From Algorimicrobium echini (GTDB lineage Bacteria; Bacteroidota; Bacteroidia; Flavobacteriales; Flavobacteriaceae): DNA of 64,000 nucleotides. The stretch spans positions 24,511-88,510 of the forward strand of contig NZ_FOVN01000003.1 of NCBI RefSeq assembly GCF_900115185.1, given 5' to 3'. Below are positions 1 through 64,000 of the stretch, in pieces. Position 1 is the first letter of the stretch; the number at the start of each line of letters is the position of its first letter. The translations under genes were made by a program, and so were the position numbers. The notes under the pieces were generated by a model. It was not told where the DNA came from. It worked only from the letters and a program-made list of their open reading frames with translations, and ran no database searches.

Positions 1-478
1 GCCTGCGGATGGCAACCGCTGCGCTAGGCCATCCTCCGCTGTCCTTACTGCGGCTTTTATTTGTTTTACTACGGAAACGAAACGTAGGCCGTTTGGGTCT
101 GTTCATTTTATGAGTTTAATTCATAATCACTTTGTCATTTGATGGTTCACTTAATTTTGTAGTTTGCTATTTCTTAAAACGCTTGGGTTCACGTATTAGA
201 AATTTAAGGTTTCTAGTTCCTTCCTTTGGCACACAGCTAATAGGACACATTTTCGATAGGCCCAGTTTGGTATATTTTAAACAGCATACGCCCAGGCTAA
301 AGCGCTCGTTAATTTTCTAAAACAGTATTCGATTAAGGCATTAGAAAAATTGATTATGACTCTGTTGATTTTGTTATTGTTAATTTAGATTTTTAAAAAA
401 TTAGAGCTTTTTACGAAACCTTGTGGAAATCTTGCAGATAACACTTATTATTGTAACCTAAAACGTAATATTATATTC
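1..478. other. Non-coding stretch upstream of the polysaccharide locus, with a REP-like hairpin
   Basis: No convincing gene lies in these 478 bases. The first 100 bases are clearly richer in G+C than the rest and contain an imperfect palindrome (5-13 against 28-39), like a REP element or the remnant of a mobile-element end. A 62-codon frame with a TTG start (132-320) resembles no family I know and has no promoter or conserved motif, so I treat it as chance. The last 150 bases are plain AT-rich leader for the methyltransferase gene at 479. Confidence 0.5.
5..39. repeat. REP-like imperfect palindrome
   Basis: The arm GCGGATGGC (5-13) pairs with GCCATCC-T-CCGC (28-39) with one bulged base, around a loop of about 14 bases. 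It sits in a G+C-rich island that contrasts with the AT-rich flanks. Such hairpins are typical of REP elements or transposon ends, but one copy in this window cannot prove repetition in the genome. Confidence 0.35.
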
Positions 479-1216
479 ATGACCACCTACGAATTTATGC
501 GTTGGCTGACGTTTCCTTTGATGACAACCCATTTGGTTACGGTACGTAATGACATTAAACGGCTTATAAAGTCTGGTGTATCATCTGGAAAACCCTTTTC
601 TATTTTGGATGTGGGTGGCCGGAAATCGCCTTATACCATTAATTTACCAGCCGCAGTTACCTTGTTGGATGTGCCACAAGAAGCGGGAACGAAAGAAGCC
701 TTGAATTTAGGCTTTACGGATTCTATTTTAACTACTATTCAGAAAAAACGCTCCAATATAACAGATGTTATCATTCAGGATATGACACAATCTACCATAG
801 AAGAAGCCCGTTTTGATGCCGTGGTGAGTATCGAAGTGATTGAGCATGTGGAAGCCGATGTTTTATTTGTAAAACACATTGCAGCGGTGATTAAAAAAGG
901 TGGCTGGGCGTATTTTACCACACCCAATGGTGATTATATTAAAAATGAAGGGCCAGGAAAAAATCCGGATCATGTTCGGCATTACACACGACAAGGGTTG
1001 CATGATTTGTTGTCCCATTATTTTGATACGGTTGAGGTTCATTATGCTGTAAGCACTGGTAGGTACCGAGTTTGGAGCTTGCAAAGCTTGAAAACGATTA
1101 ATCCTGTTCGATTTGTACAATCATTAGTAGGTACGGTTGTTAATAGATTCCAGTCTAAAGGCGTGGAAACGCGTGCGGAGCATACGGCTCATTTGATAGC
1201 TGTGGCTTATAAATAG
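479..1216 (+). CDS. Class I SAM-dependent methyltransferase
   Basis: This 245-residue protein has the class I methyltransferase fold. Motif I reads ILDVGGRKSPY (about residues 42-52), and the acidic end of the second strand is probably LLDV (about 62-65). The later motifs are FDAVVSIEVIEHVE (about 112-125) and FTTPNGDY after a helix containing IKKGGW. HVRHYTRQGL is typical of small-molecule methyltransferases of the UbiG/Methyltransf_11 type. No membrane segment is visible. It is the first gene of a plus-strand polysaccharide cluster, so the substrate is probably a sugar residue or lipid-linked saccharide; that is inferred from context only. The substrate cannot be read from the sequence. Confidence 0.85.
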   Translation: MTTYEFMRWLTFPLMTTHLVTVRNDIKRLIKSGVSSGKPFSILDVGGRKSPYTINLPAAVTLLDVPQEAGTKEALNLGFTDSILTTIQKKRSNITDVIIQDMTQSTIEEARFDAVVSIEVIEHVEADVLFVKHIAAVIKKGGWAYFTTPNGDYIKNEGPGKNPDHVRHYTRQGLHDLLSHYFDTVEVHYAVSTGRYRVWSLQSLKTINPVRFVQSLVGTVVNRFQSKGVETRAEHTAHLIAVAYK

Positions 1217-1256
1217 GACTGGTTATACCCGTATTTATTATTTTAAAACGAAATAT

Positions 1257-1931
1257 ATGTCAAAAAAAGCATTTTTAGGAGTTAAAAGGGTTATTAAAAG
1301 GATTGTAAAATCTAAACAAGAAATAAGACACTCACTTGTTGGTGCTCCTAATGTATGGAAATATACAAGAGATTTTCAATTTCAATTCTTAAAAGAACAA
1401 GGACTTCAAAAAACGGATACATTCCTGGATATTGGTTGCGGAACTCTTAGAGGTGGTATTCCATTAATAGATTATCTTGTAACTGGTAATTATTATGGAA
1501 TGGATGTCCGCGATGAAGTTTTGAAAGAAGGTAAAGACGAAATTAGAACCGCTAAATTAGAAGGTAAAAAACCGAATTTAATTGCATTTAATCATTTTTC
1601 AGAAGTAGAATTTGATGTGACTTTCAATGTGATGTTTGCATTTTCTGTTTTAATTCATTTGGAGGATGCCATTGCAGAAAGCTGTTTTCAGTTTGTTTCG
1701 AAATATTTAGCTGCTGATGGTGAGTTTTATGCTAATGTTAATTTGGCAGATTTTAAAGATGGTACTTGGTTAGAGTTTCCAATTGTTTTTCGTAGTCTTG
1801 AATTTTATAATACATTGGCGGCCAAAAATGGAATGAAAGTAGATGTTTTGGGAGATTTATTGAGTTTAGGACATGATACAGGAAAGAATTCTGATAAGCA
1901 ACAAGTTATGTTGAAATTCACAAAAATTTAA
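1257..1931 (+). CDS. Class I SAM-dependent methyltransferase
   Basis: A 224-residue protein with a class I SAM-binding core. The glycine-rich motif I is FLDIGCGTLRGG (about residues 57-68), the second acidic strand is YYGMDVRDEV (about 79-88), and the motif IV/post region is FNVMFAFSVLIHLED. The basic N-terminal stretch (residues 1-25) is unusual and may contact a polymer or membrane. The gene follows the first methyltransferase by 40 bases in the same orientation, but its base composition is more AT-rich, so the two were probably assembled separately. The role is inferred to be decoration of the surface glycan encoded here. I am sure of the fold and not of the substrate. Confidence 0.82.
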   Translation: MSKKAFLGVKRVIKRIVKSKQEIRHSLVGAPNVWKYTRDFQFQFLKEQGLQKTDTFLDIGCGTLRGGIPLIDYLVTGNYYGMDVRDEVLKEGKDEIRTAKLEGKKPNLIAFNHFSEVEFDVTFNVMFAFSVLIHLEDAIAESCFQFVSKYLAADGEFYANVNLADFKDGTWLEFPIVFRSLEFYNTLAAKNGMKVDVLGDLLSLGHDTGKNSDKQQVMLKFTKI

Positions 1932-2071
1932 TAAATAAAGGTGTTTTTCAGTTTTAACAGCTATAACCAGAACCTAATAAACACAGGTTTGTCTAAAAAA
2001 TATCTGGTTTATAAAAGTGGATTTGAAAGCCTATTCGTTACTATATAATTAATAGGAAATATGGATTTAGA

Positions 2072-2680
2072 ATGAAACAAAAAGTTTTTGTTATTGGGTT
2101 TCAAAAAACAGGCACCACTTCTTTGGATTTAGCTTTACAGAGACTTGGATATAAAGTATATTGTGTTGATAAAAATTTATTGAAATTTAAAAAAACAGGT
2201 GAATTAAAAAACTATATTCAAAATACGCTAGAAAATTGGGATGCTGTTCAAGATATGCCTTGGCCGCTTTTTTATCAAGAGCTTTATGAGTTGTATCCTG
2301 ATGCTAAATTTATATTAACAATACGGGAGACTGATGATTGGTTCAATAGTGTAAAAAGGTTTTTTGGTAGTATTCGAATTCCTTTCCACCAGAAAATATA
2401 TCAGGTACCCTGTGCGGAAGGCTATGAAAATGAGTATAAGACCTTATTTGAAAAACACAATAATGAAGTTCTAAATTTTTTTAAAAATAAGCCAAATTTT
2501 TTAGTCATGGAAATGGGTGTGAATTTTGATTATCCTACACTTTGCAATTTTTTACATATAGAAACGATTCCTGAAGATGCCTTTCCGCATGCTAGAAATA
2601 ATAAGAAACGCCAATTACCAAACTACAAACTGTATAGAGACTTGCGATCCTTTTATTGGAACTATAAAAAGAATTATTAA
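2072..2680 (+). CDS. Sulfotransferase family protein
   Basis: This 202-residue protein begins directly with a PAPS-binding P-loop, VFVIGFQKTGTTSL (about residues 5-18); the GxxKTGTTSL pattern is the 5'-phosphosulfate loop of cytosolic and Golgi-type sulfotransferases. A second motif, FILTIRETDDWFNS (about 75-88), matches the 3'-phosphate-binding strand and helix (the R and S positions). The domain is short but spans both motifs. It would transfer sulfate from PAPS to a hydroxyl or amino group. Among glycosyltransferases the likely acceptor is the exported polysaccharide or its lipid-linked unit, which would suit a marine bacterium; this is inference. The next gene starts 8 bases downstream, so they are likely cotranscribed. 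Confidence 0.75.
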   Translation: MKQKVFVIGFQKTGTTSLDLALQRLGYKVYCVDKNLLKFKKTGELKNYIQNTLENWDAVQDMPWPLFYQELYELYPDAKFILTIRETDDWFNSVKRFFGSIRIPFHQKIYQVPCAEGYENEYKTLFEKHNNEVLNFFKNKPNFLVMEMGVNFDYPTLCNFLHIETIPEDAFPHARNNKKRQLPNYKLYRDLRSFYWNYKKNY

Positions 2681-2688
2681 CAGATATC

Positions 2689-3747
2689 ATGGTTGTTTTA
2701 CTGTTTTATACACGAAATCAAGGTTATCTATCTCAATTTTTTGAAGAGGTTTCCGTGCGTTTGGCGGAAGACCGTCATGAGGTTCATAATTTTTCCTTAA
2801 AATCTCGAGCCTATCAAGATGCTAACAATCAGGTTTTACTTACTGTAGAAAAGAAGGGTGGCTACTTGAAAAATTATTATGAAGTTTTTAAAATTATTAA
2901 AACGGTAAAACCCGATGTCGTTTTATCGAATTTCAGTTATGTGAATCCAGCATTGCTTTTTGGTAGGTTATTTAAGGTCCAAAAAAATATTGTTTGGTTT
3001 CATTCCCTAAACGAACAGACCAATGCTACTGCTATTAATATATTTATTAAGCGTTGCTTTTTGCAATTAGCAGATATTGTCATTGCCAACTCGCACCATA
3101 CTAAAGACGAATTATGTACCGCTTTTCAGGTGCCACAAGCCAAAATTGAAACCGTTCCATTTTGGTCGCATATTTCAGATCAAGACGTTATGGGCACGAA
3201 AACGGACCGTTCGACTCCATATCTTAAAATAGGATGTCCTGGCCGGTTGGTTGATCATAAAAATCAATCGTTAGTTCTAGAGGCTTTAGCTTGTTTTAAT
3301 AAAAATGATTATGAATGTCATATAGCTGGGAGTGGTCCCAATGAGCCTAAATTACGAGATCAGGCTGCTCAATTATCCATTGAAAGTCAACTTGTCTTTA
3401 GAGGGCATTTATCCGCTGTGGATATGATTACCTTTTACCAAGAAATGGACGTTATTATTTTACCAAGTTTGGCAGAGGCTTTTGGACTGGTTTTTATAGA
3501 GGCCATTTCATTAGGCAGACCTGTTATTGTGTCTTCTAAATTTGGTGCGTTGACATTTATTGAAAAAAAAGACCTGTTACAACAAATTACTTTTGATCCA
3601 CTTTCTAGGGATTCACTCATTGAACGTTTAACCCCTTATTTTAATAACTCTGGTTTGCCTTCCAGTTATTTTAAGGATTTGTATATTACAAATTTTGACA
3701 AAGATCTCATATTTGGCCGTTTGCAAAATATCCTATTAAAAGACTGA
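2689..3747 (+). CDS. Glycosyltransferase family 4 (GT-B fold)
   Basis: A 352-residue retaining GT-B glycosyltransferase. The N-terminal half carries the acceptor domain (IVIANSHHTKDEL, about 131-143). The C-terminal half opens with IGCPGRLVDHKNQSLVLEAL, the nucleotide-sugar-binding start of GT4 enzymes. It includes the E-x7-E motif in EAFGLVFIE, followed by the loop SLGRPVIVSSKFG. No signal peptide or membrane span is seen, so it acts on the cytoplasmic face of the inner membrane. The gene lies 8 bases after the sulfotransferase and 8 before a GT2 gene, which points to one operon assembling a repeat unit. Donor and acceptor sugars cannot be read from sequence. Confidence 0.9.
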   Translation: MVVLLFYTRNQGYLSQFFEEVSVRLAEDRHEVHNFSLKSRAYQDANNQVLLTVEKKGGYLKNYYEVFKIIKTVKPDVVLSNFSYVNPALLFGRLFKVQKNIVWFHSLNEQTNATAINIFIKRCFLQLADIVIANSHHTKDELCTAFQVPQAKIETVPFWSHISDQDVMGTKTDRSTPYLKIGCPGRLVDHKNQSLVLEALACFNKNDYECHIAGSGPNEPKLRDQAAQLSIESQLVFRGHLSAVDMITFYQEMDVIILPSLAEAFGLVFIEAISLGRPVIVSSKFGALTFIEKKDLLQQITFDPLSRDSLIERLTPYFNNSGLPSSYFKDLYITNFDKDLIFGRLQNILLKD

Positions 3748-3755
3748 ACCCTATC

Positions 3756-5081
3756 ATGCCATTTGCTTTTTTAACATACTTACAGCCCACCCATTACTTC
3801 CGGTTATTTACGGATGCTGGTAATAGTGCTTTTCCGCGCGTAGATGCTTTACCGCCATCCGTTATCAACCAGTTTGAGGTTGATACGCGTTATCGTTCAA
3901 AACAAGCGCAGGATTATGATTTGTCTTGGCAAGCCGTTCAATCTGGATTTATAGGTGATGTGTCCTATTATACTCACTTTAAAAAAGTTTCGGTGCGGGA
4001 TAACTATCACTTTATTCGTAAGCAGTTTCATCCGGTATGGGTGTTTTATGTTCTGTTGGTGCGTTTGTTTACGTTTCATAATCCCATAACCGATATTCGT
4101 GCTTGGATTCAAACCTCCCATATTAAACGGGTTACTGCTATTACGCCTGTTTTGTATTCTGATTGGAATCATTATCAATCTGAACTTCTTGCTAAAAGTC
4201 CTTTGGTGAGTGTGGTGATTCCTACTTTGAATCGGTATTCCTATTTAAAAGCCGTTTTATTAGATTTTGAGAAGCAAGATTATCTGCACTTTGAATTGCT
4301 TGTTGTGGATCAATCGGAACCCTTTCAAGCTGATTTTTACCAAGCGTTTGATTTACCTATTCGTGTGATACGCCAAGAAGAAAAAGCTTTATGGTTGGCA
4401 CGAAACACGGCTATACAGGCCGCAAAGGGTTCATTAATAGCCTTATCTGAAGACGATGTACGGATTCCCTCAGACTGGCTTTCTAAACACATAGCTTGTC
4501 TTGATTTTTTTGATGCGCAGGTATCAGCAGGTGTTTTTTACCCGGAAGGGCATAGCATACCTAAAGCCCGCTCTTTTTTTGCTATAGCTACCCAGTTTGC
4601 AACTGGAAATGCGCTATTGTATCGGTCTGTTTTTGAGGAGGTTGGTTTGTTTGATCGGCAGTTTGAAAAACAACGTATGGGTGATGGGGAGTTTGGTGCG
4701 CGGGTTTATTTAGCAGGGATTCGCAGCATTTCGAATCCTTATGCGAGTTGTATTGATGTGAAAGCGGGAACCGGTGGTTTGCGCGAGATGGGGAGTTGGG
4801 ATGCTTTTAGGCCGTCCACTTTTTTTGCACCTAGACCCATACCCAGTGTGTTGTATTATTTTAGAAACTATTATGGGAATACTGCGGCACGTTTGGCTTT
4901 ATGGCGCACCATACCGACTTCTATTTTGCCCTATCAGTTTAAAACCAATCGGTTCTTGTTACTTTTTGGTGCTTTTTTAAGCCTGTTACTGGTTCCTGTG
5001 GTTTTGGTTCAGGTTTTTAGTTCCTGGCGTTTGGCAAGTAGAAAATTGGAGGCAGGTGATAGGATTGGATTTTTAGAATGA
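3756..5081 (+). CDS. Glycosyltransferase family 2 with unassigned N-terminal region and C-terminal membrane segment
   Basis: The 441-residue protein has a GT-A core from about residue 150 to 360. It begins PLVSVVIPTLNRYSYL, continues ELLVVDQSEP, and has an acidic metal-binding site in LIALSEDDVRIP; acceptor-side motifs are GNALLYRSVFEEVGLFD and GDGEFGARVYLAG. Residues 1-145 do not resemble any domain I know. A hydrophobic segment near 405-425 should anchor the protein at the inner membrane. It is the fifth gene of the polysaccharide cluster and is followed by a low-complexity spacer of 155 bases. The family call is firm; the linkage made is unknown. Confidence 0.87.
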   Translation: MPFAFLTYLQPTHYFRLFTDAGNSAFPRVDALPPSVINQFEVDTRYRSKQAQDYDLSWQAVQSGFIGDVSYYTHFKKVSVRDNYHFIRKQFHPVWVFYVLLVRLFTFHNPITDIRAWIQTSHIKRVTAITPVLYSDWNHYQSELLAKSPLVSVVIPTLNRYSYLKAVLLDFEKQDYLHFELLVVDQSEPFQADFYQAFDLPIRVIRQEEKALWLARNTAIQAAKGSLIALSEDDVRIPSDWLSKHIACLDFFDAQVSAGVFYPEGHSIPKARSFFAIATQFATGNALLYRSVFEEVGLFDRQFEKQRMGDGEFGARVYLAGIRSISNPYASCIDVKAGTGGLREMGSWDAFRPSTFFAPRPIPSVLYYFRNYYGNTAARLALWRTIPTSILPYQFKTNRFLLLFGAFLSLLLVPVVLVQVFSSWRLASRKLEAGDRIGFLE

Positions 5082-5236
5082 TTAGTGAATGGTTAATAGT
5101 GGCGCGTGAAAAGTTGGGATTGGGGATTAGGGGTTGGAGATTGAAGCTTGAAAAATTAATAGTGAATGGAGAATAGTTAATAGTTAATAGTTACTAGTGA
5201 GTAGTTACTAGTTAAAACGTATCAAAATTTAGTAGG
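5082..5236. repeat. Low-complexity intergenic spacer made of short reiterated words
   Basis: The 155 bases between two glycosyltransferase genes consist largely of repeats of AATAGTTAATAGTTA-like and TTACTAGT/GAGTAGTTACTAGT words (best seen at 5171-5213), preceded by GGGATTGGGGATTAGGGG-like runs. They encode nothing. Similar but not identical spacers occur at 10768-11079 and around 50399-50440. They mark seams in the cluster and may be replication-slippage products or remnants of excised elements. Confidence 0.6.
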
Positions 5237-6334
5237 TTGAATAAAAAACGCATTCTTATTGTTACGTCTGAATTTCCACCACAACCGGGTGGTATAGGTA
5301 ATCATGCCTACCATTTGGCTTTGTATTTGGCTAAAAACCAATATGAGGTTCATGTGATAGCCGATCAGCGCGATGCCGAAAATGCGGAAGAGGTTGCGTT
5401 TGATGCGATTTTACCCTTTGCAGTGCAACGCATTGCCTTGAGACAACCACGGTTTCTCATGTATTTTAATCGGATTTTAAAAACCCTCCGCTCTTTTAAG
5501 CGCGCACATTTGGTGATTGCTACAGGTAAGTTTTCCTTGTGGAATGTTGCCTTTTGCAGCCTGATTTATAAACGCTCTACACTAGCCGTTTTGCATGGAA
5601 GTGAAGTAAATTTTAAAACACGAACTACTCAAAAAGCCATTGAAGCATCGTTAAAGCGCTTTGATAATTTGGTAGCGGTTTCTCATTACACCAAGGCTTT
5701 AATTGCCCATTTACACCGTGATGTAACCGTAATACCAAACGGTATTGCTCTTGAGAAATGGCCTATGATACCAACCAAAAAAACCACATTACCTGGTAGT
5801 CCTGTTTTAACAACTGTTGGGCGTGTGAGTACCCGAAAGGGACAATTGCAAGTTATTCATTTGTTGCCCGATTTACTTCGATGGTATCCAAACCTTCAAT
5901 ATCATTGTGTTGGCATCCCAACTGAAGCCCCTGCGTTTTTAAAACAGGCTCAAGCTTTAGGTGTTGAATTGCATGTTACATTTCATGGTGCTTTATCTGA
6001 TGATGCCTTACAAGCCACTCTCCAAGCTACCGATGTTTTTGTTATGTTGAGTACCGAGAGTCCTACGGGCGATGTGGAGGGTTTTGGAATTGCTATTTTA
6101 GAGGCGAATGCTTTAGGAATTCCTGCTATTGGTTCTAAAAACTGTGGTATTGCAGATGCCATAGAAGATGGGTTTTCTGGATTTTTAGTACCTGACTTTG
6201 ATGCTGCAGCTGTTACTCGTTATGTATCCCGTATTTTAGCGGAACCATTAGTTTACCGTGAACAAGCTCGGAGCTGGGCTGAACAACATGACTGGAACCA
6301 AATTATATTACACTATATTGCTTTTATTCGATGA
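5237..6334 (+). CDS. Glycosyltransferase family 4 (GT-B fold), TTG start
   Basis: A 365-residue GT4 enzyme. The N-terminal Rossmann domain opens with ILIVTSEFPPQPGGIGNHAYHLA, whose glycine-rich loop is typical of the family. The C-terminal domain opens with LTTVGRVSTRKGQLQVI (about residues 193-209) and carries the E-x7-E motif in VEGFGIAILEANALGIP. VLHGSEVNF is another family signature. The only start that includes the first beta strand is TTG at 5237; an ATG start would remove the nucleotide fold. Its stop overlaps the next ATG (ATGA), so the two glycosyltransferases are translationally coupled. It probably adds one sugar of the surface polysaccharide; the linkage is unknown. Confidence 0.88.
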   Translation: MNKKRILIVTSEFPPQPGGIGNHAYHLALYLAKNQYEVHVIADQRDAENAEEVAFDAILPFAVQRIALRQPRFLMYFNRILKTLRSFKRAHLVIATGKFSLWNVAFCSLIYKRSTLAVLHGSEVNFKTRTTQKAIEASLKRFDNLVAVSHYTKALIAHLHRDVTVIPNGIALEKWPMIPTKKTTLPGSPVLTTVGRVSTRKGQLQVIHLLPDLLRWYPNLQYHCVGIPTEAPAFLKQAQALGVELHVTFHGALSDDALQATLQATDVFVMLSTESPTGDVEGFGIAILEANALGIPAIGSKNCGIADAIEDGFSGFLVPDFDAAAVTRYVSRILAEPLVYREQARSWAEQHDWNQIILHYIAFIR

Positions 6335-7455
6335 AAACTTTAACCATCATTTCGCATACAGAACATTATTTACGAGCCGATGGTACTATTGTTGGTCTCG
6401 GGTCCACGGTGACTGAAATTAATGAGCTTTTAGCTGTTTTTGATCGTATTATTCATGTGGCTATGCTTCATACCAGTGTTGCACCACCAAGTGCCATTCC
6501 TTATGTTTCAGAACGGATAGCATTTGTGAGTTTACCCGCTGTTGGTGGAACCGGGTGGCAAGCTAAACTGGGTATAGTATTTCATATTCCTACCATTTTA
6601 TTCCGCGTTCGAACGGCCTTAAACCAATCCGATTATTTTCAATTTCGGGCACCTACCGGAATAGGCGTTTTTACTATTCCTTATTTGGTATGGTTTACAT
6701 CCAAGTCAGGTTGGTTTAAATATGCTGGTAATTGGAAACAACCACATCCACCCTTGGCTTATCGATTTCAAAAATGGCTGTTGGAAAAACAGTCGCGACC
6801 CGTTACTATCAATGGTTTTTGGGATGATCAGCCGTCCCATTGTTTGTCTTTTGAAAACCCTTGTTTAACAGCACAAAATATCCTAGACGGACAGGCCACC
6901 ATTCGGCAAAAGGTTCTTCAATATCCTATTGATTTTTGTTTTGTAGGCCGTTTGGAAGTTGCTAAAGGTTTGGATTTTTTACTAGAAGCCCTTGCTCAAA
7001 TGGATAGGACTTTGTTACCAAGAATCGGTACCATCCATATCGTGGGTACTGGAGCCTTGCAGGCTTACTATGAAGCTGAAGCTAGTGCTTTAGCCATGCC
7101 TGTCATTTTTCATGGCTATTTGTCTCGTGATGCCGTACATGCTATTTATAAACGCTGCCATGGTATCGTATTACCCTCTGCTTCTGAAGGATTTCCCAAA
7201 GTGATAGCCGAGGCTATGAATTTTGGCTGTGTTCCTATTGTCTCCAATGTATCATCTATAAGTCATTATGTGCATCATGGTGTTAATGGTTTTTTAATGG
7301 AAACCTTGGATGTTCCATGTTTAATAGCATGTCTTGCCCAATTTTTAAGCTTGAAACCAGGAGCCTATACTGGTTTAAAAGCGCACTCGTTAGCTGATAT
7401 GAACCGTTTTAGTTATTCCTTTTATAATCAACGTCTTTTGGAATCTGTATTATAA
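6331..7455 (+). CDS. Glycosyltransferase family 4 (GT-B fold)
   Basis: This 374-residue protein overlaps the previous gene by four bases. The C-terminal donor-binding domain is clear: DFCFVGRLEVAKGLDFLLEAL (about residues 202-222), then HIVGTGALQAYY, and SASEGFPKVIAEAMNFGCVP with the E-x7-E pair. The N-terminal domain diverges from the neighbouring GT4 enzymes: it starts TLTIISHTEHYLRADGTIVG and lacks the usual GG loop. This suggests an unusual acceptor. No membrane segment is present. Coupling with the upstream gene suggests the pair adds consecutive sugars. Confidence 0.85.
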   Translation: MKTLTIISHTEHYLRADGTIVGLGSTVTEINELLAVFDRIIHVAMLHTSVAPPSAIPYVSERIAFVSLPAVGGTGWQAKLGIVFHIPTILFRVRTALNQSDYFQFRAPTGIGVFTIPYLVWFTSKSGWFKYAGNWKQPHPPLAYRFQKWLLEKQSRPVTINGFWDDQPSHCLSFENPCLTAQNILDGQATIRQKVLQYPIDFCFVGRLEVAKGLDFLLEALAQMDRTLLPRIGTIHIVGTGALQAYYEAEASALAMPVIFHGYLSRDAVHAIYKRCHGIVLPSASEGFPKVIAEAMNFGCVPIVSNVSSISHYVHHGVNGFLMETLDVPCLIACLAQFLSLKPGAYTGLKAHSLADMNRFSYSFYNQRLLESVL

Positions 7456-7537
7456 GTTGTCATTTTTTTAAATAAAGACGGTCTATTAAAAAAAAAATGA
7501 TATTTTTAAACCAAACTAATTATAGGTCATCTAGTTA

Positions 7538-8344
7538 ATGATTTTTAAAAAACTGCATTGGACTTTAAAGCGTCATCCTTTTTTATATGTTACGCGATTT
7601 CGACTTTTATCCAAAAATTCTAACCAGGCGGCAATAGATTCTTGTTGTTACAATGCCTTAAATAAGAAATCTGATATTCCTATTTTTTATCATGCCGTGA
7701 ATTCAGAAATTTTTAATACTGGTAAACCAGAATCTGATTTAATGGTCGTTAAGCAATTGGTTATTTGGCTCGTTGCGAACAGTAAAGTAGGGCCTGGTCT
7801 TAGTGAGCCATCAGATAAGGCATTAGAAACCTTGTTACATGGTGCCGGTGGCGTTTGTAGTGATATGGCCCAAGTTTTTAATAATTTTTGTGTTATAAAT
7901 GATATTCAGGTTCGGGAATGGGGCACCACGAGTGCCCCCTTTAATCGAGCCAATGGTGGACATTCTTTTAATGAGGTGTATATTGAGGAACTTCAAAAGT
8001 GGGTTTTAGTAGACCCGTCCTGGGGTGTTTTATTTTTTAACGCCACAGGTAGGCCACTTTCTGTTATTGAAGTATATGAATCCATCCGTTCCGGACAATC
8101 TGTTGTTTATGATTCTTTTATTCCCAACCAAACCATTTCATGGAAACAGGTGGATACGAACTATTTGAATCCTGATATCATTCCTTTTTTAATTTGTAAT
8201 TATCGGAATACTATTTACGATTGGTATTTAAAACGTGCTCGACCTCTTTTTCCAGTTTTTATGATTCATTTTATGGTGTATGTCATGGGTAAGAGTTATC
8301 ATTATAAATTTCCACTGGATAACTATAAAAAGATATTTGATTAA
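7538..8344 (+). CDS. Transglutaminase-like domain protein
   Basis: The 268-residue protein carries a papain-like transglutaminase core with the full catalytic triad visible: Cys107 in GAGGVCSDMAQ, His142 in NGGHSFNEVY and Asp159 in WVLVDPSWG. This order and spacing define the Transglut_core superfamily, whose bacterial members are mostly peptidases or amide-bond enzymes. No signal peptide is obvious, and the N-terminus is basic with a short hydrophobic patch (HPFLYVTRF). The C-terminal 60 residues are aromatic-rich and may associate with the membrane. It sits between a glycosyltransferase and the polymerase, so a role in modifying or cleaving a glycan-attached amide is possible, but this is context only. 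Confidence 0.75.
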   Translation: MIFKKLHWTLKRHPFLYVTRFRLLSKNSNQAAIDSCCYNALNKKSDIPIFYHAVNSEIFNTGKPESDLMVVKQLVIWLVANSKVGPGLSEPSDKALETLLHGAGGVCSDMAQVFNNFCVINDIQVREWGTTSAPFNRANGGHSFNEVYIEELQKWVLVDPSWGVLFFNATGRPLSVIEVYESIRSGQSVVYDSFIPNQTISWKQVDTNYLNPDIIPFLICNYRNTIYDWYLKRARPLFPVFMIHFMVYVMGKSYHYKFPLDNYKKIFD

Positions 8345-8422
8345 ATGTTTGTTTGTTATTATCCCTGTCTTTCAATTAGCCATTTTGTATTACCTTGCAG
8401 TCCTTTAATCATACTTAATATT

Positions 8423-8430
8423 TATATTTG
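8423..8430 (+). promoter_or_regulatory. Putative -7 promoter box TATATTTG
   Basis: TATATTTG fits the Bacteroidota -7 consensus TAnnTTTG. It lies 5 bases before the TTG start at 8436, so transcription would begin at or next to the start codon and give a leaderless or nearly leaderless message. No well-spaced TTG -33 element is seen. Confidence 0.4.
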
Positions 8431-8435
8431 ATTCT

Positions 8436-9800
8436 TTGAAAACCAATATAACCTATATCAGTGCCATTGGATTTCATGCCGCTTTGGGTGTTTTCATTTA
8501 TTTGAATGAAACGCTTGCTAAAGTCTATTTTTTTGGTGCTGTTTTTTATTTTTTATATCGAATTATATCTGTTGCGGATTCCTTAAAAACGTATGAAGTT
8601 TTGAAGGCTTGTGCTTATTTTGTTGGTGCCGAGGTGTTTTTGAGAACCACCAAAGGGGCCATTTCTTACGAAGCTGGAAAGTATATCGTTATTGTTTTTA
8701 TTCTTATTGGGATGTTTTATAAAGGGCTATCTGGTAAGGGCTACCCTTATTTTATTTACCTCATGTTTTTAATACCTTCCATTTTTGTGGCCTCAACCAC
8801 CTTGAGTTTTGATGCCAACTTTAGAACGAACATTGCCTTTGTTTTGAGTGGCCCGGTTTGTTTGGGGCTTGCCGCTTTGTTTTGTTATGATAAGCGGGTG
8901 ACGTTTCATCAAATGTCTCAAATTATGCTGTTTATGGCTTTGCCTATTATAGCCCATACGGCCTATGTTTATTTATATACGCCTAATTTACGGGATGTTT
9001 TAACCAGTGCAGCTTCTAATCGAGCAGCCTCTGGCGGCTGGGGCGCTAATCAAGTTGCTGCAGCTTTAGGTTTGGGAATGTTTGTTATGGCTGTGCGGTT
9101 GTTTACTAAATCTCCTAATTTAGGATTGAAACTGTTGAACGCCACTATTTTAGGCCTCATAACCTTTCGGGCTATTACCACTTTGAGCCGTGGCGGTGTG
9201 ATAGCTGCTGTTATGGCTATTTTGATTTTTTTATTTTACTATTATCGTCATTCCCGAGCCAAAAAGCGTAATGAAGTTATTGCTATTTTTGGATTGTTTT
9301 GTATTAGTTTGGTGATGACTTGGTTTGTGAGTATCAATCAAACCGATGGCTTGGTAAATTTGCGGTATGCCAATAAAGATCATTTAGGTCGTGATAAACA
9401 AGGTTTAACCACAGGGCGTGCTGAGTTGTTTGAAGAAGAATTGGAAGGTTTTGTAGCTAGCCCTTTTTGGGGCATTGGCTCCAGTCGGGCCAAAGATCAA
9501 CGGATAGAAGAGGATGGGCAAGGGGTTACGTCTCATAGTGAGTTAAGTCGTACTTTAGCTGAACATGGTATTTTTGGCGTGGTCATTCTCCTGATCCTTA
9601 TCTTTAAGCCTTTAGACATGCGCGCTAAAAACCGGCAGAACTACTATTTTTATGCCTTTTTAGCCTTTTGGTTTTTAACTATTAATCATATGTCCATGCG
9701 GATTGCTATGCCAGCATTTATCTATGGATTAGCCCTTTTACACGTAACACATGACAAACGTCCTATACATAGGAAACAACTTACGAACAGCACAAACTAA
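8436..9800 (+). CDS. O-antigen ligase / Wzy-type polymerase family membrane protein
   Basis: A 454-residue polytopic inner-membrane protein with about ten to twelve hydrophobic segments. The Wzy_C/O-antigen-ligase signature is present. ITTLSRGGVIAAVMAILIF precedes a large periplasmic loop (about residues 295-375) containing LTTGRAELFEEELEGF, FWGIGSSRAKDQR and VTSHSELSRTLAEHGIFG. The SHSE...E-G pattern is the conserved loop of this family. It would join lipid-linked repeat units or ligate the glycan to an acceptor; polymerase and ligase cannot be told apart by sequence. The start is TTG; the first internal ATG is far downstream and would remove several membrane spans. It overlaps the next gene by 50 bases. 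Confidence 0.85.
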   Translation: MKTNITYISAIGFHAALGVFIYLNETLAKVYFFGAVFYFLYRIISVADSLKTYEVLKACAYFVGAEVFLRTTKGAISYEAGKYIVIVFILIGMFYKGLSGKGYPYFIYLMFLIPSIFVASTTLSFDANFRTNIAFVLSGPVCLGLAALFCYDKRVTFHQMSQIMLFMALPIIAHTAYVYLYTPNLRDVLTSAASNRAASGGWGANQVAAALGLGMFVMAVRLFTKSPNLGLKLLNATILGLITFRAITTLSRGGVIAAVMAILIFLFYYYRHSRAKKRNEVIAIFGLFCISLVMTWFVSINQTDGLVNLRYANKDHLGRDKQGLTTGRAELFEEELEGFVASPFWGIGSSRAKDQRIEEDGQGVTSHSELSRTLAEHGIFGVVILLILIFKPLDMRAKNRQNYYFYAFLAFWFLTINHMSMRIAMPAFIYGLALLHVTHDKRPIHRKQLTNSTN

Positions 9801-10767
9801 TATTTCTGCCATTGCTGTTTTAGGGCCCTTGCTTGAAGCCGAAGGTTATACCGTGCATTATGCGTCGTCTCAACCCAACAAACTGTTACGTTTGCTGGAT
9901 ATGCTTTGCAGCGTCTGCTACTTTGCGAAACGTACTGACGTGGTTTTAATAGATACTTATAGCACCAGTAATTTTTATTATGCGTTACTGGTAAGTCAGC
10001 TTTGCCGCTTGTTAGGACTTGCTTATATCCCCATATTGCATGGTGGCGAATTACTAACCCGATTAGCGGGTTCGCCAAAATTAAGTGCTTTACTATTTAA
10101 GTATGCTTACCGGTTGGTTTCTCCTTCCAAATTTTTACAGGTTGCTTTTAATCGGACTCGCTTTGCACCCGTAGTGTATATTCCTAATTCGCTTTCTATT
10201 GGGTATTATCCTTATCAAAAGAAACAGTATGAAAGCATTCGCCTGCTTTGGGTACGCTCTTTTTCATCTATTTATAACCCCCAACTCGCTATTCGGGTTT
10301 TAAAGCGTTTACAGGATGCTGGTTATGATTGTGAGCTCTGTATGGTAGGTCCAGATTCTGGTGATGGAAGCTTTCAAGCTACCCAGCAATTAGCCGAAGA
10401 TATGGCTGTATCCGTGCGGTTTCCCGGGAAATTACCGAAAGCGGATTGGTTGGCTTTAGCTGCTGATTATAATGTGTTTATCAATACCACTCGTTTTGAT
10501 AATATGCCGGTGAGTGTCATAGAAGCCATGGCATTAGGCTTGCCCATAGTATCAACTGATGTAGGTGGTTTGCCATATCTAATAAACCATGGAGAAACCG
10601 GCTTATTGGTGCCACCAAATGATGCTGTAGCTTTTGAAAACGCTATAGTACAGCTGGTATCTGATAGGGAAGCGACTCACACGATGACTAAACGTGCCCG
10701 CGATATGGTTGAGGAGTTTGATTGGACGGTTGTTAAGGGTAAGTGGTTTGAGGTTTTGGATATGTAG
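9751..10767 (+). CDS. Glycosyltransferase family 4 (GT-B fold)
   Basis: This 338-residue GT4 enzyme starts inside the 3' end of the polymerase gene in another frame (50-base overlap), a strong sign of coupled translation. The N-terminal domain has VLYIGNNLRTAQTNISAIAV and IPILHGGELLTRL. The C-terminal domain has IRLLWVRSFSSIYNPQLAIRVL, then CMVGPDSGDGS, and finally NTTRFDNMPVSVIEAMALGLP with the E-x-x-A-M-A-L-G motif. FDNMPVSVIEA replaces the more usual EGFG motif, as in a subset of GT4 enzymes. It is the last glycosyltransferase before a spacer and the initiating transferase. The donor sugar is unknown. Confidence 0.87.
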   Translation: MTNVLYIGNNLRTAQTNISAIAVLGPLLEAEGYTVHYASSQPNKLLRLLDMLCSVCYFAKRTDVVLIDTYSTSNFYYALLVSQLCRLLGLAYIPILHGGELLTRLAGSPKLSALLFKYAYRLVSPSKFLQVAFNRTRFAPVVYIPNSLSIGYYPYQKKQYESIRLLWVRSFSSIYNPQLAIRVLKRLQDAGYDCELCMVGPDSGDGSFQATQQLAEDMAVSVRFPGKLPKADWLALAADYNVFINTTRFDNMPVSVIEAMALGLPIVSTDVGGLPYLINHGETGLLVPPNDAVAFENAIVQLVSDREATHTMTKRARDMVEEFDWTVVKGKWFEVLDM

Positions 10768-11079
10768 TTTGTGCTTGCTAGTTTTTTTTTTTTTTGGCAG
10801 GCAGGTAAGGTTTCTAGTTGGAAGTGAGAAAATTATTAGGCATTAGGCATTAGGTGTTGAGTGACAAGTGAAAAATGAATAATGAATAATGAAAAGTGAC
10901 AGGCTGAAAATTCGGGTTGAAGACTGTACATTGTTGCGGTTGGGATTAGGGACAAGCAGGTATTCTGGTGAGGGCTTTGTTATTTTGAACTAGTATGTCT
11001 GTGTTCTAAAACTACAAACTGTAAATAAACTTGCAAGATTTTGTGAACTTATTATCTTTACCAAGCTATTAATACATTC
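10768..11079. repeat. Low-complexity spacer with T14 tract and reiterated short words
   Basis: These 312 bases carry no gene. They contain a run of fourteen T (10782-10795) flanked by imperfect TGCTTGC/GGCAGGCA arms, then GGCATTAGGCATTAGGTG-type and GAATAATGAATAATGAAAAG-type direct repeats (about 10838-10900). The last 50 bases hold the likely promoter of the sugar transferase gene. The spacer resembles the one at 5082-5236 in style but not in sequence. Confidence 0.55.
11031..11060 (+). promoter_or_regulatory. Putative promoter of the initiating sugar transferase
   Basis: TTG (11031-11033), then 19 bases, then TATCTTTA (11053-11060), is one mismatch from the Bacteroidota pattern TTG-N19/20-TAnnTTTG. 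It lies 19 bases before the ATG at 11080. It would let this gene be transcribed independently of the upstream cluster. Confidence 0.4.
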
Positions 11080-12471
11080 ATGGGAAAACAGACTATTCAC
11101 TTTAATATATCGGAACGCAAGTTGCTTTTGCGATTGGTAGATGTTTTTAGTATTCTGCTATCGCTGTATTTTGTTAGTAATTGGTTTCATTTTGATTATT
11201 TTACCATTACACCTGAAAATTGGACATGGGTAGGCGTTTTAGTCGTTTATATAACTATTTTTGGGACAGTTTTTGAACTGTATGATTTACAGAAAGCGAG
11301 TAGACCTGACAAAGTATTTGCTAATATTGTTTTAACGGTATCGGTAACCGTTCTGTTTTATTTATTGACCCCTTTTTTAACCCCTTTATTACCTTCCAAC
11401 CGGTTACAGATTCTTTATTTTTATCTGGCTATTATAGTAGCGCTGTGCCTTTGGCGGTTGGTGTATGTTTATTTTATTACATCACCTCGGTTTTATAAAA
11501 AAGTGCTGATTGTAGGAGAGACTTCCAATATTGAGACCATAGTAAATGCTTTTAAGCATGCGGATCCAAGTTATAAAATCGTGGGTTATATTAACTGTGA
11601 GCAAGTTATGCAAGACCGTATTAGGTTTCATGATATTGTTGAATATCCTCCTGAAGCCCTCCATCAAGTTATACAAGAGCAGTCCATATCTGAAATAGTT
11701 GTAGCTAGCTATAATGCTGAAACGATTACTTCTGATATTTACTATGATTTAATTACTTTGTTAGAGCGTGGTTTTCCTATAAAAGAGTACACGCAAGTGT
11801 ATGAAGATATTACTTACCGCGTTCCCGTTCAGTTTGTAGGGAAAGATTTTTATAAATATTTTCCGTTTAGCAGGAGCAACCAAAATAAACTGTACTTGTT
11901 TTTTCACCGGACGTTTGATTTGATTCTAGCCCTAATAGGTAGTTTTTTAGGTCTTTTATTTGTGCCTCTTATTTTAATTGGGAACTTAATTGGTAATAGA
12001 GGTCCGTTGTTTTATTTACAAGAACGTGTTGGAAAAAATGGTCATTTATTTCGAATTATTAAATTCCGTACCATGGTTAATCATGCAGAAACTGGCGGTG
12101 CCGTTTGGGCAACAAAAAATGATAGTCGGATTACACCATTTGGAAAGTTTTTAAGACGTTCACGGTTGGACGAAGTTCCTCAATTTTTAAATATTTTAAT
12201 GGGTGATATGAGCTTGATTGGTCCACGACCTGAACGGCCTTATTTTGTTAAAGAACTGTCTCAAGTGATTCCGTTTTATGAAACCCGTCATATTATAAAA
12301 CCTGGATTAACAGGTTGGGCTCAGGTTAACGTTCGTTACGGAAATTCGGTTGACGATAGTTTATTAAAATTACAATATGATTTGTATTATATTAAACATC
12401 GCAGCTTTTTCCTGGATTTTAATGTCATGGTGAAAACTATTGGGACCATGGTTTATTTTAGGGGTCAGTAG
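11080..12471 (+). CDS. Polyprenyl-phosphate sugar-phosphate transferase (WcaJ/WbaP-like, initiating)
   Basis: This 463-residue protein is the enzyme that normally starts repeat-unit synthesis by moving a sugar phosphate from a nucleotide sugar onto undecaprenyl phosphate. Four N-terminal membrane spans (about residues 14-130) are followed by a cytoplasmic Rossmann-like domain (VLIVGETSNIETIV, about 145-158). A re-entrant hydrophobic helix (about 272-295) follows. The catalytic bacterial sugar transferase domain (about 268-463) contains LFRIIKFRTM, RRSRLDEVPQFLNIL, GDMSLIGPRPER and PGLTGWAQV. These motifs are diagnostic and include the conserved Asp-Glu pair. The length is normal for the family. 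It closes the polysaccharide cluster. The transferred sugar (glucose, galactose or other) is not determinable. Confidence 0.92.
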   Translation: MGKQTIHFNISERKLLLRLVDVFSILLSLYFVSNWFHFDYFTITPENWTWVGVLVVYITIFGTVFELYDLQKASRPDKVFANIVLTVSVTVLFYLLTPFLTPLLPSNRLQILYFYLAIIVALCLWRLVYVYFITSPRFYKKVLIVGETSNIETIVNAFKHADPSYKIVGYINCEQVMQDRIRFHDIVEYPPEALHQVIQEQSISEIVVASYNAETITSDIYYDLITLLERGFPIKEYTQVYEDITYRVPVQFVGKDFYKYFPFSRSNQNKLYLFFHRTFDLILALIGSFLGLLFVPLILIGNLIGNRGPLFYLQERVGKNGHLFRIIKFRTMVNHAETGGAVWATKNDSRITPFGKFLRRSRLDEVPQFLNILMGDMSLIGPRPERPYFVKELSQVIPFYETRHIIKPGLTGWAQVNVRYGNSVDDSLLKLQYDLYYIKHRSFFLDFNVMVKTIGTMVYFRGQ

Positions 12472-12638
12472 TTGTTTAGGTGTTTGTTTTAGAGGTGAAA
12501 ATTTATAACTTATAAGTAAAACGGGAAAGGTGCAGAGCTTGTGGTTTGAGATTTTTCTGAAGATGCGCCCAGACGTGCTTCTCAATACGTTTTGGTTTGA
12601 AGGACCAATTTCTTTGGTTGACACGCTAATAGCCATTG

Positions 12639-13811
12639 CTAGTTTAATTCTACTCGCTGCTTAAAGTAAATAATGAGGTAACTGTACCGAATAAATAGCG
12701 CTACCAACAGCGGAATTAATGCCGGAGCAAATACTTGTATGCCTACAATCCAATGAAAACTCATTAAAAACAGCATGATTATTAAAAATTTTAAAAACTT
12801 TAATACCCAAGGTCTTGGGTCTGTTTTGTTAATGTGCCATGCCAATACTACATTTAAGGGAAAAGCCCATAAGAGGTTGTAGTTTTGAGCAGTAGCTTGA
12901 TGATCTGTTGCAAACCATAATAGTAAAATAAGTATACCAAGCAAGGTTGTTATTATGAGTATGGTAGCATCTAAAATCTTATTTCTTGTTAGTTTTTTAA
13001 AATCTGAATACGTTATACTTAACATTATTACACTTATGATGCTGAACATAACCAAGGGACTCCATAGAACGTCTAAGTTGGATGGGTTTGGTTTTTCCTG
13101 ATATATGGTTTCTTCACTCTTAACCAATTTCCTGTCGCCTATAGTTGCTTGACTAAAAAATGCTTGGATATAAGCCGGTAAAAACATGTGCTCTTCTGCG
13201 GTTGCTTGTTGGTCTATTACGGAGCCTAAAGCAAGATCAATTCCCACACTTCCCCAAGAATTTGCTGGTACTTTGTCGCGAATAAGGCTTCTAAATGTTT
13301 GTGGCTTGAAATTTTCTGGCTCGTGAAAGGTGATGTTGTTATTTAAGACGACTTGTAGTACATCCCTAATTTTAGTGGCACAATTATCAAAAAAGAAATC
13401 GTACAAATAGTCTCGGTTTTCTGGTTTGTAATTCGTAATTAAGTAATTAAGTAAGGCTTGTTTTTCTTCTAATGTTATATTTAATACTTGTTCTGTGATG
13501 GTTCTGTTTTGCCAGATGTAAAAATCTTTCAGGTCTTGGAATTTACTTTTCCCAATAGAATAGTTGAGTTTCCCTTGGGCGAAATTCAAGTAAAAACCAG
13601 GTTCGTTAAACGGGAATCTTCCATAATCGTAACCGACATCTAAGCCGTTAGCCCGATCGCGTATTCGGAAAATATTATGACCGAATGCATCGTTTAAAGA
13701 GGTTCCAGGACCAATGGTTATGACACTAACTTCTGCTTGTGTTGATAATTGCTGGCTGAAAACCTGTTGAAAACCTAGTACGAGAAAAAGACCTAAAATA
13801 CGGATGTTCAT
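12639..13811 (-). CDS. Lnb/DUF4105 family membrane protein
   Basis: A 390-residue protein with a signal peptide (about residues 1-20), a periplasmic domain and about five C-terminal membrane spans (about 255-385). The periplasmic domain is DUF4105, which Pfam now names the Lnb N-terminal periplasmic domain. Conserved features are DAFGHNIFRIRD (His45) and FFFDNCATKIRD (Cys144), which look like a His/Cys catalytic pair. Lnb-type enzymes N-acylate lipoproteins by moving an acyl chain from the glycerol to the N-terminal cysteine, replacing Lnt. A Bacteroidota Lnb would fit this domain layout, but activity here is inferred from family. It lies 9 bases downstream of the PorV-like gene, so they are cotranscribed. 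Confidence 0.72.
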   Translation of the reverse strand: MNIRILGLFLVLGFQQVFSQQLSTQAEVSVITIGPGTSLNDAFGHNIFRIRDRANGLDVGYDYGRFPFNEPGFYLNFAQGKLNYSIGKSKFQDLKDFYIWQNRTITEQVLNITLEEKQALLNYLITNYKPENRDYLYDFFFDNCATKIRDVLQVVLNNNITFHEPENFKPQTFRSLIRDKVPANSWGSVGIDLALGSVIDQQATAEEHMFLPAYIQAFFSQATIGDRKLVKSEETIYQEKPNPSNLDVLWSPLVMFSIISVIMLSITYSDFKKLTRNKILDATILIITTLLGILILLLWFATDHQATAQNYNLLWAFPLNVVLAWHINKTDPRPWVLKFLKFLIIMLFLMSFHWIVGIQVFAPALIPLLVALFIRYSYLIIYFKQRVELN

Positions 13812-13820
13812 AAAAACCGG

Positions 13821-14900
13821 TTATCTAAAGATGCTAAAATCTAATTTTAAAGAAAAGACATTGGAGTAGAGGGCCACACTTTGGTCGCCAATATCGGTAA
13901 AGGCATAATCTACTTGAATCCCCTTGTATTTAAATCCTAATCCAATGCTTGGTTGAAAAGACACGCGTTCGCTGTTGTCTATTTGTAATTCGTTTTGAAA
14001 GTTACCAACACCTGTGCGTAGAAACACCATATCCAGATAGCCAAATTCAAAACCGACAGCTGGCGTGATGCTGGCAAAAGATGTTGAAATAATATCGTTG
14101 TTTTGTTCGAAGCGAATGTTTAAATCTACTTCGGCCAGTAGCGAGTAATCATACCGGATGATAAATTTTTTAGAGGCGCCTAGTTGTAATTTTGGTATGG
14201 TAATCTCTGTTGTTTCTGGGAGTTCTTGGTTTTGTCCTTCCACGGCATTTTGTATGGTTGCAAACTCTTCTTCATCTATAGCCCAAGCATTAAAGGTGGT
14301 TGTAATATCGCGCGCCATGACACCAAATTTCCAGTTGCTATCCGTTTCAAACTGAATAGCTGCATCTAGGCCAAAACCCCAAGACGAAGCAAAATCGCCA
14401 ATAATCCTACGGATTACTTTGGCATTAATCCCATAATTTAAACCGTCTAGCGGGAGTTTTCTAGCATAGGAAAAAGTGACGCCATAATCTGCAGTTGAAA
14501 ACAGGCTTATTCTATCGTAGTTTATATTTCCTTCATCGTCAATTAATTGGGTGGTGTTTAAAATGTCATCTACCGCAAAACGGATAACAGATATTCCAAT
14601 TGCGGACCTGTCATCAATAGGCATGGCAAATGCCATATAATCATAATTAGCAATATTAGCAAAATAGCTAGAGTGCATAAGCGCTAATTGCTTGTCTTCA
14701 ATATTTACCAGTCCAGCTGGATTCCAGTAGCCTGAATTAACATCGGCTGAATGTGCTGTAACGGCATTACTCATGCCCAATGCAGCCGCATCCACACCAA
14801 TATTCATAAATTCGTTAGAATACTTTCGGACGGCTTGACCATAAACTGTTACAGAAACTAAAAAAACGAGTACTGTGATTCGTAATGCTTTCAAATACAA
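13821..14900 (-). CDS. PorV/PorQ-like outer-membrane beta-barrel (PorV2 type)
   Basis: A 359-residue outer-membrane protein with a signal peptide ending near VTVYGQ. The first mature segment, GVDAAALGMSNAVTAHSADVNSGYWNPAGL, is the FadL-like/PorV signature: the inward-facing N-terminus with NPAGL. The remainder alternates amphipathic strands and ends in Phe-Arg. PorV is the shuttle that moves cargo from the type IX translocon to the surface. This protein belongs to the PorV paralogues (often labelled PorV2), whose exact role is open. The frame starts with TTG at 14900; a second TTG at 14894, giving MKALRIT, is at least as likely. It is upstream of the Lnb-like gene in one transcript. Confidence 0.75.
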   Translation of the reverse strand: MYLKALRITVLVFLVSVTVYGQAVRKYSNEFMNIGVDAAALGMSNAVTAHSADVNSGYWNPAGLVNIEDKQLALMHSSYFANIANYDYMAFAMPIDDRSAIGISVIRFAVDDILNTTQLIDDEGNINYDRISLFSTADYGVTFSYARKLPLDGLNYGINAKVIRRIIGDFASSWGFGLDAAIQFETDSNWKFGVMARDITTTFNAWAIDEEEFATIQNAVEGQNQELPETTEITIPKLQLGASKKFIIRYDYSLLAEVDLNIRFEQNNDIISTSFASITPAVGFEFGYLDMVFLRTGVGNFQNELQIDNSERVSFQPSIGLGFKYKGIQVDYAFTDIGDQSVALYSNVFSLKLDFSIFR

Positions 14901-15023
14901 TTCTTTTTTGCAAATATGCTACAATTTTTCAACATATTAAACTTGAAAATCGTTGAGTTATTGTCTAATTCTTGTTTTAGACGTAAATAGTTTGTTATTT
15001 TTACACGATTATCAACTTAAACT

Positions 15024-15779
15024 ATGAAACAGCATATCCCTAATTTTATTACCCTTTTAAATTTATTAAGTGGTTGTATAGCCGTTGTATTAGCCGTAAA
15101 CAACCAATTTGTAATGGCGGCTATATTTGTGTTTTTAGGCATATTTTTTGATTTTTTTGATGGTTTTTTTGCTCGCAAACTAAATGTGCAAGGTCCTCTA
15201 GGTGTCCAGTTGGATTCGCTTGCTGATATGGTAACAAGTGGTTTGGTACCGGGAATAGTGATGTTTAAACTTTTGCATATAGCAAGTGGTGCGTTGGCTT
15301 TGGAAGATGCTGAAACACTTTGGAGTTCCTCTGGTTTTTTTGATGCATTGCCTTATGCACCCTTGGCTTATCTGGGATTTTTTATAACCCTATCATCGGC
15401 TTATCGTTTGGCGAAATTTAATATAGACGATGAGCAGCAAAGTTATTTTAAAGGCTTACCAACGCCAGCTAATGCGCTACTTATTTTATCTTTGCCACTA
15501 ATTATAGAATTGCAGAATCACGATGGTATGAATGCCCTTATTTTAAACCCTTGGTTTTTAGTAGGTATGACGTTGGTTAGCACTTTTATGTTGAATGCGC
15601 CGATAAAATTATTTGCTTTAAAATTTAAAACCTACGACTTTCAGTCGAACATATCCCGCTACGTATTTTTAATAGCTACGGTTGTTTTGTTAATTGTTTT
15701 GCAATTTGCGGCTATTCCGTTGGTTATTTTGTTATACGTACTAATGTCCTTATTTACAGCTAAAAGCATTCATGCGTAA
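15024..15779 (+). CDS. pssA: CDP-diacylglycerol--serine O-phosphatidyltransferase
   Basis: The 251-residue integral membrane enzyme makes phosphatidylserine, the precursor of phosphatidylethanolamine. The CDP-alcohol phosphatidyltransferase motif D-x2-D-G-x2-A-R-x8-G-x3-D-x3-D is complete in DFFDGFFARKLNVQGPLGVQLDSLAD (starting near residue 42). MKQHIPNFITLLNLLSGC is the usual N-terminus of this subclass, and LDSLADMVTSGLVPG distinguishes PssA from phosphatidylglycerophosphate synthase. Six or more membrane spans are visible. The gene diverges from the PorV-like gene and is followed 31 bases later by a DUF808 gene. The normal length and full motif make this a firm call. Confidence 0.92.
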   Translation: MKQHIPNFITLLNLLSGCIAVVLAVNNQFVMAAIFVFLGIFFDFFDGFFARKLNVQGPLGVQLDSLADMVTSGLVPGIVMFKLLHIASGALALEDAETLWSSSGFFDALPYAPLAYLGFFITLSSAYRLAKFNIDDEQQSYFKGLPTPANALLILSLPLIIELQNHDGMNALILNPWFLVGMTLVSTFMLNAPIKLFALKFKTYDFQSNISRYVFLIATVVLLIVLQFAAIPLVILLYVLMSLFTAKSIHA

Positions 15780-15810
15780 TGGATTTTAATTAAATTAATT
15801 TTTACAATTT

Positions 15811-16689
15811 ATGGCTTCAGGATTTTTTGCCCTACTTGATGATATAGCAGCTCTCATGGATGATGTGGCTGTTTTAAGTAAAGTTACTACTAAAAAAACA
15901 GCCGGTATTCTTGGTGATGATTTAGCGGTTAATGCTGAAAAAGCTTCGGGATTTGTGTCCTCCAGAGAATTGCCTGTTTTGTGGGCCATTACCAAAGGCT
16001 CTTTTTTTAATAAGTTAATTATTCTACCAATAGCTTTTTTATTAAGCGCTTTTTTGCCAAAAGCCATTACAATCATTTTGGTTCTTGGTGGTATTTATTT
16101 AGCATTTGAAGGTGCTGAAAAAATTTATGAATACGTTGTACCCCATAAGCAGCCTGTTGCAGCTAAATTACCTGTTACTGAAGTGCCTTCAGAAGCGGCT
16201 ATTCTGGATGTGGAGAAATCGAAAGTAAAATCAGCAATTATAACGGACTTTATTTTGTCGGTTGAAATCGTCATTATCGCTTTAGGTGCTGTTTTAGAAC
16301 AAACGCTACTGATTCAAATTATGGTTGTTTCTATAGTTGCTATTATAGCCACGGTTGGTGTTTATGGTATAGTAGCTTTAATTGTTAGAATGGATGATTT
16401 TGGTTTAAAACTCGTAGCGAAAAGTAATGGAGCGGGTTTTATGCATGGATTCGGAACTATTTTAGTTAATGCTTTACCCTATGTAATAAAAAGTCTCTCT
16501 GTAATTGGAACAATTGCTTTACTATTAGTTTCTGGTGGTATTTTTGCGCATAATATAGACTTCTTTCATCACGTATTGGTATCTTGGCCAGCTATTATTA
16601 GGGAATTCTTAATTGGTTTAGCCATTGGTATTTTAGCGGTGGTAATTTTTAAGTTTGTTTTGTGGCTTGTTGGAAGGATTCGTGGTTAG
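15811..16689 (+). CDS. DUF808 family inner-membrane protein (YedI-like)
   Basis: A 292-residue protein with the DUF808 signature from its first residue: MASGFFALLDDIAALMDDVA, followed by KVTTKKTAGILGDDLAVNA and, further on, LGGIYLAFEGAEK. About six to seven membrane segments follow (for example 70-105, 145-170, 175-205, 235-260, 265-285). The E. coli relative is YedI; no biochemical role is established for the family that I can name. It is probably cotranscribed with pssA, a weak hint of a link to membrane lipids. The family call is firm and the function unknown. Confidence 0.88.
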   Translation: MASGFFALLDDIAALMDDVAVLSKVTTKKTAGILGDDLAVNAEKASGFVSSRELPVLWAITKGSFFNKLIILPIAFLLSAFLPKAITIILVLGGIYLAFEGAEKIYEYVVPHKQPVAAKLPVTEVPSEAAILDVEKSKVKSAIITDFILSVEIVIIALGAVLEQTLLIQIMVVSIVAIIATVGVYGIVALIVRMDDFGLKLVAKSNGAGFMHGFGTILVNALPYVIKSLSVIGTIALLLVSGGIFAHNIDFFHHVLVSWPAIIREFLIGLAIGILAVVIFKFVLWLVGRIRG

Positions 16690-17071
16690 AAATGGCATTA
16701 AGTTGTGTATTTGTTAGCTATTAGGTTGAATTGTGATTTCATAAGAAGCCGCGAAGTTAGGGTGTTAGGAGCCGTAAAGTTGTTGCGTTGTGGTTGCGTA
16801 GAGTGAGGTTTGAGGTTGAAAGAAATATAGAATTAAATATATAAGATTATTATTTTAGAGAAAACAGGTCTTATTTACCAAATGAAAAAAATAGGAAGGG
16901 AAGCTTTACCGCTTTCGAAGATTTAGGGGCTATCATAACCTGGGTGTTTAAAGGTTTTAAGGGTACTTCTAAACAGTGTCAGGAAGGGTTTTTGGCTATT
17001 TATGTTGGTGTATTTGTTATACCTCTATTATTCAATATTTGATAATACGTTTCAAATAGTTTACTTAACAA
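16690..17071. other. Intergenic stretch with a frameshifted small reading frame
   Basis: The first 150 bases are low-complexity, with AGTTAGGGTGTTAGGAG-like and TTGTTGCGTTGTGGTTGCG-like words, and encode nothing visible. The last 190 bases hold a reading frame of good protein character that lacks a start in its own frame; it is listed separately at 16882-17042. No terminator hairpin is obvious between the converging DUF808 and lptB genes. Confidence 0.5.
16882..17042 (+). pseudogene. Small membrane protein reading frame broken at an A7 tract
   Basis: ATG at 16882 is followed by seven A and closes after 14 codons. The frame one base back (open 16845-17042) continues as a plausible small protein: FTAFEDLGAIITWVFKG in its first half, and a hydrophobic C-terminal span FLAIYVGVFVIPLLFNI. 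One extra A in the run would join the ATG to this frame and give a protein of about 53 residues with one membrane segment. So this is a recent frameshift, a sequencing error in a homopolymer, or a gene read by slippage. I do not know the family. It lies just downstream of lptB on the opposite strand. Confidence 0.4.
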
Positions 17072-17812
17072 CTACTCCCTAATTTTCTTTCTACGCAATT
17101 CGAAATTTTGACCCAAATACACTTTACGAACCATATCGTCGTTAGCCAATTCTTCTGGTTCACCAGCTTTCAAAATACTACCTTCAAACATTAGATACGT
17201 TCTATCCGTAATGGCTAATGTTTCCTGTACGTTATGGTCGGTAATAAGAATACCAATGTTCTTTTTGGTTAACTGTGCTACTATACGCTGTATATCCTCA
17301 ACGGCTACAGGGTCTACTCCGGCAAAGGGTTCGTCTAGAAGGATAAAATTAGGGTCGGTTGCTAGAGCGCGTGCAATTTCTGTACGACGACGTTCACCAC
17401 CTGATAACAAATCGCCTCGGCTTTTTCGGATATGCCCTAAGCTAAACTCATCAATAAGCGACTCCATTTTATGTTGTTGCTCTTTCTTGCTTAACTTGGT
17501 AAGTTGTAAGACACTTAAAATATTATCTTCTATACTTAATTTTCTAAAAACAGAAGCTTCCTGCGCTAAATAGCCAATACCATTTTGAGCCCTTTTATAC
17601 ATAGGGTATTTGGTAATATTGGTGTTTTCTAGGTGAATGCTGCCACCATTGGGTTTAATCAATCCCACAATCATGTAAAATGAAGTGGTTTTACCAGCAC
17701 CATTAGGCCCTAAAAGACCAACAATTTCCCCTTGATTTACTTCTAAAGATACATCCTTAACGACTTTTCGGCCGCTATAGGACTTCATTAAATGCTCTGC
17801 TTTTAATTTCAT
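17072..17812 (-). CDS. lptB: LPS export ABC transporter ATP-binding protein LptB
   Basis: This 246-residue ATPase powers extraction of lipopolysaccharide from the inner membrane with LptF/LptG. The Walker A is GPNGAGKT (35-42), the Q-loop is [12 protein letters not shown] (from about 80), the signature is LLSGGERRR (134-142), the Walker B is ILLDEP with Glu160, and the switch is [18 protein letters not shown] and [16 protein letters not shown] are characteristic of LptB rather than other ABC ATPases. It lies 96 bases downstream of tatC on the same strand, behind kdsD, an LPS-precursor gene. That makes a coherent envelope-biogenesis operon. Confidence 0.95.
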
Positions 17813-17908
17813 AGGTTTATACTCTAGGCTAAAATAGTAAAATCGTGGCGAGAATTTTATGTTTCTAATTTAATTTAAATAAAGTTTAACGCCTTTTAAG
17901 TTTAAAAA

Positions 17909-18742
17909 TTACGGTTTTTTCAAATTCTTTTTTGCTTGTTTCGCTTGATTTCTAACAACTATTTTAGAAATATAAATACTTATTTGATACAGTATTAATA
18001 TTGGAATAGCTACTATAACTTGACTCGCAATATCTGGAGGTGTAATAATAGCTGAAATAATTAGCACAATAACCAAAGCAAACTTGCGGTATTTTTTTAG
18101 TATTTGTGGTGTTACCAATCCTATTTTAGTTAAAAAATAAATAACAATTGGTAATTCAAATACCAATCCAGAAGCTAATGATGACGATCTAACAAGTGCG
18201 ATGTAGGAACTCAAATCTATTTCATTAGAAATTTCGCTACTGACATTATAGGTTCCTAAAAAGTTAATGGATAAAGGGGTTACAATATAGTAGCCAAATA
18301 GGACACCAATGAAAAATAATAAGGATGTAATAATGATGAAACCACGAGAATGTTTGCGTTCATTTGGGTTTAAACCTGGACTTATAAACTTCCAAAATTG
18401 ATAGACCACATACGGAAAAGCAATTATTAATCCGGCATAAATGGAGGTCCAAATATGTGCAGAAAACTGTCCTGCCATAGTCCGGTTTTGAATTCTAAAA
18501 GGAAACTCCTCCAAACAAAACGTTGTGTCTACACCTATAAACTGTGATGCCTGACATAACCATTGATAGGTAGGAAAAGTCATGCGTTTTGGACCAAAAA
18601 TAATGGTTTCAAAAATAAAATTAGACATTAAAAAAGCAAGTGTTCCAGCTATTAAGACTGCCACAGTTGCCCGAATTAAATGCCATCTTAAATCTTCCAG
18701 ATGGTCTAGAAACGACATGTCATTGATGCTCTTCTTTGCCAT
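17909..18742 (-). CDS. tatC: Sec-independent (twin-arginine) translocase subunit TatC
   Basis: The 277-residue inner-membrane protein is the signal-recognition core of the Tat pathway, which exports folded, often cofactor-loaded proteins. The N-terminal motif FLDHLEDLRWHLIR (about 11-24) is the TatC signature for twin-arginine binding. Later it has FPYVVYQFWKFISPGLNPNERK in the first cytoplasmic loop, and six membrane spans. A cysteine-containing periplasmic insertion (about 62-85) enlarges the first periplasmic loop, as in other Bacteroidota. Its ATG shares one base with the stop of kdsD (TAATG), so the genes are translationally coupled. No tatA or tatB gene is visible nearby. Confidence 0.94.
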   Translation of the reverse strand: MAKKSINDMSFLDHLEDLRWHLIRATVAVLIAGTLAFLMSNFIFETIIFGPKRMTFPTYQWLCQASQFIGVDTTFCLEEFPFRIQNRTMAGQFSAHIWTSIYAGLIIAFPYVVYQFWKFISPGLNPNERKHSRGFIIITSLLFFIGVLFGYYIVTPLSINFLGTYNVSSEISNEIDLSSYIALVRSSSLASGLVFELPIVIYFLTKIGLVTPQILKKYRKFALVIVLIISAIITPPDIASQVIVAIPILILYQISIYISKIVVRNQAKQAKKNLKKP

Positions 18743-19707
18743 TATATAATACCTTCTTTAATGAGGTCATGAATATGAACCACACCAGCATATTGCCCAT
18801 TTTTTTCAACTAGTAGCTGGGTAATTCCGTTAGACTCCATGAGTTCTTTAGCATCGACAGCCATGGCATTGGCATCTATACATTTTGGGTTTGCACCCAT
18901 GATATCTTTTGCCGTGAAATGACTAAAATCGTTTGATTTTGTCAACATACGCCTTAAATCGCCATCCGTTATGATTCCAACAACTTGATTATTTTCTACA
19001 ACTGCTGTAACGCCCAACATTTTTTCGGAAATTTCAATGATTACCTCTTTAATATTGGTGTTTGGATTAACTTGTGGTTTTTCATTTACATCACTCATAT
19101 CACTTACCCGTAAATACAATTTTTTGCCTAATGCGCCACCTGGATGGTATTTAGCAAAATCATTACTTGTAAAACCACGAAGCTCTAATAAGCAAACTGC
19201 TAATGCATCACCCATAACTAATTGGGCTGTTGTACTTGTAGTTGGTGCCAAATTATTAGGGCAGGCTTCTTTTTCAACAAAAGTATTGAGTAGGTAATCT
19301 GAATTTTTTCCTAAAAATGAATCGCGATTACCCGTAATAGCAATCATTTTATTTTTAGCTCGTTTAATTAATGGAACAAGTACTTTAATTTCAGGCGTGT
19401 TACCACTTTTAGAAATGCAAATAACGACATCTTCTTTAAGAATTAAACCTAAATCGCCATGGATGGCATCGGCTGCGTGCATAAAAACAGCAGGTGTTCC
19501 AGTGGAATTTAAGGTTGCCACAATTTTAGTTGCAATAATGGCACTTTTACCAATTCCTGTAATAATTACACGGCCTTTGGAATTAAATATGCAGGTAACT
19601 GCATCCGAAAAATTGGTGTCTAACAAAGCGGAAAGGTTAGCAATGGCCTGACTTTCCATGTCAATTGTCTGTTTAGCAGTCTGTAAGATTGTATTTTGAG
19701 TTTTCAA
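18742..19707 (-). CDS. kdsD: D-arabinose 5-phosphate isomerase (KpsF/GutQ family)
   Basis: This 321-residue protein converts ribulose 5-phosphate to arabinose 5-phosphate, the first step to the LPS core sugar Kdo. A SIS sugar-isomerase domain (about 30-180) contains VIITGIGKSAIIATKIVATL, FMHAADAIHGDLGLI and ICISKSGNTPEIKVLVP. Two CBS domains follow (about 205-320). The length and order match KdsD/KpsF. It starts a three-gene operon with tatC and lptB; the pairing with lptB supports the LPS role. It diverges from recQ, with a TAGCTTTG box upstream on its strand at 19802-19809. Confidence 0.92.
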   Translation of the reverse strand: MKTQNTILQTAKQTIDMESQAIANLSALLDTNFSDAVTCIFNSKGRVIITGIGKSAIIATKIVATLNSTGTPAVFMHAADAIHGDLGLILKEDVVICISKSGNTPEIKVLVPLIKRAKNKMIAITGNRDSFLGKNSDYLLNTFVEKEACPNNLAPTTSTTAQLVMGDALAVCLLELRGFTSNDFAKYHPGGALGKKLYLRVSDMSDVNEKPQVNPNTNIKEVIIEISEKMLGVTAVVENNQVVGIITDGDLRRMLTKSNDFSHFTAKDIMGANPKCIDANAMAVDAKELMESNGITQLLVEKNGQYAGVVHIHDLIKEGII

Positions 19708-19801
19708 AATTTATTATTTTTTTGGGTTGATGCTTTTAAAGATTTTATTATCTTTAAAGTTATTCAAACTAAATAATTAATTTGTTGGTTTTTGAATGTT
19801 G

Positions 19802-19809
19802 CAAAGCTA
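19802..19809 (-). promoter_or_regulatory. Putative -7 box of the kdsD-tatC-lptB operon
   Basis: Read on the minus strand this is TAGCTTTG, an exact match to TAnnTTTG, about 95 bases upstream of the kdsD start. No convincing -33 TTG is seen at the usual spacing, so the call rests on the single box and its position. Confidence 0.3.
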
Positions 19810-19915
19810 ACAAAAATAATTATGAGAGTTCTGTAAATGCACTCGTAATTAATTAATAGCAAAATTCAATACAGTGCGTTTTAAATGAGGGAAAATAAAA
19901 TTTTAAAAACGATAC

Positions 19916-22117
19916 ATGTCTGTAAATGAAAAAGACTTGCATGCTGCTTTAAAAACCTATTTTGGTTTTAATGCTTTTAAAGGTCTGCAAGAACCAGTAG
20001 TAAAAAGTATTTTATCGGGAAAAGATACATTTGTCATTATGCCAACAGGTGGTGGAAAATCGTTATGTTACCAGTTGCCAGCGTTGATGCAAGAAGGGAC
20101 CGCTATAGTCGTTTCACCTTTAATTGCTTTAATGAAAAATCAAGTTGATGCCATTCGTGGGGTTTCTGATCATCATGGCGTTGCTCATGTGTTAAATTCA
20201 TCTTTGAATAAAACCGAGATTAAACAAGTTAAACACGATATCACATCCGGAATAACCAAATTGCTTTATGTGGCTCCGGAATCGCTTACCAAAGAAGAAA
20301 ACGTGGAGTTTTTACGTTCGGTAAAAATTTCATTTATGGCTGTAGATGAGGCTCATTGTATAAGTGAATGGGGTCATGATTTCCGACCAGAATACCGAAA
20401 TTTAAAAAGTATTATTGAACGGATTGGTGATGACATTCCTATTATTGGTCTCACCGCTACAGCAACCCCTAAAGTACAAGAGGATATTCTTAAAAATTTA
20501 GGTATTCATGATGCGGTAACATTTCAAGCATCCTTTAACAGACCCAATTTATATTACGAAGTCCGCCCGAAAACCAAAAATGTGGATGCCGATATTATTC
20601 GCTTCGTTAAGAAGTATGAAGGGAAATCTGGAATAGTTTATTGTTTGAGTCGTAAACGCGTTGAAGAATTGGCACAGACACTTCAAGTGAATGGTATAAA
20701 AGCTGTTCCTTATCATGCTGGGTTGGACGCCAAAACGCGTGCTAGCCACCAAGATATGTTTTTAATGGAAGATGCTGATGTTGTGGTTGCTACTATTGCC
20801 TTTGGAATGGGAATTGACAAACCAGATGTCCGGTTTGTAATACATCATGATATTCCTAAAAGTATTGAAAGTTATTATCAAGAAACTGGACGTGCTGGGC
20901 GTGATGGTGGAGAAGGGCACTGTTTGGCCTTTTATGCCTACAAAGACATTGAGAAACTAGAAAAGTTTATGTCAGGTAAACCTGTTGCCGAACAGGAAAT
21001 TGGACATGCTTTACTTCAAGAAGTCGTAGCCTATGCTGAAACATCTATTTCTAGGCGAAAATTTATTCTTCATTATTTTGGGGAAGAATTTGATTCAGAA
21101 ACGGGTGAAGGTGCTGATATGGACGATAATATGCGCCACCCGAAGAAACAACACGAAGCACAAAAAAACGTATTGCTTTTATTAGAAACGGTTTCTAAAA
21201 CGAATGAGAAATATAAATCTAAAGATTTAGTTCAAGTTATCATAGGTAAAGAAAATGCTTTGATAAAGTCCCATAAAACCAACGAACAACCGTTTTTTGG
21301 GCTTGGTAAATCTGAAACTGATAAATACTGGATGGCTTTAACGCGTCAAGTTTTAGTTGCTGGTTACCTTAAAAAAGATATTGAAACTTATGGCGTTATA
21401 AAACTGACACCAGCTGGTTTGGCGTATATGAAGCATCCAGAATCTTTTATGATGACGGAAGACCATTTGTTTAATTCAGAAGTTGATGACGCTATTGTTA
21501 CCGCATCCAAAGGCGGCAATGCGGTTGCTGATGTTGCTCTGATGAATATGCTTAAAGATTTACGCAAACGTAACGCAAAACGATTGGGTGTTCCCCCTTT
21601 TGTAATTTTCCAAGACCCTTCATTAGAAGATATGGCTTTGAAATATCCTATAACAATTGAAGAAATGGGACATGTACATGGTGTTGGTGAAGGAAAAGCT
21701 AAAAAATACGGTAAAGATTTTGTGGAATTAATAGCCAAATATGTAGCTGAAAACGATATTGTTCGTCCCGACGATATGATTGTTAAGTCTACAGGAACAA
21801 ATTCTGCGCTTAAACTTTATATCATTCAAAACATAGATAGAAAACTGCCTTTAGATGACATTGCCTCTGCCAAGGGGATGTCCATGAGCGATTTTATAAA
21901 GGAAATGGAGGCTATTGTTTATTCTGGTACCAAATTGAATATTAATTACTGGATTCAAGATATTTTAGACGAAGATCAGCAGGAAGAAATTCATGATTAC
22001 TTTATGGAATCGGATACTGATAAAATAGACGTGGCAATTGATGAGTTTGATGGTGATTATGACGATGAAGAGTTGCGTTTATACCGTATTAAGTTTATTA
22101 GTGAGGTAGCGAATTAG
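19916..22117 (+). CDS. recQ: ATP-dependent DNA helicase RecQ
   Basis: The 733-residue protein is a 3'-5' superfamily 2 helicase for recombination and fork repair. Walker A is MPTGGGKS (42-49), the DEAH box is at 144-147 followed by the RecQ aromatic-rich loop [16 protein letters not shown], and motif VI is [10 protein letters not shown]. An RQC winged-helix region spans about 400-520 and an HRDC domain about 540-625 ([20 protein letters not shown]). The zinc-binding cysteines usual between the helicase and winged-helix parts are missing: the first is Ser379 in [16 protein letters not shown] and the later ones are replaced by acidic residues. The C-terminal 90 residues are acidic. The rest is standard, so helicase function is expected. 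Confidence 0.93.
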
Positions 22118-22169
22118 TGTTCAGTTTTTAAATTACTAAATCGGAATTCGGTAATTTCAAATCATTCCG

Positions 22170-22177
22170 TATCTTTG
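22170..22177 (+). promoter_or_regulatory. Putative -7 promoter box TATCTTTG
   Basis: TATCTTTG matches TAnnTTTG exactly and lies 22 bases before the ATG of the cyclophilin-FKBP gene at 22200. This gives it a promoter independent of recQ. The -33 position has only a weak TTCG. Confidence 0.5.
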
Positions 22178-22199
22178 CGGCTCATTAAAAAAATATACC

Positions 22200-23132
22200 A
22201 TGCAAGACGGATTGTACGCAAAATTTCATACCAGTAAAGGGGACATATTAGTCGCTTTAGAATATAAAAAAACGCCAGGAACTGTAGGTAACTTTGTTGC
22301 TTTAGCTGAAGGTAATTTAGAGAATTCGGCAAAAAAACAAGGGAGTCCCTATTATGATGGGTTAAAATTTCACCGTGTTATTCCCGATTTTATGATACAA
22401 GGTGGTTGTCCGCAAGGCACTGGAACAGGAAATCCGGGTTATAAATTTGATGACGAATTTCACCCAGATTTAAAACATGATGCTCCAGGAATTTTATCTA
22501 TGGCTAATGCAGGACCAGGTACTAATGGAAGTCAGTTTTTTATTACACATGTAGAAACACCTTGGTTAGATGGTAATCATACCGTTTTTGGAAAGGTTCA
22601 AGAAGGTCAGGATGTTGTAGATTCTATTGCGCAAGGTGATATCCTTGAAACATTAGAAATTATCCGAGTAGGCGCAGATGCTGAAAACTTTAATGCTGTT
22701 GAAGCATTCCGAACTTTTGAAGGGTCCCGTGAGAAACGATTAGCTGAAGAAAAAGCTGCTGCCGAAGCAGAGCTTGATAAATTAGCCGCTGGTTTTGAAA
22801 AAACAGAAAGTGGTTTACGGTATCAAATTCTTCAAAAAGGAACCGGAGCCCAAGCTCAAAAAGGCCAGAAGGTTTCGGTACATTATAAAGGACAATTAGC
22901 CGATGGAACTGTTTTCGATTCATCCTACAAGCGTAAAGAACCTTTAGAATTTCAAGTAGGCGTTGGTCAAGTAATAGCTGGTTGGGATGAAGGTATTTGC
23001 TTATTGCAAGTAGGTGATAAAGCCCGATTGGTTATACCAAGTCATTTAGGTTACGGCGCACGTGGTGCAGGAGGTGTGATTCCTGGAGATGCGACTTTAA
23101 TTTTTGATGTCGAACTGGTTAATGTTTTATAA
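22200..23132 (+). CDS. Peptidylprolyl isomerase, cyclophilin-FKBP fusion (cytoplasmic)
   Basis: A 310-residue protein with two proline isomerase domains. The N-terminal cyclophilin (about 5-165) has [36 protein letters not shown] and [15 protein letters not shown], which carry the active-site Arg, Phe and Gln positions. After an alpha-helical linker (about 170-200), a C-terminal FKBP domain (about 215-310) has [36 protein letters not shown] and [15 protein letters not shown]. There is no signal peptide, so it folds proteins in the cytoplasm. A lipoprotein paralogue with the same domain order is at 58748-59905. A strong terminator follows. Confidence 0.93.
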
Positions 23133-23172
23133 TTTTAAAAAGAAATCTATTTGTCTGTGTAACAAATAGTGA

Positions 23173-23208
23173 AAAAAACGTCTCATTTTGTATGGGACGT
23201 TTTTTTTT
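23173..23208 (+). terminator. Rho-independent terminator after the cyclophilin-FKBP gene
   Basis: ACGTCTCAT and ATGGGACGT pair (one G-T wobble) around a TTTGT loop, with an A-tract before and a run of nine T after. It ends the PPIase transcript 40 bases past the stop codon. Confidence 0.9.
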
Positions 23209-23253
23209 GCTAAATTTTCAATAATCATTTAATCATTCAACATATTTTATTCC

Positions 23254-23952
23254 ATGAAGTTAAAATTCGCATACCTGTTCGTGTTTACTCTTTTTTTAGT
23301 GTTTAGCTGTTCCAATAGCATAACGTATACAGAAGCTATTAAAGCAGAAACTTCAGGACGTTATTTATACCATCCTGATGCTATAATTGATGTTTTTTAT
23401 GAAGAGGATAATTTATATTTAAACTGGAGAGGCGCTCAAATAAAGCCCGTTGCACTGGATGAGAAAACCTTTTTTGTTCCTGATATGTATCAGAAATTAC
23501 GATTTGTTCAGCATCCAGAAACCCAAAAAATGTATTTAGCTATTATTCCAGAAAATGAAAAAGACGCTCTAACCTATGCTTATGTTAAAGTGTCCGACAC
23601 ATTTAATACGCCCTCTATGCATTTAGAGAATAAGAATTATAAGGCAGCACTTCAGGGGTTTGAAGCTATTAAAGCGCAAGATTCTACCTCGGAATTACTA
23701 AACGAACGTGCCTTTAATAGTATGGGTTATGAGTTAATGAGAAACAAAGACTATCAAGATGCCATAGCCGTTTTTAAAATAAATACCGTGTTACATCCGG
23801 AAAGTGATAACGCTTTTGATAGTTTGGCAGAAGGTTATTTAAATCAAGGTGATAGTTTATTAGCATGGACCAATTTTAAAAAGGCTTTACAATTAAATCC
23901 TAGTAATCGGCGTGCTAAAAAATTCATTCAAGCTTATCATATTGAAGAGTAA
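23254..23952 (+). CDS. Lipoprotein with C-terminal TPR repeats
   Basis: This 232-residue protein has a lipoprotein signal peptide with lipobox LVFSC (Cys19). The first half (about 25-125) is a beta-rich domain with no family I recognise. The second half (about 125-230) contains tetratricopeptide-like helices: YKAALQGFEAIKAQD, FNSMGYELMRNKDYQDAIAVFKINTVLHP and DSLAEGYLNQGDSLLAWTNFKKALQLNP. The latter two are clear TPR units and suggest a scaffolding role. Similar TPR tails occur on Bacteroidota serine hydrolases, but no hydrolase motif is visible here. The gene ends exactly where the converging redoxin gene ends. Confidence 0.7.
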   Translation: MKLKFAYLFVFTLFLVFSCSNSITYTEAIKAETSGRYLYHPDAIIDVFYEEDNLYLNWRGAQIKPVALDEKTFFVPDMYQKLRFVQHPETQKMYLAIIPENEKDALTYAYVKVSDTFNTPSMHLENKNYKAALQGFEAIKAQDSTSELLNERAFNSMGYELMRNKDYQDAIAVFKINTVLHPESDNAFDSLAEGYLNQGDSLLAWTNFKKALQLNPSNRRAKKFIQAYHIEE

Positions 23953-24513
23953 TTAAGACACTTTCCATTTGATATTACAGCCTATACTTGGTTTTTGCTC
24001 TTGCTTATTTTCTGTATTAGCAAGCACACAATCTAAAGCATGACGTAAATCAGAACCTGTAACTGGTATATCATTTCCAGGACGTGAATCGTCCAGTTGA
24101 CCACGGTAAGTTAATAATAAATCCTTATCAAACACATAAAAATCTGGTGTACAAGCTGCCTGATAGGCTTTAGCTACTTCTTGTGTTTGATCGTATAAAT
24201 AAGGAAAAATATAGCCTTCTTCAATAGCATTCTGTGCCATTTTATCTGGTGAATCTTGTGGATATTTCTCCACATCATTACTAGAAATAGCTATAAAATT
24301 TACACCTTTACTGGTGTATGCTTTTGCCATTTTTACAAGTTCAGCGTTTACGTGTTTTACAAACGGACAGTGGTTGCAAATAAACATAATTACCGTGGCA
24401 TGTAGTCCTTTAGCACTATCTAAACTAACCATGTCTTGAGAAACGGTATCTTTTAAGTTGAAATTTTTAGCTTTGCTACCTAATGGAAGCATATTTGATG
24501 CTGTTTGAGCCAT
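23953..24513 (-). CDS. Thioredoxin-fold redoxin (AhpC/TSA-like)
   Basis: A 186-residue protein with a peroxiredoxin/redoxin-type thioredoxin fold. The sequence FICNHCPFVKHVNAELVKMA (about 44-63) places a single cysteine in NHCPF where thioredoxins have CxxC. This family (DUF899-like/thioredoxin, KpsC-type labels vary) typically shows GVNFIAISSNDVEKYPQDSP and ACTPDFYVFDKD, the cis-Pro loop, as here. No signal peptide is present. It could be a one-Cys peroxide- or thiol-handling protein; the substrate is unknown. It converges tail to tail with the TPR lipoprotein gene without an intervening terminator. Confidence 0.75.
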   Translation of the reverse strand: MAQTASNMLPLGSKAKNFNLKDTVSQDMVSLDSAKGLHATVIMFICNHCPFVKHVNAELVKMAKAYTSKGVNFIAISSNDVEKYPQDSPDKMAQNAIEEGYIFPYLYDQTQEVAKAYQAACTPDFYVFDKDLLLTYRGQLDDSRPGNDIPVTGSDLRHALDCVLANTENKQEQKPSIGCNIKWKVS

Positions 24514-24708
24514 AATTCTAAACTAATTTTAGTGAGATAAAGTTACATAATATTTGATTTATGCCCAATTTGTTTTCTCTCTTAATAAAAACAAACCGTG
24601 TTAGTGCCTGGTGTTTTTTTTGAATTTATAGACAATTGATTTGCTAAATTAAATTTTTACTATCATATTACCACTTTAAAAAGCCAACTAACTAACGCCA
24701 ATCTATTC

Positions 24709-25623
24709 ATGCAAGAGCTTGACCAAGTTCAAATTCATTTTGACACCAATAATTTATGGCTTCTTAATATAGCCCTTGCAATTGTTATGTTTGGTGTGGC
24801 CTTGGGAATCTCACTTCGTGATTTTAAAGCATTAATGCAAACACCAAAAGTGGTTTTGATTGGATTATTATCGCAATTTGTTTTCTTACCACTTTTAACT
24901 TTTGGTTTTATACTTGTTCTAAACCCACAACCAAGCATTGCTTTGGGTATGATGATGGTGGCTGCCTGTCCTGGTGGTAATATATCTAACTTCATGACCC
25001 ATTTGGCAGGAGGTAATACAGCGCTTTCGGTAAGTTTAACAGCCTTTTCTACGTTTATTGCCATTATCATGACACCTTTTAATTTTGAGTTTTATGGTAA
25101 TTTGTATCAACCAACGGCAGCCTTACTACAGGATGTTTCTTTAAACCCATTTGATATGGTCCAAATCGTGTTGCTCATATTAGGGATTCCGTTACTTTGT
25201 GGTATGTTTGTGCGTTATAAATTCCCTAAAATAGCTATTCGTTTGGCATCTTGGTTAAAGCCATTTTCTATTTTGGTATTTGTTGGGATTGTTATAATTG
25301 CACTTATAAATAATTTAGCTGTTTTTTCTGAATATATACACCACGTATTATTACTTGGTATTAGCCATAACCTTCTTGCTTTTTTATTAGGTTTTTTAAT
25401 TGCTCGGGTTTTTAAATTATCTTTTGAAAACCAGAAAACGCTAACTATAGAAACCGGTATTCAAAATTCAGGAATTGGACTTTTATTAATTTTTACATTC
25501 TTTAACGGGTTAGGTGGCATGGCTATTATGGCCGCTTTTTGGGGAGTTTGGCATATTGTTTCCGGCATGTTGTTGTCTTATTTTTGGTCCTCTAAATTGC
25601 AAACTAAAACTCAAACCGTTTGA
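24709..25623 (+). CDS. Bile acid:sodium symporter family transporter (SBF-like)
   Basis: The 304-residue protein has about nine to ten membrane spans and family hallmarks: IVMFGVALGISLRDF near residue 25-40, AACPGGNISNFMTHLAGGNTALSV (about 85-108), and the second crossover ETGIQNSGIGLLLIFTFF (about 245-262). These are the sodium-binding crossover regions of the BASS family. Bacterial members move sulfonates, pantoate or organic anions, so bile acid is a family name only. It overlaps the downstream acyltransferase gene by four bases, pointing to a two-gene operon. Its substrate cannot be assigned. Confidence 0.85.
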   Translation: MQELDQVQIHFDTNNLWLLNIALAIVMFGVALGISLRDFKALMQTPKVVLIGLLSQFVFLPLLTFGFILVLNPQPSIALGMMMVAACPGGNISNFMTHLAGGNTALSVSLTAFSTFIAIIMTPFNFEFYGNLYQPTAALLQDVSLNPFDMVQIVLLILGIPLLCGMFVRYKFPKIAIRLASWLKPFSILVFVGIVIIALINNLAVFSEYIHHVLLLGISHNLLAFLLGFLIARVFKLSFENQKTLTIETGIQNSGIGLLLIFTFFNGLGGMAIMAAFWGVWHIVSGMLLSYFWSSKLQTKTQTV

Positions 25624-26651
25624 AAACGCTCTGGTTACATAGTGTCCGATGGTATATTAAAATAGGCTTATTTTTTTATTACAGACGAATTCATGTTAAA
25701 AAAACCATATGCATACCGAAAAAAGGGCCCTTACTTTTTGTGTCTAACCATAATAACGCGCTTATAGATGCCTTGCTTATTGCTACGCAGTCTGGACGTT
25801 TTTCCTATTTTTTAACGCGCGCCAGTGTTTTTAAAAAACCTCTAGTAAATGCGCTTTTACGGAGTTTAAATATGTTGCCTGTATATAGAATACGTGATGG
25901 TTGGAATACCGTATCTCATAATACTGCTATTTTTGAAAGCTGTAGTGTTTGTTTGTCAGCAGGTGAAGCTGTGGCTCTTTTTCCAGAAGGCAATCATCAT
26001 ATTAACAGAACAGTTAGACCATTAAGTAAGGGTTTCACTAGAATTGTTTTTGAAACCATGTCACGATTTCCTTCAACTAATTTAAAACTCATTCCCATAG
26101 GTTTAAATTATGAACAAGCTGATGCGTTTGCTGATAGTGTTACACTTTGTTTTGGTAAAGCACTTTTAGCTACTGATTATTTAGGACTTGACCAAGCAGT
26201 AGAAGCGCGTCGCTTAAAAAATGATGTTTGGCAAGCTATAACCCAACTAACAACTCATATTCCCGTTGATGCCTATCAAGAATCTTTGCAAAAGTTACAT
26301 GGGCTTGGTGCTGATTTTCTGAATCCTGAAGCTGTTAATTCCTGTATAAATTCTGATTTTCAAAGCTGTTCATTTAATCGAATACCACAACCCCAAAAAC
26401 TGAAAGCATTTTTTAAGTTTTTTATGATTGTTTTGTTGATTGGGCCCTATGTAATATGGAAATTTTTGGCAGAGCCTAAAATTAAGGAAGTTGAGTTTGT
26501 TGCCACCTTTCGGTTTGGTTTGGCAATTAGTTTGGTGCCATTATGGCTACTAGGTATCTTGATATTTTTAATGGTAGGTTTCGGCATACAAATAGCATTG
26601 GTTTATTTGGTCCTGACCTTATTGGTAACGCTATTGGCTGTTAAATTATAG
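25620..26651 (+). CDS. 1-acyl-glycerol-3-phosphate acyltransferase-like protein (PlsC domain), TTG start
   Basis: A 343-residue membrane-associated acyltransferase. The PlsC catalytic motif H-x4-D is SNHNNALIDALLI (about 41-53), the substrate motif is ALFPEGNHH (about 119-127), and the third motif is LIPIGLNYE. Two C-terminal hydrophobic segments (about 262-280 and 295-340) anchor it in the inner membrane. It would acylate lysophosphatidate or a related lipid. The start is TTG within the TTGA overlap with the transporter stop; the first downstream ATG would remove the catalytic H-x4-D. The gene ends at a bidirectional terminator shared with the converging DUF3276 gene. Confidence 0.85.
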   Translation: MKTLWLHSVRWYIKIGLFFYYRRIHVKKTICIPKKGPLLFVSNHNNALIDALLIATQSGRFSYFLTRASVFKKPLVNALLRSLNMLPVYRIRDGWNTVSHNTAIFESCSVCLSAGEAVALFPEGNHHINRTVRPLSKGFTRIVFETMSRFPSTNLKLIPIGLNYEQADAFADSVTLCFGKALLATDYLGLDQAVEARRLKNDVWQAITQLTTHIPVDAYQESLQKLHGLGADFLNPEAVNSCINSDFQSCSFNRIPQPQKLKAFFKFFMIVLLIGPYVIWKFLAEPKIKEVEFVATFRFGLAISLVPLWLLGILIFLMVGFGIQIALVYLVLTLLVTLLAVKL

Positions 26652-26658
26652 GTATAAA

Positions 26659-26686
26659 AAAAGCCACTATAAAAGGTGGCTTTATT
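26659..26686. terminator. Bidirectional terminator between converging genes
   Basis: AAGCCAC (26661-26667) pairs with GTGGCTT (26676-26682) around an 8-base loop, with A-rich and T-rich flanks on both sides. It serves the acyltransferase gene on the plus strand and the DUF3276 gene on the minus strand. Confidence 0.8.
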
Positions 26687-26705
26687 ATGAGGTTTTATAG
26701 GATGT

Positions 26706-27098
26706 TTAAATATCATCAAAATCAATATCTGTAAAACGTTCTGCGGATTTAGACGTTTCATCAGAAACCGCTGATTCTCCTGTATATTCTTCTTTCTTAA
26801 AATCTTTTTGGTGACGTTCACTGATAACTTCATCCCCTTTTTCGTTAATGATGTAATCAGTCATTTCTTTAAGAATGGTATTGAATTCTGAAAAATCTTC
26901 CTTGTATAAGTAAATTTTATGTTTTTTGTAGTGGTAAGAGCCGTCATCATTTGTGAATTTTTTGCTCTCGGTAATGGTTAAGTAATAATCTCCTGCTTTT
27001 GTAGATCTGACATCAAAAAAATACGTTCGTCTTCCGGCTCGTAATACTTTTGAGAAAATCTCTTCTTTCTCCATCATTCCGTTATTATCCATAATCAT
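26706..27098 (-). CDS. PUR-alpha-like nucleic-acid-binding protein (DUF3276)
   Basis: A 130-residue protein of the DUF3276 family, the bacterial PUR-domain group related to eukaryotic Pur-alpha and Borrelia BpuR, which binds single-stranded nucleic acid. The PUR repeat is visible: EIFSKVLRAGRRTYFFDVRSTKAGDYYLTITESKK (about 13-47), then HYKKHKIYLYKEDFSEF (about 56-72). The C-terminal 45 residues are acidic and disordered. Several Met codons lie at the start (residues 1, 3, 8, 9), so the exact start is uncertain. It is presumed cytoplasmic and possibly an RNA-binding regulator; no target can be inferred here. Confidence 0.85.
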   Translation of the reverse strand: MIMDNNGMMEKEEIFSKVLRAGRRTYFFDVRSTKAGDYYLTITESKKFTNDDGSYHYKKHKIYLYKEDFSEFNTILKEMTDYIINEKGDEVISERHQKDFKKEEYTGESAVSDETSKSAERFTDIDFDDI

Positions 27099-27251
27099 AT
27101 ATATTATAAAAACATAAATTATAAGTTCCTCAAAAATCTAAAAAAATCAGATACCAACCAACAAATTATGAATTTTCTTTTAGCTATCTCGTTAAAACCT
27201 GTTTAAGTTGTTAAAAATGAAATCATTAAATAGGTTGTATTTTTATCAAAC

Positions 27252-29009
27252 TCATGCGTTTGAAGATTCGCTCAATTGCTTCTCATACAAGTTTTTGTAA
27301 TAACCATCTGTTTCTATTAGCGTTTCATGTGTTCCTGCTTGAACAATTTTACCAGCATCAAGAATAATTATTTTATCGGCATTTTTAGCAGCAGAAATTC
27401 GGTGACTTACTATAATGGTGGTTTTACCAGCTGTTAGTTTTTTTAGGTTATTTAGTATTTTTTCCTCCGTTTCGGTGTCTACAGCCGATAAGCAGTCGTC
27501 GAATAATAATATTTGTGGGTCTTTAATGATGGCTCTTGCAATGGAAACGCGTTGTTTTTGTCCACCTGAAAGAGTAATACCGCGTTCGCCTAAAACCGTT
27601 TCATACCCCTTAGAAAAACCTATAATATTTTTATGAACTTGGGCGTGTTTAGCAGCTTGAATTACTTGTTGATGTGTAGCATCCTCCTTACCAAACTTAA
27701 TATTATTGTTTATGGTATCTGAAAATAAAAAGGCATCCTGTGGTACATAGCCAATTGCATCTCTAAGGTCGTCTAAATTTACTTGGTCTATTGGTTGGCC
27801 ATCAATGAGTAATTCACCCGAATCAATATCATATAATCTGCCAATTAAATCCAATATGGTTGATTTTCCAGAACCTGTTTTGCCAATTACGGCAAGAGTT
27901 TCGCCTCCTTTTAATGTAAACGAAACATCTTTTAATGCTTGAATATTGGTGTCATCATAAGTGAAAGAGACGTTTTTAAATGTTATTGCCCCTTTAATAT
28001 CTGACGGAAGTGTTGCCTTATTTTGTATTTCTGGTGAGATTTTTAAAAATTCGTTAATACGATTTTGCGATGCCTCTGCCGTTTGTACAATTGAAGTTAC
28101 CCAACCAACCGTAGCTACTGGCCAAGTTAACATATTTACATAAATAATAAATTTGGTTATTACCCCTAAGCTTATTTCTCCAGAAATGTATTGTAATCCA
28201 CCGACATAAATAACAATTAAATTACTCAAGCCAATTAATAATATCATCATGGGAAAGAAAAAAGCATTGATTCTAACTAAATCCAATTGCTTTTCACGAC
28301 TTTCGGTTGCTAATTCATCAAAATTCAAAGCCGATTGTTGTTCCATGCCATAAGATTTAATAATGGCAATGCCACTAAAGGTTTCTTGAGTAAATGAGGA
28401 GAGCTTTGATAAGTATTGCTGTACGATGGTACTGCGTTTATGTATGGTTTTACTTAATTTATAGATAATAACCGATAAAATAGGTAAGGGTATTATGGTG
28501 TATAAGGTAAGCGTTGGAGCCTGGCGATACATGAAGAATATGGCGATTACAAATAGAGTTATGGTATTGATGCTATACATGATAGCTGGACCTGCATACA
28601 TGCGGACGCTGTTCACATCTTCACTAATTCTGTTCATTAAATCACCAGTTCGGTTCTTTTTGTAAAAATTGAGTGATAATCTTTGGTATTGCTGATATAT
28701 TTCATTCTTTAAATCGTATTCTATGTAGCGCGAAACATTGATTATGGTTTGCCGCATGAAAAATGTTAGGATACCCGTAATAATGGCCGCACCAATTATA
28801 TAAAGGATATTGATTAGTAGTTCTGTTTTAACTACAGATACATCTGTAATAATGCCTTTTCTAAAATCATCTACCACATCAATGGATGACCCAATGAGTT
28901 CTGGTGTGAAAAGTAAAAATATCTTGGAAACAATAGTGATTATTATACCAATAATAACTTTCCATTTATACTTTAAAAAGTACTTATTTAGATGCTTTAA
29001 TTCTTTCAT
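27252..29009 (-). CDS. ABC exporter half-transporter (multidrug/lipid type) with degenerate Walker B
   Basis: This 585-residue protein fuses six membrane spans (about 18-310) to an ATPase domain (about 340-580). Walker A is GKTGSGKS (376-383), the signature is LSGGQ (480-484), and the switch histidine is in IIVSHRISAAK. In Walker B (LLFDDC, 501-506) the catalytic glutamate position is Asp505, as in the BmrC/YheI half of heterodimeric exporters. Such proteins usually work with a partner that keeps the glutamate, but no partner gene is adjacent. Substrates of relatives are drugs or lipids. It stands alone on the minus strand with no clear operon. Confidence 0.88.
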   Translation of the reverse strand: MKELKHLNKYFLKYKWKVIIGIIITIVSKIFLLFTPELIGSSIDVVDDFRKGIITDVSVVKTELLINILYIIGAAIITGILTFFMRQTIINVSRYIEYDLKNEIYQQYQRLSLNFYKKNRTGDLMNRISEDVNSVRMYAGPAIMYSINTITLFVIAIFFMYRQAPTLTLYTIIPLPILSVIIYKLSKTIHKRSTIVQQYLSKLSSFTQETFSGIAIIKSYGMEQQSALNFDELATESREKQLDLVRINAFFFPMMILLIGLSNLIVIYVGGLQYISGEISLGVITKFIIYVNMLTWPVATVGWVTSIVQTAEASQNRINEFLKISPEIQNKATLPSDIKGAITFKNVSFTYDDTNIQALKDVSFTLKGGETLAVIGKTGSGKSTILDLIGRLYDIDSGELLIDGQPIDQVNLDDLRDAIGYVPQDAFLFSDTINNNIKFGKEDATHQQVIQAAKHAQVHKNIIGFSKGYETVLGERGITLSGGQKQRVSIARAIIKDPQILLFDDCLSAVDTETEEKILNNLKKLTAGKTTIIVSHRISAAKNADKIIILDAGKIVQAGTHETLIETDGYYKNLYEKQLSESSNA

Positions 29010-29067
29010 TAATAGGTTTGGGTTTGTATAAAGTTTTTAACAAATTCGTATTTTAATATTATTTATG

Positions 29068-29098
29068 TTGTTTAAACATTAATATTCCTTTAATTTTG
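29068..29098 (+). promoter_or_regulatory. Putative promoter of leucine dehydrogenase
   Basis: TTG (29068-29070), 20 bases, then TAATTTTG (29091-29098) matches the Bacteroidota promoter TTG-N19/20-TAnnTTTG. It lies 54 bases upstream of the ATG at 29153. Confidence 0.6.
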
Positions 29099-29152
29099 CA
29101 CGTTGTTTTTACAGATAGTACAAAACACACATAACATTAAACTAAAATTAAC

Positions 29153-30256
29153 ATGGTAACAGACGTTATTAATGCAAATGAATTACATAAAATGGATCCT
29201 GTTTTTGGACAACAATCCTTTGATAATCATGAGCAAGTTGTTTTTTGCAACGACAAAGATACAGGTTTAAAAGCAATAATTGGAATTCATAATACCGTTT
29301 TAGGTCCAGCTTTAGGTGGTACAAGAATGTGGAATTATGTGAATGAATGGGAAGCTTTAAACGATGCTTTGCGGCTATCACGAGGTATGACCTATAAATC
29401 GGCCATTACAGGGTTAAATCTTGGTGGTGGAAAAGCCGTTATTATTGGCGACGCAAAAACTCAAAAAACGCCAGAATTGATGCGTAAGTTTGGTGAGTTT
29501 GTACACTCCTTAAGTGGTAAATATATTACAGCTGAAGATGTTGGTATGACCACAGCTGATATGGATACTGTTCGTGAAGTAACACCCTATGTTACAGGAA
29601 TTTCTGAATCTTTAGGAGGCGCTGGAAATCCATCACCGATAACAGCTTATGGAGTTTTTATGGGTATGAAAGCTGCCGCAAAATACAAATTTGGAAGTGA
29701 TGTCTTAGAAGGAAAATCTGTATTTGTTCAAGGAATTGGAAACGTCGGTGAAGCTTTGGTTGAACATTTAGTAGATGAAGGCGCTAATGTTACCATTTCA
29801 GATATTAGTCAAGAACGTTTAGAAGAAGTTCGCTCTAAATATGCGGTTTCTATTTATGGCGGACATGATATTTATTCGGAAGCTATGGATATATATGCAC
29901 CTTGTGCTTTAGGCGCAACCATAAATGATGATACGATTTATAAAATAAAAGCACAAGTCATTGCAGGAGCTGCCAATAACCAATTAGCGGTAGAACAGAA
30001 GCATGGTAAAATTCTTCAGGAACGCGGTATTGTTTATGCACCAGATTTTTTGATTAACGCAGGTGGTATTATTAATGTTTATGCCGAATTAGAAGGGTAT
30101 GACCGTAAAGAAATTATGCGTAAAACAGAAAATATTTACAATACAACATTGGAAATATTAAATAATGCCAACACGCACAATATTACCACTAATCATGCGG
30201 CATTAAATATAGCACAAGCTAGAATTGATGCAAGAAAAAATGAGAATTCGAAGTAA
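29153..30256 (+). CDS. Leucine dehydrogenase (Glu/Leu/Phe/Val dehydrogenase family)
   Basis: A 367-residue cytoplasmic enzyme that deaminates leucine and other branched-chain amino acids to 2-oxo acids with NAD. The catalytic lysine lies in LNLGGGKAVIIGD (about 86-98). The family sequences LGPALGGTRMW and YITAEDVGMTTADMD are present, and the Rossmann loop is VFVQGIGNVGEALVEHL (about 189-205). The substrate pocket segment GAANNQLA favours leucine/valine dehydrogenase over glutamate dehydrogenase, as does the length. It would feed branched-chain amino acid catabolism; the HMG-CoA lyase gene at 39.8 kb acts further down the leucine route. It has its own promoter. Confidence 0.92.
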   Translation: MVTDVINANELHKMDPVFGQQSFDNHEQVVFCNDKDTGLKAIIGIHNTVLGPALGGTRMWNYVNEWEALNDALRLSRGMTYKSAITGLNLGGGKAVIIGDAKTQKTPELMRKFGEFVHSLSGKYITAEDVGMTTADMDTVREVTPYVTGISESLGGAGNPSPITAYGVFMGMKAAAKYKFGSDVLEGKSVFVQGIGNVGEALVEHLVDEGANVTISDISQERLEEVRSKYAVSIYGGHDIYSEAMDIYAPCALGATINDDTIYKIKAQVIAGAANNQLAVEQKHGKILQERGIVYAPDFLINAGGIINVYAELEGYDRKEIMRKTENIYNTTLEILNNANTHNITTNHAALNIAQARIDARKNENSK

Positions 30257-30273
30257 TTCGATTAAATAAATAT

Positions 30274-30281
30274 TATTTTTG
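30274..30281 (+). promoter_or_regulatory. Putative -7 box upstream of nusB
   Basis: TATTTTTG (30274-30281) fits TAnnTTTG and sits between the leucine dehydrogenase stop (30256) and a strong hairpin at 30283. Transcription from it would start within the first arm of that hairpin. Spacing to the nusB ATG is 51 bases. Confidence 0.4.
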
Positions 30282-30282
30282 C

Positions 30283-30307
30283 GAGGCGAAAGGACAACTT
30301 TCGCCTC
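30283..30307 (+). promoter_or_regulatory. Perfect 10-bp hairpin in the leucine dehydrogenase-nusB gap
   Basis: GAGGCGAAAG (30283-30292) pairs without mismatch with CTTTCGCCTC (30298-30307) around the loop GACAA, and is followed by only three T and then AAATTTAAAG. It could end the leucine dehydrogenase transcript, or form a leader or attenuator structure for nusB; the weak T-tract leaves this open. Confidence 0.6.
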
Positions 30308-30332
30308 TTTAAATTTAAAGTTCTTTGGAAGT

Positions 30333-31277
30333 ATGCTAAACAGAAGACATATTCGTATAAAAGTAATGCAAACCATCTACGCCTATAAAGGAGGAGAGGG
30401 AGGCGATTTTAAAGCCGATCAAACGTTTTTATTACGAAGTATTGAAAACATGTACAATTTGTACCTATTACAAGTATCCTTATTAATTAAGTTGCAGGAA
30501 CGTTCTGAAGATTTCGTTATGAAAACGCAACAAAAACAATTAGCAACTTCCGACGATAAAAATCCGAACAAAAAATTTAGCAATAACGAATTATTAGTAG
30601 CCTTAAAAAGTAATATTCGTTTAAAAGATGCTTTCGAGGATCATAAAATTACCAATTGGGAGTTGGATAGCGAATATGTAGATGTTATTTTTAAAAATAT
30701 GTTAGCCTCAGATCTCTATGCTGAATATATGCAAACCCGAACATCTACCTTTGCAGAAGATAAAAACTTTATTGTAGATTTATTTAAAGATATCATTGCG
30801 CCCAATGATAAACTTTATGATTATTTGGAAGACCAAAGTTTAACATGGACAGACGATTTACCAGTGGTTAACACAGCCATCCTTAAATTGTTGCGGAAGG
30901 TTAAACCAAGCTCACCTGATGCCTTTTTCTTGCCAAAACTTTTTAAAGATGAAGATGATAGAGCCTACGCTTTAGATTTGTTTAAGAAAACTATTTTAAA
31001 ACAAAATAGCTTGAATGAAACAATTGCTGAAAAAACACAAAATTGGGATGCCGATCGTATAGCAAATATTGATACGGTTTTATTGCAAATGGCCATTTGT
31101 GAGTTAACCAATTTCCCTTCTATTCCTGTAAAAGTAACCATTAATGAATATTTAGAGATAGCAAAAGAGTATTCTACACCAAAAAGTAGTGTTTTTATAA
31201 ATGGTATTTTAGATAAATTAGTGAAGGAATATAGCGAAGCTGAAAAGTTAAATAAAGTAGGACGAGGGTTGATGTAA
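30333..31277 (+). CDS. nusB: Transcription antitermination protein NusB
   Basis: The 314-residue protein is a Bacteroidota-type NusB, long because of an inserted N-terminal region. LNRRHIRIKVMQTIYAYKGG (residues 2-21) is the usual NusB start. The C-terminal NusB fold (about 180-305) contains LFKKTILKQNSLNETIAEKTQNW, RIANIDTVLLQMAICEL and VTINEYLEIAKEYSTPKSSVFINGILDKL. NusB joins NusE to bind boxA RNA in rRNA antitermination. I chose ATG 30333; the longer TTG frame from 30279 overlaps the promoter and hairpin and lacks conservation. DUF1573 and yajC follow in the same direction. Confidence 0.93.
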   Translation: MLNRRHIRIKVMQTIYAYKGGEGGDFKADQTFLLRSIENMYNLYLLQVSLLIKLQERSEDFVMKTQQKQLATSDDKNPNKKFSNNELLVALKSNIRLKDAFEDHKITNWELDSEYVDVIFKNMLASDLYAEYMQTRTSTFAEDKNFIVDLFKDIIAPNDKLYDYLEDQSLTWTDDLPVVNTAILKLLRKVKPSSPDAFFLPKLFKDEDDRAYALDLFKKTILKQNSLNETIAEKTQNWDADRIANIDTVLLQMAICELTNFPSIPVKVTINEYLEIAKEYSTPKSSVFINGILDKLVKEYSEAEKLNKVGRGLM

Positions 31278-31327
31278 TAAGAAATTATTCATACATTTAC
31301 AGCCCGAACAAAAAATAATTTATTATT

Positions 31328-31906
31328 ATGAAAAAAGTAATTTTAGGATTAAGCGCCATTTGCTTAATAGCTTTTACATCTTGTAAAGAAGATGCAACAA
31401 AAAAAATTGACGAAAATAATGTAGCAGAAGCGGCAGACAGAGATGCTCAAGCAACTAACTTTCCTGTTTTAACTTTTGAAAAAACTGAACATGATTTTGG
31501 TGAAATAGAATCAAAAACGAATGTTGAAACCGTATTTAAATATAAAAACACTGGTAATGCACCATTAGTTATTACAGATATTAAGAGTTCTTGTGGTTGT
31601 ACAGTGCCTCAAGACTGGAGTAGAGAACCGTTAGCACCAGGAGAAGGTGGTGAGTTTACTGTTAAATTTAACGGTACAGGCGCTAATAAAGTTACAAAAA
31701 CGGTAACTGTAACAGCTAATACTGAAATGGGTAAAGAAACAGTAAAAATTTCAGCTTTTGTTAAACCAGACCCTAATGCACCAGCAAAAGCATCTGCACC
31801 AGCTATAACAAATCAAGGACAAATGCCAGCTGGAGCCGTTCAAACTGAACAAGCACCAAGAAAATATAGTACACAACCAGGTCATGAAGGCCATAACCAC
31901 GATTAA
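31328..31906 (+). CDS. DUF1573 lipoprotein
   Basis: A 192-residue protein with a lipoprotein signal (lipobox FTSC, Cys19) and a DUF1573 immunoglobulin-like domain at about 40-145. Its hallmark is FGEIESKTNVETVFKYKNTGNAPLVITDIKSSCGCTVPQ: the NTG...SSCGCT pattern of this family. The C-terminal 45 residues are rich in Ala, Pro and Gln and end EGHNHD, probably disordered. Function is not established; such domains occur in Bacteroidota envelope proteins. The gene sits between nusB and yajC with short gaps and is probably cotranscribed with them. Confidence 0.88.
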   Translation: MKKVILGLSAICLIAFTSCKEDATKKIDENNVAEAADRDAQATNFPVLTFEKTEHDFGEIESKTNVETVFKYKNTGNAPLVITDIKSSCGCTVPQDWSREPLAPGEGGEFTVKFNGTGANKVTKTVTVTANTEMGKETVKISAFVKPDPNAPAKASAPAITNQGQMPAGAVQTEQAPRKYSTQPGHEGHNHD

Positions 31907-31914
31907 TTAATTAG

Positions 31915-32208
31915 ATGGGAGAGAGTTTAAATACGTTTTTACCGTTTATCTTGATGTTTGTTGTCGTGTATTTCTTCATGATAGCGCCACAGATGAAACG
32001 TGCTAAACAAGAAAAAAAATTCGCAGCCGAATTAAAACGTGGCGATCGTGTTATTACTAAAAGTGGTATGCATGGTAAAGTTGTAGACTTTAATGATAAG
32101 GATGCTAGCTGTATTATTGAAACCCTTGCAGGTAAAATAAAATTTGATCGTTCTGCTATCTCTATGGAAATGAGTAAAAAGCTCACCGAACCAGAGAAAG
32201 CAAAATAA
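31915..32208 (+). CDS. yajC: Preprotein translocase accessory subunit YajC
   Basis: This 97-residue protein has one membrane span (about 8-25, FLPFILMFVVVYFFMIAPQ) followed by the YajC cytoplasmic domain, QMKRAKQEKKFAAELKRGDRVITKSGMHGKVVDF. That pattern of KRGDxVxTxxGxxGxV is diagnostic. YajC associates with SecDF in Sec export. It begins 8 bases after the DUF1573 stop and is followed by a strong terminator, so it ends the nusB-DUF1573-yajC operon. Confidence 0.94.
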   Translation: MGESLNTFLPFILMFVVVYFFMIAPQMKRAKQEKKFAAELKRGDRVITKSGMHGKVVDFNDKDASCIIETLAGKIKFDRSAISMEMSKKLTEPEKAK

Positions 32209-32225
32209 TTTTAATGAAACAATAA

Positions 32226-32258
32226 AAAAAAGCCACTTTTTAATGTGGCTTTTTTTAT
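32226..32258 (+). terminator. Terminator after yajC
   Basis: AGCCAC (32231-32236) pairs with GTGGCT (32245-32250), extended by an A-tract and a T-tract on each side, around the loop TTTTTAAT. It lies about 20 bases past the yajC stop. Confidence 0.88.
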
Positions 32259-32307
32259 TTGAAAGATTTTAAAAAATTCCGATATTGTTTAAAATATCAA
32301 GCATAAA

Positions 32308-33045
32308 ATGCGGAAAATTCTATTTATTGTATTGTTTTTATTTTCCGTGCATGCGGCTTCCTCACAAGTTTTATTAACCTTGATTTTTGGAGAAAAATTA
32401 AATTCTCCAAATATAGAGTTCGGTTTAGAAGGAGGTTATAATTTTTCGCAAATTTCTGGTTTAGAAAGTTCCAAACGATTGGGGACTTTTAATTTAGGTT
32501 TTTATTTTAATTTTAAACTGAAGGAGCAGTTCTATTTATATACAGGTGTATTGGTAAAATCGAATTTAGGAGTAAAGGCCTTGAGTATTTCAGATTTAGA
32601 AACATCTGGAGTGAGTTTTATTGGTAGTTCTGGAGTTTATTCCCAACGAATAAATTATTTTATTGTACCTATACACGCTAAATATGTATTTGGAAATAAT
32701 ATTTATATTGAAGCTGGACCTCAATTGGGATTACGGTACAAAGCCTATGTGGAGTATGTAAATGAAACAGATGGCGTGGATACACGCATACGGCAAGACA
32801 ATAAAGGTGCCATCAATCCTATTGAAGCAGGTGTAGGGATAGGCATGGGTTACAAGTTTAAAAAAATAGGAGGTCTGTCTGTTGGATTAAACTATTTCCA
32901 AGGTTTTGTAAATGTATATAAGTCAAACTCAAACACTAAAAATAATGCTGCATTTTTAAAGTTAAATCTGCCAATAGGCGCAAAAAAAAGTGCCAAGCAA
33001 AATCAGGATGATCATTTGATGGATTCAAATACCACAATTAATTAA
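32308..33045 (+). CDS. Outer-membrane beta-barrel protein (porin-family, PorT-like fold)
   Basis: The 245-residue protein has a signal peptide (about 1-19, ending HAASSQ) and an outer-membrane beta-barrel domain of the OMP_b-brl_2 kind. Strands alternate polar and hydrophobic residues, as in FGLEGGYNFSQISGL, LGTFNLGFYFNFKL, FIVPIHAKYVFGNNIYIEAGPQLGLRYKAY and GVGIGMGYKFKKIGGLSVGLNYFQGF. IEAGPQLGLRYKA is typical. About eight strands are likely. No function can be assigned. It is 3 bases from the next outer-membrane gene, so the two are cotranscribed, under a leader that follows the yajC terminator. Confidence 0.78.
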   Translation: MRKILFIVLFLFSVHAASSQVLLTLIFGEKLNSPNIEFGLEGGYNFSQISGLESSKRLGTFNLGFYFNFKLKEQFYLYTGVLVKSNLGVKALSISDLETSGVSFIGSSGVYSQRINYFIVPIHAKYVFGNNIYIEAGPQLGLRYKAYVEYVNETDGVDTRIRQDNKGAINPIEAGVGIGMGYKFKKIGGLSVGLNYFQGFVNVYKSNSNTKNNAAFLKLNLPIGAKKSAKQNQDDHLMDSNTTIN

Positions 33046-33047
33046 CT

Positions 33048-34085
33048 ATGAGTTTAAATAAACGATTCACATATTATTTTTTTGTTCTTATTTTTGCCAA
33101 TCTTTCATTTGCCCAACAGCCAAGTACCAAGGTACGGGAAAAGTTTGAAAAGTATCGTGATAGCTTAAAGCAAGTAGATTACAATTATACATTCCCAATT
33201 TTTGGTCAAGGAGCCTATAATAAAGGATTTGATATTCCTTATCCCATTGGAATTATGGGTAATTTCATGTTTATGGAGCAAGGAATAACTGTTGATAATT
33301 TACAGTTAGGGTTAGAAACTAAAAATTTCAATATAGGATTAACTCCCGTAAATTTTATACAGTTTGGTAATAATGTAAACACAACCTATACGGTTAATGT
33401 TAGACCAGATGTTTGGCTTTTCCCGTTTCTAAATGTTTATGGTATTTTTGGTTATGGGCATTCGCGTACCGAGATTAATTTAGTATATCCAATAAATTTA
33501 CAATCTATAGTTGAGCAAAACGTTTCAAGTGTCGGTGTTGGTATCATGTTTGCAGGCGCTGTTGGGCCTGTTTTTTTCTCTGTTGATGCCAATTTTACTT
33601 GGAATAAACCCGAACTTTTAGATGAAGCCGTTCCCGTTCGTGTAACAGGAATTCGCTTTGGGCATAGCCATGTTTTTAAAGATAGACCTGATAGAAATAT
33701 AGCTATTTGGGTTGGTGGTTTTTTTATGGAAACTGGTAGTGATACTTCGGGACAGTTAAAACTAAAAGATGCCTTATCTAGTGCTGATGGTGTAAAACGA
33801 GACGAAATAGTAGCTAATTATTATACGTGGTATGAAAATGAAGCTAGTATTCCACAAAAAGTGGTTGCTGATCAAATTTTAACGCCTATTGTTGAACGTC
33901 TAGCAGCTGCTGATGGCGAAGCTATTATAAAGTATGGCCTGGATAAACAAGTTCAACAAAAATGGAATGGTATTATTGGAGCACAATATCAACCAAATAA
34001 AAGATGGATGTTTCGAACTGAATTAGGTGTTTTAGGAAATAGAAAGTCGGTGTTACTGTCCTTAAATTACCGCTTTTTATTATAA
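33048..34085 (+). CDS. Predicted outer-membrane beta-barrel protein, unassigned family
   Basis: A 345-residue protein with a signal peptide (ANLSFAQ, cleaved near residue 22) and a barrel-like sequence of alternating strands ending in the aromatic-rich terminus LLSLNYRFLL, as expected for insertion by the Bam machinery. A helical, more polar segment (about 230-290, KDALSSADGVKRDEIVANYYTWYENEA) interrupts the barrel and could form a plug or periplasmic part. I do not recognise the family. It follows the preceding barrel gene by two bases. The two genes differ in length and sequence, so they are partners rather than duplicates. Confidence 0.65.
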   Translation: MSLNKRFTYYFFVLIFANLSFAQQPSTKVREKFEKYRDSLKQVDYNYTFPIFGQGAYNKGFDIPYPIGIMGNFMFMEQGITVDNLQLGLETKNFNIGLTPVNFIQFGNNVNTTYTVNVRPDVWLFPFLNVYGIFGYGHSRTEINLVYPINLQSIVEQNVSSVGVGIMFAGAVGPVFFSVDANFTWNKPELLDEAVPVRVTGIRFGHSHVFKDRPDRNIAIWVGGFFMETGSDTSGQLKLKDALSSADGVKRDEIVANYYTWYENEASIPQKVVADQILTPIVERLAAADGEAIIKYGLDKQVQQKWNGIIGAQYQPNKRWMFRTELGVLGNRKSVLLSLNYRFLL

Positions 34086-34092
34086 ATTGGAG

Positions 34093-34689
34093 TTAGCAGT
34101 TTTTATACTTATCATGTAGCCCAATACCCTCCAACACCATAGGATGTATTTTTTTTAAACGTGTTGATTTGGTGGTATCTCGTTTTGCCGAATCAATATA
34201 CTCACTATATTCACGTTGTTTTCCAGGTGTTAATTTTTTGAATGCTAATTTCATTTCCTTGTGACTATTTAAATAATCCGTCAGTTCTTTAGGAAGCTGT
34301 ATCGTTTTTTCTTTCTTAACCGGTTGTAACTCTTTACCTTCTTTTTGATTATTAATAGCCTCTTTTACATAACTTAAAACGGCATCTGCATGGATATCTC
34401 TACCAGATTTAAAGCGCATTTGTCGTAAGGCTTTTGTTTTTTCTTGAGCTTTTTCTAATAAGTTTTGTTCATCCTTCAAGAAGACACCATTAAAAAACCA
34501 AATTCCAAAATGATGCTTAAAGGCTCCTAAACCAAGAATGTTCTTACCTTGCCATGAATATACTGGTGCATTCCATTTAATAGATTCTTCTAAATCGGTT
34601 TTTAATATGATGTTACGTAATAGCTCTAACTCCTTTGAAAAGTGAGCATGAACCTCTAAATATTCCTCAACTGAATTCACCTTTTTCAT
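34093..34689 (-). CDS. YdeI/OmpD-associated family protein (DUF1801 plus OmdA domain)
   Basis: The 198-residue protein combines a DUF1801 domain at the N-terminus (LEESIKWNAPVYSWQGKNILGLGAFKHHFGIWFFNGVFLKD, about 32-73) with a C-terminal OmdA/YdeI helical domain (LPKELTDYLNSHKEMKLAFKKLTPGKQREYSEYIDSAKRDTTK). The latter family was linked to resistance to polymyxin and bacteriocins in enterobacteria (YdeI), but the mechanism is unclear. It is cytoplasmic, without signal peptide. It ends 8 bases from the converging barrel gene and starts 4 bases downstream of pepT, so it is probably in the pepT transcript. Confidence 0.8.
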   Translation of the reverse strand: MKKVNSVEEYLEVHAHFSKELELLRNIILKTDLEESIKWNAPVYSWQGKNILGLGAFKHHFGIWFFNGVFLKDEQNLLEKAQEKTKALRQMRFKSGRDIHADAVLSYVKEAINNQKEGKELQPVKKEKTIQLPKELTDYLNSHKEMKLAFKKLTPGKQREYSEYIDSAKRDTTKSTRLKKIHPMVLEGIGLHDKYKNC

Positions 34690-34693
34690 GCTG

Positions 34694-35938
34694 TTATATG
34701 CGGTGTTTATTTGCTGTTAGTTCTGCGATTTTACAAATTACTTCTGTTGCTTTTATCATACTTTCCACAGGTACATATTCATAACGGCCATGGAAATTAT
34801 GACCACCTGCGAAAATATTAGGGCAAGGTAATCCCATATAACTTAATTGGGAGCCATCCGTGCCACCACGAATAGCTTTAATAAGTGGTTTTATTCCAAG
34901 TTGTATCATCGCTTCTTCAGCAATATCAACAATGTGCATAACAGGTTCTACCTTTTCTTTCATATTAAAATACTGATCCTCTATAGCAATTGATATGACT
35001 TCTCGACCATATTGGGAGTTGATTTCATTTGCTAATTTTTGCATGACTTCTTTACGGGCTTCAAAATGGCCTTTATCATGATCTCGAATAATGTATTCTA
35101 GTTTGGTGCTGTCTACTTCACCCGTAATGGCATATAAATGGAAAAAACCTTCATAACCTTCGGTATGTTCTGGTGTTTCAAGTCTGGGTAAGGAATTAAT
35201 ATACTCGGTAGCAATGTACATGGAGTTAACCATTTTACCTTTGGCATAACCCGGATGTACAATTTTACCTTTAATAGTAACAACAGCTCCAGCGGCATTA
35301 AAATTTTCGTATTCTAATTCGCCAATCTGACTACCATCCATGGTGTAAGCCCAGTCGGCTCCAAATTTTTCTACGTTAAATTTATGAGCACCACGACCTA
35401 TTTCTTCATCGGGTGTAAAACCTACTCGAATTTTTCCATGTTTAATTTCTGGGTGTTGAATTAAATATTCCATGGCAGAAATAATTTCGGTAATACCAGC
35501 TTTATCATCGGCACCTAAAAGGGTTGTGCCATCTGTGGTAATAATGGTTTGACCTTTATATTGTAATAAATCATCAAAATAATCTGGTGATAATACGATG
35601 TCCTGTTCAGCGTTTAAAATGATATCTTTTCCATCGTAATTCTCATGAATTTGCGGGTTTACATTGGCACCTGTAAAATCTGGGGTTGTATCAAAATGAG
35701 AGACAAAACCAATGGTAGGAACCTCATGATTCACATTACTTGGAAGTGTTGCCATGATGTAAGCGTTTTCATCAATAGTAACATCCTGCATGCCAATGGC
35801 TTTTAACTCTTTAACCAACGTATTTGCTAAATCCCATTGTTTTGCTGTACTTGGGGTTGTGTTAGAATTAGAATCGGATTCCGTATCTACTGTAACATAA
35901 CTTACAAATCGTTTAATAATGTGTTCTTTTGATATCAT
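34694..35938 (-). CDS. pepT: Peptidase T (tripeptide aminopeptidase)
   Basis: A 413-residue zinc aminopeptidase of family M20 that removes the N-terminal residue of tripeptides. Metal and catalytic motifs are [14 protein letters not shown] (His and Asp), [13 protein letters not shown] (the shared Asp), and [16 protein letters not shown] (Glu-Glu); a fourth is [19 protein letters not shown] near the C-terminus. I chose ATG 35938 ([15 protein letters not shown]), which matches the usual PepT start. The open frame extends 26 codons upstream, but that extension crosses the promoter region between pepT and pyrD. A TAAATTTG box at 35974-35981 on this strand supports the shorter form. Confidence 0.93.
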
Positions 35939-35973
35939 TTGAAATGAATTTGATGGTTTAAATACTGTAATAG

Positions 35974-35981
35974 CAAATTTA
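35974..35981 (-). promoter_or_regulatory. Putative -7 box of pepT
   Basis: On the minus strand this reads TAAATTTG, an exact TAnnTTTG match 36 bases before the pepT ATG. It lies back to back with the pyrD promoter. Confidence 0.45.
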
Positions 35982-36008
35982 CAATTATTGAAATTTTTAT
36001 CATTTGAA

Positions 36009-36039
36009 TTGCGCACTTTTTTATTTAGAATTACTTTTG
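36009..36039 (+). promoter_or_regulatory. Putative promoter of pyrD
   Basis: TTG (36009-36011), 20 bases, then TACTTTTG (36032-36039) fits the Bacteroidota promoter pattern closely. It lies 15 bases before the pyrD ATG at 36055, giving a very short leader. Confidence 0.6.
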
Positions 36040-36054
36040 CGCAAACATTGAAAC

Positions 36055-37098
36055 ATGTACAAAGTACTACTTCGTCCTTTATTTTTTCTTTTCGATCCGG
36101 AGAAAATCCATTATTTTACGTTTTCACTAATTAAATACACTTCTAAAATACCTGGTATTTCAGCTTTGTTTAGAAGTCTTTATGTTGTTGAAGATGCGCA
36201 ATTAGAGCGCCAAATTTTTGGACTGACTTTTAAAAATCCAGTTGGTTTAGCGGCTGGTTTTGATAAAAATGCTGTTCTGTATAATGAGTTAGCCAATTTT
36301 GGTTTTGGTTTTATTGAAATAGGAACAGTTACACCAAAAGGGCAGGTGGGAAACCCTAAAAAACGCTTGTTTCGTTTAAAGGATGACCAAGGTATAATTA
36401 ACCGTATGGGTTTTAATAATGAAGGTCTAGATGCAGCCATTTCTCAATTAAAGAAAAATAAAGGAAACGTTATAATTGGTGGTAATATTGGAAAAAATAC
36501 ACAAACCAAACCCGAAGATTATACCAAAGACTACCTTACCTGCTTTAACGCTTTGCATCCGTATGTGGATTATTTTGTGTTAAATGTTAGTTGCCCTAAT
36601 GTTGGGAGTCATGCCAAACTTAATGATAAAGACTATTTAGAAACGTTAATTTACACTGTTCAAAAGGCCAATAGGACTTTTGAAACTCAAAAACCAATTT
36701 TACTTAAAATAGCACCCGATTTAAACACAACCCAGTTAGATGAAATTATTGAACTGATTGCGGAAACAAATCTGGATGGTGTAATAGCCAGTAACACATC
36801 TGTAGATAGAACTGGTTTGAAAGCATCTCCTGAATTATTAGCAGAAATTGGCAATGGTGGTTTAAGTGGACAACCAATTAAGGATAAATCTACTGCCGTT
36901 ATAAAATATCTTTCTGAAAAGAGTCATAAAGCATTCCCTATAATTGGTGTGGGTGGTATTCATTCTGCTCAAGATGCCTTGGAAAAAATAGATGCTGGCG
37001 CTGATTTGCTTCAAATATATACGGGTTTTATATATGAAGGCCCTAAACTGGTTAAAACCATTAATAAGGCTTTATTAAACCAAAAAACACGCTATTAG
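36055..37098 (+). CDS. pyrD: Dihydroorotate dehydrogenase, quinone-dependent (class 2)
   Basis: The 347-residue FMN enzyme oxidises dihydroorotate to orotate in pyrimidine synthesis and passes electrons to quinone at the membrane. The N-terminal class 2 helix is present ([23 protein letters not shown]). The core has [15 protein letters not shown] and [21 protein letters not shown]. The catalytic serine is in [10 protein letters not shown], and the FMN phosphate site is [30 protein letters not shown]. Length and motifs are typical. Its last codons and stop are part of the terminator hairpin. Confidence 0.95.
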
Positions 37099-37108
37099 CG
37101 TGTTTTTT
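37082..37108 (+). terminator. Terminator overlapping the pyrD stop codon
   Basis: AAAAAACACGC pairs perfectly with GCGTGTTTTTT around TATTA. The pyrD stop TAG lies in the loop and right arm, so the hairpin doubles as coding sequence. The A/T flanks also let it act for the converging protease gene. Confidence 0.9.
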
Positions 37109-37124
37109 GGTTATTAAGCAAACT

Positions 37125-39029
37125 TTACTTTTTTATAAATCTCTTGGTAACTTTGTTGCCATTAACATGTATTAATAAAAAGTATGTACCAGCACTTAAA
37201 TCTGATACATCAATTATTTCTGTAAATGTTCCAGAGGTTAATTTCTGCCCAAGCATATTTGTAATTTGATAAGTTGTTTCTTGAGTATTGTTTGGAAGTT
37301 TTACACGTAAGTTAGTATTAGAAACAGGGTTTGGAAATATGCTAACCGATTCGCTATTAAAAGTTTCTCTACTTAATGTGTTTTGAATTGTAATATTATC
37401 AATAGCAATATCGCTACTCCAATTGGAACCTCTTATAGCTCTAAACCTAAAACGAGCCGTTTGTCCTGAATAGCTGGATAAATCTACTTGTCTTGTTAAA
37501 TAAGCCTCACCATTAGTTTCTTGTTGTTGTCCTATAATTGCTGGTGTAATATCATTTGTAAATCCAGAACCAGTATCGATGTCTACATGTAATTCGCCCA
37601 TTGACAATCCAAACATGTGGTAATCGAATTCCAAAACACCATTCACTGTATTAATTTCTACACAAGGTGTTATATATTCCGCTACTTCCCCTGAAACGGC
37701 ATTAGATCCTTCCACAAAAATGTAATTTCCTGTACCAGATGCATCTGTTAATGGGCCACTACCAGTAGATGGTGTAGTGCCTGAATTTAATACCCATGTA
37801 AAATTAGCTGTTGAATTTGATTTCACAGTCCAACCATTTTCCGTAATGTCTGTTAGCGCGTCAAAATCACGACTTAACGGAAGTGTTTCTGTAGCGCCAA
37901 CCTTTATATACTCTGTATAACTTTTAGAAATAGTATTTTGCGCATTAGATACTGATAATTTAACGTCATAAAGTCCAGATGACAGATAGGTGTGTGTCGG
38001 GTTTTGAGTGGTGTAATCTGTAATATTATCACCATCAAAATCCCAAGCCCAACTTGTTGCTCCAACGGTTGTTTCAGAAAAAGCGACGGTTAATGAACTT
38101 TGACAACTTTGCGTGATATCTGCTGTAAAATCGACACTAATACTGGCACAATTAAAATTGTTTCTTGTTAGGGCATATGTTGCATACATTCTAGCATATT
38201 GTTGAGGCGTAAAAAGATCCCGACACTCTTTTCTAGAATAAGACATAATATTATTAGTTTGTGGCATATAGAAGTCGCCATTGGCATCTACATCAGTACC
38301 CGTATAATTGCATGATGAATTTACATTAGAATAGGATAAGGTTGGGTCTGCAGGTGTATCGCATATATAATCGCCTTCGGTTGTGCAATTGGAACCGTTA
38401 ACCAACTCATTTGGTGTGCCACCATGTGTGTGGCGCAAATTAAAAAAATGCCCCATTTCGTGTGCTAGTGTACTTCCGTTAGTAGCACATGAGTTGACCA
38501 TTAAAATTGTGTCATCACCACCAGGGTAATAAGCGTAACCGCATAGTGAACTTCCAGTACTTACTTTAGTAACCGTATTTGCAAAATAAATATTGATTAA
38601 ACCTGAAACGCTATGGGTAGCTGTTAAAATTCCTTCTTGGTCATCTTGAAAATCATAATAAGTATCGTTATCAATATAATTTATACCATCGCAAATAAAG
38701 AATTCTAAATTGGCATTGGCGTAAAATGCATTCATAGTAGTTATGGCATCATTTAACTCTGTGGTTGTTAATCCTCCTGTACCGCTAGAGGTTCTAATAA
38801 TGTGTGCTTTAACTGGAACAGAAGTTATAGGATTTGAAGCACGGAATTGGGGGTTGTTCAAAAAGGTTTCTTCAATTTCTAATAGTTGTTGTTTGTTATT
38901 TTGAAAAAAACGTAAGGATTCTGGTGTTTCAATTGTACCACAATTTTTATCTTGAGAAAATAATGGCAATTGAAAAAACAGTGCTACTGTTAGAAATAAT
39001 AGTAATTTGTTTAAAGTAGTAATGTTCAT
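37125..39029 (-). CDS. Secreted M43 zinc metalloprotease with PKD domain and T9SS sorting tail
   Basis: The 634-residue protein has a signal peptide (about 1-25) and an M43 (pappalysin-like) catalytic domain at about 70-295. The zinc motif is HEMGHFFNLRH (190-200, three histidines; the usual Gly of HExxHxxGxxH is Asn197), followed by the Met-turn IMSYS near 262. A PKD domain follows (about 298-378, WAWDFDGDN), then a MAM/jellyroll-like domain (about 385-555). The type A type IX secretion tail comes last (about 560-634, SIFPNPVSNTNLRV to KRFIKK). It is secreted or cell-surface and digests protein. The gene stands alone, opposite pyrD. Confidence 0.9.
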   Translation of the reverse strand: MNITTLNKLLLFLTVALFFQLPLFSQDKNCGTIETPESLRFFQNNKQQLLEIEETFLNNPQFRASNPITSVPVKAHIIRTSSGTGGLTTTELNDAITTMNAFYANANLEFFICDGINYIDNDTYYDFQDDQEGILTATHSVSGLINIYFANTVTKVSTGSSLCGYAYYPGGDDTILMVNSCATNGSTLAHEMGHFFNLRHTHGGTPNELVNGSNCTTEGDYICDTPADPTLSYSNVNSSCNYTGTDVDANGDFYMPQTNNIMSYSRKECRDLFTPQQYARMYATYALTRNNFNCASISVDFTADITQSCQSSLTVAFSETTVGATSWAWDFDGDNITDYTTQNPTHTYLSSGLYDVKLSVSNAQNTISKSYTEYIKVGATETLPLSRDFDALTDITENGWTVKSNSTANFTWVLNSGTTPSTGSGPLTDASGTGNYIFVEGSNAVSGEVAEYITPCVEINTVNGVLEFDYHMFGLSMGELHVDIDTGSGFTNDITPAIIGQQQETNGEAYLTRQVDLSSYSGQTARFRFRAIRGSNWSSDIAIDNITIQNTLSRETFNSESVSIFPNPVSNTNLRVKLPNNTQETTYQITNMLGQKLTSGTFTEIIDVSDLSAGTYFLLIHVNGNKVTKRFIKK

Positions 39030-39112
39030 AGGTTGAGAGATTTGTTTAGCACATGCAAGATATACAAATTATAGCAAATACATTTTTATAGATTTAAGCC
39101 ATTTGTTTTAGC

Positions 39113-39120
39113 TATTTTTG
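39113..39120 (+). promoter_or_regulatory. Putative -7 box upstream of lysE-like gene
   Basis: TATTTTTG matches TAnnTTTG and lies 19 bases before the proposed CTG start at 39140. A transcript starting about 39127 would contain the CTG but leave little leader. Confidence 0.45.
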
Positions 39121-39139
39121 ACAATAAAAATTTCTCACA

Positions 39140-39757
39140 CTGAACTACGACACGCTTATATCGTTTATTTTAGCTACAGCAGCTTTGGCTATTTCACCAG
39201 GACCTGATAATATTTATGTGTTGATGCAAAGTATTGCACATGGTAAAAAATATGGTTTAGCAACTGTTTTTGGCTTAATTTCCGGTTGTATTATTCATAC
39301 AACCCTTTTAGCTTTTGGTGTGTCGGCTATAATAAAGAATAATGATACTGTGTTTTTTGGTATTAAATTATTTGGTGCAGGCTATCTTGTTTATTTAGCT
39401 TATCAGGTTTTCAAAAGTTCTAATGATTTAACCTTATCGGAAACACAGGTTCCAAAAAAATCAGTAGGACAATTATTTAAACAGGGTTTTATAATGAATG
39501 TTTTAAACCCAAAAGTGAGTATTTTCTTTTTAGCATTTTTTCCAGGCTTTTTATTTAGCGAAACCTTATCAACCATATGGCAATTCTATATTTTAGGCTT
39601 TTTATTTATGGCAGTATCTTTACTGATTTTTTCTGTTATTGCTGTTTTAGCTGGTAACATTTCAGAATATATAAAATCTCATAAGCATTTAGGGTTGTAC
39701 TTAAAATGGCTTCAAATAATTGTTTTTATTGGTATTGCTGTTTTAATTTTAGTGTAG
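39140..39757 (+). CDS. LysE-family amino acid exporter, CTG start
   Basis: A 205-residue inner-membrane exporter of the LysE/RhtB family with six spans. The family N-terminus is LNYDTLISFILATAALAISPGPDNIYVLMQSI, where SPGPD is the hallmark. FKQGFIMNVLNPKVSIFFLAFFPGF (about 110-134) is the second signature. The first span only exists if translation begins upstream of the first standard start (TTG 39185, inside the hallmark). The frame is open from 39128, and the codon that aligns with the family's initial Met is CTG at 39140. The 205-residue form has the normal length. Likely substrates are amino acids, but the specific one is unknown. Confidence 0.82.
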   Translation: MNYDTLISFILATAALAISPGPDNIYVLMQSIAHGKKYGLATVFGLISGCIIHTTLLAFGVSAIIKNNDTVFFGIKLFGAGYLVYLAYQVFKSSNDLTLSETQVPKKSVGQLFKQGFIMNVLNPKVSIFFLAFFPGFLFSETLSTIWQFYILGFLFMAVSLLIFSVIAVLAGNISEYIKSHKHLGLYLKWLQIIVFIGIAVLILV

Positions 39758-39794
39758 TTTTCACGAAAACATTTTTGTAGATACAATTCTTTAG

Positions 39795-39802
39795 TATCTT
39801 TG
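39795..39802 (+). promoter_or_regulatory. Putative -7 box TATCTTTG at the HMG-CoA lyase start
   Basis: TATCTTTG is an exact TAnnTTTG match ending 6 bases before the ATG at 39809. Transcription would then begin at or within a base or two of the A of the start codon, giving a leaderless mRNA. Confidence 0.5.
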
Positions 39803-39808
39803 AAAACC

Positions 39809-40672
39809 ATGAGTGAATTAGTTAAAATTATTGAGTGTCCACGAGATGCCATGCAAGGCATTAAGACCTTTATTCCAACGGAACAAAAGGTGCAATATAT
39901 CCAGTCGTTACTACGAGTTGGATTTGATACCATTGACTTTGGTAGTTTTGTTTCCCCTAAAGCTATTCCTCAAATGGTAGATACAGCAGACGTTTTAGCG
40001 CAGTTAGATTTGAGCAAAACCACCAGTAAGTTATTGGCTATAATAGCTAATACGCGTGGTGCACAGGATGCAGCTAAACATGAACCCATTCAATATCTGG
40101 GTTATCCGTTTTCAATTTCTGAAAATTTTCAAATGCGAAATACGCATAAAACCATTGCTGAGTCTGTGGTAACCTTACAGGAAATTTTAGAAATAGCTGA
40201 CACCTATAAAAAAGAAGTGGTTGTTTATATTTCTATGGGTTTTGGTAACCCGTATGGCGATCCTTGGAATGTTGATATAGTAGGAGCGTGGACGGAAACG
40301 TTAAGCAACATGGGTGTTAAAATACTTTCTTTAAGCGATACCGTTGGAACGTCTGACCCTGAAAATATTGATTATTTATTCTCTAATTTAATTCCTAAAT
40401 ATCCACAAATAGAATTCGGTGCCCATTTGCATACCACACCAACAACTTGGTTTGAAAAGGTGGATGCAGCCTATCAAGCAGGTTGTATGCGTTTTGATGG
40501 TGCTATTCAAGGTTTTGGTGGTTGCCCTATGGCTAAAGACGATTTAACAGGAAATATGCCAACCGAAAAATTACTGTCATATTTTACCACTAAAAAACAT
40601 TCAGGGTTAAATGCGTTAAGTTTTGAAAGTGCTTATAACGAAGCAACTAAACTATTCTCTGTATATCATTAA
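39809..40672 (+). CDS. Hydroxymethylglutaryl-CoA lyase
   Basis: The 287-residue TIM-barrel enzyme cleaves HMG-CoA to acetoacetate and acetyl-CoA, the last step of leucine degradation. Family features are IIECPRDAMQGIKTFIPTEQKVQYIQSLLRVGFDTIDFGSFVSPKAIPQM (the ECPRD motif carries the catalytic Arg/Asp), ISMGFGNPYGDPW, LSDTVGTS, HLHTTP and a C-terminal FGGCPMAKD loop with the catalytic cysteine. I chose ATG 39809; the in-frame TTG at 39800 lies inside a promoter-like box. With leucine dehydrogenase at 29 kb it suggests active leucine catabolism. Confidence 0.9.
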   Translation: MSELVKIIECPRDAMQGIKTFIPTEQKVQYIQSLLRVGFDTIDFGSFVSPKAIPQMVDTADVLAQLDLSKTTSKLLAIIANTRGAQDAAKHEPIQYLGYPFSISENFQMRNTHKTIAESVVTLQEILEIADTYKKEVVVYISMGFGNPYGDPWNVDIVGAWTETLSNMGVKILSLSDTVGTSDPENIDYLFSNLIPKYPQIEFGAHLHTTPTTWFEKVDAAYQAGCMRFDGAIQGFGGCPMAKDDLTGNMPTEKLLSYFTTKKHSGLNALSFESAYNEATKLFSVYH

Positions 40673-40673
40673 C

Positions 40674-40711
40674 AAAAAAAGTCACTTGTTTCAAGTGACT
40701 CTTCTTTTAAT
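40674..40711. terminator. Bidirectional terminator after HMG-CoA lyase
   Basis: GTCACTTG (40681-40688) pairs perfectly with CAAGTGAC (40692-40699) around TTT, with A7 before it and TCTTCTTTT after. It separates HMG-CoA lyase from the converging TonB receptor gene; it is stronger for the minus strand, where the A7 becomes T7. Confidence 0.75.
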
Positions 40712-40747
40712 ATGTTTTTTTGGATTATCTCGAATGATTAATTATTT

Positions 40748-42967
40748 CTAAAGCCTAAATTCTAATCCTAAATTAGCTCCAAACGGATGACCAGGTCTCA
40801 ATCCTGCTGGTACTCTAGAAACTGCATAAGTAGCATCAAATACATTAATAATGTTTGATGTTAGACTTAAATGTTGGTTGATATGATATTTAGCTGAAAA
40901 ATCAACAACAAAATTCGAATCTACTTTTTCATTATCAGGAATGGCTCCTGTACCTGCTTGGGTTCTAAAAGCACCTAAATAACGACTGCTGGCATTTAGT
41001 TCGTATTTTTCATGTTCTAAAGATAGCATCAGGTTGAACTGATGTTCAGGGATATAGGGTAGTTGATCACCGGCTTCAACCGTTCCCCAAAGGTCCTCAC
41101 TACTTCCAAAACTATTTAAAAACTTGGTATTTGTATATGTGTAACCAAAAGAAATAGGTAAAGAATAGGTGTTGTTTGATACTAATAAATCGTAATTAAA
41201 CAAAGCTTCAATACCTTTTACAGCCACTTCACCAGCATTAAATTGTTCCAAGGAACCAGTTCCGCCAGTTGCGGCTAAATCACTTCCTAATAAATTACTA
41301 TAATCGTTATAGAAAGCTACCACTTCACCTTTTATTCCAAAAATTGAAAATCGTGAGCCTAATTCGTAATTTATACTTTCTTCAGGTTCTTGGCCAGGTT
41401 GATTGCTTGGTGGCGAAAACCCTTTGTGTACTCCTCCAAAAATGGTAGCCTGATTATTGAACTTATAATTAAAGCCAACACCAGGAATGAAAACATCTAC
41501 TTTATTTTCTCTAGAAGCTAAATCATTTCCGGTTCGTGACACATCATTTTTGTCAAAATCTTCTCGTAATAAAACTATGTTTTCATAACGTAAACCTGGT
41601 GTAATGGTTAGTTTGTTATAGCGAAACTTATACATAGCAAATGCAGCAAACGCTTTGGCAGAACTAACTCTGTTAGCATCTGTTCCTGGAATACCAGCTT
41701 CGGTTTGTGTCATGATACCATTGGAATTAATGGCGAATTTATCAACCCATTGAAAACGATCTTCTTCATCATAATGATAACGTAAACCAATTTCGATATC
41801 ATGAAATGTGTTTTCACCATTAAAGTGGTAATCTAATTTAGTTTGAATGCCTTTAGCGTTGTATAAACGATTATTAGCTTTTACATTTAATGCGTTATCA
41901 GCAGAATTTACTTCGCCTCGCAGCACATCCATATAATTTGAATATACTATTGGATCACTAACAATATCTGCAATCCCAACTTTAGTGTCATTTAGAGTTA
42001 CATCATTTAATTTATACCAATTTCGCTTAAATCGGTTGTAATAACCTGTTGTGGTAATTCTGAATTTTGATGATAAATCAAGTTTATGTGTTGCTGTAAA
42101 TTGAACATGTTCTGCATTCATTTGGTCTTCTTGCGAAGCTGCATAGCGGTTATAAGGATTGGCACTAAAATCAGCATCTGTTAAACCTAAATAGGTTTCG
42201 TTTGATACTTCATCGGAATATTGAAATTTCATTTCTAGGGCTTGTCTTATTTTTGCAGTTTTAGATGAGTTTATTCGGAATTTAGCAACGACATCATTTT
42301 TGTCAAAACCCGTATTCCTATTATCTAATAGGTTTTTAAAACCATCTGAGTTGAAATTTAAATACTCAACCATATAGCCGAAATTCTCTTTGCTATCTCC
42401 AATTTTGGCTTGAAACTGTCCAGTGTCAAATGAACCATAACTACCAAAAACGCGACCATAAAACGAATCTGGTATTTGTGAAGACACCATATTTATAGCG
42501 CCACCTGTAGTAAATGGACCATATTGAACTTGACTACTACCTTTTAAAATTTCTATTGCCTCCATACGGGCTATAGAAGGGAAATAATAAGCAGCTGGCG
42601 CACTATAAGGCGCAGGTGCAATAAGTACACCATCTTCCATAATTGATATTTTTGCGCTACGCTCTGGCGATGTGCCTCGAAGACTAATATTGGGTCTTAA
42701 TCCAAAACCATCTTCCTCATAAATATTAACACCAGGTACGGTTCGTAACACACGATTTATGTCTGTGTAATTAAATTTAGCTAATTCTTTTGGTGAAATA
42801 TAATAAGCAGAACCTGTCCTGTTTTGTGCTACATATTTATTACCAAAAATGACATTGGTGGAAATAATAACCTCGTTTAAATTTTGAATAGAATCGGTCT
42901 CTTTTTTTTCCTGTGCTACTAATGATACACCGAATAAGGCCGCGATTAGTGATAACTTGATCCTCAT
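40748..42967 (-). CDS. TonB-dependent outer-membrane receptor (FecA-like)
   Basis: A 739-residue receptor with a signal peptide (about 1-18). The plug domain (about 27-165) contains NEVIIST (a TonB-box-like start), INRVLRTVPGVNIYEEDGFGLRPNISLRGTSPERSAKISIMEDGVLI, and MEAIEILKGSSQVQYGPFTTGGAINMVS. The 22-strand barrel follows, ending in GANLGLEFRL with a terminal aromatic-x-Leu pattern. The plug resembles FecA-type ferric-chelate receptors; the substrate is therefore likely an iron or other metal complex, but this is inference. It lacks the carboxypeptidase-like N-terminal domain of SusC proteins. It diverges from the thioredoxin-ApbE-DUF4266-DUF3570 operon with a shared 215-base regulatory region. 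Confidence 0.88.
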   Translation of the reverse strand: MRIKLSLIAALFGVSLVAQEKKETDSIQNLNEVIISTNVIFGNKYVAQNRTGSAYYISPKELAKFNYTDINRVLRTVPGVNIYEEDGFGLRPNISLRGTSPERSAKISIMEDGVLIAPAPYSAPAAYYFPSIARMEAIEILKGSSQVQYGPFTTGGAINMVSSQIPDSFYGRVFGSYGSFDTGQFQAKIGDSKENFGYMVEYLNFNSDGFKNLLDNRNTGFDKNDVVAKFRINSSKTAKIRQALEMKFQYSDEVSNETYLGLTDADFSANPYNRYAASQEDQMNAEHVQFTATHKLDLSSKFRITTTGYYNRFKRNWYKLNDVTLNDTKVGIADIVSDPIVYSNYMDVLRGEVNSADNALNVKANNRLYNAKGIQTKLDYHFNGENTFHDIEIGLRYHYDEEDRFQWVDKFAINSNGIMTQTEAGIPGTDANRVSSAKAFAAFAMYKFRYNKLTITPGLRYENIVLLREDFDKNDVSRTGNDLASRENKVDVFIPGVGFNYKFNNQATIFGGVHKGFSPPSNQPGQEPEESINYELGSRFSIFGIKGEVVAFYNDYSNLLGSDLAATGGTGSLEQFNAGEVAVKGIEALFNYDLLVSNNTYSLPISFGYTYTNTKFLNSFGSSEDLWGTVEAGDQLPYIPEHQFNLMLSLEHEKYELNASSRYLGAFRTQAGTGAIPDNEKVDSNFVVDFSAKYHINQHLSLTSNIINVFDATYAVSRVPAGLRPGHPFGANLGLEFRL

Positions 42968-43006
42968 TTTTATTTAGACTTATTATGAATAGTTTTTTTC
43001 AGGCTG

Positions 43007-43037
43007 CAAAAATAGAGTCAAAAATGGGTTTCTGCAA
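43007..43037 (-). promoter_or_regulatory. Putative promoter of the TonB receptor
   Basis: On the minus strand, TTG (43037-43035), 20 bases, then TATTTTTG (43014-43007) gives a full match to the Bacteroidota promoter. It is 40 bases from the receptor start codon. Confidence 0.6.
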
Positions 43038-43100
43038 GTTTATTTAGAACAAATAAAAATAAAATCTGTAAGTAACAGGCATTGATCTTTTTACAGTTGT

Positions 43101-43114
43101 GTAACATTTGTTAC
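43101..43114. promoter_or_regulatory. Perfect 14-bp palindrome, candidate operator of the divergent region
   Basis: GTAACA-TT-TGTTAC is a perfect inverted repeat between the TonB receptor and the thioredoxin-ApbE operon. A further half-site GTAACA occurs at 43072-43077 and a GTTAC at 43153-43157. It sits about 65 bases before the thioredoxin ATG and looks like a dimeric repressor or activator site. No regulator gene is in the window. Confidence 0.5.
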
Positions 43115-43182
43115 GTTCAGATTACAATAATTACACAAACTTTGCGTTATCCATCGTTACATAAAATCTTCAACTATACACT

Positions 43183-43620
43183 ATGAAAAATTCTGTATTG
43201 CTAATATTATTTGTTATTGTCTCAAATAGTGTTTTCTCACAAAACTGGAAGACTAATTTTGAAGCCGCTCAACAAGAAGCATTGCAATCAAAAAAACCGA
43301 TTATTCTTGTATTTGCTGGAACAGATTGGTGCTCACCATGTATTAAATTAGATAAACAAATATTTCAATCTGATACGTTTAAAATTTATGCCACTGAAAA
43401 TGCTATTTTAGTTCGCGCCGATTTTCCAAGGAAGAAGGAAAATGCCTTATCTAAAACACTACAAGAACAAAACAGAAAACTAGCAGACAGGTATAACCCA
43501 AATGGCTTTTTTCCGTTTGTTTTAATGCTAAATGCTGAAGGTGTTGTTTTAGGTGAACTAGGTTATGAAAAAATTGAACCACAAGATTACGTGAATAAGC
43601 TTCAAGCATTTGTAAAATAA
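43183..43620 (+). CDS. Secreted thioredoxin-family protein
   Basis: The 145-residue protein has a signal peptide (cleaved after VFSQ, residue 20) and a thioredoxin fold with the active-site pair in GTDWCSPCIKL (Cys50 and Cys53) and a downstream cis-Pro loop near GFFPFVLML. It is the thioredoxin-like (DUF255/thioredoxin_7) type that keeps periplasmic thiols reduced or oxidised. It opens an operon whose other members are ApbE, DUF4266 and DUF3570; the ApbE ATG follows its stop directly. A likely role is redox care of the cysteines in the DUF4266 tail, but that is inference. Confidence 0.85.
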   Translation: MKNSVLLILFVIVSNSVFSQNWKTNFEAAQQEALQSKKPIILVFAGTDWCSPCIKLDKQIFQSDTFKIYATENAILVRADFPRKKENALSKTLQEQNRKLADRYNPNGFFPFVLMLNAEGVVLGELGYEKIEPQDYVNKLQAFVK

Positions 43621-44601
43621 ATGAAAGTCATTGTAACAGCATACTGTTTTTTTTTACTCTCAACAATTACCTTTGCACAAGGTACTTATAAGCGCACCAT
43701 GAAATTAATGGGAAGTCGCTTTGATATTACTGTAATTGCAGATTCGCAAATTCAAGCTGATGGTTTTATAGACCAAGCCGTTAGCGAAATTGAACGGATT
43801 GAACGTTTAATATCTTCTTGGGACGCTAATTCCCAAACATCGCTAATCAATAGGAATGCAGGTATAAAACCTGTAGTTGTAGATAAAGAATTATATCATC
43901 TTATTGAACGTGCAATTGGTATATCAAAACTCACGCAAGGCGCTTTTGATATTTCGTATGCATCTATGGATAAAATTTGGAAATTTGATGGCAGTATGAC
44001 TGAAAAACCGACTGATTCTGAAATTTCAGAATCCGTTGTAAAAGTTGGTTATCAAAACATTATTTTAAATAAAGAAGAGACTAGTGTTTTCCTGAAGCTA
44101 GCTGGAATGAAAATTGGTTTTGGAGCCATAGGAAAAGGCTATGCAGCGGACAAGACTAAAGATTTACTGAAGCAAAGAGGTGTTAAAGCTGGAATCATAA
44201 ATGCGTCTGGCGACATGAATACTTGGGGTTTTCAAACAACAGGTGAAACTTGGAAAATAGCTATAACCAATCCGCTAAATAAGGACAAGGTGTTTGCTAT
44301 GTTACCAGTTGATAATCGTGCTATAGTAACATCTGGAAATTATGAGAAATTTGTAAAATTTGATAACATTCGATATTCTCATATTATTGATCCTAGAACC
44401 GGTTATCCAAGTACTGGTATCATAAGTGTGAGTGTTTTAGCTCCAAAAGCAGAACTTGCTGATGCGTTGGCAACCTCCATATTTGTTATGGGTAAAGATG
44501 TGGGTCTCAACTTTGTAAACCAACTAGAAACTATTGATTGTATTATAATTAATGAATCAGGTGAAATTTTTTATTCTGATAAAATTCAACCAAAACAATG
44601 A
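43621..44601 (+). CDS. apbE: FAD:protein FMN transferase ApbE
   Basis: A 326-residue periplasmic enzyme that moves FMN from FAD onto Ser/Thr of extracytoplasmic proteins. After a signal peptide (about 1-20) the ApbE fold shows MKLMGSRFDITVIAD, INASGDMNTWG, IGFGAIGKGYAADKTKDLL (FAD-binding) and SHIIDPRTGYPST (the metal and FMN site). It starts at the base after the thioredoxin stop and overlaps DUF4266 by four bases. Its target should be encoded nearby; no RnfG/NqrC-type FMN-binding domain is present in this window, so DUF4266 or DUF3570 are the candidates. Confidence 0.93.
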   Translation: MKVIVTAYCFFLLSTITFAQGTYKRTMKLMGSRFDITVIADSQIQADGFIDQAVSEIERIERLISSWDANSQTSLINRNAGIKPVVVDKELYHLIERAIGISKLTQGAFDISYASMDKIWKFDGSMTEKPTDSEISESVVKVGYQNIILNKEETSVFLKLAGMKIGFGAIGKGYAADKTKDLLKQRGVKAGIINASGDMNTWGFQTTGETWKIAITNPLNKDKVFAMLPVDNRAIVTSGNYEKFVKFDNIRYSHIIDPRTGYPSTGIISVSVLAPKAELADALATSIFVMGKDVGLNFVNQLETIDCIIINESGEIFYSDKIQPKQ

Positions 44602-44807
44602 AAAAACTTTTAGTACTTGTGGTATTTGGGAGTTTATTTAATTCTTGCGTAACCGTTAAAGAATATGATAAAGTGAATATTAACGATCCAGAGATGGTGC
44701 TTTCGGCAAAAAAAATAGAGCGTTTTGAAACTAATTTTCAATTATATCGTGAAGCATCTTCTGGTGCAAATGGAGGAAAAACAGGAGGTGGCTGTGGTTG
44801 TAATTAA
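44598..44807 (+). CDS. DUF4266 small lipoprotein with Gly/Cys tail
   Basis: A 69-residue protein. The signal peptide ends at the lipobox FNSC (Cys17), so the mature lipoprotein has only about 53 residues. The middle (VKEYDKVNINDPEMVLSAKKIERFETNFQLYRE) is a conserved acidic segment. The C-terminus REASSGANGGKTGGGCGCN is glycine-rich with two cysteines, the hallmark of DUF4266. The segment SSGA resembles the S/T-GA part of the ApbE flavin-attachment motif, and the CGC could bind metal or be oxidised. It overlaps ApbE (ATGA) and is 1 base from DUF3570. No function is established that I know. Confidence 0.88.
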   Translation: MKKLLVLVVFGSLFNSCVTVKEYDKVNINDPEMVLSAKKIERFETNFQLYREASSGANGGKTGGGCGCN

Positions 44808-44808
44808 T

Positions 44809-46098
44809 ATGAGAAAATTAGCTCACATATTTATATTCGTTTTTAGTCTAGCAACTTTTGGGCAGTCTAAAAAAACGGATAGTATATCGACATATAAAAA
44901 GCGTGTTTTAGAAACAGCTGAAGTCGATTTTTTAATGAGTTACTATACCCAAGATGGTAATAATGCTGCCGTGTCTGGAGGAATTGGTACCGAAGAATTA
45001 ACAGATATTACGCCAACATTTGTAATTGCAATCCCTCTAAATAGCGACGATGTTTTAACGGTTGACGCTGGAATTTCAGCATATTCTTCAGCTTCTTCAA
45101 GCAATATTAACCCTTTTGATTCTTCAAATCCTGCTAGTCCATATTCGGATTCTTCAGGTGCTTCGGCTTCAGATGTATGGGTTAACGGTAATTTTAGTTA
45201 TGCACACAGTTCGGATGACCGAAACAATATTGTTGAAGGGCATATAAGTGTGGCATCTGAATATGATTATTTTTCAATTGGTTTTGGAGGAAGTTATACA
45301 CATTTGTTTAATGAAAAAAATACGGAATTAACCATTAAAGCAAATGTGTTTTTAGATACTTGGAATCCGCAGTACCCTATTGAATTACGACCTGATTTTT
45401 CAAACACAAATATTATAGGTTCAGGTATATATGATCCTTTTAAATATGAAGCGTTTACAGATGAGTCTCGAAATTCATACAGTATATCCTTTATTTTTTC
45501 ACAAATTCTGTCTAAAAACTTTCAGGCGTCCGTTTTTATAGATCTTGTTCAGCAAAATGGATTATTATCTACACCACATCAGCGAGTTTATTTTCAAGAT
45601 CAACCTGATTTTTTTATTGACGATTTTCATTTAGCGGATGACGTCGAACGCTTACCAGATACACGCTTTAAAATGCCAATAGGAGCGCGTTTTAATTATT
45701 TTTTAAATGAACGCTTAACGATTAGAACTTATTACCGCTATTATTATGATGATTGGGGGGTGAATTCGCATACAGCAAGTATAGAATTACCTTTCAAGAT
45801 ATCAGAAAAGTTTACCGTGTATCCACTTTATCGTTATTATACACAAACAGCAGCCGATTATTTTGCTCCATACAACGCACATTTGTCAACGGAAACGTTT
45901 TATACCTCTGATTATGATTTGTCTGAATTCAATAGTAATCAGTATGGTTTTGGTTTTAGTTATACGGATATTTTTGCTTCCGCTCATATCTGGAAACTGG
46001 GTTTAAAAAGTATAGATTTTCGCTATGGATATTATGATAGGAGTAATGGACTCTATGCTCATATAGCTTCGGTAGGATTTAAGTTTTTGTTAGATTAA
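44809..46098 (+). CDS. DUF3570 outer-membrane beta-barrel protein
   Basis: The 429-residue protein has a signal peptide (about 1-19) and a long beta-barrel typical of DUF3570, with repeated aromatic strands such as FTVYPLYRYYTQTAADYFAPY and LKSIDFRYGYYDRSNGLYAHIASVGFKFLLD at the C-terminus. ATG 44809 is chosen; the frame open from 44725 crosses the DUF4266 gene and has no signal peptide at its start. A serine-rich loop (about 93-120) contains DSSGAS, similar to an ApbE flavinylation site. It always seems to travel with DUF4266 and ApbE, and would form the outer-membrane part of that system. Exact role unknown. Confidence 0.86.
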   Translation: MRKLAHIFIFVFSLATFGQSKKTDSISTYKKRVLETAEVDFLMSYYTQDGNNAAVSGGIGTEELTDITPTFVIAIPLNSDDVLTVDAGISAYSSASSSNINPFDSSNPASPYSDSSGASASDVWVNGNFSYAHSSDDRNNIVEGHISVASEYDYFSIGFGGSYTHLFNEKNTELTIKANVFLDTWNPQYPIELRPDFSNTNIIGSGIYDPFKYEAFTDESRNSYSISFIFSQILSKNFQASVFIDLVQQNGLLSTPHQRVYFQDQPDFFIDDFHLADDVERLPDTRFKMPIGARFNYFLNERLTIRTYYRYYYDDWGVNSHTASIELPFKISEKFTVYPLYRYYTQTAADYFAPYNAHLSTETFYTSDYDLSEFNSNQYGFGFSYTDIFASAHIWKLGLKSIDFRYGYYDRSNGLYAHIASVGFKFLLD

Positions 46099-46343
46099 AT
46101 TATCTACAAGTTGAGGTTTTTGTTCTGTAATTCTAGTTGGATTTTATTTATTAATAAATAATGTTTTGACATAATCAAATGAAACCCAGCCCATATGTTT
46201 TATTCTATTTAAATAGATTTTTATTTTTTAAGACATACAGAAAAAGGGGTGTTAGTAAGCTGTATATCAAATCTTATTTCTTGAAACTGAAATCTAAAAA
46301 ATAATTTAACGCCAACTTAAAACTAATTTCTTTATTTAAATTG

Positions 46344-46351
46344 TATATTTG
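46344..46351 (+). promoter_or_regulatory. Putative -7 box of guaB
   Basis: TATATTTG matches TAnnTTTG and lies 26 bases before the ATG at 46378. No clear -33 element is visible. The 279-base gap before guaB (46099-46377) holds nothing else I can identify. Confidence 0.5.
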
Positions 46352-46377
46352 CACGCAATTATAACTGTAATTGCATC

Positions 46378-47850
46378 ATGATAGCACACACCAACAAAAT
46401 TTTAGGAGAAGGATTAACGTACGACGACGTTTTATTAGTTCCTGCATTTTCTGAAGTTTTACCTCGCGAAGTTAGCATTCAATCCAAATTTTCAAGAAAT
46501 ATTACTTTAAATGTTCCTATTGTATCGGCCGCTATGGATACGGTAACTGAAAGTAAAATGGCTATTGCTATGGCTCAAGAAGGGGGTATTGGAGTCTTGC
46601 ACAAAAATATGACCATTGAGGCGCAAGCATTTAAAGTTCGAAAAGTAAAACGTGCCGAGAGTGGTATGATTATCGATCCAGTAACATTACCTTTAACTGC
46701 TATCGTGCGTGATGCCAAACAGAACATGGCAGAATATAGTATTGGCGGAATTCCAATAGTGGATGACCATGGTGTGTTGAAAGGAATTGTTACCAATAGA
46801 GATTTACGATTTGAAAAAGAAGATGATAGACCAATTATAGAAGTCATGACTTCTGAAAATTTGGTCACTGCCGGAAAAGGCACCTCATTGCAAGATGCAG
46901 AAGGTATTCTACAAGAAAATAAAATTGAAAAATTACCGGTTGTTGATGAAAACAATAAACTGATTGGTTTAATTACATTTCGCGATATTACAAAACTCAC
47001 ACAAAAGCCGAATGCCAATAAAGATTCATTTGGACGATTGCGCGTAGCAGCCGCAATTGGTGTTACTGGAGATGCTCTAGAACGAGCTGAAGCATTGGTT
47101 GAGGCTGGTGTAGATGCGATTATTATTGATACAGCTCATGGACACACTAAAGGCGTTGTGACTATTTTAAAGGAAGTAAAAGCTAAATTTCCGCAGTTAG
47201 ATGTAGTTGTTGGAAACATAGCCACAGCTGAAGCAGCCAAATATTTAGTAGAAGCAGGTGCAGATGCCGTAAAAGTAGGTATAGGACCAGGTTCCATTTG
47301 TACAACACGTGTGGTAGCAGGTGTTGGGTTTCCGCAGTTTTCAGCCGTACTAGAGGTAGCAGCAGCCATAAAAGGTTCCGGTGTTCCCGTTATTGCAGAT
47401 GGCGGTATTCGGTATACAGGTGATATTCCTAAAGCGCTTGCAGCTGGAGCTGATTCAGTTATGTTAGGCTCCCTTTTAGCAGGAACGAAAGAATCGCCAG
47501 GTGAAACCATTATTTACGAAGGTCGAAAGTTTAAATCTTATCGTGGCATGGGTTCTGTTGAAGCCATGAAACAAGGTAGTAAGGACCGTTACTTCCAAGA
47601 TGTGGAAGACGATATTAAAAAGTTAGTACCAGAAGGTATAGTAGGCCGTGTACCTTATAAAGGGGAATTGAATGAAAGTATTCATCAATTTGTTGGTGGT
47701 TTACGTGCAGGCATGGGATATTGTGGTGCTAAAGATGTAGAAACCTTAAAGGAAACAGGACGTTTTGTGAAAATTACGGCTTCTGGGATTAATGAAAGTC
47801 ATCCACATGATGTTACTATTACAAAAGAATCGCCTAATTACTCGCGATAA
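46378..47850 (+). CDS. guaB: Inosine-5'-monophosphate dehydrogenase
   Basis: A 490-residue enzyme that oxidises IMP to XMP, the committed step of GMP synthesis. Motifs in order are [34 protein letters not shown], two CBS domains (about 95-205), DTAHGH, and the catalytic loop [11 protein letters not shown] with the active-site cysteine. These are followed by [27 protein letters not shown] and the flap [10 protein letters not shown]. Length and motifs are standard. It has its own promoter and abuts two small converging minus-strand genes. Confidence 0.96.
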
Positions 47851-48168
47851 CTAATCGTTTTCAGAATCCTTTTTATACGCCTTGGAATTTGCCTTTATCA
47901 AGAGAAAAGGCACACCCAATAAAGTAGCAATTAAAATGCCATAAGCACCTATTTGTTCATTGTCTAACCATTTGGAAAGTGCATAGCCTATAAGTATAAT
48001 GGCAGCCATGCTATACATGACTATGGCAAACAAGCGTGCTATTTTTTCAATATTATAAGTTGCTTTTTCGTCATCAGACATGGTGTTGAAGCCTGCAATT
48101 AAGTCGTAGAATTTAAAGTTGTAGACTAATATGGCACATAAAATAAATATAGCAGCTGTTAAAATCAT
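47851..48168 (-). CDS. DUF3784 small membrane protein
   Basis: This 105-residue protein has three predicted membrane spans (about 1-18, 44-62 and 73-90) separated by the segment DLIAGFNTMSDDEKATYNIEKIARLF. GFNTMSDDEKATYN is the DUF3784 signature. Function is unknown. It overlaps the upstream small gene by four bases and ends immediately next to the guaB stop. Confidence 0.78.
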   Translation of the reverse strand: MILTAAIFILCAILVYNFKFYDLIAGFNTMSDDEKATYNIEKIARLFAIVMYSMAAIILIGYALSKWLDNEQIGAYGILIATLLGVPFLLIKANSKAYKKDSEND

Positions 48169-48407
48169 AATGTTTCGGTATAAAGTTGCCCACGGTGGGG
48201 TTTTAAGGCATCACGAATGGGTTTCATTTGGTCTTCTTGAACGACTAAAAAGGCAATAGCATGTAGATCATTCTCGGCTTTAAAACCAGTTATTTCAAGG
48301 TCTAAATTTTCGCGTGTAATGTATTCCTTTAAATGAATTTCATGATGTTCGGCTATCTTCAGAGCGTCGGGTCCTCTAAAATCCCAAATAAGTTTTAATA
48401 GTCGCAT
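48165..48407 (-). CDS. Hypothetical small protein
   Basis: An 80-residue protein without signal peptide or membrane span. It begins MRLLKLIWDFRGPDALKIAEHHEIHLKEY, and the middle has LEITGFKAENDLHAIAFLVVQEDQM. The composition is that of a compact alpha/beta domain with several histidines (HHEIH and others). I do not recognise a family. Four-base overlap with the downstream DUF3784 gene indicates a coupled pair. It is likely a real gene because the coding frame is fully used with no gaps. Confidence 0.65.
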   Translation of the reverse strand: MRLLKLIWDFRGPDALKIAEHHEIHLKEYITRENLDLEITGFKAENDLHAIAFLVVQEDQMKPIRDALKPHRGQLYTETL

Positions 48408-48518
48408 ATTTTAAGTCGCTTAATAGATTCCAAAATTACTTGAATTTGTATGAAAATTTTACTTTTTATATGAAATTTAATATTTTAGTAGTTAGATTTT
48501 TACCATAAAAAACTGAAT

Positions 48519-49169
48519 ATGAAACCAGAGGTAACTACCGATTTTCAACAAGGAAAAGCTCAAATTTTTAAAAATCCATTTTTAGAGCGTTTAACAAAAA
48601 CAGATCCGCTTTCAAATATACTTATTTATGGCGTTGTAAATGTAATTTTGGCGTATATAGCATTGGAAATAATAGAATTAAGTCTTTTTAAATTTATAGG
48701 TTTATTTGTAGTTGGACTATTTTTTTGGACTTTTGCTGAATATATGTTACATCGCTATGTGTTTCATTGGGTAACCGAAGCCCAGTGGTCACAACGATTT
48801 CATTTTATCATGCATGGTGCTCATCACCATTATCCAAAAGATGAGGAGCGTTTACTTATGCCGCCAGTTCCTGGACTTATTTTGGCGACCTTATTATTTG
48901 GCTTTTTTTATTTAATTTTTTGGATTTTAGGTATTACTAATCTTGTTTATGGTTTCTTTCCAGGTTTTTTCGTAGGATATCTTATGTATTCTTTTGTGCA
49001 TCGCGCCACGCATATCATGCGACCTCCAAAACGATTTAAAAAATTATGGCATCATCATAGTTTGCACCATTATCAATATCCTAATAAAGCTTTTGGAGTT
49101 TCCAATACCTTTTGGGATCAGATATTTGGTACCATGCCTCCAAAAGCACAACGGAAAAAGTCACATTAA
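48519..49169 (+). CDS. Fatty acid hydroxylase/sterol desaturase superfamily protein
   Basis: The 216-residue membrane protein has four spans and the histidine clusters that bind a di-iron centre: HRYVFHW (about 84-90), HGAHHHYPKDEERLLMPP (about 105-122), HRATH (about 164-168) and HHHSLHHYQYP (about 182-192). The spacing resembles fungal and animal fatty acid 2-hydroxylase (Scs7 type), which would hydroxylate membrane fatty acids, as in sphingolipid or hydroxy-fatty-acid synthesis of Bacteroidota. No cytochrome b5 domain is present. It ends in a four-base overlap with the converging M48 protease. Confidence 0.83.
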   Translation: MKPEVTTDFQQGKAQIFKNPFLERLTKTDPLSNILIYGVVNVILAYIALEIIELSLFKFIGLFVVGLFFWTFAEYMLHRYVFHWVTEAQWSQRFHFIMHGAHHHYPKDEERLLMPPVPGLILATLLFGFFYLIFWILGITNLVYGFFPGFFVGYLMYSFVHRATHIMRPPKRFKKLWHHHSLHHYQYPNKAFGVSNTFWDQIFGTMPPKAQRKKSH

Positions 49170-50398
49170 GTTTTTAAGTTCTTAATACGTTGCAATAAGG
49201 TTGGATGTGAATAATGCACAAATACGTAGGCTTTATGTGGTGTTAAATTGCTTAAACTATTTTTTGATAATTTTTTAAGCGACGTAATCAAAGGTTCTGA
49301 AGCATAGGTGTTTTTAGCATAGTTATCAGCTTGGTATTCAAACTTTCTGGAAAACCAATTCATAACTAACCCTGTGATTTCTGAAATTGGACTGTATAGT
49401 AATCCGAAGGCAATTAAACCGACATGAAAACTTGGTGTTTCTACACCTAGCGCATTTGATAGCAGCGGATTTGAGATAAAAACAGATAAAATATACAGCG
49501 TTAATCCAGTTAATAAAACCGAAGTTACCAAGTTGAAAATAATATGCTTCTTTTTATAATGACCAACTTCATGCGCCAACACTGCCACAATTTCTTCATC
49601 TTCTAAATCGGTAATCAAGGTATCGTATAATGTTACGCGTTTTTCGCTACCAAAACCTGAAAAATAAGCATTGGCTTTAGTGCTTCGTTTGGAACCATCA
49701 ATGACAAAAATTTTATCCAGCGTAAAACCAACGGTTTCTGCATAGGCGGAAATTTTATCACGAAGTTTACCATCTTCCAAAGGCGTTTGCTTATTGAAAA
49801 GTGGTACTATTAATCGCGCATAAAACATATTCATGAAAATGGTGAAAAATGTAACCAATCCCCAAGCATATAACCAAAATAGGCTACCTGTAGCTTGATA
49901 AAACCAAATAATTAGTGCTAAAATACCACCTCCTAAAATAGCCATCATAAGCCATCCTTTAAGTTTATCTAGAAAAAAAGTGGCTTTAGTCGTTTTGTTA
50001 AATCCAAACTTTTCTTCAATAACAAAAGTTTTATAGTAGGAAAAAGGTGTGGTTAAAATATCGCTTCCAATCATAATCATTCCAAAGAAAATCAAGGCAA
50101 TTAAAATTGGACTTTCGGAATAACTTCTTGCTATGGTATCAATAAACTCAAAACCATCTAATACTAAAAAGGCAACTGTTAACACCATTGAAAAACTGGA
50201 TGTTATAAGACCAAATTTATAATTGGTTTTTTTATATGCTTGCGATTTTTCATAATCCTCCGCATTATATACGTCACTTACTTCATTAGGAATAGGATTG
50301 TTAAACTGTTTGGCATTTAAAGCATCGAGGATTTTATCAACAAGAAAATCGACTATGATGATGGCGATTATGATGTAGAATAGGGTGGTTGAGGTCAT
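49166..50398 (-). CDS. M48 family membrane zinc metallopeptidase (Ste24-type)
   Basis: The 410-residue membrane protease has about seven spans and the zinc motif HEVGH (276-280) in VLAHEVGHYKKKHI. A third ligand lies in a later EYQADNYAK segment (about 353). The N-terminal membrane region and the segment SKRSTKANAYFSGFG fit the CAAX protease/Ste24 form of M48. In bacteria it is thought to process membrane or misfolded proteins; prenylation is not expected here. It stands alone on the minus strand, between the hydroxylase and the four-helix-bundle gene. Confidence 0.9.
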   Translation of the reverse strand: MTSTTLFYIIIAIIIVDFLVDKILDALNAKQFNNPIPNEVSDVYNAEDYEKSQAYKKTNYKFGLITSSFSMVLTVAFLVLDGFEFIDTIARSYSESPILIALIFFGMIMIGSDILTTPFSYYKTFVIEEKFGFNKTTKATFFLDKLKGWLMMAILGGGILALIIWFYQATGSLFWLYAWGLVTFFTIFMNMFYARLIVPLFNKQTPLEDGKLRDKISAYAETVGFTLDKIFVIDGSKRSTKANAYFSGFGSEKRVTLYDTLITDLEDEEIVAVLAHEVGHYKKKHIIFNLVTSVLLTGLTLYILSVFISNPLLSNALGVETPSFHVGLIAFGLLYSPISEITGLVMNWFSRKFEYQADNYAKNTYASEPLITSLKKLSKNSLSNLTPHKAYVFVHYSHPTLLQRIKNLKT

Positions 50399-50415
50399 AA
50401 AAATTAATGATTAAC

Positions 50416-50821
50416 AATGAGTAATTAATGATGAATTAATTTTTCTTTGGAGGATTTAATTATCTTAAATATTTTTTTTAAAACACTTGAAAGTTCATTT
50501 TCAAGAGCGTTAAATTTTTCAGTAGTAATATATTTGGAATCCTTTAAAAGTCTTAACCAATAATGTGTTTCTCTAGCTTCCTTATATGAAATGGACATTT
50601 TAGCTCTAAAATCTCGTTTAGAAATACCTCCAATGGCTCCTTCAACATTTGCGCCAATGGATGTTCCTGATTTTAAAATTTGTCTCGATAGCACATACTC
50701 CTTATTTTCGACTAACTTTTTACTTAAAAACACTATAGATAGCGCAAAGTTATAGGACTTGATTGCTATGATATTATCTTTCATAAGGTAATTATTAATC
50801 GCTAATTGTTAATTACTCATT
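50416..50821. repeat. Inverted repeat pair bracketing the four-helix-bundle gene
   Basis: AATGAGTAATTAA (50416-50428) recurs inverted as TTAATTACTCATT (50809-50821). The left copy covers the stop codon of the four-helix-bundle gene; the right copy covers the last codons and stop of the RNA methyltransferase gene. Flanking bases are also rich in TAATGATTAA-like words. This is compatible with element ends. Confidence 0.5.
50425..50784 (-). CDS. Four-helix-bundle protein (23S rRNA intervening-sequence / S23 family)
   Basis: A 119-residue protein with the four-helix-bundle family signature. It has FALSIVFLSKKL in the first helix, LSRQILKSGTSIGANVEGAIGGISKRDFRAKMSISYKEARETHYWLRLL in the middle, and a helical C-terminus. 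SGTSIGANVEGA is diagnostic. Relatives are encoded inside 23S rRNA intervening sequences of Leptospira and elsewhere, as stand-alone genes in Bacteroidota, and as the Avd protein of diversity-generating retroelements. No reverse transcriptase or rRNA is nearby. It lies between inverted repeats of 13 bases. Confidence 0.85.
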   Translation of the reverse strand: MKDNIIAIKSYNFALSIVFLSKKLVENKEYVLSRQILKSGTSIGANVEGAIGGISKRDFRAKMSISYKEARETHYWLRLLKDSKYITTEKFNALENELSSVLKKIFKIIKSSKEKLIHH

Positions 50822-51609
50822 AACCTCTGGCGAACCGCTTCAAAAATAAGAATTCCTGCGGCAACAGAGACGTTCATAGAATCTATTTCACCTCGCATGG
50901 GAATAATAATATTTTGCGTAGCCGCATCGCGCCATTCTTGACTTAATCCTGTGGCTTCTGTACCAACAATCAAGGCCGTTGATTTGGTGTAATCTTGCGT
51001 ATGATAATCTACAGATGCTTGCAAAGCTGCACAGTAAATATGAATCTGCTTTTCTTTTAAAAATGTAATGATATCTTCTGTTGAACCCATTGCAATTTGG
51101 TTGGTAAATACACAACCAACACTAGAGCGAATAATATTTGGATTGTACAAATCCGTTTTTGGGTTGGCAATAATTACAAGATCCACGTTTGCGGCATCAG
51201 CAGTTCGTAATATAGCACCAATGTTTCCCGGTTTTTCAGGTGCTTCTGCAATTAGGATTAATGGGTTTTCGGAATGTAATACAACCGATTCTAAAGCATG
51301 CTCTTTATGTTTGGCAACGGCCAAAACACCTTCAGTTGTATCGCGATGTGCTAATTTTTGATACACGTCCTTGGATACTTCAATGCAATTTATAGAGCCA
51401 TCAGCAAACTGATTTATCTGGGCTTCTGAGAACAATTCTGGATAAAATATAATAGTGTCTAAATTATAGCCACCTTTTAGGGCTAAACCAATTTCCCGAG
51501 CCCCTTCAATTAAAAATAATCCAGACTTTTTTCGCGCTCTAGATTTCTCTTTTAAAAGCACCAATTCTTTTATGTAAGAATTTTGTGTGCTGCTTATTTT
51601 TTTTATCAT
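50809..51609 (-). CDS. TrmH/SpoU-family RNA methyltransferase
   Basis: The 266-residue protein methylates a ribose 2'-OH in rRNA or tRNA. The N-terminal substrate-binding domain (about 1-90) begins KKISSTQNSYIKELVLLKEKSRARKKSGLFLIEGAREI. The SPOUT knot (about 105-260) has LILIAEAPEKPGNIGAILRTADAANVD, then SSVGCVFTNQIA, ALIVGTEATGLSQEW and IPMRGEIDSMNVSVAAGILIFEA. The N-G-A...R-T-A and S-L/M-N-V-S motifs are diagnostic. The exact RNA site is unknown. It lies on the minus strand and ends inside an inverted repeat. Confidence 0.92.
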   Translation of the reverse strand: MIKKISSTQNSYIKELVLLKEKSRARKKSGLFLIEGAREIGLALKGGYNLDTIIFYPELFSEAQINQFADGSINCIEVSKDVYQKLAHRDTTEGVLAVAKHKEHALESVVLHSENPLILIAEAPEKPGNIGAILRTADAANVDLVIIANPKTDLYNPNIIRSSVGCVFTNQIAMGSTEDIITFLKEKQIHIYCAALQASVDYHTQDYTKSTALIVGTEATGLSQEWRDAATQNIIIPMRGEIDSMNVSVAAGILIFEAVRQRLMSN

Positions 51610-51645
51610 ACTGGTAAAAATAATATTTTACGAACTTGAATATAG

Positions 51646-51676
51646 AAAAAACGAGTCTTTTGAAGACTCGTTTTTA
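51646..51676 (-). terminator. Terminator of the amidohydrolase operon
   Basis: AACGAGTCTT pairs with AAGACTCGTT around a TTG loop, with A5 and T5 flanks that make it work in both directions. It lies just downstream of the 431-residue amidohydrolase gene on the minus strand. Confidence 0.85.
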
Positions 51677-51693
51677 TTTCCAGTAATAACGGG

Positions 51694-52989
51694 TTACTGA
51701 TTCTTATACTTTTCAGAATAACGTTTCCATAATTCTGTTTGGTGACTTTCTAAACTTATTTCACGACCTTGAATAAAGGCGTGTGTCAATATATTGGTTT
51801 GCATATCCAAAGCATCACCTTCACTAATAAAAAGTGTGGCGTCTTTTCCTGCTTCTAATGTACCAACAAAGGCATCAATACCTAAAATTTTAGCGTTGTT
51901 AGATGTGATTAATTTTAGAGCTTCTTCTTTATCCATCCCGTACGCTGCGCAAGTTCCTGCGTAGAACGGTAAATTACGTGTTTGGAAGTTTTCCGCATTT
52001 CCAACTTGAATGCCTACAAGAACATCTGCGTCATATAAAAGTTTTCCTAATTTAAATGGCATATCGTAGTCTTGATCATCACTGGCTGGTAATGTATGTG
52101 GTGTATTAATTAAAACAGGTATGCTGTATTGTTTTAATAAGTCGGTTACTTTATGTGCTTCTGCACCACCTACAATTACCAATTGATCAATTTTATTATC
52201 TTTTGCGAAATGAATAGCATCTGTAATTCCTTTTTCATCATTGACATGGATAAACAGTTTTTGCTTGCCATTGTATAAACCTTGCATCGCTTCAAAGGGT
52301 AGGTTTTTAGGAGTTTTATCGCCTTTTAAATAGGCTTTACTGTCGTTAATAAAGGTAACAACCTCGTTAATTTGCTCTGCATAATCTTTATTTGGTTTTA
52401 AACCTGCAGGCTCACCCAACCACCATCTACCTCTTGAAAAAGCACTAGGCCAGTTTAAATGAATACCATCATCTGTTTTAATAGCGGCATCTTCCCAGTT
52501 CCAAGCATCTAATTGCACAATGGAGGAGGTTCCTGAAATACGACCACCTTTAGGAGAAACTTGTGCCATTAAAACACCATTTGGTCGCATGGATTCTACT
52601 ACTTTAGATTCCGTATTGTAAGCAATTAAACTACGTACATGTGGAATCATAAAGCCAACTTCATCTTGGTCGTCAGATGCTCTAACAGCATCTACTTCTA
52701 CTAACCCTAAAGCAGAATTAGCAGCAATAAACCCAGGGTACACGTGTTTACCTTTAGCATCAATTACGGTCATGCCTGATGTGTTGGGATTTGTGGTGTT
52801 TACAGAGGTGATTTTTCCATTTTCAAAAACAATCACAGAATTTTCAATAACCTGGCCGTTTCCAATGTGTGCCGTTGCTCCAATAATTGCAATGGGTTTT
52901 GTTTGTTTGGTTCCAGGTGTTTGTTGCGCGAATGAGAAGTTTCCCATGAAAAGCACTATAATGAATATATATATTGTATTATGTTTCAT
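51694..52989 (-). CDS. Secreted amidohydrolase-family protein with degenerate metal site
   Basis: A 431-residue protein with a signal peptide (about 1-21, ending FAQQ) and an amidohydrolase-like beta-sandwich plus TIM-barrel architecture: IIGATAHIGNGQVIENSVIVFENGKITSV and VIDAKGKHVYPGFIAANS. The metal-binding D-x-H-x-H expected after PGFI is replaced: residues 89-93 read A-A-N-S-A. It ends with the usual LGTLEAGKDATLFISEG segment. It may be a non-catalytic partner of the larger neighbour gene, from which it is separated by 19 bases in one operon. Catalysis is unlikely unless an unusual site is used. Confidence 0.8.
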   Translation of the reverse strand: MKHNTIYIFIIVLFMGNFSFAQQTPGTKQTKPIAIIGATAHIGNGQVIENSVIVFENGKITSVNTTNPNTSGMTVIDAKGKHVYPGFIAANSALGLVEVDAVRASDDQDEVGFMIPHVRSLIAYNTESKVVESMRPNGVLMAQVSPKGGRISGTSSIVQLDAWNWEDAAIKTDDGIHLNWPSAFSRGRWWLGEPAGLKPNKDYAEQINEVVTFINDSKAYLKGDKTPKNLPFEAMQGLYNGKQKLFIHVNDEKGITDAIHFAKDNKIDQLVIVGGAEAHKVTDLLKQYSIPVLINTPHTLPASDDQDYDMPFKLGKLLYDADVLVGIQVGNAENFQTRNLPFYAGTCAAYGMDKEEALKLITSNNAKILGIDAFVGTLEAGKDATLFISEGDALDMQTNILTHAFIQGREISLESHQTELWKRYSEKYKNQ

Positions 52990-53008
52990 CTTATTTTCTT
53001 TTTAGTTA

Positions 53009-55984
53009 TTAAAGCGTATCACAATGGAAAAGTTCATCTTCTTTTTTAACAATTGGTTTTGTTTTCAAGCCTTTGTTTTTAGCTTGTAACATCATGGTTG
53101 TTAATTCATTTTTCTCTTGTTTCATAGCGTTACGAATTTGTTTATCACGATCGATATCAAAATATACAGCTCCTTCAATTAGTGTTTTTTCAGCTTTAGA
53201 ATATACAGACATTGGGTGGCCGCTCCATAAAACCATATCAGCATCTTTTCCTACTTTAACACTTCCAACACGATCGTCAATATGTAATAACTTTGCTGGA
53301 TTTAACGTGACCATTTTCCAAGCATCTTCTTCGCTAATACCGCCATATTTGATTGCTTTAGCCGCTTCTTGATTTAATCGTCTAGACATTTCAGCGTCAT
53401 CACTATTAATAGCCGTAACGATTCCCTGGTTATGAAGAATAGCGGCATTGTATGGAATGGCATCATTCACTTCAAATTTGTAAGCCCACCAGTCACTAAA
53501 AGTCGAAGCACCGACACCGTGTTCTTTCATCTTATCTGCTACTTTGTAACCCTCTAAAATATGTGTAAACGTATTGATGTTAAAATTAAAACGTTCTGCA
53601 ACTTCCATCAACATATTAATTTCACTCTGAACATAAGAATGGCAACTTATAAAACGGTCTTTGTTTAAAATTTCAGAAAGGGTTTCCATTTCCAAATCTT
53701 TACGATACGGTTTGCCGCTTTTCTTTAAAGCCTCATATTCTTTTGCTCTCGTAAAATAATCGGTATACACTTGTTCCACACCCATTCGGGTTTGTGGGAA
53801 ACGTGAACGTGAATAATCGCCCCAATTGGATTGCTTTACGTTTTCACCTAATGCAAACTTGATGAATTTAGGACTATTAGGAAAGATTAAGTTTTGTGCT
53901 GATTCGCCCCATTTCAATTTGATAATTGCAGAGCGACCTCCAATAGGGTTGGCAGAACCATGCAAAATTTGAATGGTTGTTACACCACCTGTTAAGTTTC
54001 TATAGATATTTATATCGTCTGAATCTACAACATCTTCAATAGTAACTTCTGCTGTAGAATTTTGTCCGGCTTCATTAACTGCTGCTGTTGCAATATGCGA
54101 GTGTTCGTCAATAATACCTGATGTAATATGTTTTCCTGTGGCATCAATAACCATAGCATTTCCAGCGCTCAGATTGTTGCCAATTTTTGCAATCTTACCG
54201 TCTTTTACAAGCACATCGGTGTTTTTTAAAATACCTGAAGCTTCATTGGTCCAAACTGTTGCATTTTGAAATAATATAGTTTTTTGTTTTGGTCTTTCCG
54301 AAAAACCATAGGCTTCATTTGGATAGGTAACAGGAAAAATCTTTATATCAGATTTAGACTCCTTGTTGTCTTCATTTTCAGAATCATCTGATTTTTCAGC
54401 ATCTTTAGATTCCAGTTTTTTAGCGTAAAAAGTGGTTTCATTACCATTTGGTAAAATGGCAGACCCATTTAAATTTGCTGTATTTGAAATTTTAGCTGAA
54501 AGCCTTACGAAATCTTGCTTGGTGGTATCTATACTAGAAAATGCTAATGACATCCAATCATCAGTCATTGCTATTTTAGAGCCTAACGTTTGTGTATCCG
54601 TTTTTACAGTAGCTTTCAACTTCGAGATTTCACCAGAAATTTTTAAATCGTAGGTGGTTCCAGCAACTTGTAATTCATAATCGCCACGAATATCTTTTGT
54701 ATTCATCGGAACAATTTCATGTCTGTTACCCAGAACCCAGTTTTCATAAAGTGTTGTTTTAGTATCGAAAATGGCTCCTGAAGTAATTAAAAAATTTGCG
54801 TATGACCCATTTTTAAGGGTTCCAATTTCGCTACTTTTTCCAATAATTCTTGCAGGAACGGTTGTTAATGCGGCTAAAGCTGCCATGTCATCCAAGCCAT
54901 ATTGAATGGCTTTTTGAAGGTTTGGCATAAATTCAGACGGTTTCTTTAAATCGTGTAAGGTGAGGGCAAAAGGCACACCATTTTTATGTAAAACAGCAGG
55001 ATTACTAGGTTTCTGATTCCACTCACGCATATCGGCTAAAGATGCTGTGTTTGCCATAATCGGATCTTCCATATCAAATGCATCTGGAAAATTAATAGGG
55101 ATGATGAATGACGCATTTGTAGCCTTAATTTCTTGAATTAATTCATATTCATCACCACCACCAACAATAACATACTGCGTCTTAACATCGTCTCCAACTT
55201 TGTCCATGCGCAAGTCGTTCATTTTACTTCCTGCATCAATTATTTGAACCAAATTTTTATTGTTATTGAACGCTTCTAACGATCGGTCTTTTGTTTCAGA
55301 CAAGCCTTTAGCGTACCATTCCGCATCATAATTTACTTGTCTGATTAGCGCCATAGCTCCCATTAAAGAAGTGGGATAGGCTTGGTTAGACGTGATGCTT
55401 TTGCGTGTTGATAAATATTGTGCAGAACGATCAGCCAAAATACGAGAGGCATCTGTTCCAGTAGGTGATAAGGCAATTAAGCTACCAGTTCCACGAATAA
55501 TACCATCTGGAATATGTGTGTTAACCGTTCCAAAACCAGCTTCGCGTAATTCGGTTGCTGTTTTAGCATCAAAAGCATAACCCTCAATAGCGTTTTGCTC
55601 TGGTTTTATGTGGTCGTTCCAATAGTAACCTTCTCGAGAGGCATCATATTGTGGGCTATTAGAATTTTCTGCACGTTCTGGTTTTTTGGTTCCAAACGAA
55701 GAATATATATCTACAAATGAGGGATAAATATGTTTGCCTTCCAAATTAATAATCGTTGTGTTTTCTGGAATTTGAACTTGCTTTCCACTAGAAATAACTT
55801 TGCCATCTTTAATTAATAGTGTGGCATTGTTAATTGTTTCTGTTGGAGAAATGTGAATGGTTGCATTGGTGAAAGCATGGTAATTATGACTTTCAGTTTT
55901 TACACCATCATTTTTTGGAAAATAGTTTTGTGAAAACAGTGATGTACTGCATACAAAACACAAAAGCATAAGGAGTTGTTTCAT
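53009..55984 (-). CDS. Secreted tandem amidohydrolase (degenerate N-terminal half, intact C-terminal half)
   Basis: A 991-residue protein with a signal peptide (about 1-19) and two amidohydrolase domains. The N-terminal one (about 35-500) lacks the HxH: after VD at 91-92 the sequence is I-Y-S-S. An acidic and Lys-rich linker lies at about 520-555. The C-terminal domain (about 560-975) is intact: HSH at 628-630, then CHSYVQSEINML, THILEGYKVADKMKEH and the final Asp in NSDDAEMSRRL. Catalysis on an amide or related bond is likely in that half; the substrate is unknown. It is the first gene of the two-gene operon. Confidence 0.85.
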   Translation of the reverse strand: MKQLLMLLCFVCSTSLFSQNYFPKNDGVKTESHNYHAFTNATIHISPTETINNATLLIKDGKVISSGKQVQIPENTTIINLEGKHIYPSFVDIYSSFGTKKPERAENSNSPQYDASREGYYWNDHIKPEQNAIEGYAFDAKTATELREAGFGTVNTHIPDGIIRGTGSLIALSPTGTDASRILADRSAQYLSTRKSITSNQAYPTSLMGAMALIRQVNYDAEWYAKGLSETKDRSLEAFNNNKNLVQIIDAGSKMNDLRMDKVGDDVKTQYVIVGGGDEYELIQEIKATNASFIIPINFPDAFDMEDPIMANTASLADMREWNQKPSNPAVLHKNGVPFALTLHDLKKPSEFMPNLQKAIQYGLDDMAALAALTTVPARIIGKSSEIGTLKNGSYANFLITSGAIFDTKTTLYENWVLGNRHEIVPMNTKDIRGDYELQVAGTTYDLKISGEISKLKATVKTDTQTLGSKIAMTDDWMSLAFSSIDTTKQDFVRLSAKISNTANLNGSAILPNGNETTFYAKKLESKDAEKSDDSENEDNKESKSDIKIFPVTYPNEAYGFSERPKQKTILFQNATVWTNEASGILKNTDVLVKDGKIAKIGNNLSAGNAMVIDATGKHITSGIIDEHSHIATAAVNEAGQNSTAEVTIEDVVDSDDINIYRNLTGGVTTIQILHGSANPIGGRSAIIKLKWGESAQNLIFPNSPKFIKFALGENVKQSNWGDYSRSRFPQTRMGVEQVYTDYFTRAKEYEALKKSGKPYRKDLEMETLSEILNKDRFISCHSYVQSEINMLMEVAERFNFNINTFTHILEGYKVADKMKEHGVGASTFSDWWAYKFEVNDAIPYNAAILHNQGIVTAINSDDAEMSRRLNQEAAKAIKYGGISEEDAWKMVTLNPAKLLHIDDRVGSVKVGKDADMVLWSGHPMSVYSKAEKTLIEGAVYFDIDRDKQIRNAMKQEKNELTTMMLQAKNKGLKTKPIVKKEDELFHCDTL

Positions 55985-56077
55985 GGGTTTAGGTTGGTTT
56001 AAATTTTAAAAATTAAATATAAGTAATAAGAAATGGGTGCTAAACGAATTGAATGTTTTTTAACATTTTGTTTAGTA

Positions 56078-57133
56078 TTATAAAAAATAGTTTACATAAA
56101 GTGCAACAACATAGCTATAACTTTCCATACCACCTTGTTGGTTATTGGCTTTTAAAAAGGAATTGTAAGTTTCTTTAAAAACGGGTTCGGTGATGTTTTG
56201 ATAGCCATTCCAGAAATCTTGAACTTCTTGATAATTCTTTAAAATACCCCTATTAATGGTTGGCAATAATGTGTCATATTTTTCCGGGCTTCGTCTGTAA
56301 ACTTCATACAAACAATGCCGTAAAGCGAAAGTTGTACCGCAGTATTTAAAATAAATGTCTTCATGAGACATAGCAGCCAAACTACCAATAAAATTGGCTT
56401 CGTTTTCTGCTGCATATCCTAACTGATGTGCAATTTCGTGAGATACCGTTGTAGGAAATTTATAAATTGGAATGAGTTCGTCTACCTGTGCTTCATTAGT
56501 TAGTGGGTTTAAATAACCGCTAAAACCCATATAGGTGAGTGGTAAGCTAAATAAGGACATTTTAATGCTTTTTGGGTGGTACTCCAAATGCGGATACTGC
56601 TTTTGTAATTCTTTATAACCCAAAGGTGCCATGCTTAAAATGTCTTTTTTGGAGTAGGGTAGATCTACTTTTAAGGTGTCATGAATGGCGACTCCTAGAT
56701 GGAGTGCATTTGATTTTTTAATCAATTTTTCGGTTACCGTTACGAGTTCTTCGGTTGTATAATTGGCTTTCAGGTTTAGGTTTTTATGAAGCGGTAACCT
56801 ATAATAGTTAAAAGCCCAAAACAGATGAAAAGCAAAATAGATGAGAGAAATAGTAGCAAAAATATCAATCACCCAATTTTTAAAATCTTTGAAAATGCGT
56901 TTTCTAGTAACCACTAACCAACGGATTATAAAAATAATAGCAGTTGCATAAAAAATATCCCCAAATGAAAATGGTATCCAACCAAACACCAAGCGGGATA
57001 TAGTAGAAATCCATTGATACATACCAGTGCTATAATAGGTTTCTACAAATTCGGGAAACTGTGCTAAAATATTAAGTAGTATAATTTGTGGAATAAGCGC
57101 GAGCGCAACTAAAAGCTTTGGGTTTTTCTGCAT
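56078..57133 (-). CDS. DUF3810 membrane protein with HExxH motif
   Basis: The 351-residue protein has three N-terminal membrane spans (about 5-25, 42-75 and 86-108) and a soluble C-terminal domain with the zinc-binding motif HEIAHQLGYAAENEANF (232-248; E245 or E243 as the third ligand). DUF3810 covers this whole layout. It is presumably a membrane-anchored metallopeptidase facing the periplasm, but no substrate is known. It diverges from pepD with a 72-base gap. Confidence 0.83.
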   Translation of the reverse strand: MQKNPKLLVALALIPQIILLNILAQFPEFVETYYSTGMYQWISTISRLVFGWIPFSFGDIFYATAIIFIIRWLVVTRKRIFKDFKNWVIDIFATISLIYFAFHLFWAFNYYRLPLHKNLNLKANYTTEELVTVTEKLIKKSNALHLGVAIHDTLKVDLPYSKKDILSMAPLGYKELQKQYPHLEYHPKSIKMSLFSLPLTYMGFSGYLNPLTNEAQVDELIPIYKFPTTVSHEIAHQLGYAAENEANFIGSLAAMSHEDIYFKYCGTTFALRHCLYEVYRRSPEKYDTLLPTINRGILKNYQEVQDFWNGYQNITEPVFKETYNSFLKANNQQGGMESYSYVVALYVNYFL

Positions 57134-57205
57134 ATTTCAAAAATAAGGAATTGTTTTATTACTCTGTACATAATAATTACCTTTGTAAAACTTAAAAATA
57201 CAGAT

Positions 57206-58669
57206 ATGAACGAAGCAATACGAGAACTAGAACCAAAAGCCTTATGGAATAAATTTGCCGATTTAAATGCGGTACCACGACCTTCAAAAAAAGAAGAACG
57301 TGTTATTGCCTTTATGAAGGATTTCGGACAAAAATTGGGTCTAGAAACTATAGAGGATACCGTAGGAAATGTCATCATAAAAAAGCCAGCCACAAAAGGT
57401 ATGGAAGATAGAACGCCAATCGTTATGCAGTCGCATTTAGATATGGTTCATCAAAAAAATAATGATACCGATTTCGATTTTGATACTCAAGGTATAGAGA
57501 TGTATGTGGATGGTGATTGGGTTCGTGCAAAAGGTACCACACTTGGTGCTGATAACGGCTTAGGCGTTGCAACCATTATGGCTATTTTAGAAAGCACAGA
57601 CATTGAACATCCAGCCATTGAAGCTTTATTTACAATTGATGAGGAAACCGGTATGACAGGTGCCATGGGACTGGAAGGTGGTTTATTGAGCGGTCAGATT
57701 CTTTTAAATTTAGATACAGAAGAAGATGATGAGATTGGTGTAGGTTGCGCTGGTGGTGTTGATGTTACGGCAAGAAGAAGTTATAGAGAAGAAGAAACAC
57801 CTGAATTTAAAACTGGTTTTTCAATAACCGTAAAAGGCTTACAAGGTGGGCATTCGGGGATGCAAATTCACGAAGGTTTAGGAAATGCGAATAAAATTAT
57901 GAACCGTTTGTTATTTGATGGTTTTGAGAATTTTGGTTTACGAATTTCTGAAATTAAAGGCGGCAGCTTACGGAATGCCATTCCTAGAGAAAGTAAGGCA
58001 ATTGTTGCTATTGATTCTATTCATGAAGATGCTTTTATTATGGAAATGGCACAATATGCTCAAATTATTAAAACAGAGTATAAAACTATGGAGCCTGATT
58101 TGATAATTGAAGTAACTAAAGTAGATACGCCTAAAAATATTATGGATTTAGGTGTTCAGGAAGGTGTTACTCGTGCGTTATATGCGGCTGTAAATGGTGT
58201 ATATAGAATGAGTGCAGATATTAAAGATTTAGTAGAAACTTCTAACAACATTGCACGCGTTGTTATTAAAGATGGAGCTATAGAAATAGCTTGTTTAACA
58301 CGTTCATCCGTAGAAAGTGCTAAATGGGATTTAGCCAATAGTTTACGAGCTACTTTTGAATTAACAGGGTGTGAAGTTGAATTTTCAGGGGAATATCCTG
58401 GTTGGACACCAAATATGGACTCTAAAATATTAAAAGTTTTAGAGAAACTTTATATAGAAATGAACGATGAAAAACCACATGTTGCAGCTTGTCATGCTGG
58501 ATTAGAATGTGGTATATTAGGTCAGAATTATCCAGACATGGATATGATTAGTTTTGGACCTAACATTAAGGGCGCGCATAGTCCAGATGAACGAGCTCAA
58601 ATTTCATCAGCTCAAAAATACTGGAAATTTGTTTTAGAGATTTTAAAGAATATCCCAAAGAAACCATAA
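57206..58669 (+). CDS. pepD: Aminoacyl-histidine dipeptidase (PepD-type, M20)
   Basis: The 487-residue cytosolic dipeptidase of family M20C hydrolyses Xaa-His and other dipeptides. The metal motifs are VMQSHLDMVHQK (His and Asp, about 77-88), GTTLGADNGLGVA (bridging Asp, about 112-124) and TIDEETGMTGAMGL (Glu pair, about 145-158). The lid domain has VKGLQGGHSGMQIHEGLGNANKIM, and near the C-terminus is ACHAGLECGIL with a conserved His. Length and order are typical. It ends in a strong bidirectional terminator shared with the converging PPIase gene. Confidence 0.93.
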   Translation: MNEAIRELEPKALWNKFADLNAVPRPSKKEERVIAFMKDFGQKLGLETIEDTVGNVIIKKPATKGMEDRTPIVMQSHLDMVHQKNNDTDFDFDTQGIEMYVDGDWVRAKGTTLGADNGLGVATIMAILESTDIEHPAIEALFTIDEETGMTGAMGLEGGLLSGQILLNLDTEEDDEIGVGCAGGVDVTARRSYREEETPEFKTGFSITVKGLQGGHSGMQIHEGLGNANKIMNRLLFDGFENFGLRISEIKGGSLRNAIPRESKAIVAIDSIHEDAFIMEMAQYAQIIKTEYKTMEPDLIIEVTKVDTPKNIMDLGVQEGVTRALYAAVNGVYRMSADIKDLVETSNNIARVVIKDGAIEIACLTRSSVESAKWDLANSLRATFELTGCEVEFSGEYPGWTPNMDSKILKVLEKLYIEMNDEKPHVAACHAGLECGILGQNYPDMDMISFGPNIKGAHSPDERAQISSAQKYWKFVLEILKNIPKKP

Positions 58670-58693
58670 ATTACTTGATGTAAGTAATCCCAT

Positions 58694-58732
58694 AAAAAAG
58701 CCGCGTTTCTAAATTAGAAACGCGGCTTTTTT
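58694..58732. terminator. Bidirectional terminator between pepD and the PPIase lipoprotein gene
   Basis: AAAAAAGCCGCGTTTCTAA and TTAGAAACGCGGCTTTTTT form an almost uninterrupted 19-base stem with A and T tracts on the outer ends, so it works for both converging transcripts. Confidence 0.93.
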
Positions 58733-58747
58733 ATAAACTGTTTTTGA

Positions 58748-59905
58748 TTATTGTTTTCCTTGAATGCCTTCAATTTTCAGATCGAAAATTAAATTGGTAT
58801 TAGGAGGAATTGGGCCAGAACCATTTTCACCATAGCCTAGATAAGATGGTATAAACACTTTTGCTTTATTACCAACATTCATGTTTAACATAGCTTCTCT
58901 AAAACCAGGAACCAATCCAGCAGTTTCATTGTAAATCATTGGAAATGGTTGGTAACCACCTTGAGCATCGCGTTGTTCGTTATAAGCATTATTTGCTTTA
59001 GCAACTTCTGCCCAGCTTGTATCAAATAAACGTCCATCTTCAAAGAAACCAGCATAATTTACTAATACTTTGTCTGCACTTGATGGTTTTGTGTTTTCGC
59101 CTTCTTCCATAAAGATCATCACCACGCCTGTTTCTAATTTTTTAACAGTACCTAAACCTTCGTTTTTAGCAATAAAAGCTTCAGCTGCAACACTAGCTGA
59201 TTCTTTAAGTTTTTGGCGAGCTGCTTCTTTTAAAGCTTCTTGCTTCTCTAAAACTTTAGGTAATTCATCCTGATAAACTGCAGCCGCATTAAAGTCTTCA
59301 GCAGCTTTTCCTTTTCTAATAATATTTAGTTTTTCAATAATTACAGGTTCAATAGGCTTGTTGCTACCTGACTGGACTTGTACATTTGAAATAGTATCTA
59401 AAACGTCCATCCCAATTACTACTTCACCAAAAACAGAATGCTTATTGTCTAAATGTGGTGTTGGTACTTCCGTAATAAAAAATTGACTTCCATTGGTGTT
59501 TGGACCCGAATTAGCCATAGAAAGGATACCAGGCTTAGAGTGTGTTAAATCTGGGTGGAATTCGTCTGTAAATTTATAACCAGGATCACCAGATCCAGTT
59601 CCGGTTGGATCTCCACCTTGAATCATAAACTTATTGATAACACGGTGAAATGTTAAACTGTCATAATACCGCTTTCCTTTATAGGCGTCAGAAACATTTG
59701 GGTGTGTGCCTTCTGCTAGAGCCACAAAATTGGCAACCGTTACGGGAACTTTATCGTAAAATAACTTGGTAACCATGGTGCCTTTATTGGTTACAAATTC
59801 GGCATAAAGTCCTTCTTCTAAATCAGGATACTGCTGACTGCAAGAGGTGAAACTTACTAAAAGTGCCAAAGCTAATAATTTCATGGTATGTTTTAATGTA
59901 TTCAT
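58748..59905 (-). CDS. Peptidylprolyl isomerase lipoprotein, cyclophilin-FKBP fusion
   Basis: A 385-residue protein with a lipoprotein signal (FTSC) and two isomerase domains: cyclophilin (about 32-195, [34 protein letters not shown]) and FKBP (about 270-385, [19 protein letters not shown] and [16 protein letters not shown]). The domain order matches the cytoplasmic paralogue at 22200. The frame starts at 59905; a second ATG at 59884, giving a conventional short signal, is equally likely. It is the third gene of the nrnA-gldI-PPIase operon and probably acts on periplasmic or outer-membrane proteins. Confidence 0.9.
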
Positions 59906-59935
59906 TTTTAAGTTTTAATAGTTAATTATATCTAT

Positions 59936-60481
59936 TTAATTGGGTTCAGTTGTTTTAATATCTAGAAGGGTGACTTCGCAAATAAGTGGCACATTCGTAC
60001 CAATTTTATTCTCATCACCATAATAACCATAAGCCTTTTGAGAAGGAAACAGGAAGGTAACTGTTTCACCAGATCGCATGAGTTTTAAGCCTTCACGCAA
60101 ACCTGTAAATAATTCCTGTTTATCCATGATGTAAGTTTGCTGCATCAAGTCTGCTTTACTATAAATTACGGTTTCATTAATATCTTTAATAGAGTAGTTA
60201 TATATAAGCGTATCACCAAATTTTGGTGTTGTTAAAGAATCCGCTACTTTGGTATTGTAATAATACCAAAAACCATTTTCTGAAGTCTTGTAATTTGTAA
60301 CAGAATCTTTAGACATAATGCTTTCAAAAGCAGTGCGTTCTCTGTTGTTTAATTTGATATTTCGTTTAACGGACTGATCTATAAATGATCCTGATTTAGC
60401 TGAAATAGGCCGTCTTGCTTCTGGTGATTTACAGGCAAAAACGGTTAGTAGTAGGCAAGTTAATACTAGAAATTTATTCAT
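59936..60481 (-). CDS. gldI: Gliding-motility peptidyl-prolyl isomerase lipoprotein GldI
   Basis: The 181-residue lipoprotein (lipobox VFAC, Cys17) carries a FKBP-type isomerase domain at about 85-175 (TPKFGDTLIYNYSIKDINETVIYSK, LREGLKLMRSGETVTFLFPSQKAYGYYGDENKIGTNVPLICEV). GldI is required for gliding in Flavobacterium and probably helps fold envelope components of the motility and T9SS machinery. It overlaps nrnA by 8 bases and precedes a second PPIase, as in other flavobacteria. Gliding itself is inferred, as other gld genes are outside the window. Confidence 0.9.
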   Translation of the reverse strand: MNKFLVLTCLLLTVFACKSPEARRPISAKSGSFIDQSVKRNIKLNNRERTAFESIMSKDSVTNYKTSENGFWYYYNTKVADSLTTPKFGDTLIYNYSIKDINETVIYSKADLMQQTYIMDKQELFTGLREGLKLMRSGETVTFLFPSQKAYGYYGDENKIGTNVPLICEVTLLDIKTTEPN

Positions 60482-61493
60482 TTTTCAGGGCGTTATTATA
60501 AGCAGGTAATATACTAATAAATTTTTCAACGGTTTCGGGCAACGATAAATTGCTTTTACCGCCTGCAGCATTTGTATGACCACCTCCTTCAAAATGTGCT
60601 CGTGCAAATTCATTTACAGAAAAATCACCTTTAGAACGAAACGACATTTTAATGATATTGTTTTGTTTATCTTCAATAAATATGACGGCAAAAATAATAT
60701 TTTGAAGCGATAATGCATAATTTACAAATCCTTCTGTGTCACCTTTTTTATAGTTATACGTATTCAATTCATCTTGCGATAGTGTAATATACGCCGTTTT
60801 AGATTCCGGAATAACTTTTAAATTAGTAAGTGCGCAACCTAACAGTTGCATACGATCGAAGCTATTGGCATCCATTACGGCATTATGAATTTTGGCAGGT
60901 TGTGCACCTTTGTCAATTAAAAAAGCAGTAACTCGATGTGTTTCACTTGTTGTGGATGCAAAACGAAATGATCCTGTATCGGTCATGATTCCCGTATATA
61001 AACAGGTTGCTATATCTTGGTTAATCAAGTTCTTATCATCAAGCATGGTAATAAAATTGTAAACCATTTCGCAAGTGGAGCTCATGGTTACATCTGAATA
61101 CATGTAGGCGGCATAAGCATCTGGTTGTTGGTGATGATCAATCATAATTTTCAGTGCAGAGCTGGATTTTAAAACCAACTCCATATCACCCGTTCGGTTT
61201 AAGGCATTAAAGTCTAAAGTAAAAATAACATCAGCATCACTAATTAAATCATTACATTTTCCGGTTTCCGCGTCGTATTTTAAGATGGTATTTTCACCTG
61301 GCATCCATTTTAAAAAGTCTGGATAATCGTTGGGTGCAATAATAATGGCTTCTTGATTATGCATTTTTAAATAGTGATAAAGACCTAATGTAGATCCAAT
61401 AGCATCACCATCCGGATTTTTATGAGGAACAATAACCATTTTTTTTGGTGATTGTAGGAGTTGTTTAATATTTAAAATAGCTTCTTTTTTCAT
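60474..61493 (-). CDS. nrnA: DHH-family nanoRNase/pAp phosphatase NrnA-like
   Basis: The 339-residue protein has the DHH phosphoesterase fold: VPHKNPDGDAIGSTLGLYHYL (about 21-41), DADVIFTLDFNALNR with an Asp motif, and IMIDHHQQPDAY (about 115-126, the DHH triad). The C-terminal DHHA1 domain has GGGHTNAAGG (about 309-318). NrnA degrades oligoribonucleotides of 2-5 nt and dephosphorylates pAp. The latter product comes from PAPS-using sulfotransferases such as the one at 2072, a possible functional link. It is the first gene of the gldI operon. Confidence 0.92.
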   Translation of the reverse strand: MKKEAILNIKQLLQSPKKMVIVPHKNPDGDAIGSTLGLYHYLKMHNQEAIIIAPNDYPDFLKWMPGENTILKYDAETGKCNDLISDADVIFTLDFNALNRTGDMELVLKSSSALKIMIDHHQQPDAYAAYMYSDVTMSSTCEMVYNFITMLDDKNLINQDIATCLYTGIMTDTGSFRFASTTSETHRVTAFLIDKGAQPAKIHNAVMDANSFDRMQLLGCALTNLKVIPESKTAYITLSQDELNTYNYKKGDTEGFVNYALSLQNIIFAVIFIEDKQNNIIKMSFRSKGDFSVNEFARAHFEGGGHTNAAGGKSNLSLPETVEKFISILPAYNNALKNE

Positions 61494-61552
61494 AGGTGAC
61501 GAATATACAATTTTTTAATATTGCTTTATATGGTTTTTATTAAGAAATACAT

Positions 61553-61560
61553 TACTTTTG
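61553..61560 (+). promoter_or_regulatory. Putative -7 box of ndk
   Basis: TACTTTTG fits TAnnTTTG and is followed by GCACG, a frequent continuation in this window. It lies 83 bases upstream of the ndk ATG. No good -33 element is seen. Confidence 0.45.
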
Positions 61561-61643
61561 CACGAAATTTAAGGGAAAGAAATTTAATTGAATACCCTCT
61601 CTTATAATAGAAATATATTAATAGAAACATAACTTACAAAAGA

Positions 61644-62063
61644 ATGGCAACAAATAGAACATTTACCATGCTTAAGCCAGATGCAGTTGAAAACGGACAC
61701 ATTGGCGCAATTTTAGAAAAAATCAATGCTTCAGGTTTTAGAATCGTAGCAATGAAAAAAACACAAATGACTCAGGCTGATGCGGAAGCTTTTTACGCAG
61801 TTCATAGCGAACGTCCATTTTTTGGCGAGTTGGTTGAGTTTATGACACGTGGTCCTATTGTAGCTGCCATTTTAGAAAAAGATAATGCTGTTGAAGATTT
61901 TAGAACCTTAATTGGTGCTACAAATCCAGCAGATGCTGCCGAAGGAACTATCCGTAAGCTATATGCAACTTCAATGGGAGAAAATGCAGTTCATGGAAGT
62001 GACAGTGATGAAAATGCAGCTATAGAAGGTGCTTTTCATTTTTCTGGTCGTGAAATGTTTTAA
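61644..62063 (+). CDS. ndk: Nucleoside-diphosphate kinase
   Basis: The 139-residue enzyme balances nucleoside triphosphates by a phosphohistidine intermediate. It starts [15 protein letters not shown] and has the catalytic His117 in ENAVHGSDS; the substrate loop is [36 protein letters not shown]. The size and motifs are standard. It diverges from nrnA and is followed by a strong terminator. Confidence 0.97.
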
Positions 62064-62085
62064 TTATAAAGCAACTTATAGATAT

Positions 62086-62123
62086 AAAAGCCTAAAATGT
62101 TAATACATTTTAGGCTTTTTTTA
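62086..62123 (+). terminator. Terminator after ndk
   Basis: AAAAGCCTAAAATGT pairs with ACATTTTAGGCTTTT around TAAT, with a long T-tract after it. It ends ndk about 25 bases past the stop and isolates it from the protease gene downstream. Confidence 0.92.
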
Positions 62124-62163
62124 TTCTAAACGGTATCTTCGTAACATTCTAAAAAAGAATGCT

Positions 62164-64000
62164 ATGAAAAAAACAAACTATGCTTTATTAGTTTGTGTCC
62201 TGTTTTCTACCTTATTATTAGCTCAAAATAAACAAAAAGCTATAGATAAATTGAAGCTGAATACACAAGCTCAAATTACAGTTAACTCGCAATCTGGTGT
62301 TCCAGAATTTATTAGGTTTCATGAGCCAATAACCCTATCAGGTGTTACACTTCATGAAAAAATTCAAATGTTTTTGGAAACCAATAAAGGGCTATTTAAT
62401 GACACACAAGATTTAAGCAACTTCACATTTCAACTCGCTAGAAAAGACAATTATGGTTTTCAAAGTGTAACCCTGAATCAGCATCATCAAGGTGTTCCTG
62501 TTTTTGATGGCCAATTGCGATTTCATTTTAATCATTCTAATCAACTAACTGCAATTAATGGCAACTACATTACAAATATTAAAGTAAATGCTGTTCCTTC
62601 AATTTCAGAGCAAGCGGCAAATGCTGCTGCTCTAAATATGTTAGCAAAACAAGATATTAACTATTCTGGTGAAACCGTTTTTGCACACAAAACCAATTTA
62701 TTTGTTTTTCAAAAAGGCCTTATTGAAAATAATTTGGGTTCTAGTTATTTGGTTTATGAAGTAGAAGCCAGAAATGATGCGGATGTTCGTGAATATGTAT
62801 ATATCAATGCGCATGATGGTACTTTGGTGGAGCAATTTACTGGTATGCCACATGCACTAGATCGTATTGTTTACGAAGGAGATACAACTACTGTTGCTTG
62901 GCAAGAGGGTGATGTTTTTCCAGGTAATTTGACTATTTGGCAGCGAAATGAGGTGGTAGCTTCTGGTCATGTTTATAATTTTTTTAATAATGCTTTTGGG
63001 TATGTGTCTTATAATAATGCGGATGCGCAAATGATAACCATTAATAACAGTAACATTCCCAATTTTAATTGTCCTAATGCAAACTGGAATGGAGTTTCTG
63101 CTAACTATTGTAATGGTACAGCAACTGATGACGTGGTTGCGCATGAATGGGGACACGCTTATACTGAATATACAAGTGGCTTAATTTACGCATGGCAATC
63201 GGGTGCAATCAATGAATCGTTTTCAGATATATGGGGAGAAACGGTTGATTTATTAAATGATTACGCGGATGAAGATGATGATGTATCCTTAAGAACGGGC
63301 TGCAATAGTTCTGACCGTTGGCGAATTGGCGAAGATGCGACTGCCTTTGGTGGTGCTATTCGCGATATGTGGAATCCACCATGTAATAACGACCCAGGAA
63401 AAGTAACTGACGGCATATATAGATGCGGCGAAGGTGATTTTGGAGGTGTTCATTCTAATTCTGGTATTCCAAATCACGCCTATGCACTTTTGGTTGATGG
63501 AGGTACCTATAATGGACAAACTATTAATGGCATTGGCTTGACAAAAGCAGCACATATTTTTTGGCGTGCGCAAAGCACCTATTTAACAGCTACTAGCGAT
63601 TTCTTTACGCTGGCAGACGCGCTTGAAGCATCTTGTACAGATTTATTAGGTATTAATTTAGAAGGATTGTCTACAGAAAATGCACCTGCAGGACCATCTA
63701 ATGAATTTCTAACCATGGCAGATTATAACGAATTAGTAAAAGCTATTCTTGCCGTAGAATTACGTATCGAACCAGAGCAATGCGGATTTACAGCAGTAAT
63801 TGGTATGGCTCCAGATCTGTGTCAAAACGCTCAAGATAATCCAATTTACGTTGAAGATTGGGAAACAGGAGTTGATGGCTGGACAGTCTATCAATTACAA
63901 ACATCATCAACCTGGATTGCACGAGATTGGCAAATACAAAGCAGTTTACCAAGTGGTAGAATTGGAAGCGGTATGTTTGCTGTAAATGCGCCAATTGGTG
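62164..64000 (+). CDS. M4-type (thermolysin-like) secreted metalloprotease, 3' end beyond window
   Basis: The frame starts with ATG 62164 and stays open to the window edge (612 codons seen, no stop). A signal peptide (about 1-20, LLLAQ) is followed by an FTP-type propeptide (about 25-215; NQHHQGVPVFDGQLRFHF, YVYINAHDGTLVEQF). The M4 catalytic domain (about 235-520) has the zinc motif HEWGH (327-331) and the third ligand Glu351 in GAINESFSDIWGE; HSNSGIPNHAYALLVDGGTY supplies the substrate-binding part. The sequence then enters a jelly-roll-like segment, probably ahead of a type IX sorting tail, which is not in the window. It would be secreted to digest proteins. Confidence 0.9.
   Translation, partial: MKKTNYALLVCVLFSTLLLAQNKQKAIDKLKLNTQAQITVNSQSGVPEFIRFHEPITLSGVTLHEKIQMFLETNKGLFNDTQDLSNFTFQLARKDNYGFQSVTLNQHHQGVPVFDGQLRFHFNHSNQLTAINGNYITNIKVNAVPSISEQAANAAALNMLAKQDINYSGETVFAHKTNLFVFQKGLIENNLGSSYLVYEVEARNDADVREYVYINAHDGTLVEQFTGMPHALDRIVYEGDTTTVAWQEGDVFPGNLTIWQRNEVVASGHVYNFFNNAFGYVSYNNADAQMITINNSNIPNFNCPNANWNGVSANYCNGTATDDVVAHEWGHAYTEYTSGLIYAWQSGAINESFSDIWGETVDLLNDYADEDDDVSLRTGCNSSDRWRIGEDATAFGGAIRDMWNPPCNNDPGKVTDGIYRCGEGDFGGVHSNSGIPNHAYALLVDGGTYNGQTINGIGLTKAAHIFWRAQSTYLTATSDFFTLADALEASCTDLLGINLEGLSTENAPAGPSNEFLTMADYNELVKAILAVELRIEPEQCGFTAVIGMAPDLCQNAQDNPIYVEDWETGVDGWTVYQLQTSSTWIARDWQIQSSLPSGRIGSGMFAVNAPIG

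Follow-up and report, generated by a model that had tools for sequence, protein, structure and literature searches.

Introduction

Which protein does the ApbE encoded at this locus flavinylate, and what would the flavin do there? The locus lies in a window of 64,000 nucleotides, the whole stretch of DNA that was analysed, and combines genes for a thioredoxin, ApbE, a DUF4266 lipoprotein and a DUF3570 protein, with the gene for a TonB receptor diverging from them. It is the version, in a marine bacterium, of a redox system reported in 2021 (Meheust et al., eLife 2021, PMC8238504). That work described the Trx/ApbE/DUF3570/DUF4266 cluster, often with DsbD, and showed for a Chlorobium luteolum homolog that ApbE flavinylates DUF3570 on two motif serines. 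The sequence-only reading of this DNA had recognized an ApbE system with a non-classical outer-membrane substrate whose role was not established; this was right, and the cluster itself had been published in 2021. Our literature search found no mention of DUF3570 or DUF4266 outside PMC8238504, and no relevant paper on a flavinylated outer-membrane barrel. What appears to be new here is a predicted barrel topology with outward flavin sites, a variant motif in Bacteroidia ([S/T]SAS) and the presence of the module in runs of metal genes.

Locus and gene order

The genes and the DNA between the two units are as follows (+ and − denote strand):

40748–42967, −: TonB receptor, FecA-like, divergent neighbour (Pfam Plug and TonB barrel above cut-off)
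42968–43182: intergenic region common to both units, 215 bp, with an inverted repeat within it
43101–43114: the inverted repeat, GTAAC-ATTT-GTTAC, in the common intergenic DNA
43183–43620, +: secreted thioredoxin-like protein (Thioredoxin_7, DsbD-C/DsbH-like; Pfam PF13899, 9e-15)
43621–44601, +: ApbE, FAD:protein FMN transferase, secreted (Pfam PF02424, 2.2e-83; Sec leader without lipobox)
44598–44807, +: DUF4266, mature lipoprotein of about 53 residues with a Gly-rich disordered tail ending CGC-N (Pfam PF14086, 8.7e-20)
44793–44801, +: invariant CXC of DUF4266, Cys66-Gly-Cys68 (homolog alignment)
44809–46098, +: DUF3570, 429 aa, predicted outer-membrane beta-barrel of the ApbE substrate family (Pfam PF12094, 3e-38)

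All five genes lie where the sequence-only reading had placed them, and their Pfam matches are above cut-off in a profile search. It had also noted the close packing of the four-gene unit (43183–46098, + strand), which comes to gaps of 0, −4 and +1: the thioredoxin stop adjoins the ApbE ATG at 43621, the ApbE 3′ end and the DUF4266 start overlap by 4 bases (ATGA), and DUF3570 starts 1 base after DUF4266. Thioredoxin, ApbE and DUF3570 have Sec-type leaders, and DUF4266 has a lipobox (NSC). An Rfam search of 40000–47000 returned no RNA element or riboswitch; inverted repeats of the kind found here occur in 5 of 107 regions upstream of the thioredoxin gene, where 0.2 are expected.

Of 113 DUF3570 loci sampled, 105 keep the order Trx-ApbE-DUF4266-DUF3570, and the median gaps are 1, −4 and 10, so the packing is not due to chance. 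In a class-wide sample of 295 genomes, DUF3570 is found in 32 and DUF4266 in 32, with both in 31. The co-occurrence of the four genes, proposed earlier as a check, is thus borne out. ApbE is second in the operon here, whereas in the distant loci examined it either comes after DUF3570 or is absent from the flanking DNA. As in the published system, ApbE, DUF3570, Thioredoxin_7 and a DUF4266 with a C-terminal CXC are clustered together; unlike there, DsbD is unlinked (as in 316 of the published clusters, PMC8238504) and the first flavin site reads SSAS rather than [S/T]GA[S/T].

The substrate of ApbE

It had been claimed from the letters of the window that no FMN_bind target is encoded here. A profile search of the genome agrees: PF04205 is absent from the locus, and its only match in the genome lies among the nqr genes of contig C7. 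This NQR region carries a second ApbE of its own, and we rejected NqrC as the target of the window's ApbE. In Na+-NQR, too, ApbE flavinylates an extracytosolic subunit on Ser/Thr, but the substrate is the classical FMN_bind protein NqrC and the ApbE is a separate lipoprotein near the nqr genes. A classical substrate elsewhere in the genome had been named in advance as grounds for doubt, together with a lack of conservation of the four genes; NqrC is such a substrate. Conservation of the four-gene set is strong, however, so the idea is not overturned.

The earlier proposal left the target as either DUF4266 or DUF3570, and of these DUF3570 holds up, its homolog being flavinylated (PMC8238504). 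DUF4266 does have an SGA near its tail, which could make it the ApbE substrate itself. Of 109 homologs, however, 102 have Asn at the next position, where the acceptor Ser/Thr should lie, and distant relatives have SGG in the tail; DUF4266 is therefore an unlikely substrate as judged by its sequence. With DUF3570 proven as the substrate in C. luteolum, we give this alternative next to no credence. The tail is conserved in another respect: its GGCGC is invariant (109/109 homologs), within residues 48–69 that AlphaFold leaves at a pLDDT under 50 (predicted disorder).

The predicted DUF3570 barrel and its candidate flavin sites

The AlphaFold model of DUF3570 (pLDDT 90, pTM 0.84) has 16 strands and the features of an outer-membrane barrel: an even number of strands, short periplasmic turns, long outer loops and both ends periplasmic. 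The top Foldseek matches are the OccD/OccK, OmpG and AlgE barrels (E 7e-11, prob 1.00); since these are generic porin-class barrels with TM-scores of only about 0.4, they indicate the class of barrel, not the family, and no function follows from the fold. The sites of interest in this model are:

45091–45171, +: extracellular loop L2, residues 95–121, with flavinylation-type serines at both ends (AlphaFold topology and motif columns)
45094–45096, +: Ser96, predicted flavin site 1 (YSSAS, deviant, Gly to Ser; invariant, 78/78)
45163–45165, +: Ser119, predicted flavin site 2 (SSGAS, canonical; conserved, 76/78)

According to the model, Ser96 and Ser119 appear to lie at the foot of extracellular loop 2, in the outward-facing part of the barrel. 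Site 2 fits the motif [S/T]GA[S/T]; in site 1, SSAS, the Gly is replaced by Ser, but the acceptor Ser96 is invariant. This departure from the ApbE consensus counts against the mechanism proposed below. It is seen in Bacteroidia, where site 1 is [S/T]SAS in place of [S/T]GAS, whereas nearly all the distant DUF3570 relatives examined have two canonical motifs, with a site 1 such as EDSVTGAS. Positions conserved at ≥90% concentrate in the extracellular half (55 of 243, versus 12 of 148 in the periplasmic half; Fisher p = 1.6e-4).

Source of electrons

The thioredoxin has the active site WCSPC (cysteines 50 and 53, at 43330–43341), and the WCxxC motif is present in 115 of 120 thioredoxin matches. 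A full-length DsbD is encoded on another contig. It is unlinked to the module, and 30 of the 31 DUF3570 genomes have DsbD anyway, so its presence is weak support for a role here. Some relatives have cytochrome b561 or Rieske neighbours, and the donor may accordingly vary.

These parts could also serve a different end, the periplasmic repair or maturation of outer-membrane or secreted proteins by the barrel flavin and the DUF4266 thiols, with metal genes adjoining only because metal stress harms thiols. A thioredoxin of the DsbD-C/DsbH type would suit such a role, as would CXC motifs, which fit disulfide exchange. Repair has no need for a covalent flavin on a barrel, however, and the conserved residues concentrate in the outward half; we consider it unlikely.

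The divergent TonB receptor

The closest solved relative of the receptor is FecA (3.8e-21). It scores 98.7 bits against NCBIfam NF041676, below the equivalog cut-off of 1100, and is only FecA-like. A receptor related to it is near only 5 of 113 modules, and among its orthologs in 10 other genera just one has the module adjacent; we therefore rejected it as a conserved partner, and it is probably not part of the system. In B. algoritergicola (locus L057) this slot is occupied instead by genes for a porin, an FMN_bind protein and a small protein.

The receptor had been taken in the sequence-only reading to suggest a metal role. Its adjacency does not bear this out, but metal handling does draw support from other neighbours of the module (CusA/CusB, VIT1 and a CDF pump). 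The same facts bear on a narrower proposal, that module and receptor form a system for reducing and importing ferric citrate. For it are the 215 bp of control region in common, the kinship to FecA and the iron links of other flavinylated systems (PMC8238504). Against it are the rarity of the receptor near modules, the nine orthologs of ten that lie in other genera without a module nearby and the different contents of the slot in B. algoritergicola. We regard it as very improbable.

Metal genes beside the module in other genomes

Beside the module in this genome there is no metal gene except the TonB receptor; that this only metal-type neighbour is not conserved in its adjacency also speaks against the mechanism proposed below. 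Elsewhere the module repeatedly lies in compact runs of genes that include metal pumps of the CusA/CusB type, VIT1 and Cus-like regulators. The run at locus L036 reads Trx-ApbE-DUF4266-DUF3570-RR-HK-CusA-CusB-VIT1. A set of 80 named loci was picked for similarity of ApbE, and Flavobacteriaceae are abundant in it, Maribacter accounting for 9 of its 16 loci with CusA and CusB; enrichment was for this reason estimated on the class-wide genome sample only. There at least 5 of 33 modules have a CusA-OEP pump within 10 kb, a count that should be complete given the high scores of these fusions, and 5 have an intact VIT1 in the same range; the expectations, rough estimates from copy number, a span of 20 kb and genome size, are about 0.13 and 0.11. 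On the DUF3570 tree the CusA/CusB neighbour state changes 7 times.

The pumps raise the question of direction. Meheust et al. noted that electron flow might be reversed (PMC8238504), and surface flavins could take electrons from a reductant or metal outside the cell, Cu(I) or Fe(II) for instance, and pass them inward, as a detoxifying oxidase beside Cus-type efflux pumps. The tight linkage to CusA/CusB and to Cus-like two-component regulators in several genera agrees with this. Electrons normally go outward in DsbD-thioredoxin chains, however, and VIT1 points rather to reduced iron or manganese; inward flow seems to us a long shot.

Proposed mechanism

The reading that we put forward, at about even confidence, is that this DUF3570-type flavinylation system passes electrons from DsbD through thioredoxin and the DUF4266 thiols to the barrel flavins and on to metal at the surface. 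Periplasmic ApbE, by analogy with the homolog, would put FMN on the DUF3570 serines, most likely while the chain is still unfolded and the motif linear. Once folded as modelled, the barrel would bear one covalent FMN or two, seated at the foot of an outward loop. Electrons would leave the cytosol through DsbD, reach the secreted thioredoxin (CSPC) and then the CXC thiols of the DUF4266 tail, and pass to the flavins. Going by gene neighbours, the electrons would probably end on a redox-active metal, as an ion or a chelate, close to the cell surface, in which case the system would aid metal acquisition or detoxification.

A more specific form of this proposal, which we think rather less likely than not, is a haem-free outer-membrane conduit. 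In it, covalent flavins at the outer rim of a 16-strand barrel would receive electrons across the membrane from a lipid-anchored CXC arm that enters the pore, and would reduce metal at the surface. MtrCAB-type conduits are alike in outline, a barrel and redox cofactors carrying electrons to the cell surface; they differ in that here there are no haems, and the cofactors would be covalent FMN and thiols. The FmnB/PplA system of extracellular electron transfer in Listeria likewise uses ApbE-type flavinylation of an exported protein, but it is Gram-positive, with a lipoprotein that has FMN-binding domains, and without a barrel.

Outward flavin sites, together with links to Cus-type pumps and VIT1, turn an uncertain function into specific, testable predictions. 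If these are true, the module would offer bacteria a way of carrying electrons over the outer membrane with flavins and thiols, in place of conduits built on multihaem cytochromes.

Gene content and conservation

The sequence-only reading had placed five genes at this locus, and all five are found at those positions, the four co-directional ones being spaced by 0, -4 and +1 bases. Each domain encoded is matched by Pfam above the curated cut-off. The region contains:

37125-39029: M43-type metalloprotease, secreted, carrying PKD and MAM domains plus a sorting tail for type IX secretion; it has no relation to the module
40748-42967, - strand: TonB receptor
43101-43114: inverted repeat GTAAC-ATTT-GTTAC, 82 bases upstream of trx
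43183-46098, + strand: module encoding a secreted thioredoxin (Trx), ApbE, the small lipoprotein DUF4266 and DUF3570

The nearest named genomes are Bizionia relatives; ApbE has 93% identity to its counterparts in Bizionia algoritergicola and a Flavobacteriaceae MAG. The suggested co-occurrence of apbE, DUF4266, DUF3570 and thioredoxin was borne out, the order Trx-ApbE-DUF4266-DUF3570 being kept in 105 of 113 sampled DUF3570 loci. Among 295 genomes of the class Bacteroidia, DUF3570 and DUF4266 each occur in 32 and together in 31; the two exceptions (G266 and G289) are incomplete genomes of a single genus. An Aquimarina aggregata locus (L062) has trx and apbE with DUF4266 and DUF3570 missing, and its ApbE may therefore have another substrate.

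The ApbE substrate

In the literature searched, DUF3570 and DUF4266 are mentioned only by Meheust et al. 2021 (PMC8238504), a paper that finds ApbE clustered with DUF3570, a PF13899 thioredoxin and a CXC-tailed DUF4266. Among 285 DsbD-containing clusters it reports DUF3570 in 227, thioredoxin in 183 and DUF4266 in 221, with 316 further clusters lacking a linked DsbD and VIT1 in 25 clusters; the function is termed uncertain. Two motif serines of the Chlorobium luteolum DUF3570 are flavinylated by that organism's own ApbE (PMC8238504), and it is for this homolog that the modification proposed for DUF3570 has been demonstrated. The sequence-only finding is real and correct in outline, its core claim having been in print since 2021.

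The whole genome encodes two ApbE proteins and one FMN_bind protein. The latter is encoded third in an nqr-type operon on another contig (C7), and the second, lipoprotein-type ApbE follows ∼1 kb behind the operon; this operon having its own ApbE, the window ApbE is free for DUF3570. Of the two findings that together were to count against a flavin target within the module, an FMN_bind protein elsewhere in the genome does exist, whereas the four genes do stay together. The ApbE substrate is nearly certainly DUF3570. DUF4266, also considered a flavin target at first, is rejected, as the would-be acceptor is Asn in 102 of 109 homologs and the distant loci have SGG.

In an alignment of 78 DUF3570 homologs (31–76% identity to the window protein), Ser96, predicted flavin site 1, is kept in 78/78 and Ser119, site 2, in 76/78. 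The ApbE consensus is D-x-x-[S/T]-G-A-[S/T] (PMC12052999); site 2 reads SSGAS, and site 1 reads [S/T]SAS, with Ser in place of the consensus Gly. Distant loci from a phylum-wide search are probably Chlorobia, judging by kinship and strong family-model matches, and nearly all their sampled DUF3570 proteins carry two canonical motifs, often with Asp (e.g. EDSVTGAS), so that the first site appears relaxed in Bacteroidia. In the genomes of distant loci L168-L197 DUF3570 is frequently matched more than once (as many as 9 times, some matches being split), with both motifs canonical; this paralog expansion suggests diversified roles.

Predicted barrel topology and the lipoprotein

The AlphaFold model of DUF3570 is a 16-strand barrel (mean pLDDT 90, pTM 0.84), and Foldseek matches it to porin-class barrels of the outer membrane (best E 7e-11, TM ∼0.4). 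Outer-membrane barrels have both termini in the periplasm; placed thus, the model would direct its short turns to the periplasm and its long loops outside, with Ser96 and Ser119 predicted at opposite ends of loop L2 (95-121). In the outer half, comprising the loops and the upper halves of the strands, 55/243 positions reach 90% conservation, as against 12/148 in the inner one (Fisher p = 1.6e-4). The outer loops of such barrels are usually their most variable part, so this concentration of conserved positions suggests an outward-facing functional site. In the main text of PMC8238504 the word 'barrel' is absent and 'outer membrane' is used for TonB receptors only. A periplasmic ApbE would flavinylate DUF3570 before barrel insertion, consistent with the C. 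luteolum protein made in E. coli being flavinylated despite recovery from the insoluble pellet (PMC8238504).

One locus (L072:4883-7784) has a tandem pair of DUF3570 genes, in one of which the L2 loop separating the flavin sites is long and rich in Asp, and Lutibacter loci L076, L117 and L122 have similar loops; these might bind metal.

Mature DUF4266 has ∼53 residues, and a pattern search found a lipobox-like Cys in 100/109 homologs. In Capnocytophaga, K-(D/E)2 adjoining the lipidated Cys is a surface-export signal (PMC5080379); DUF4266 has no match to it, which makes a periplasmic orientation probable. Disorder is predicted for the last 22 residues and the terminal CGC is invariant; most simply, the tail would be a flexible arm whose two thiols link thioredoxin to flavin.

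Neighbouring genes

The module is statistically associated with metal genes. At 16 loci it has CusA (OEP-fused or plain RND) and CusB no more than ∼9.5 kb away: nine Maribacter, a Salegentibacter, a Bacteroidetes MAG and five of the class sample. Among the 33 class-sample modules, a CusA-OEP fusion lies within 10 kb of five (∼0.13 expected; Poisson 3e-7) and an intact VIT1 near five (∼0.11 expected), probabilities that are too optimistic given the related genomes in the sample. On the DUF3570 tree the neighbour state changes seven times for CusA/CusB and four times for VIT1. Rieske-type proteins lie upstream at six loci. One nearby VIT1 gene (G065:C26:277751-278020) is interrupted by a stop codon.

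Gene arrangements at individual module loci
L036: Trx-ApbE-DUF4266-DUF3570-response regulator-kinase-CusA-CusB-VIT1, gaps ≤56 bases
L040: CusA-CusB running straight into Trx
L133: CDF cation pump and cytochrome b561 in the neighbourhood
L051: VIT1, cytochrome b561 and Rieske protein

The divergent TonB receptor, initially taken as a partner pointing to a metal system, is rejected in that role: a relative is near only 5/113 modules, and of orthologs (56–78% identity) in ten other genera only the closest (G322) is beside the module. In the sister species Bizionia algoritergicola this slot (L057:4630-6948) holds Porin_O_P, a secreted FMN_bind protein with SGAT and a 166-aa protein for which no Pfam match was found, perhaps a further set of substrates for the module's ApbE. 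There a 100-aa upstream ORF (L057:6992-7294) repeats the start of a 234-aa protein (10536-11240) just 3′ of DUF3570, a pattern resembling the duplication of a segment around the module; the window has no counterpart of the 234-aa gene, 46099-46377 being without a gene. Repeats of the form GTAAC-N(2-6)-GTTAC occur in 5/107 trx upstream regions (0.2 expected) and are perhaps a regulator site.

Proposed electron path

Electrons would pass from DsbD, encoded on another contig, to Trx, then to DUF4266 and on to DUF3570 flavins lying on the outward side, with a metal as terminal acceptor. We give this whole chain an even chance of being right, the terminal acceptor being its least certain step. Beyond the 2021 paper, the analysis adds the predicted topology, the apparently relaxed first site in Bacteroidia and the linkage to metal efflux, and it removes DUF4266 as substrate and the TonB receptor as partner.
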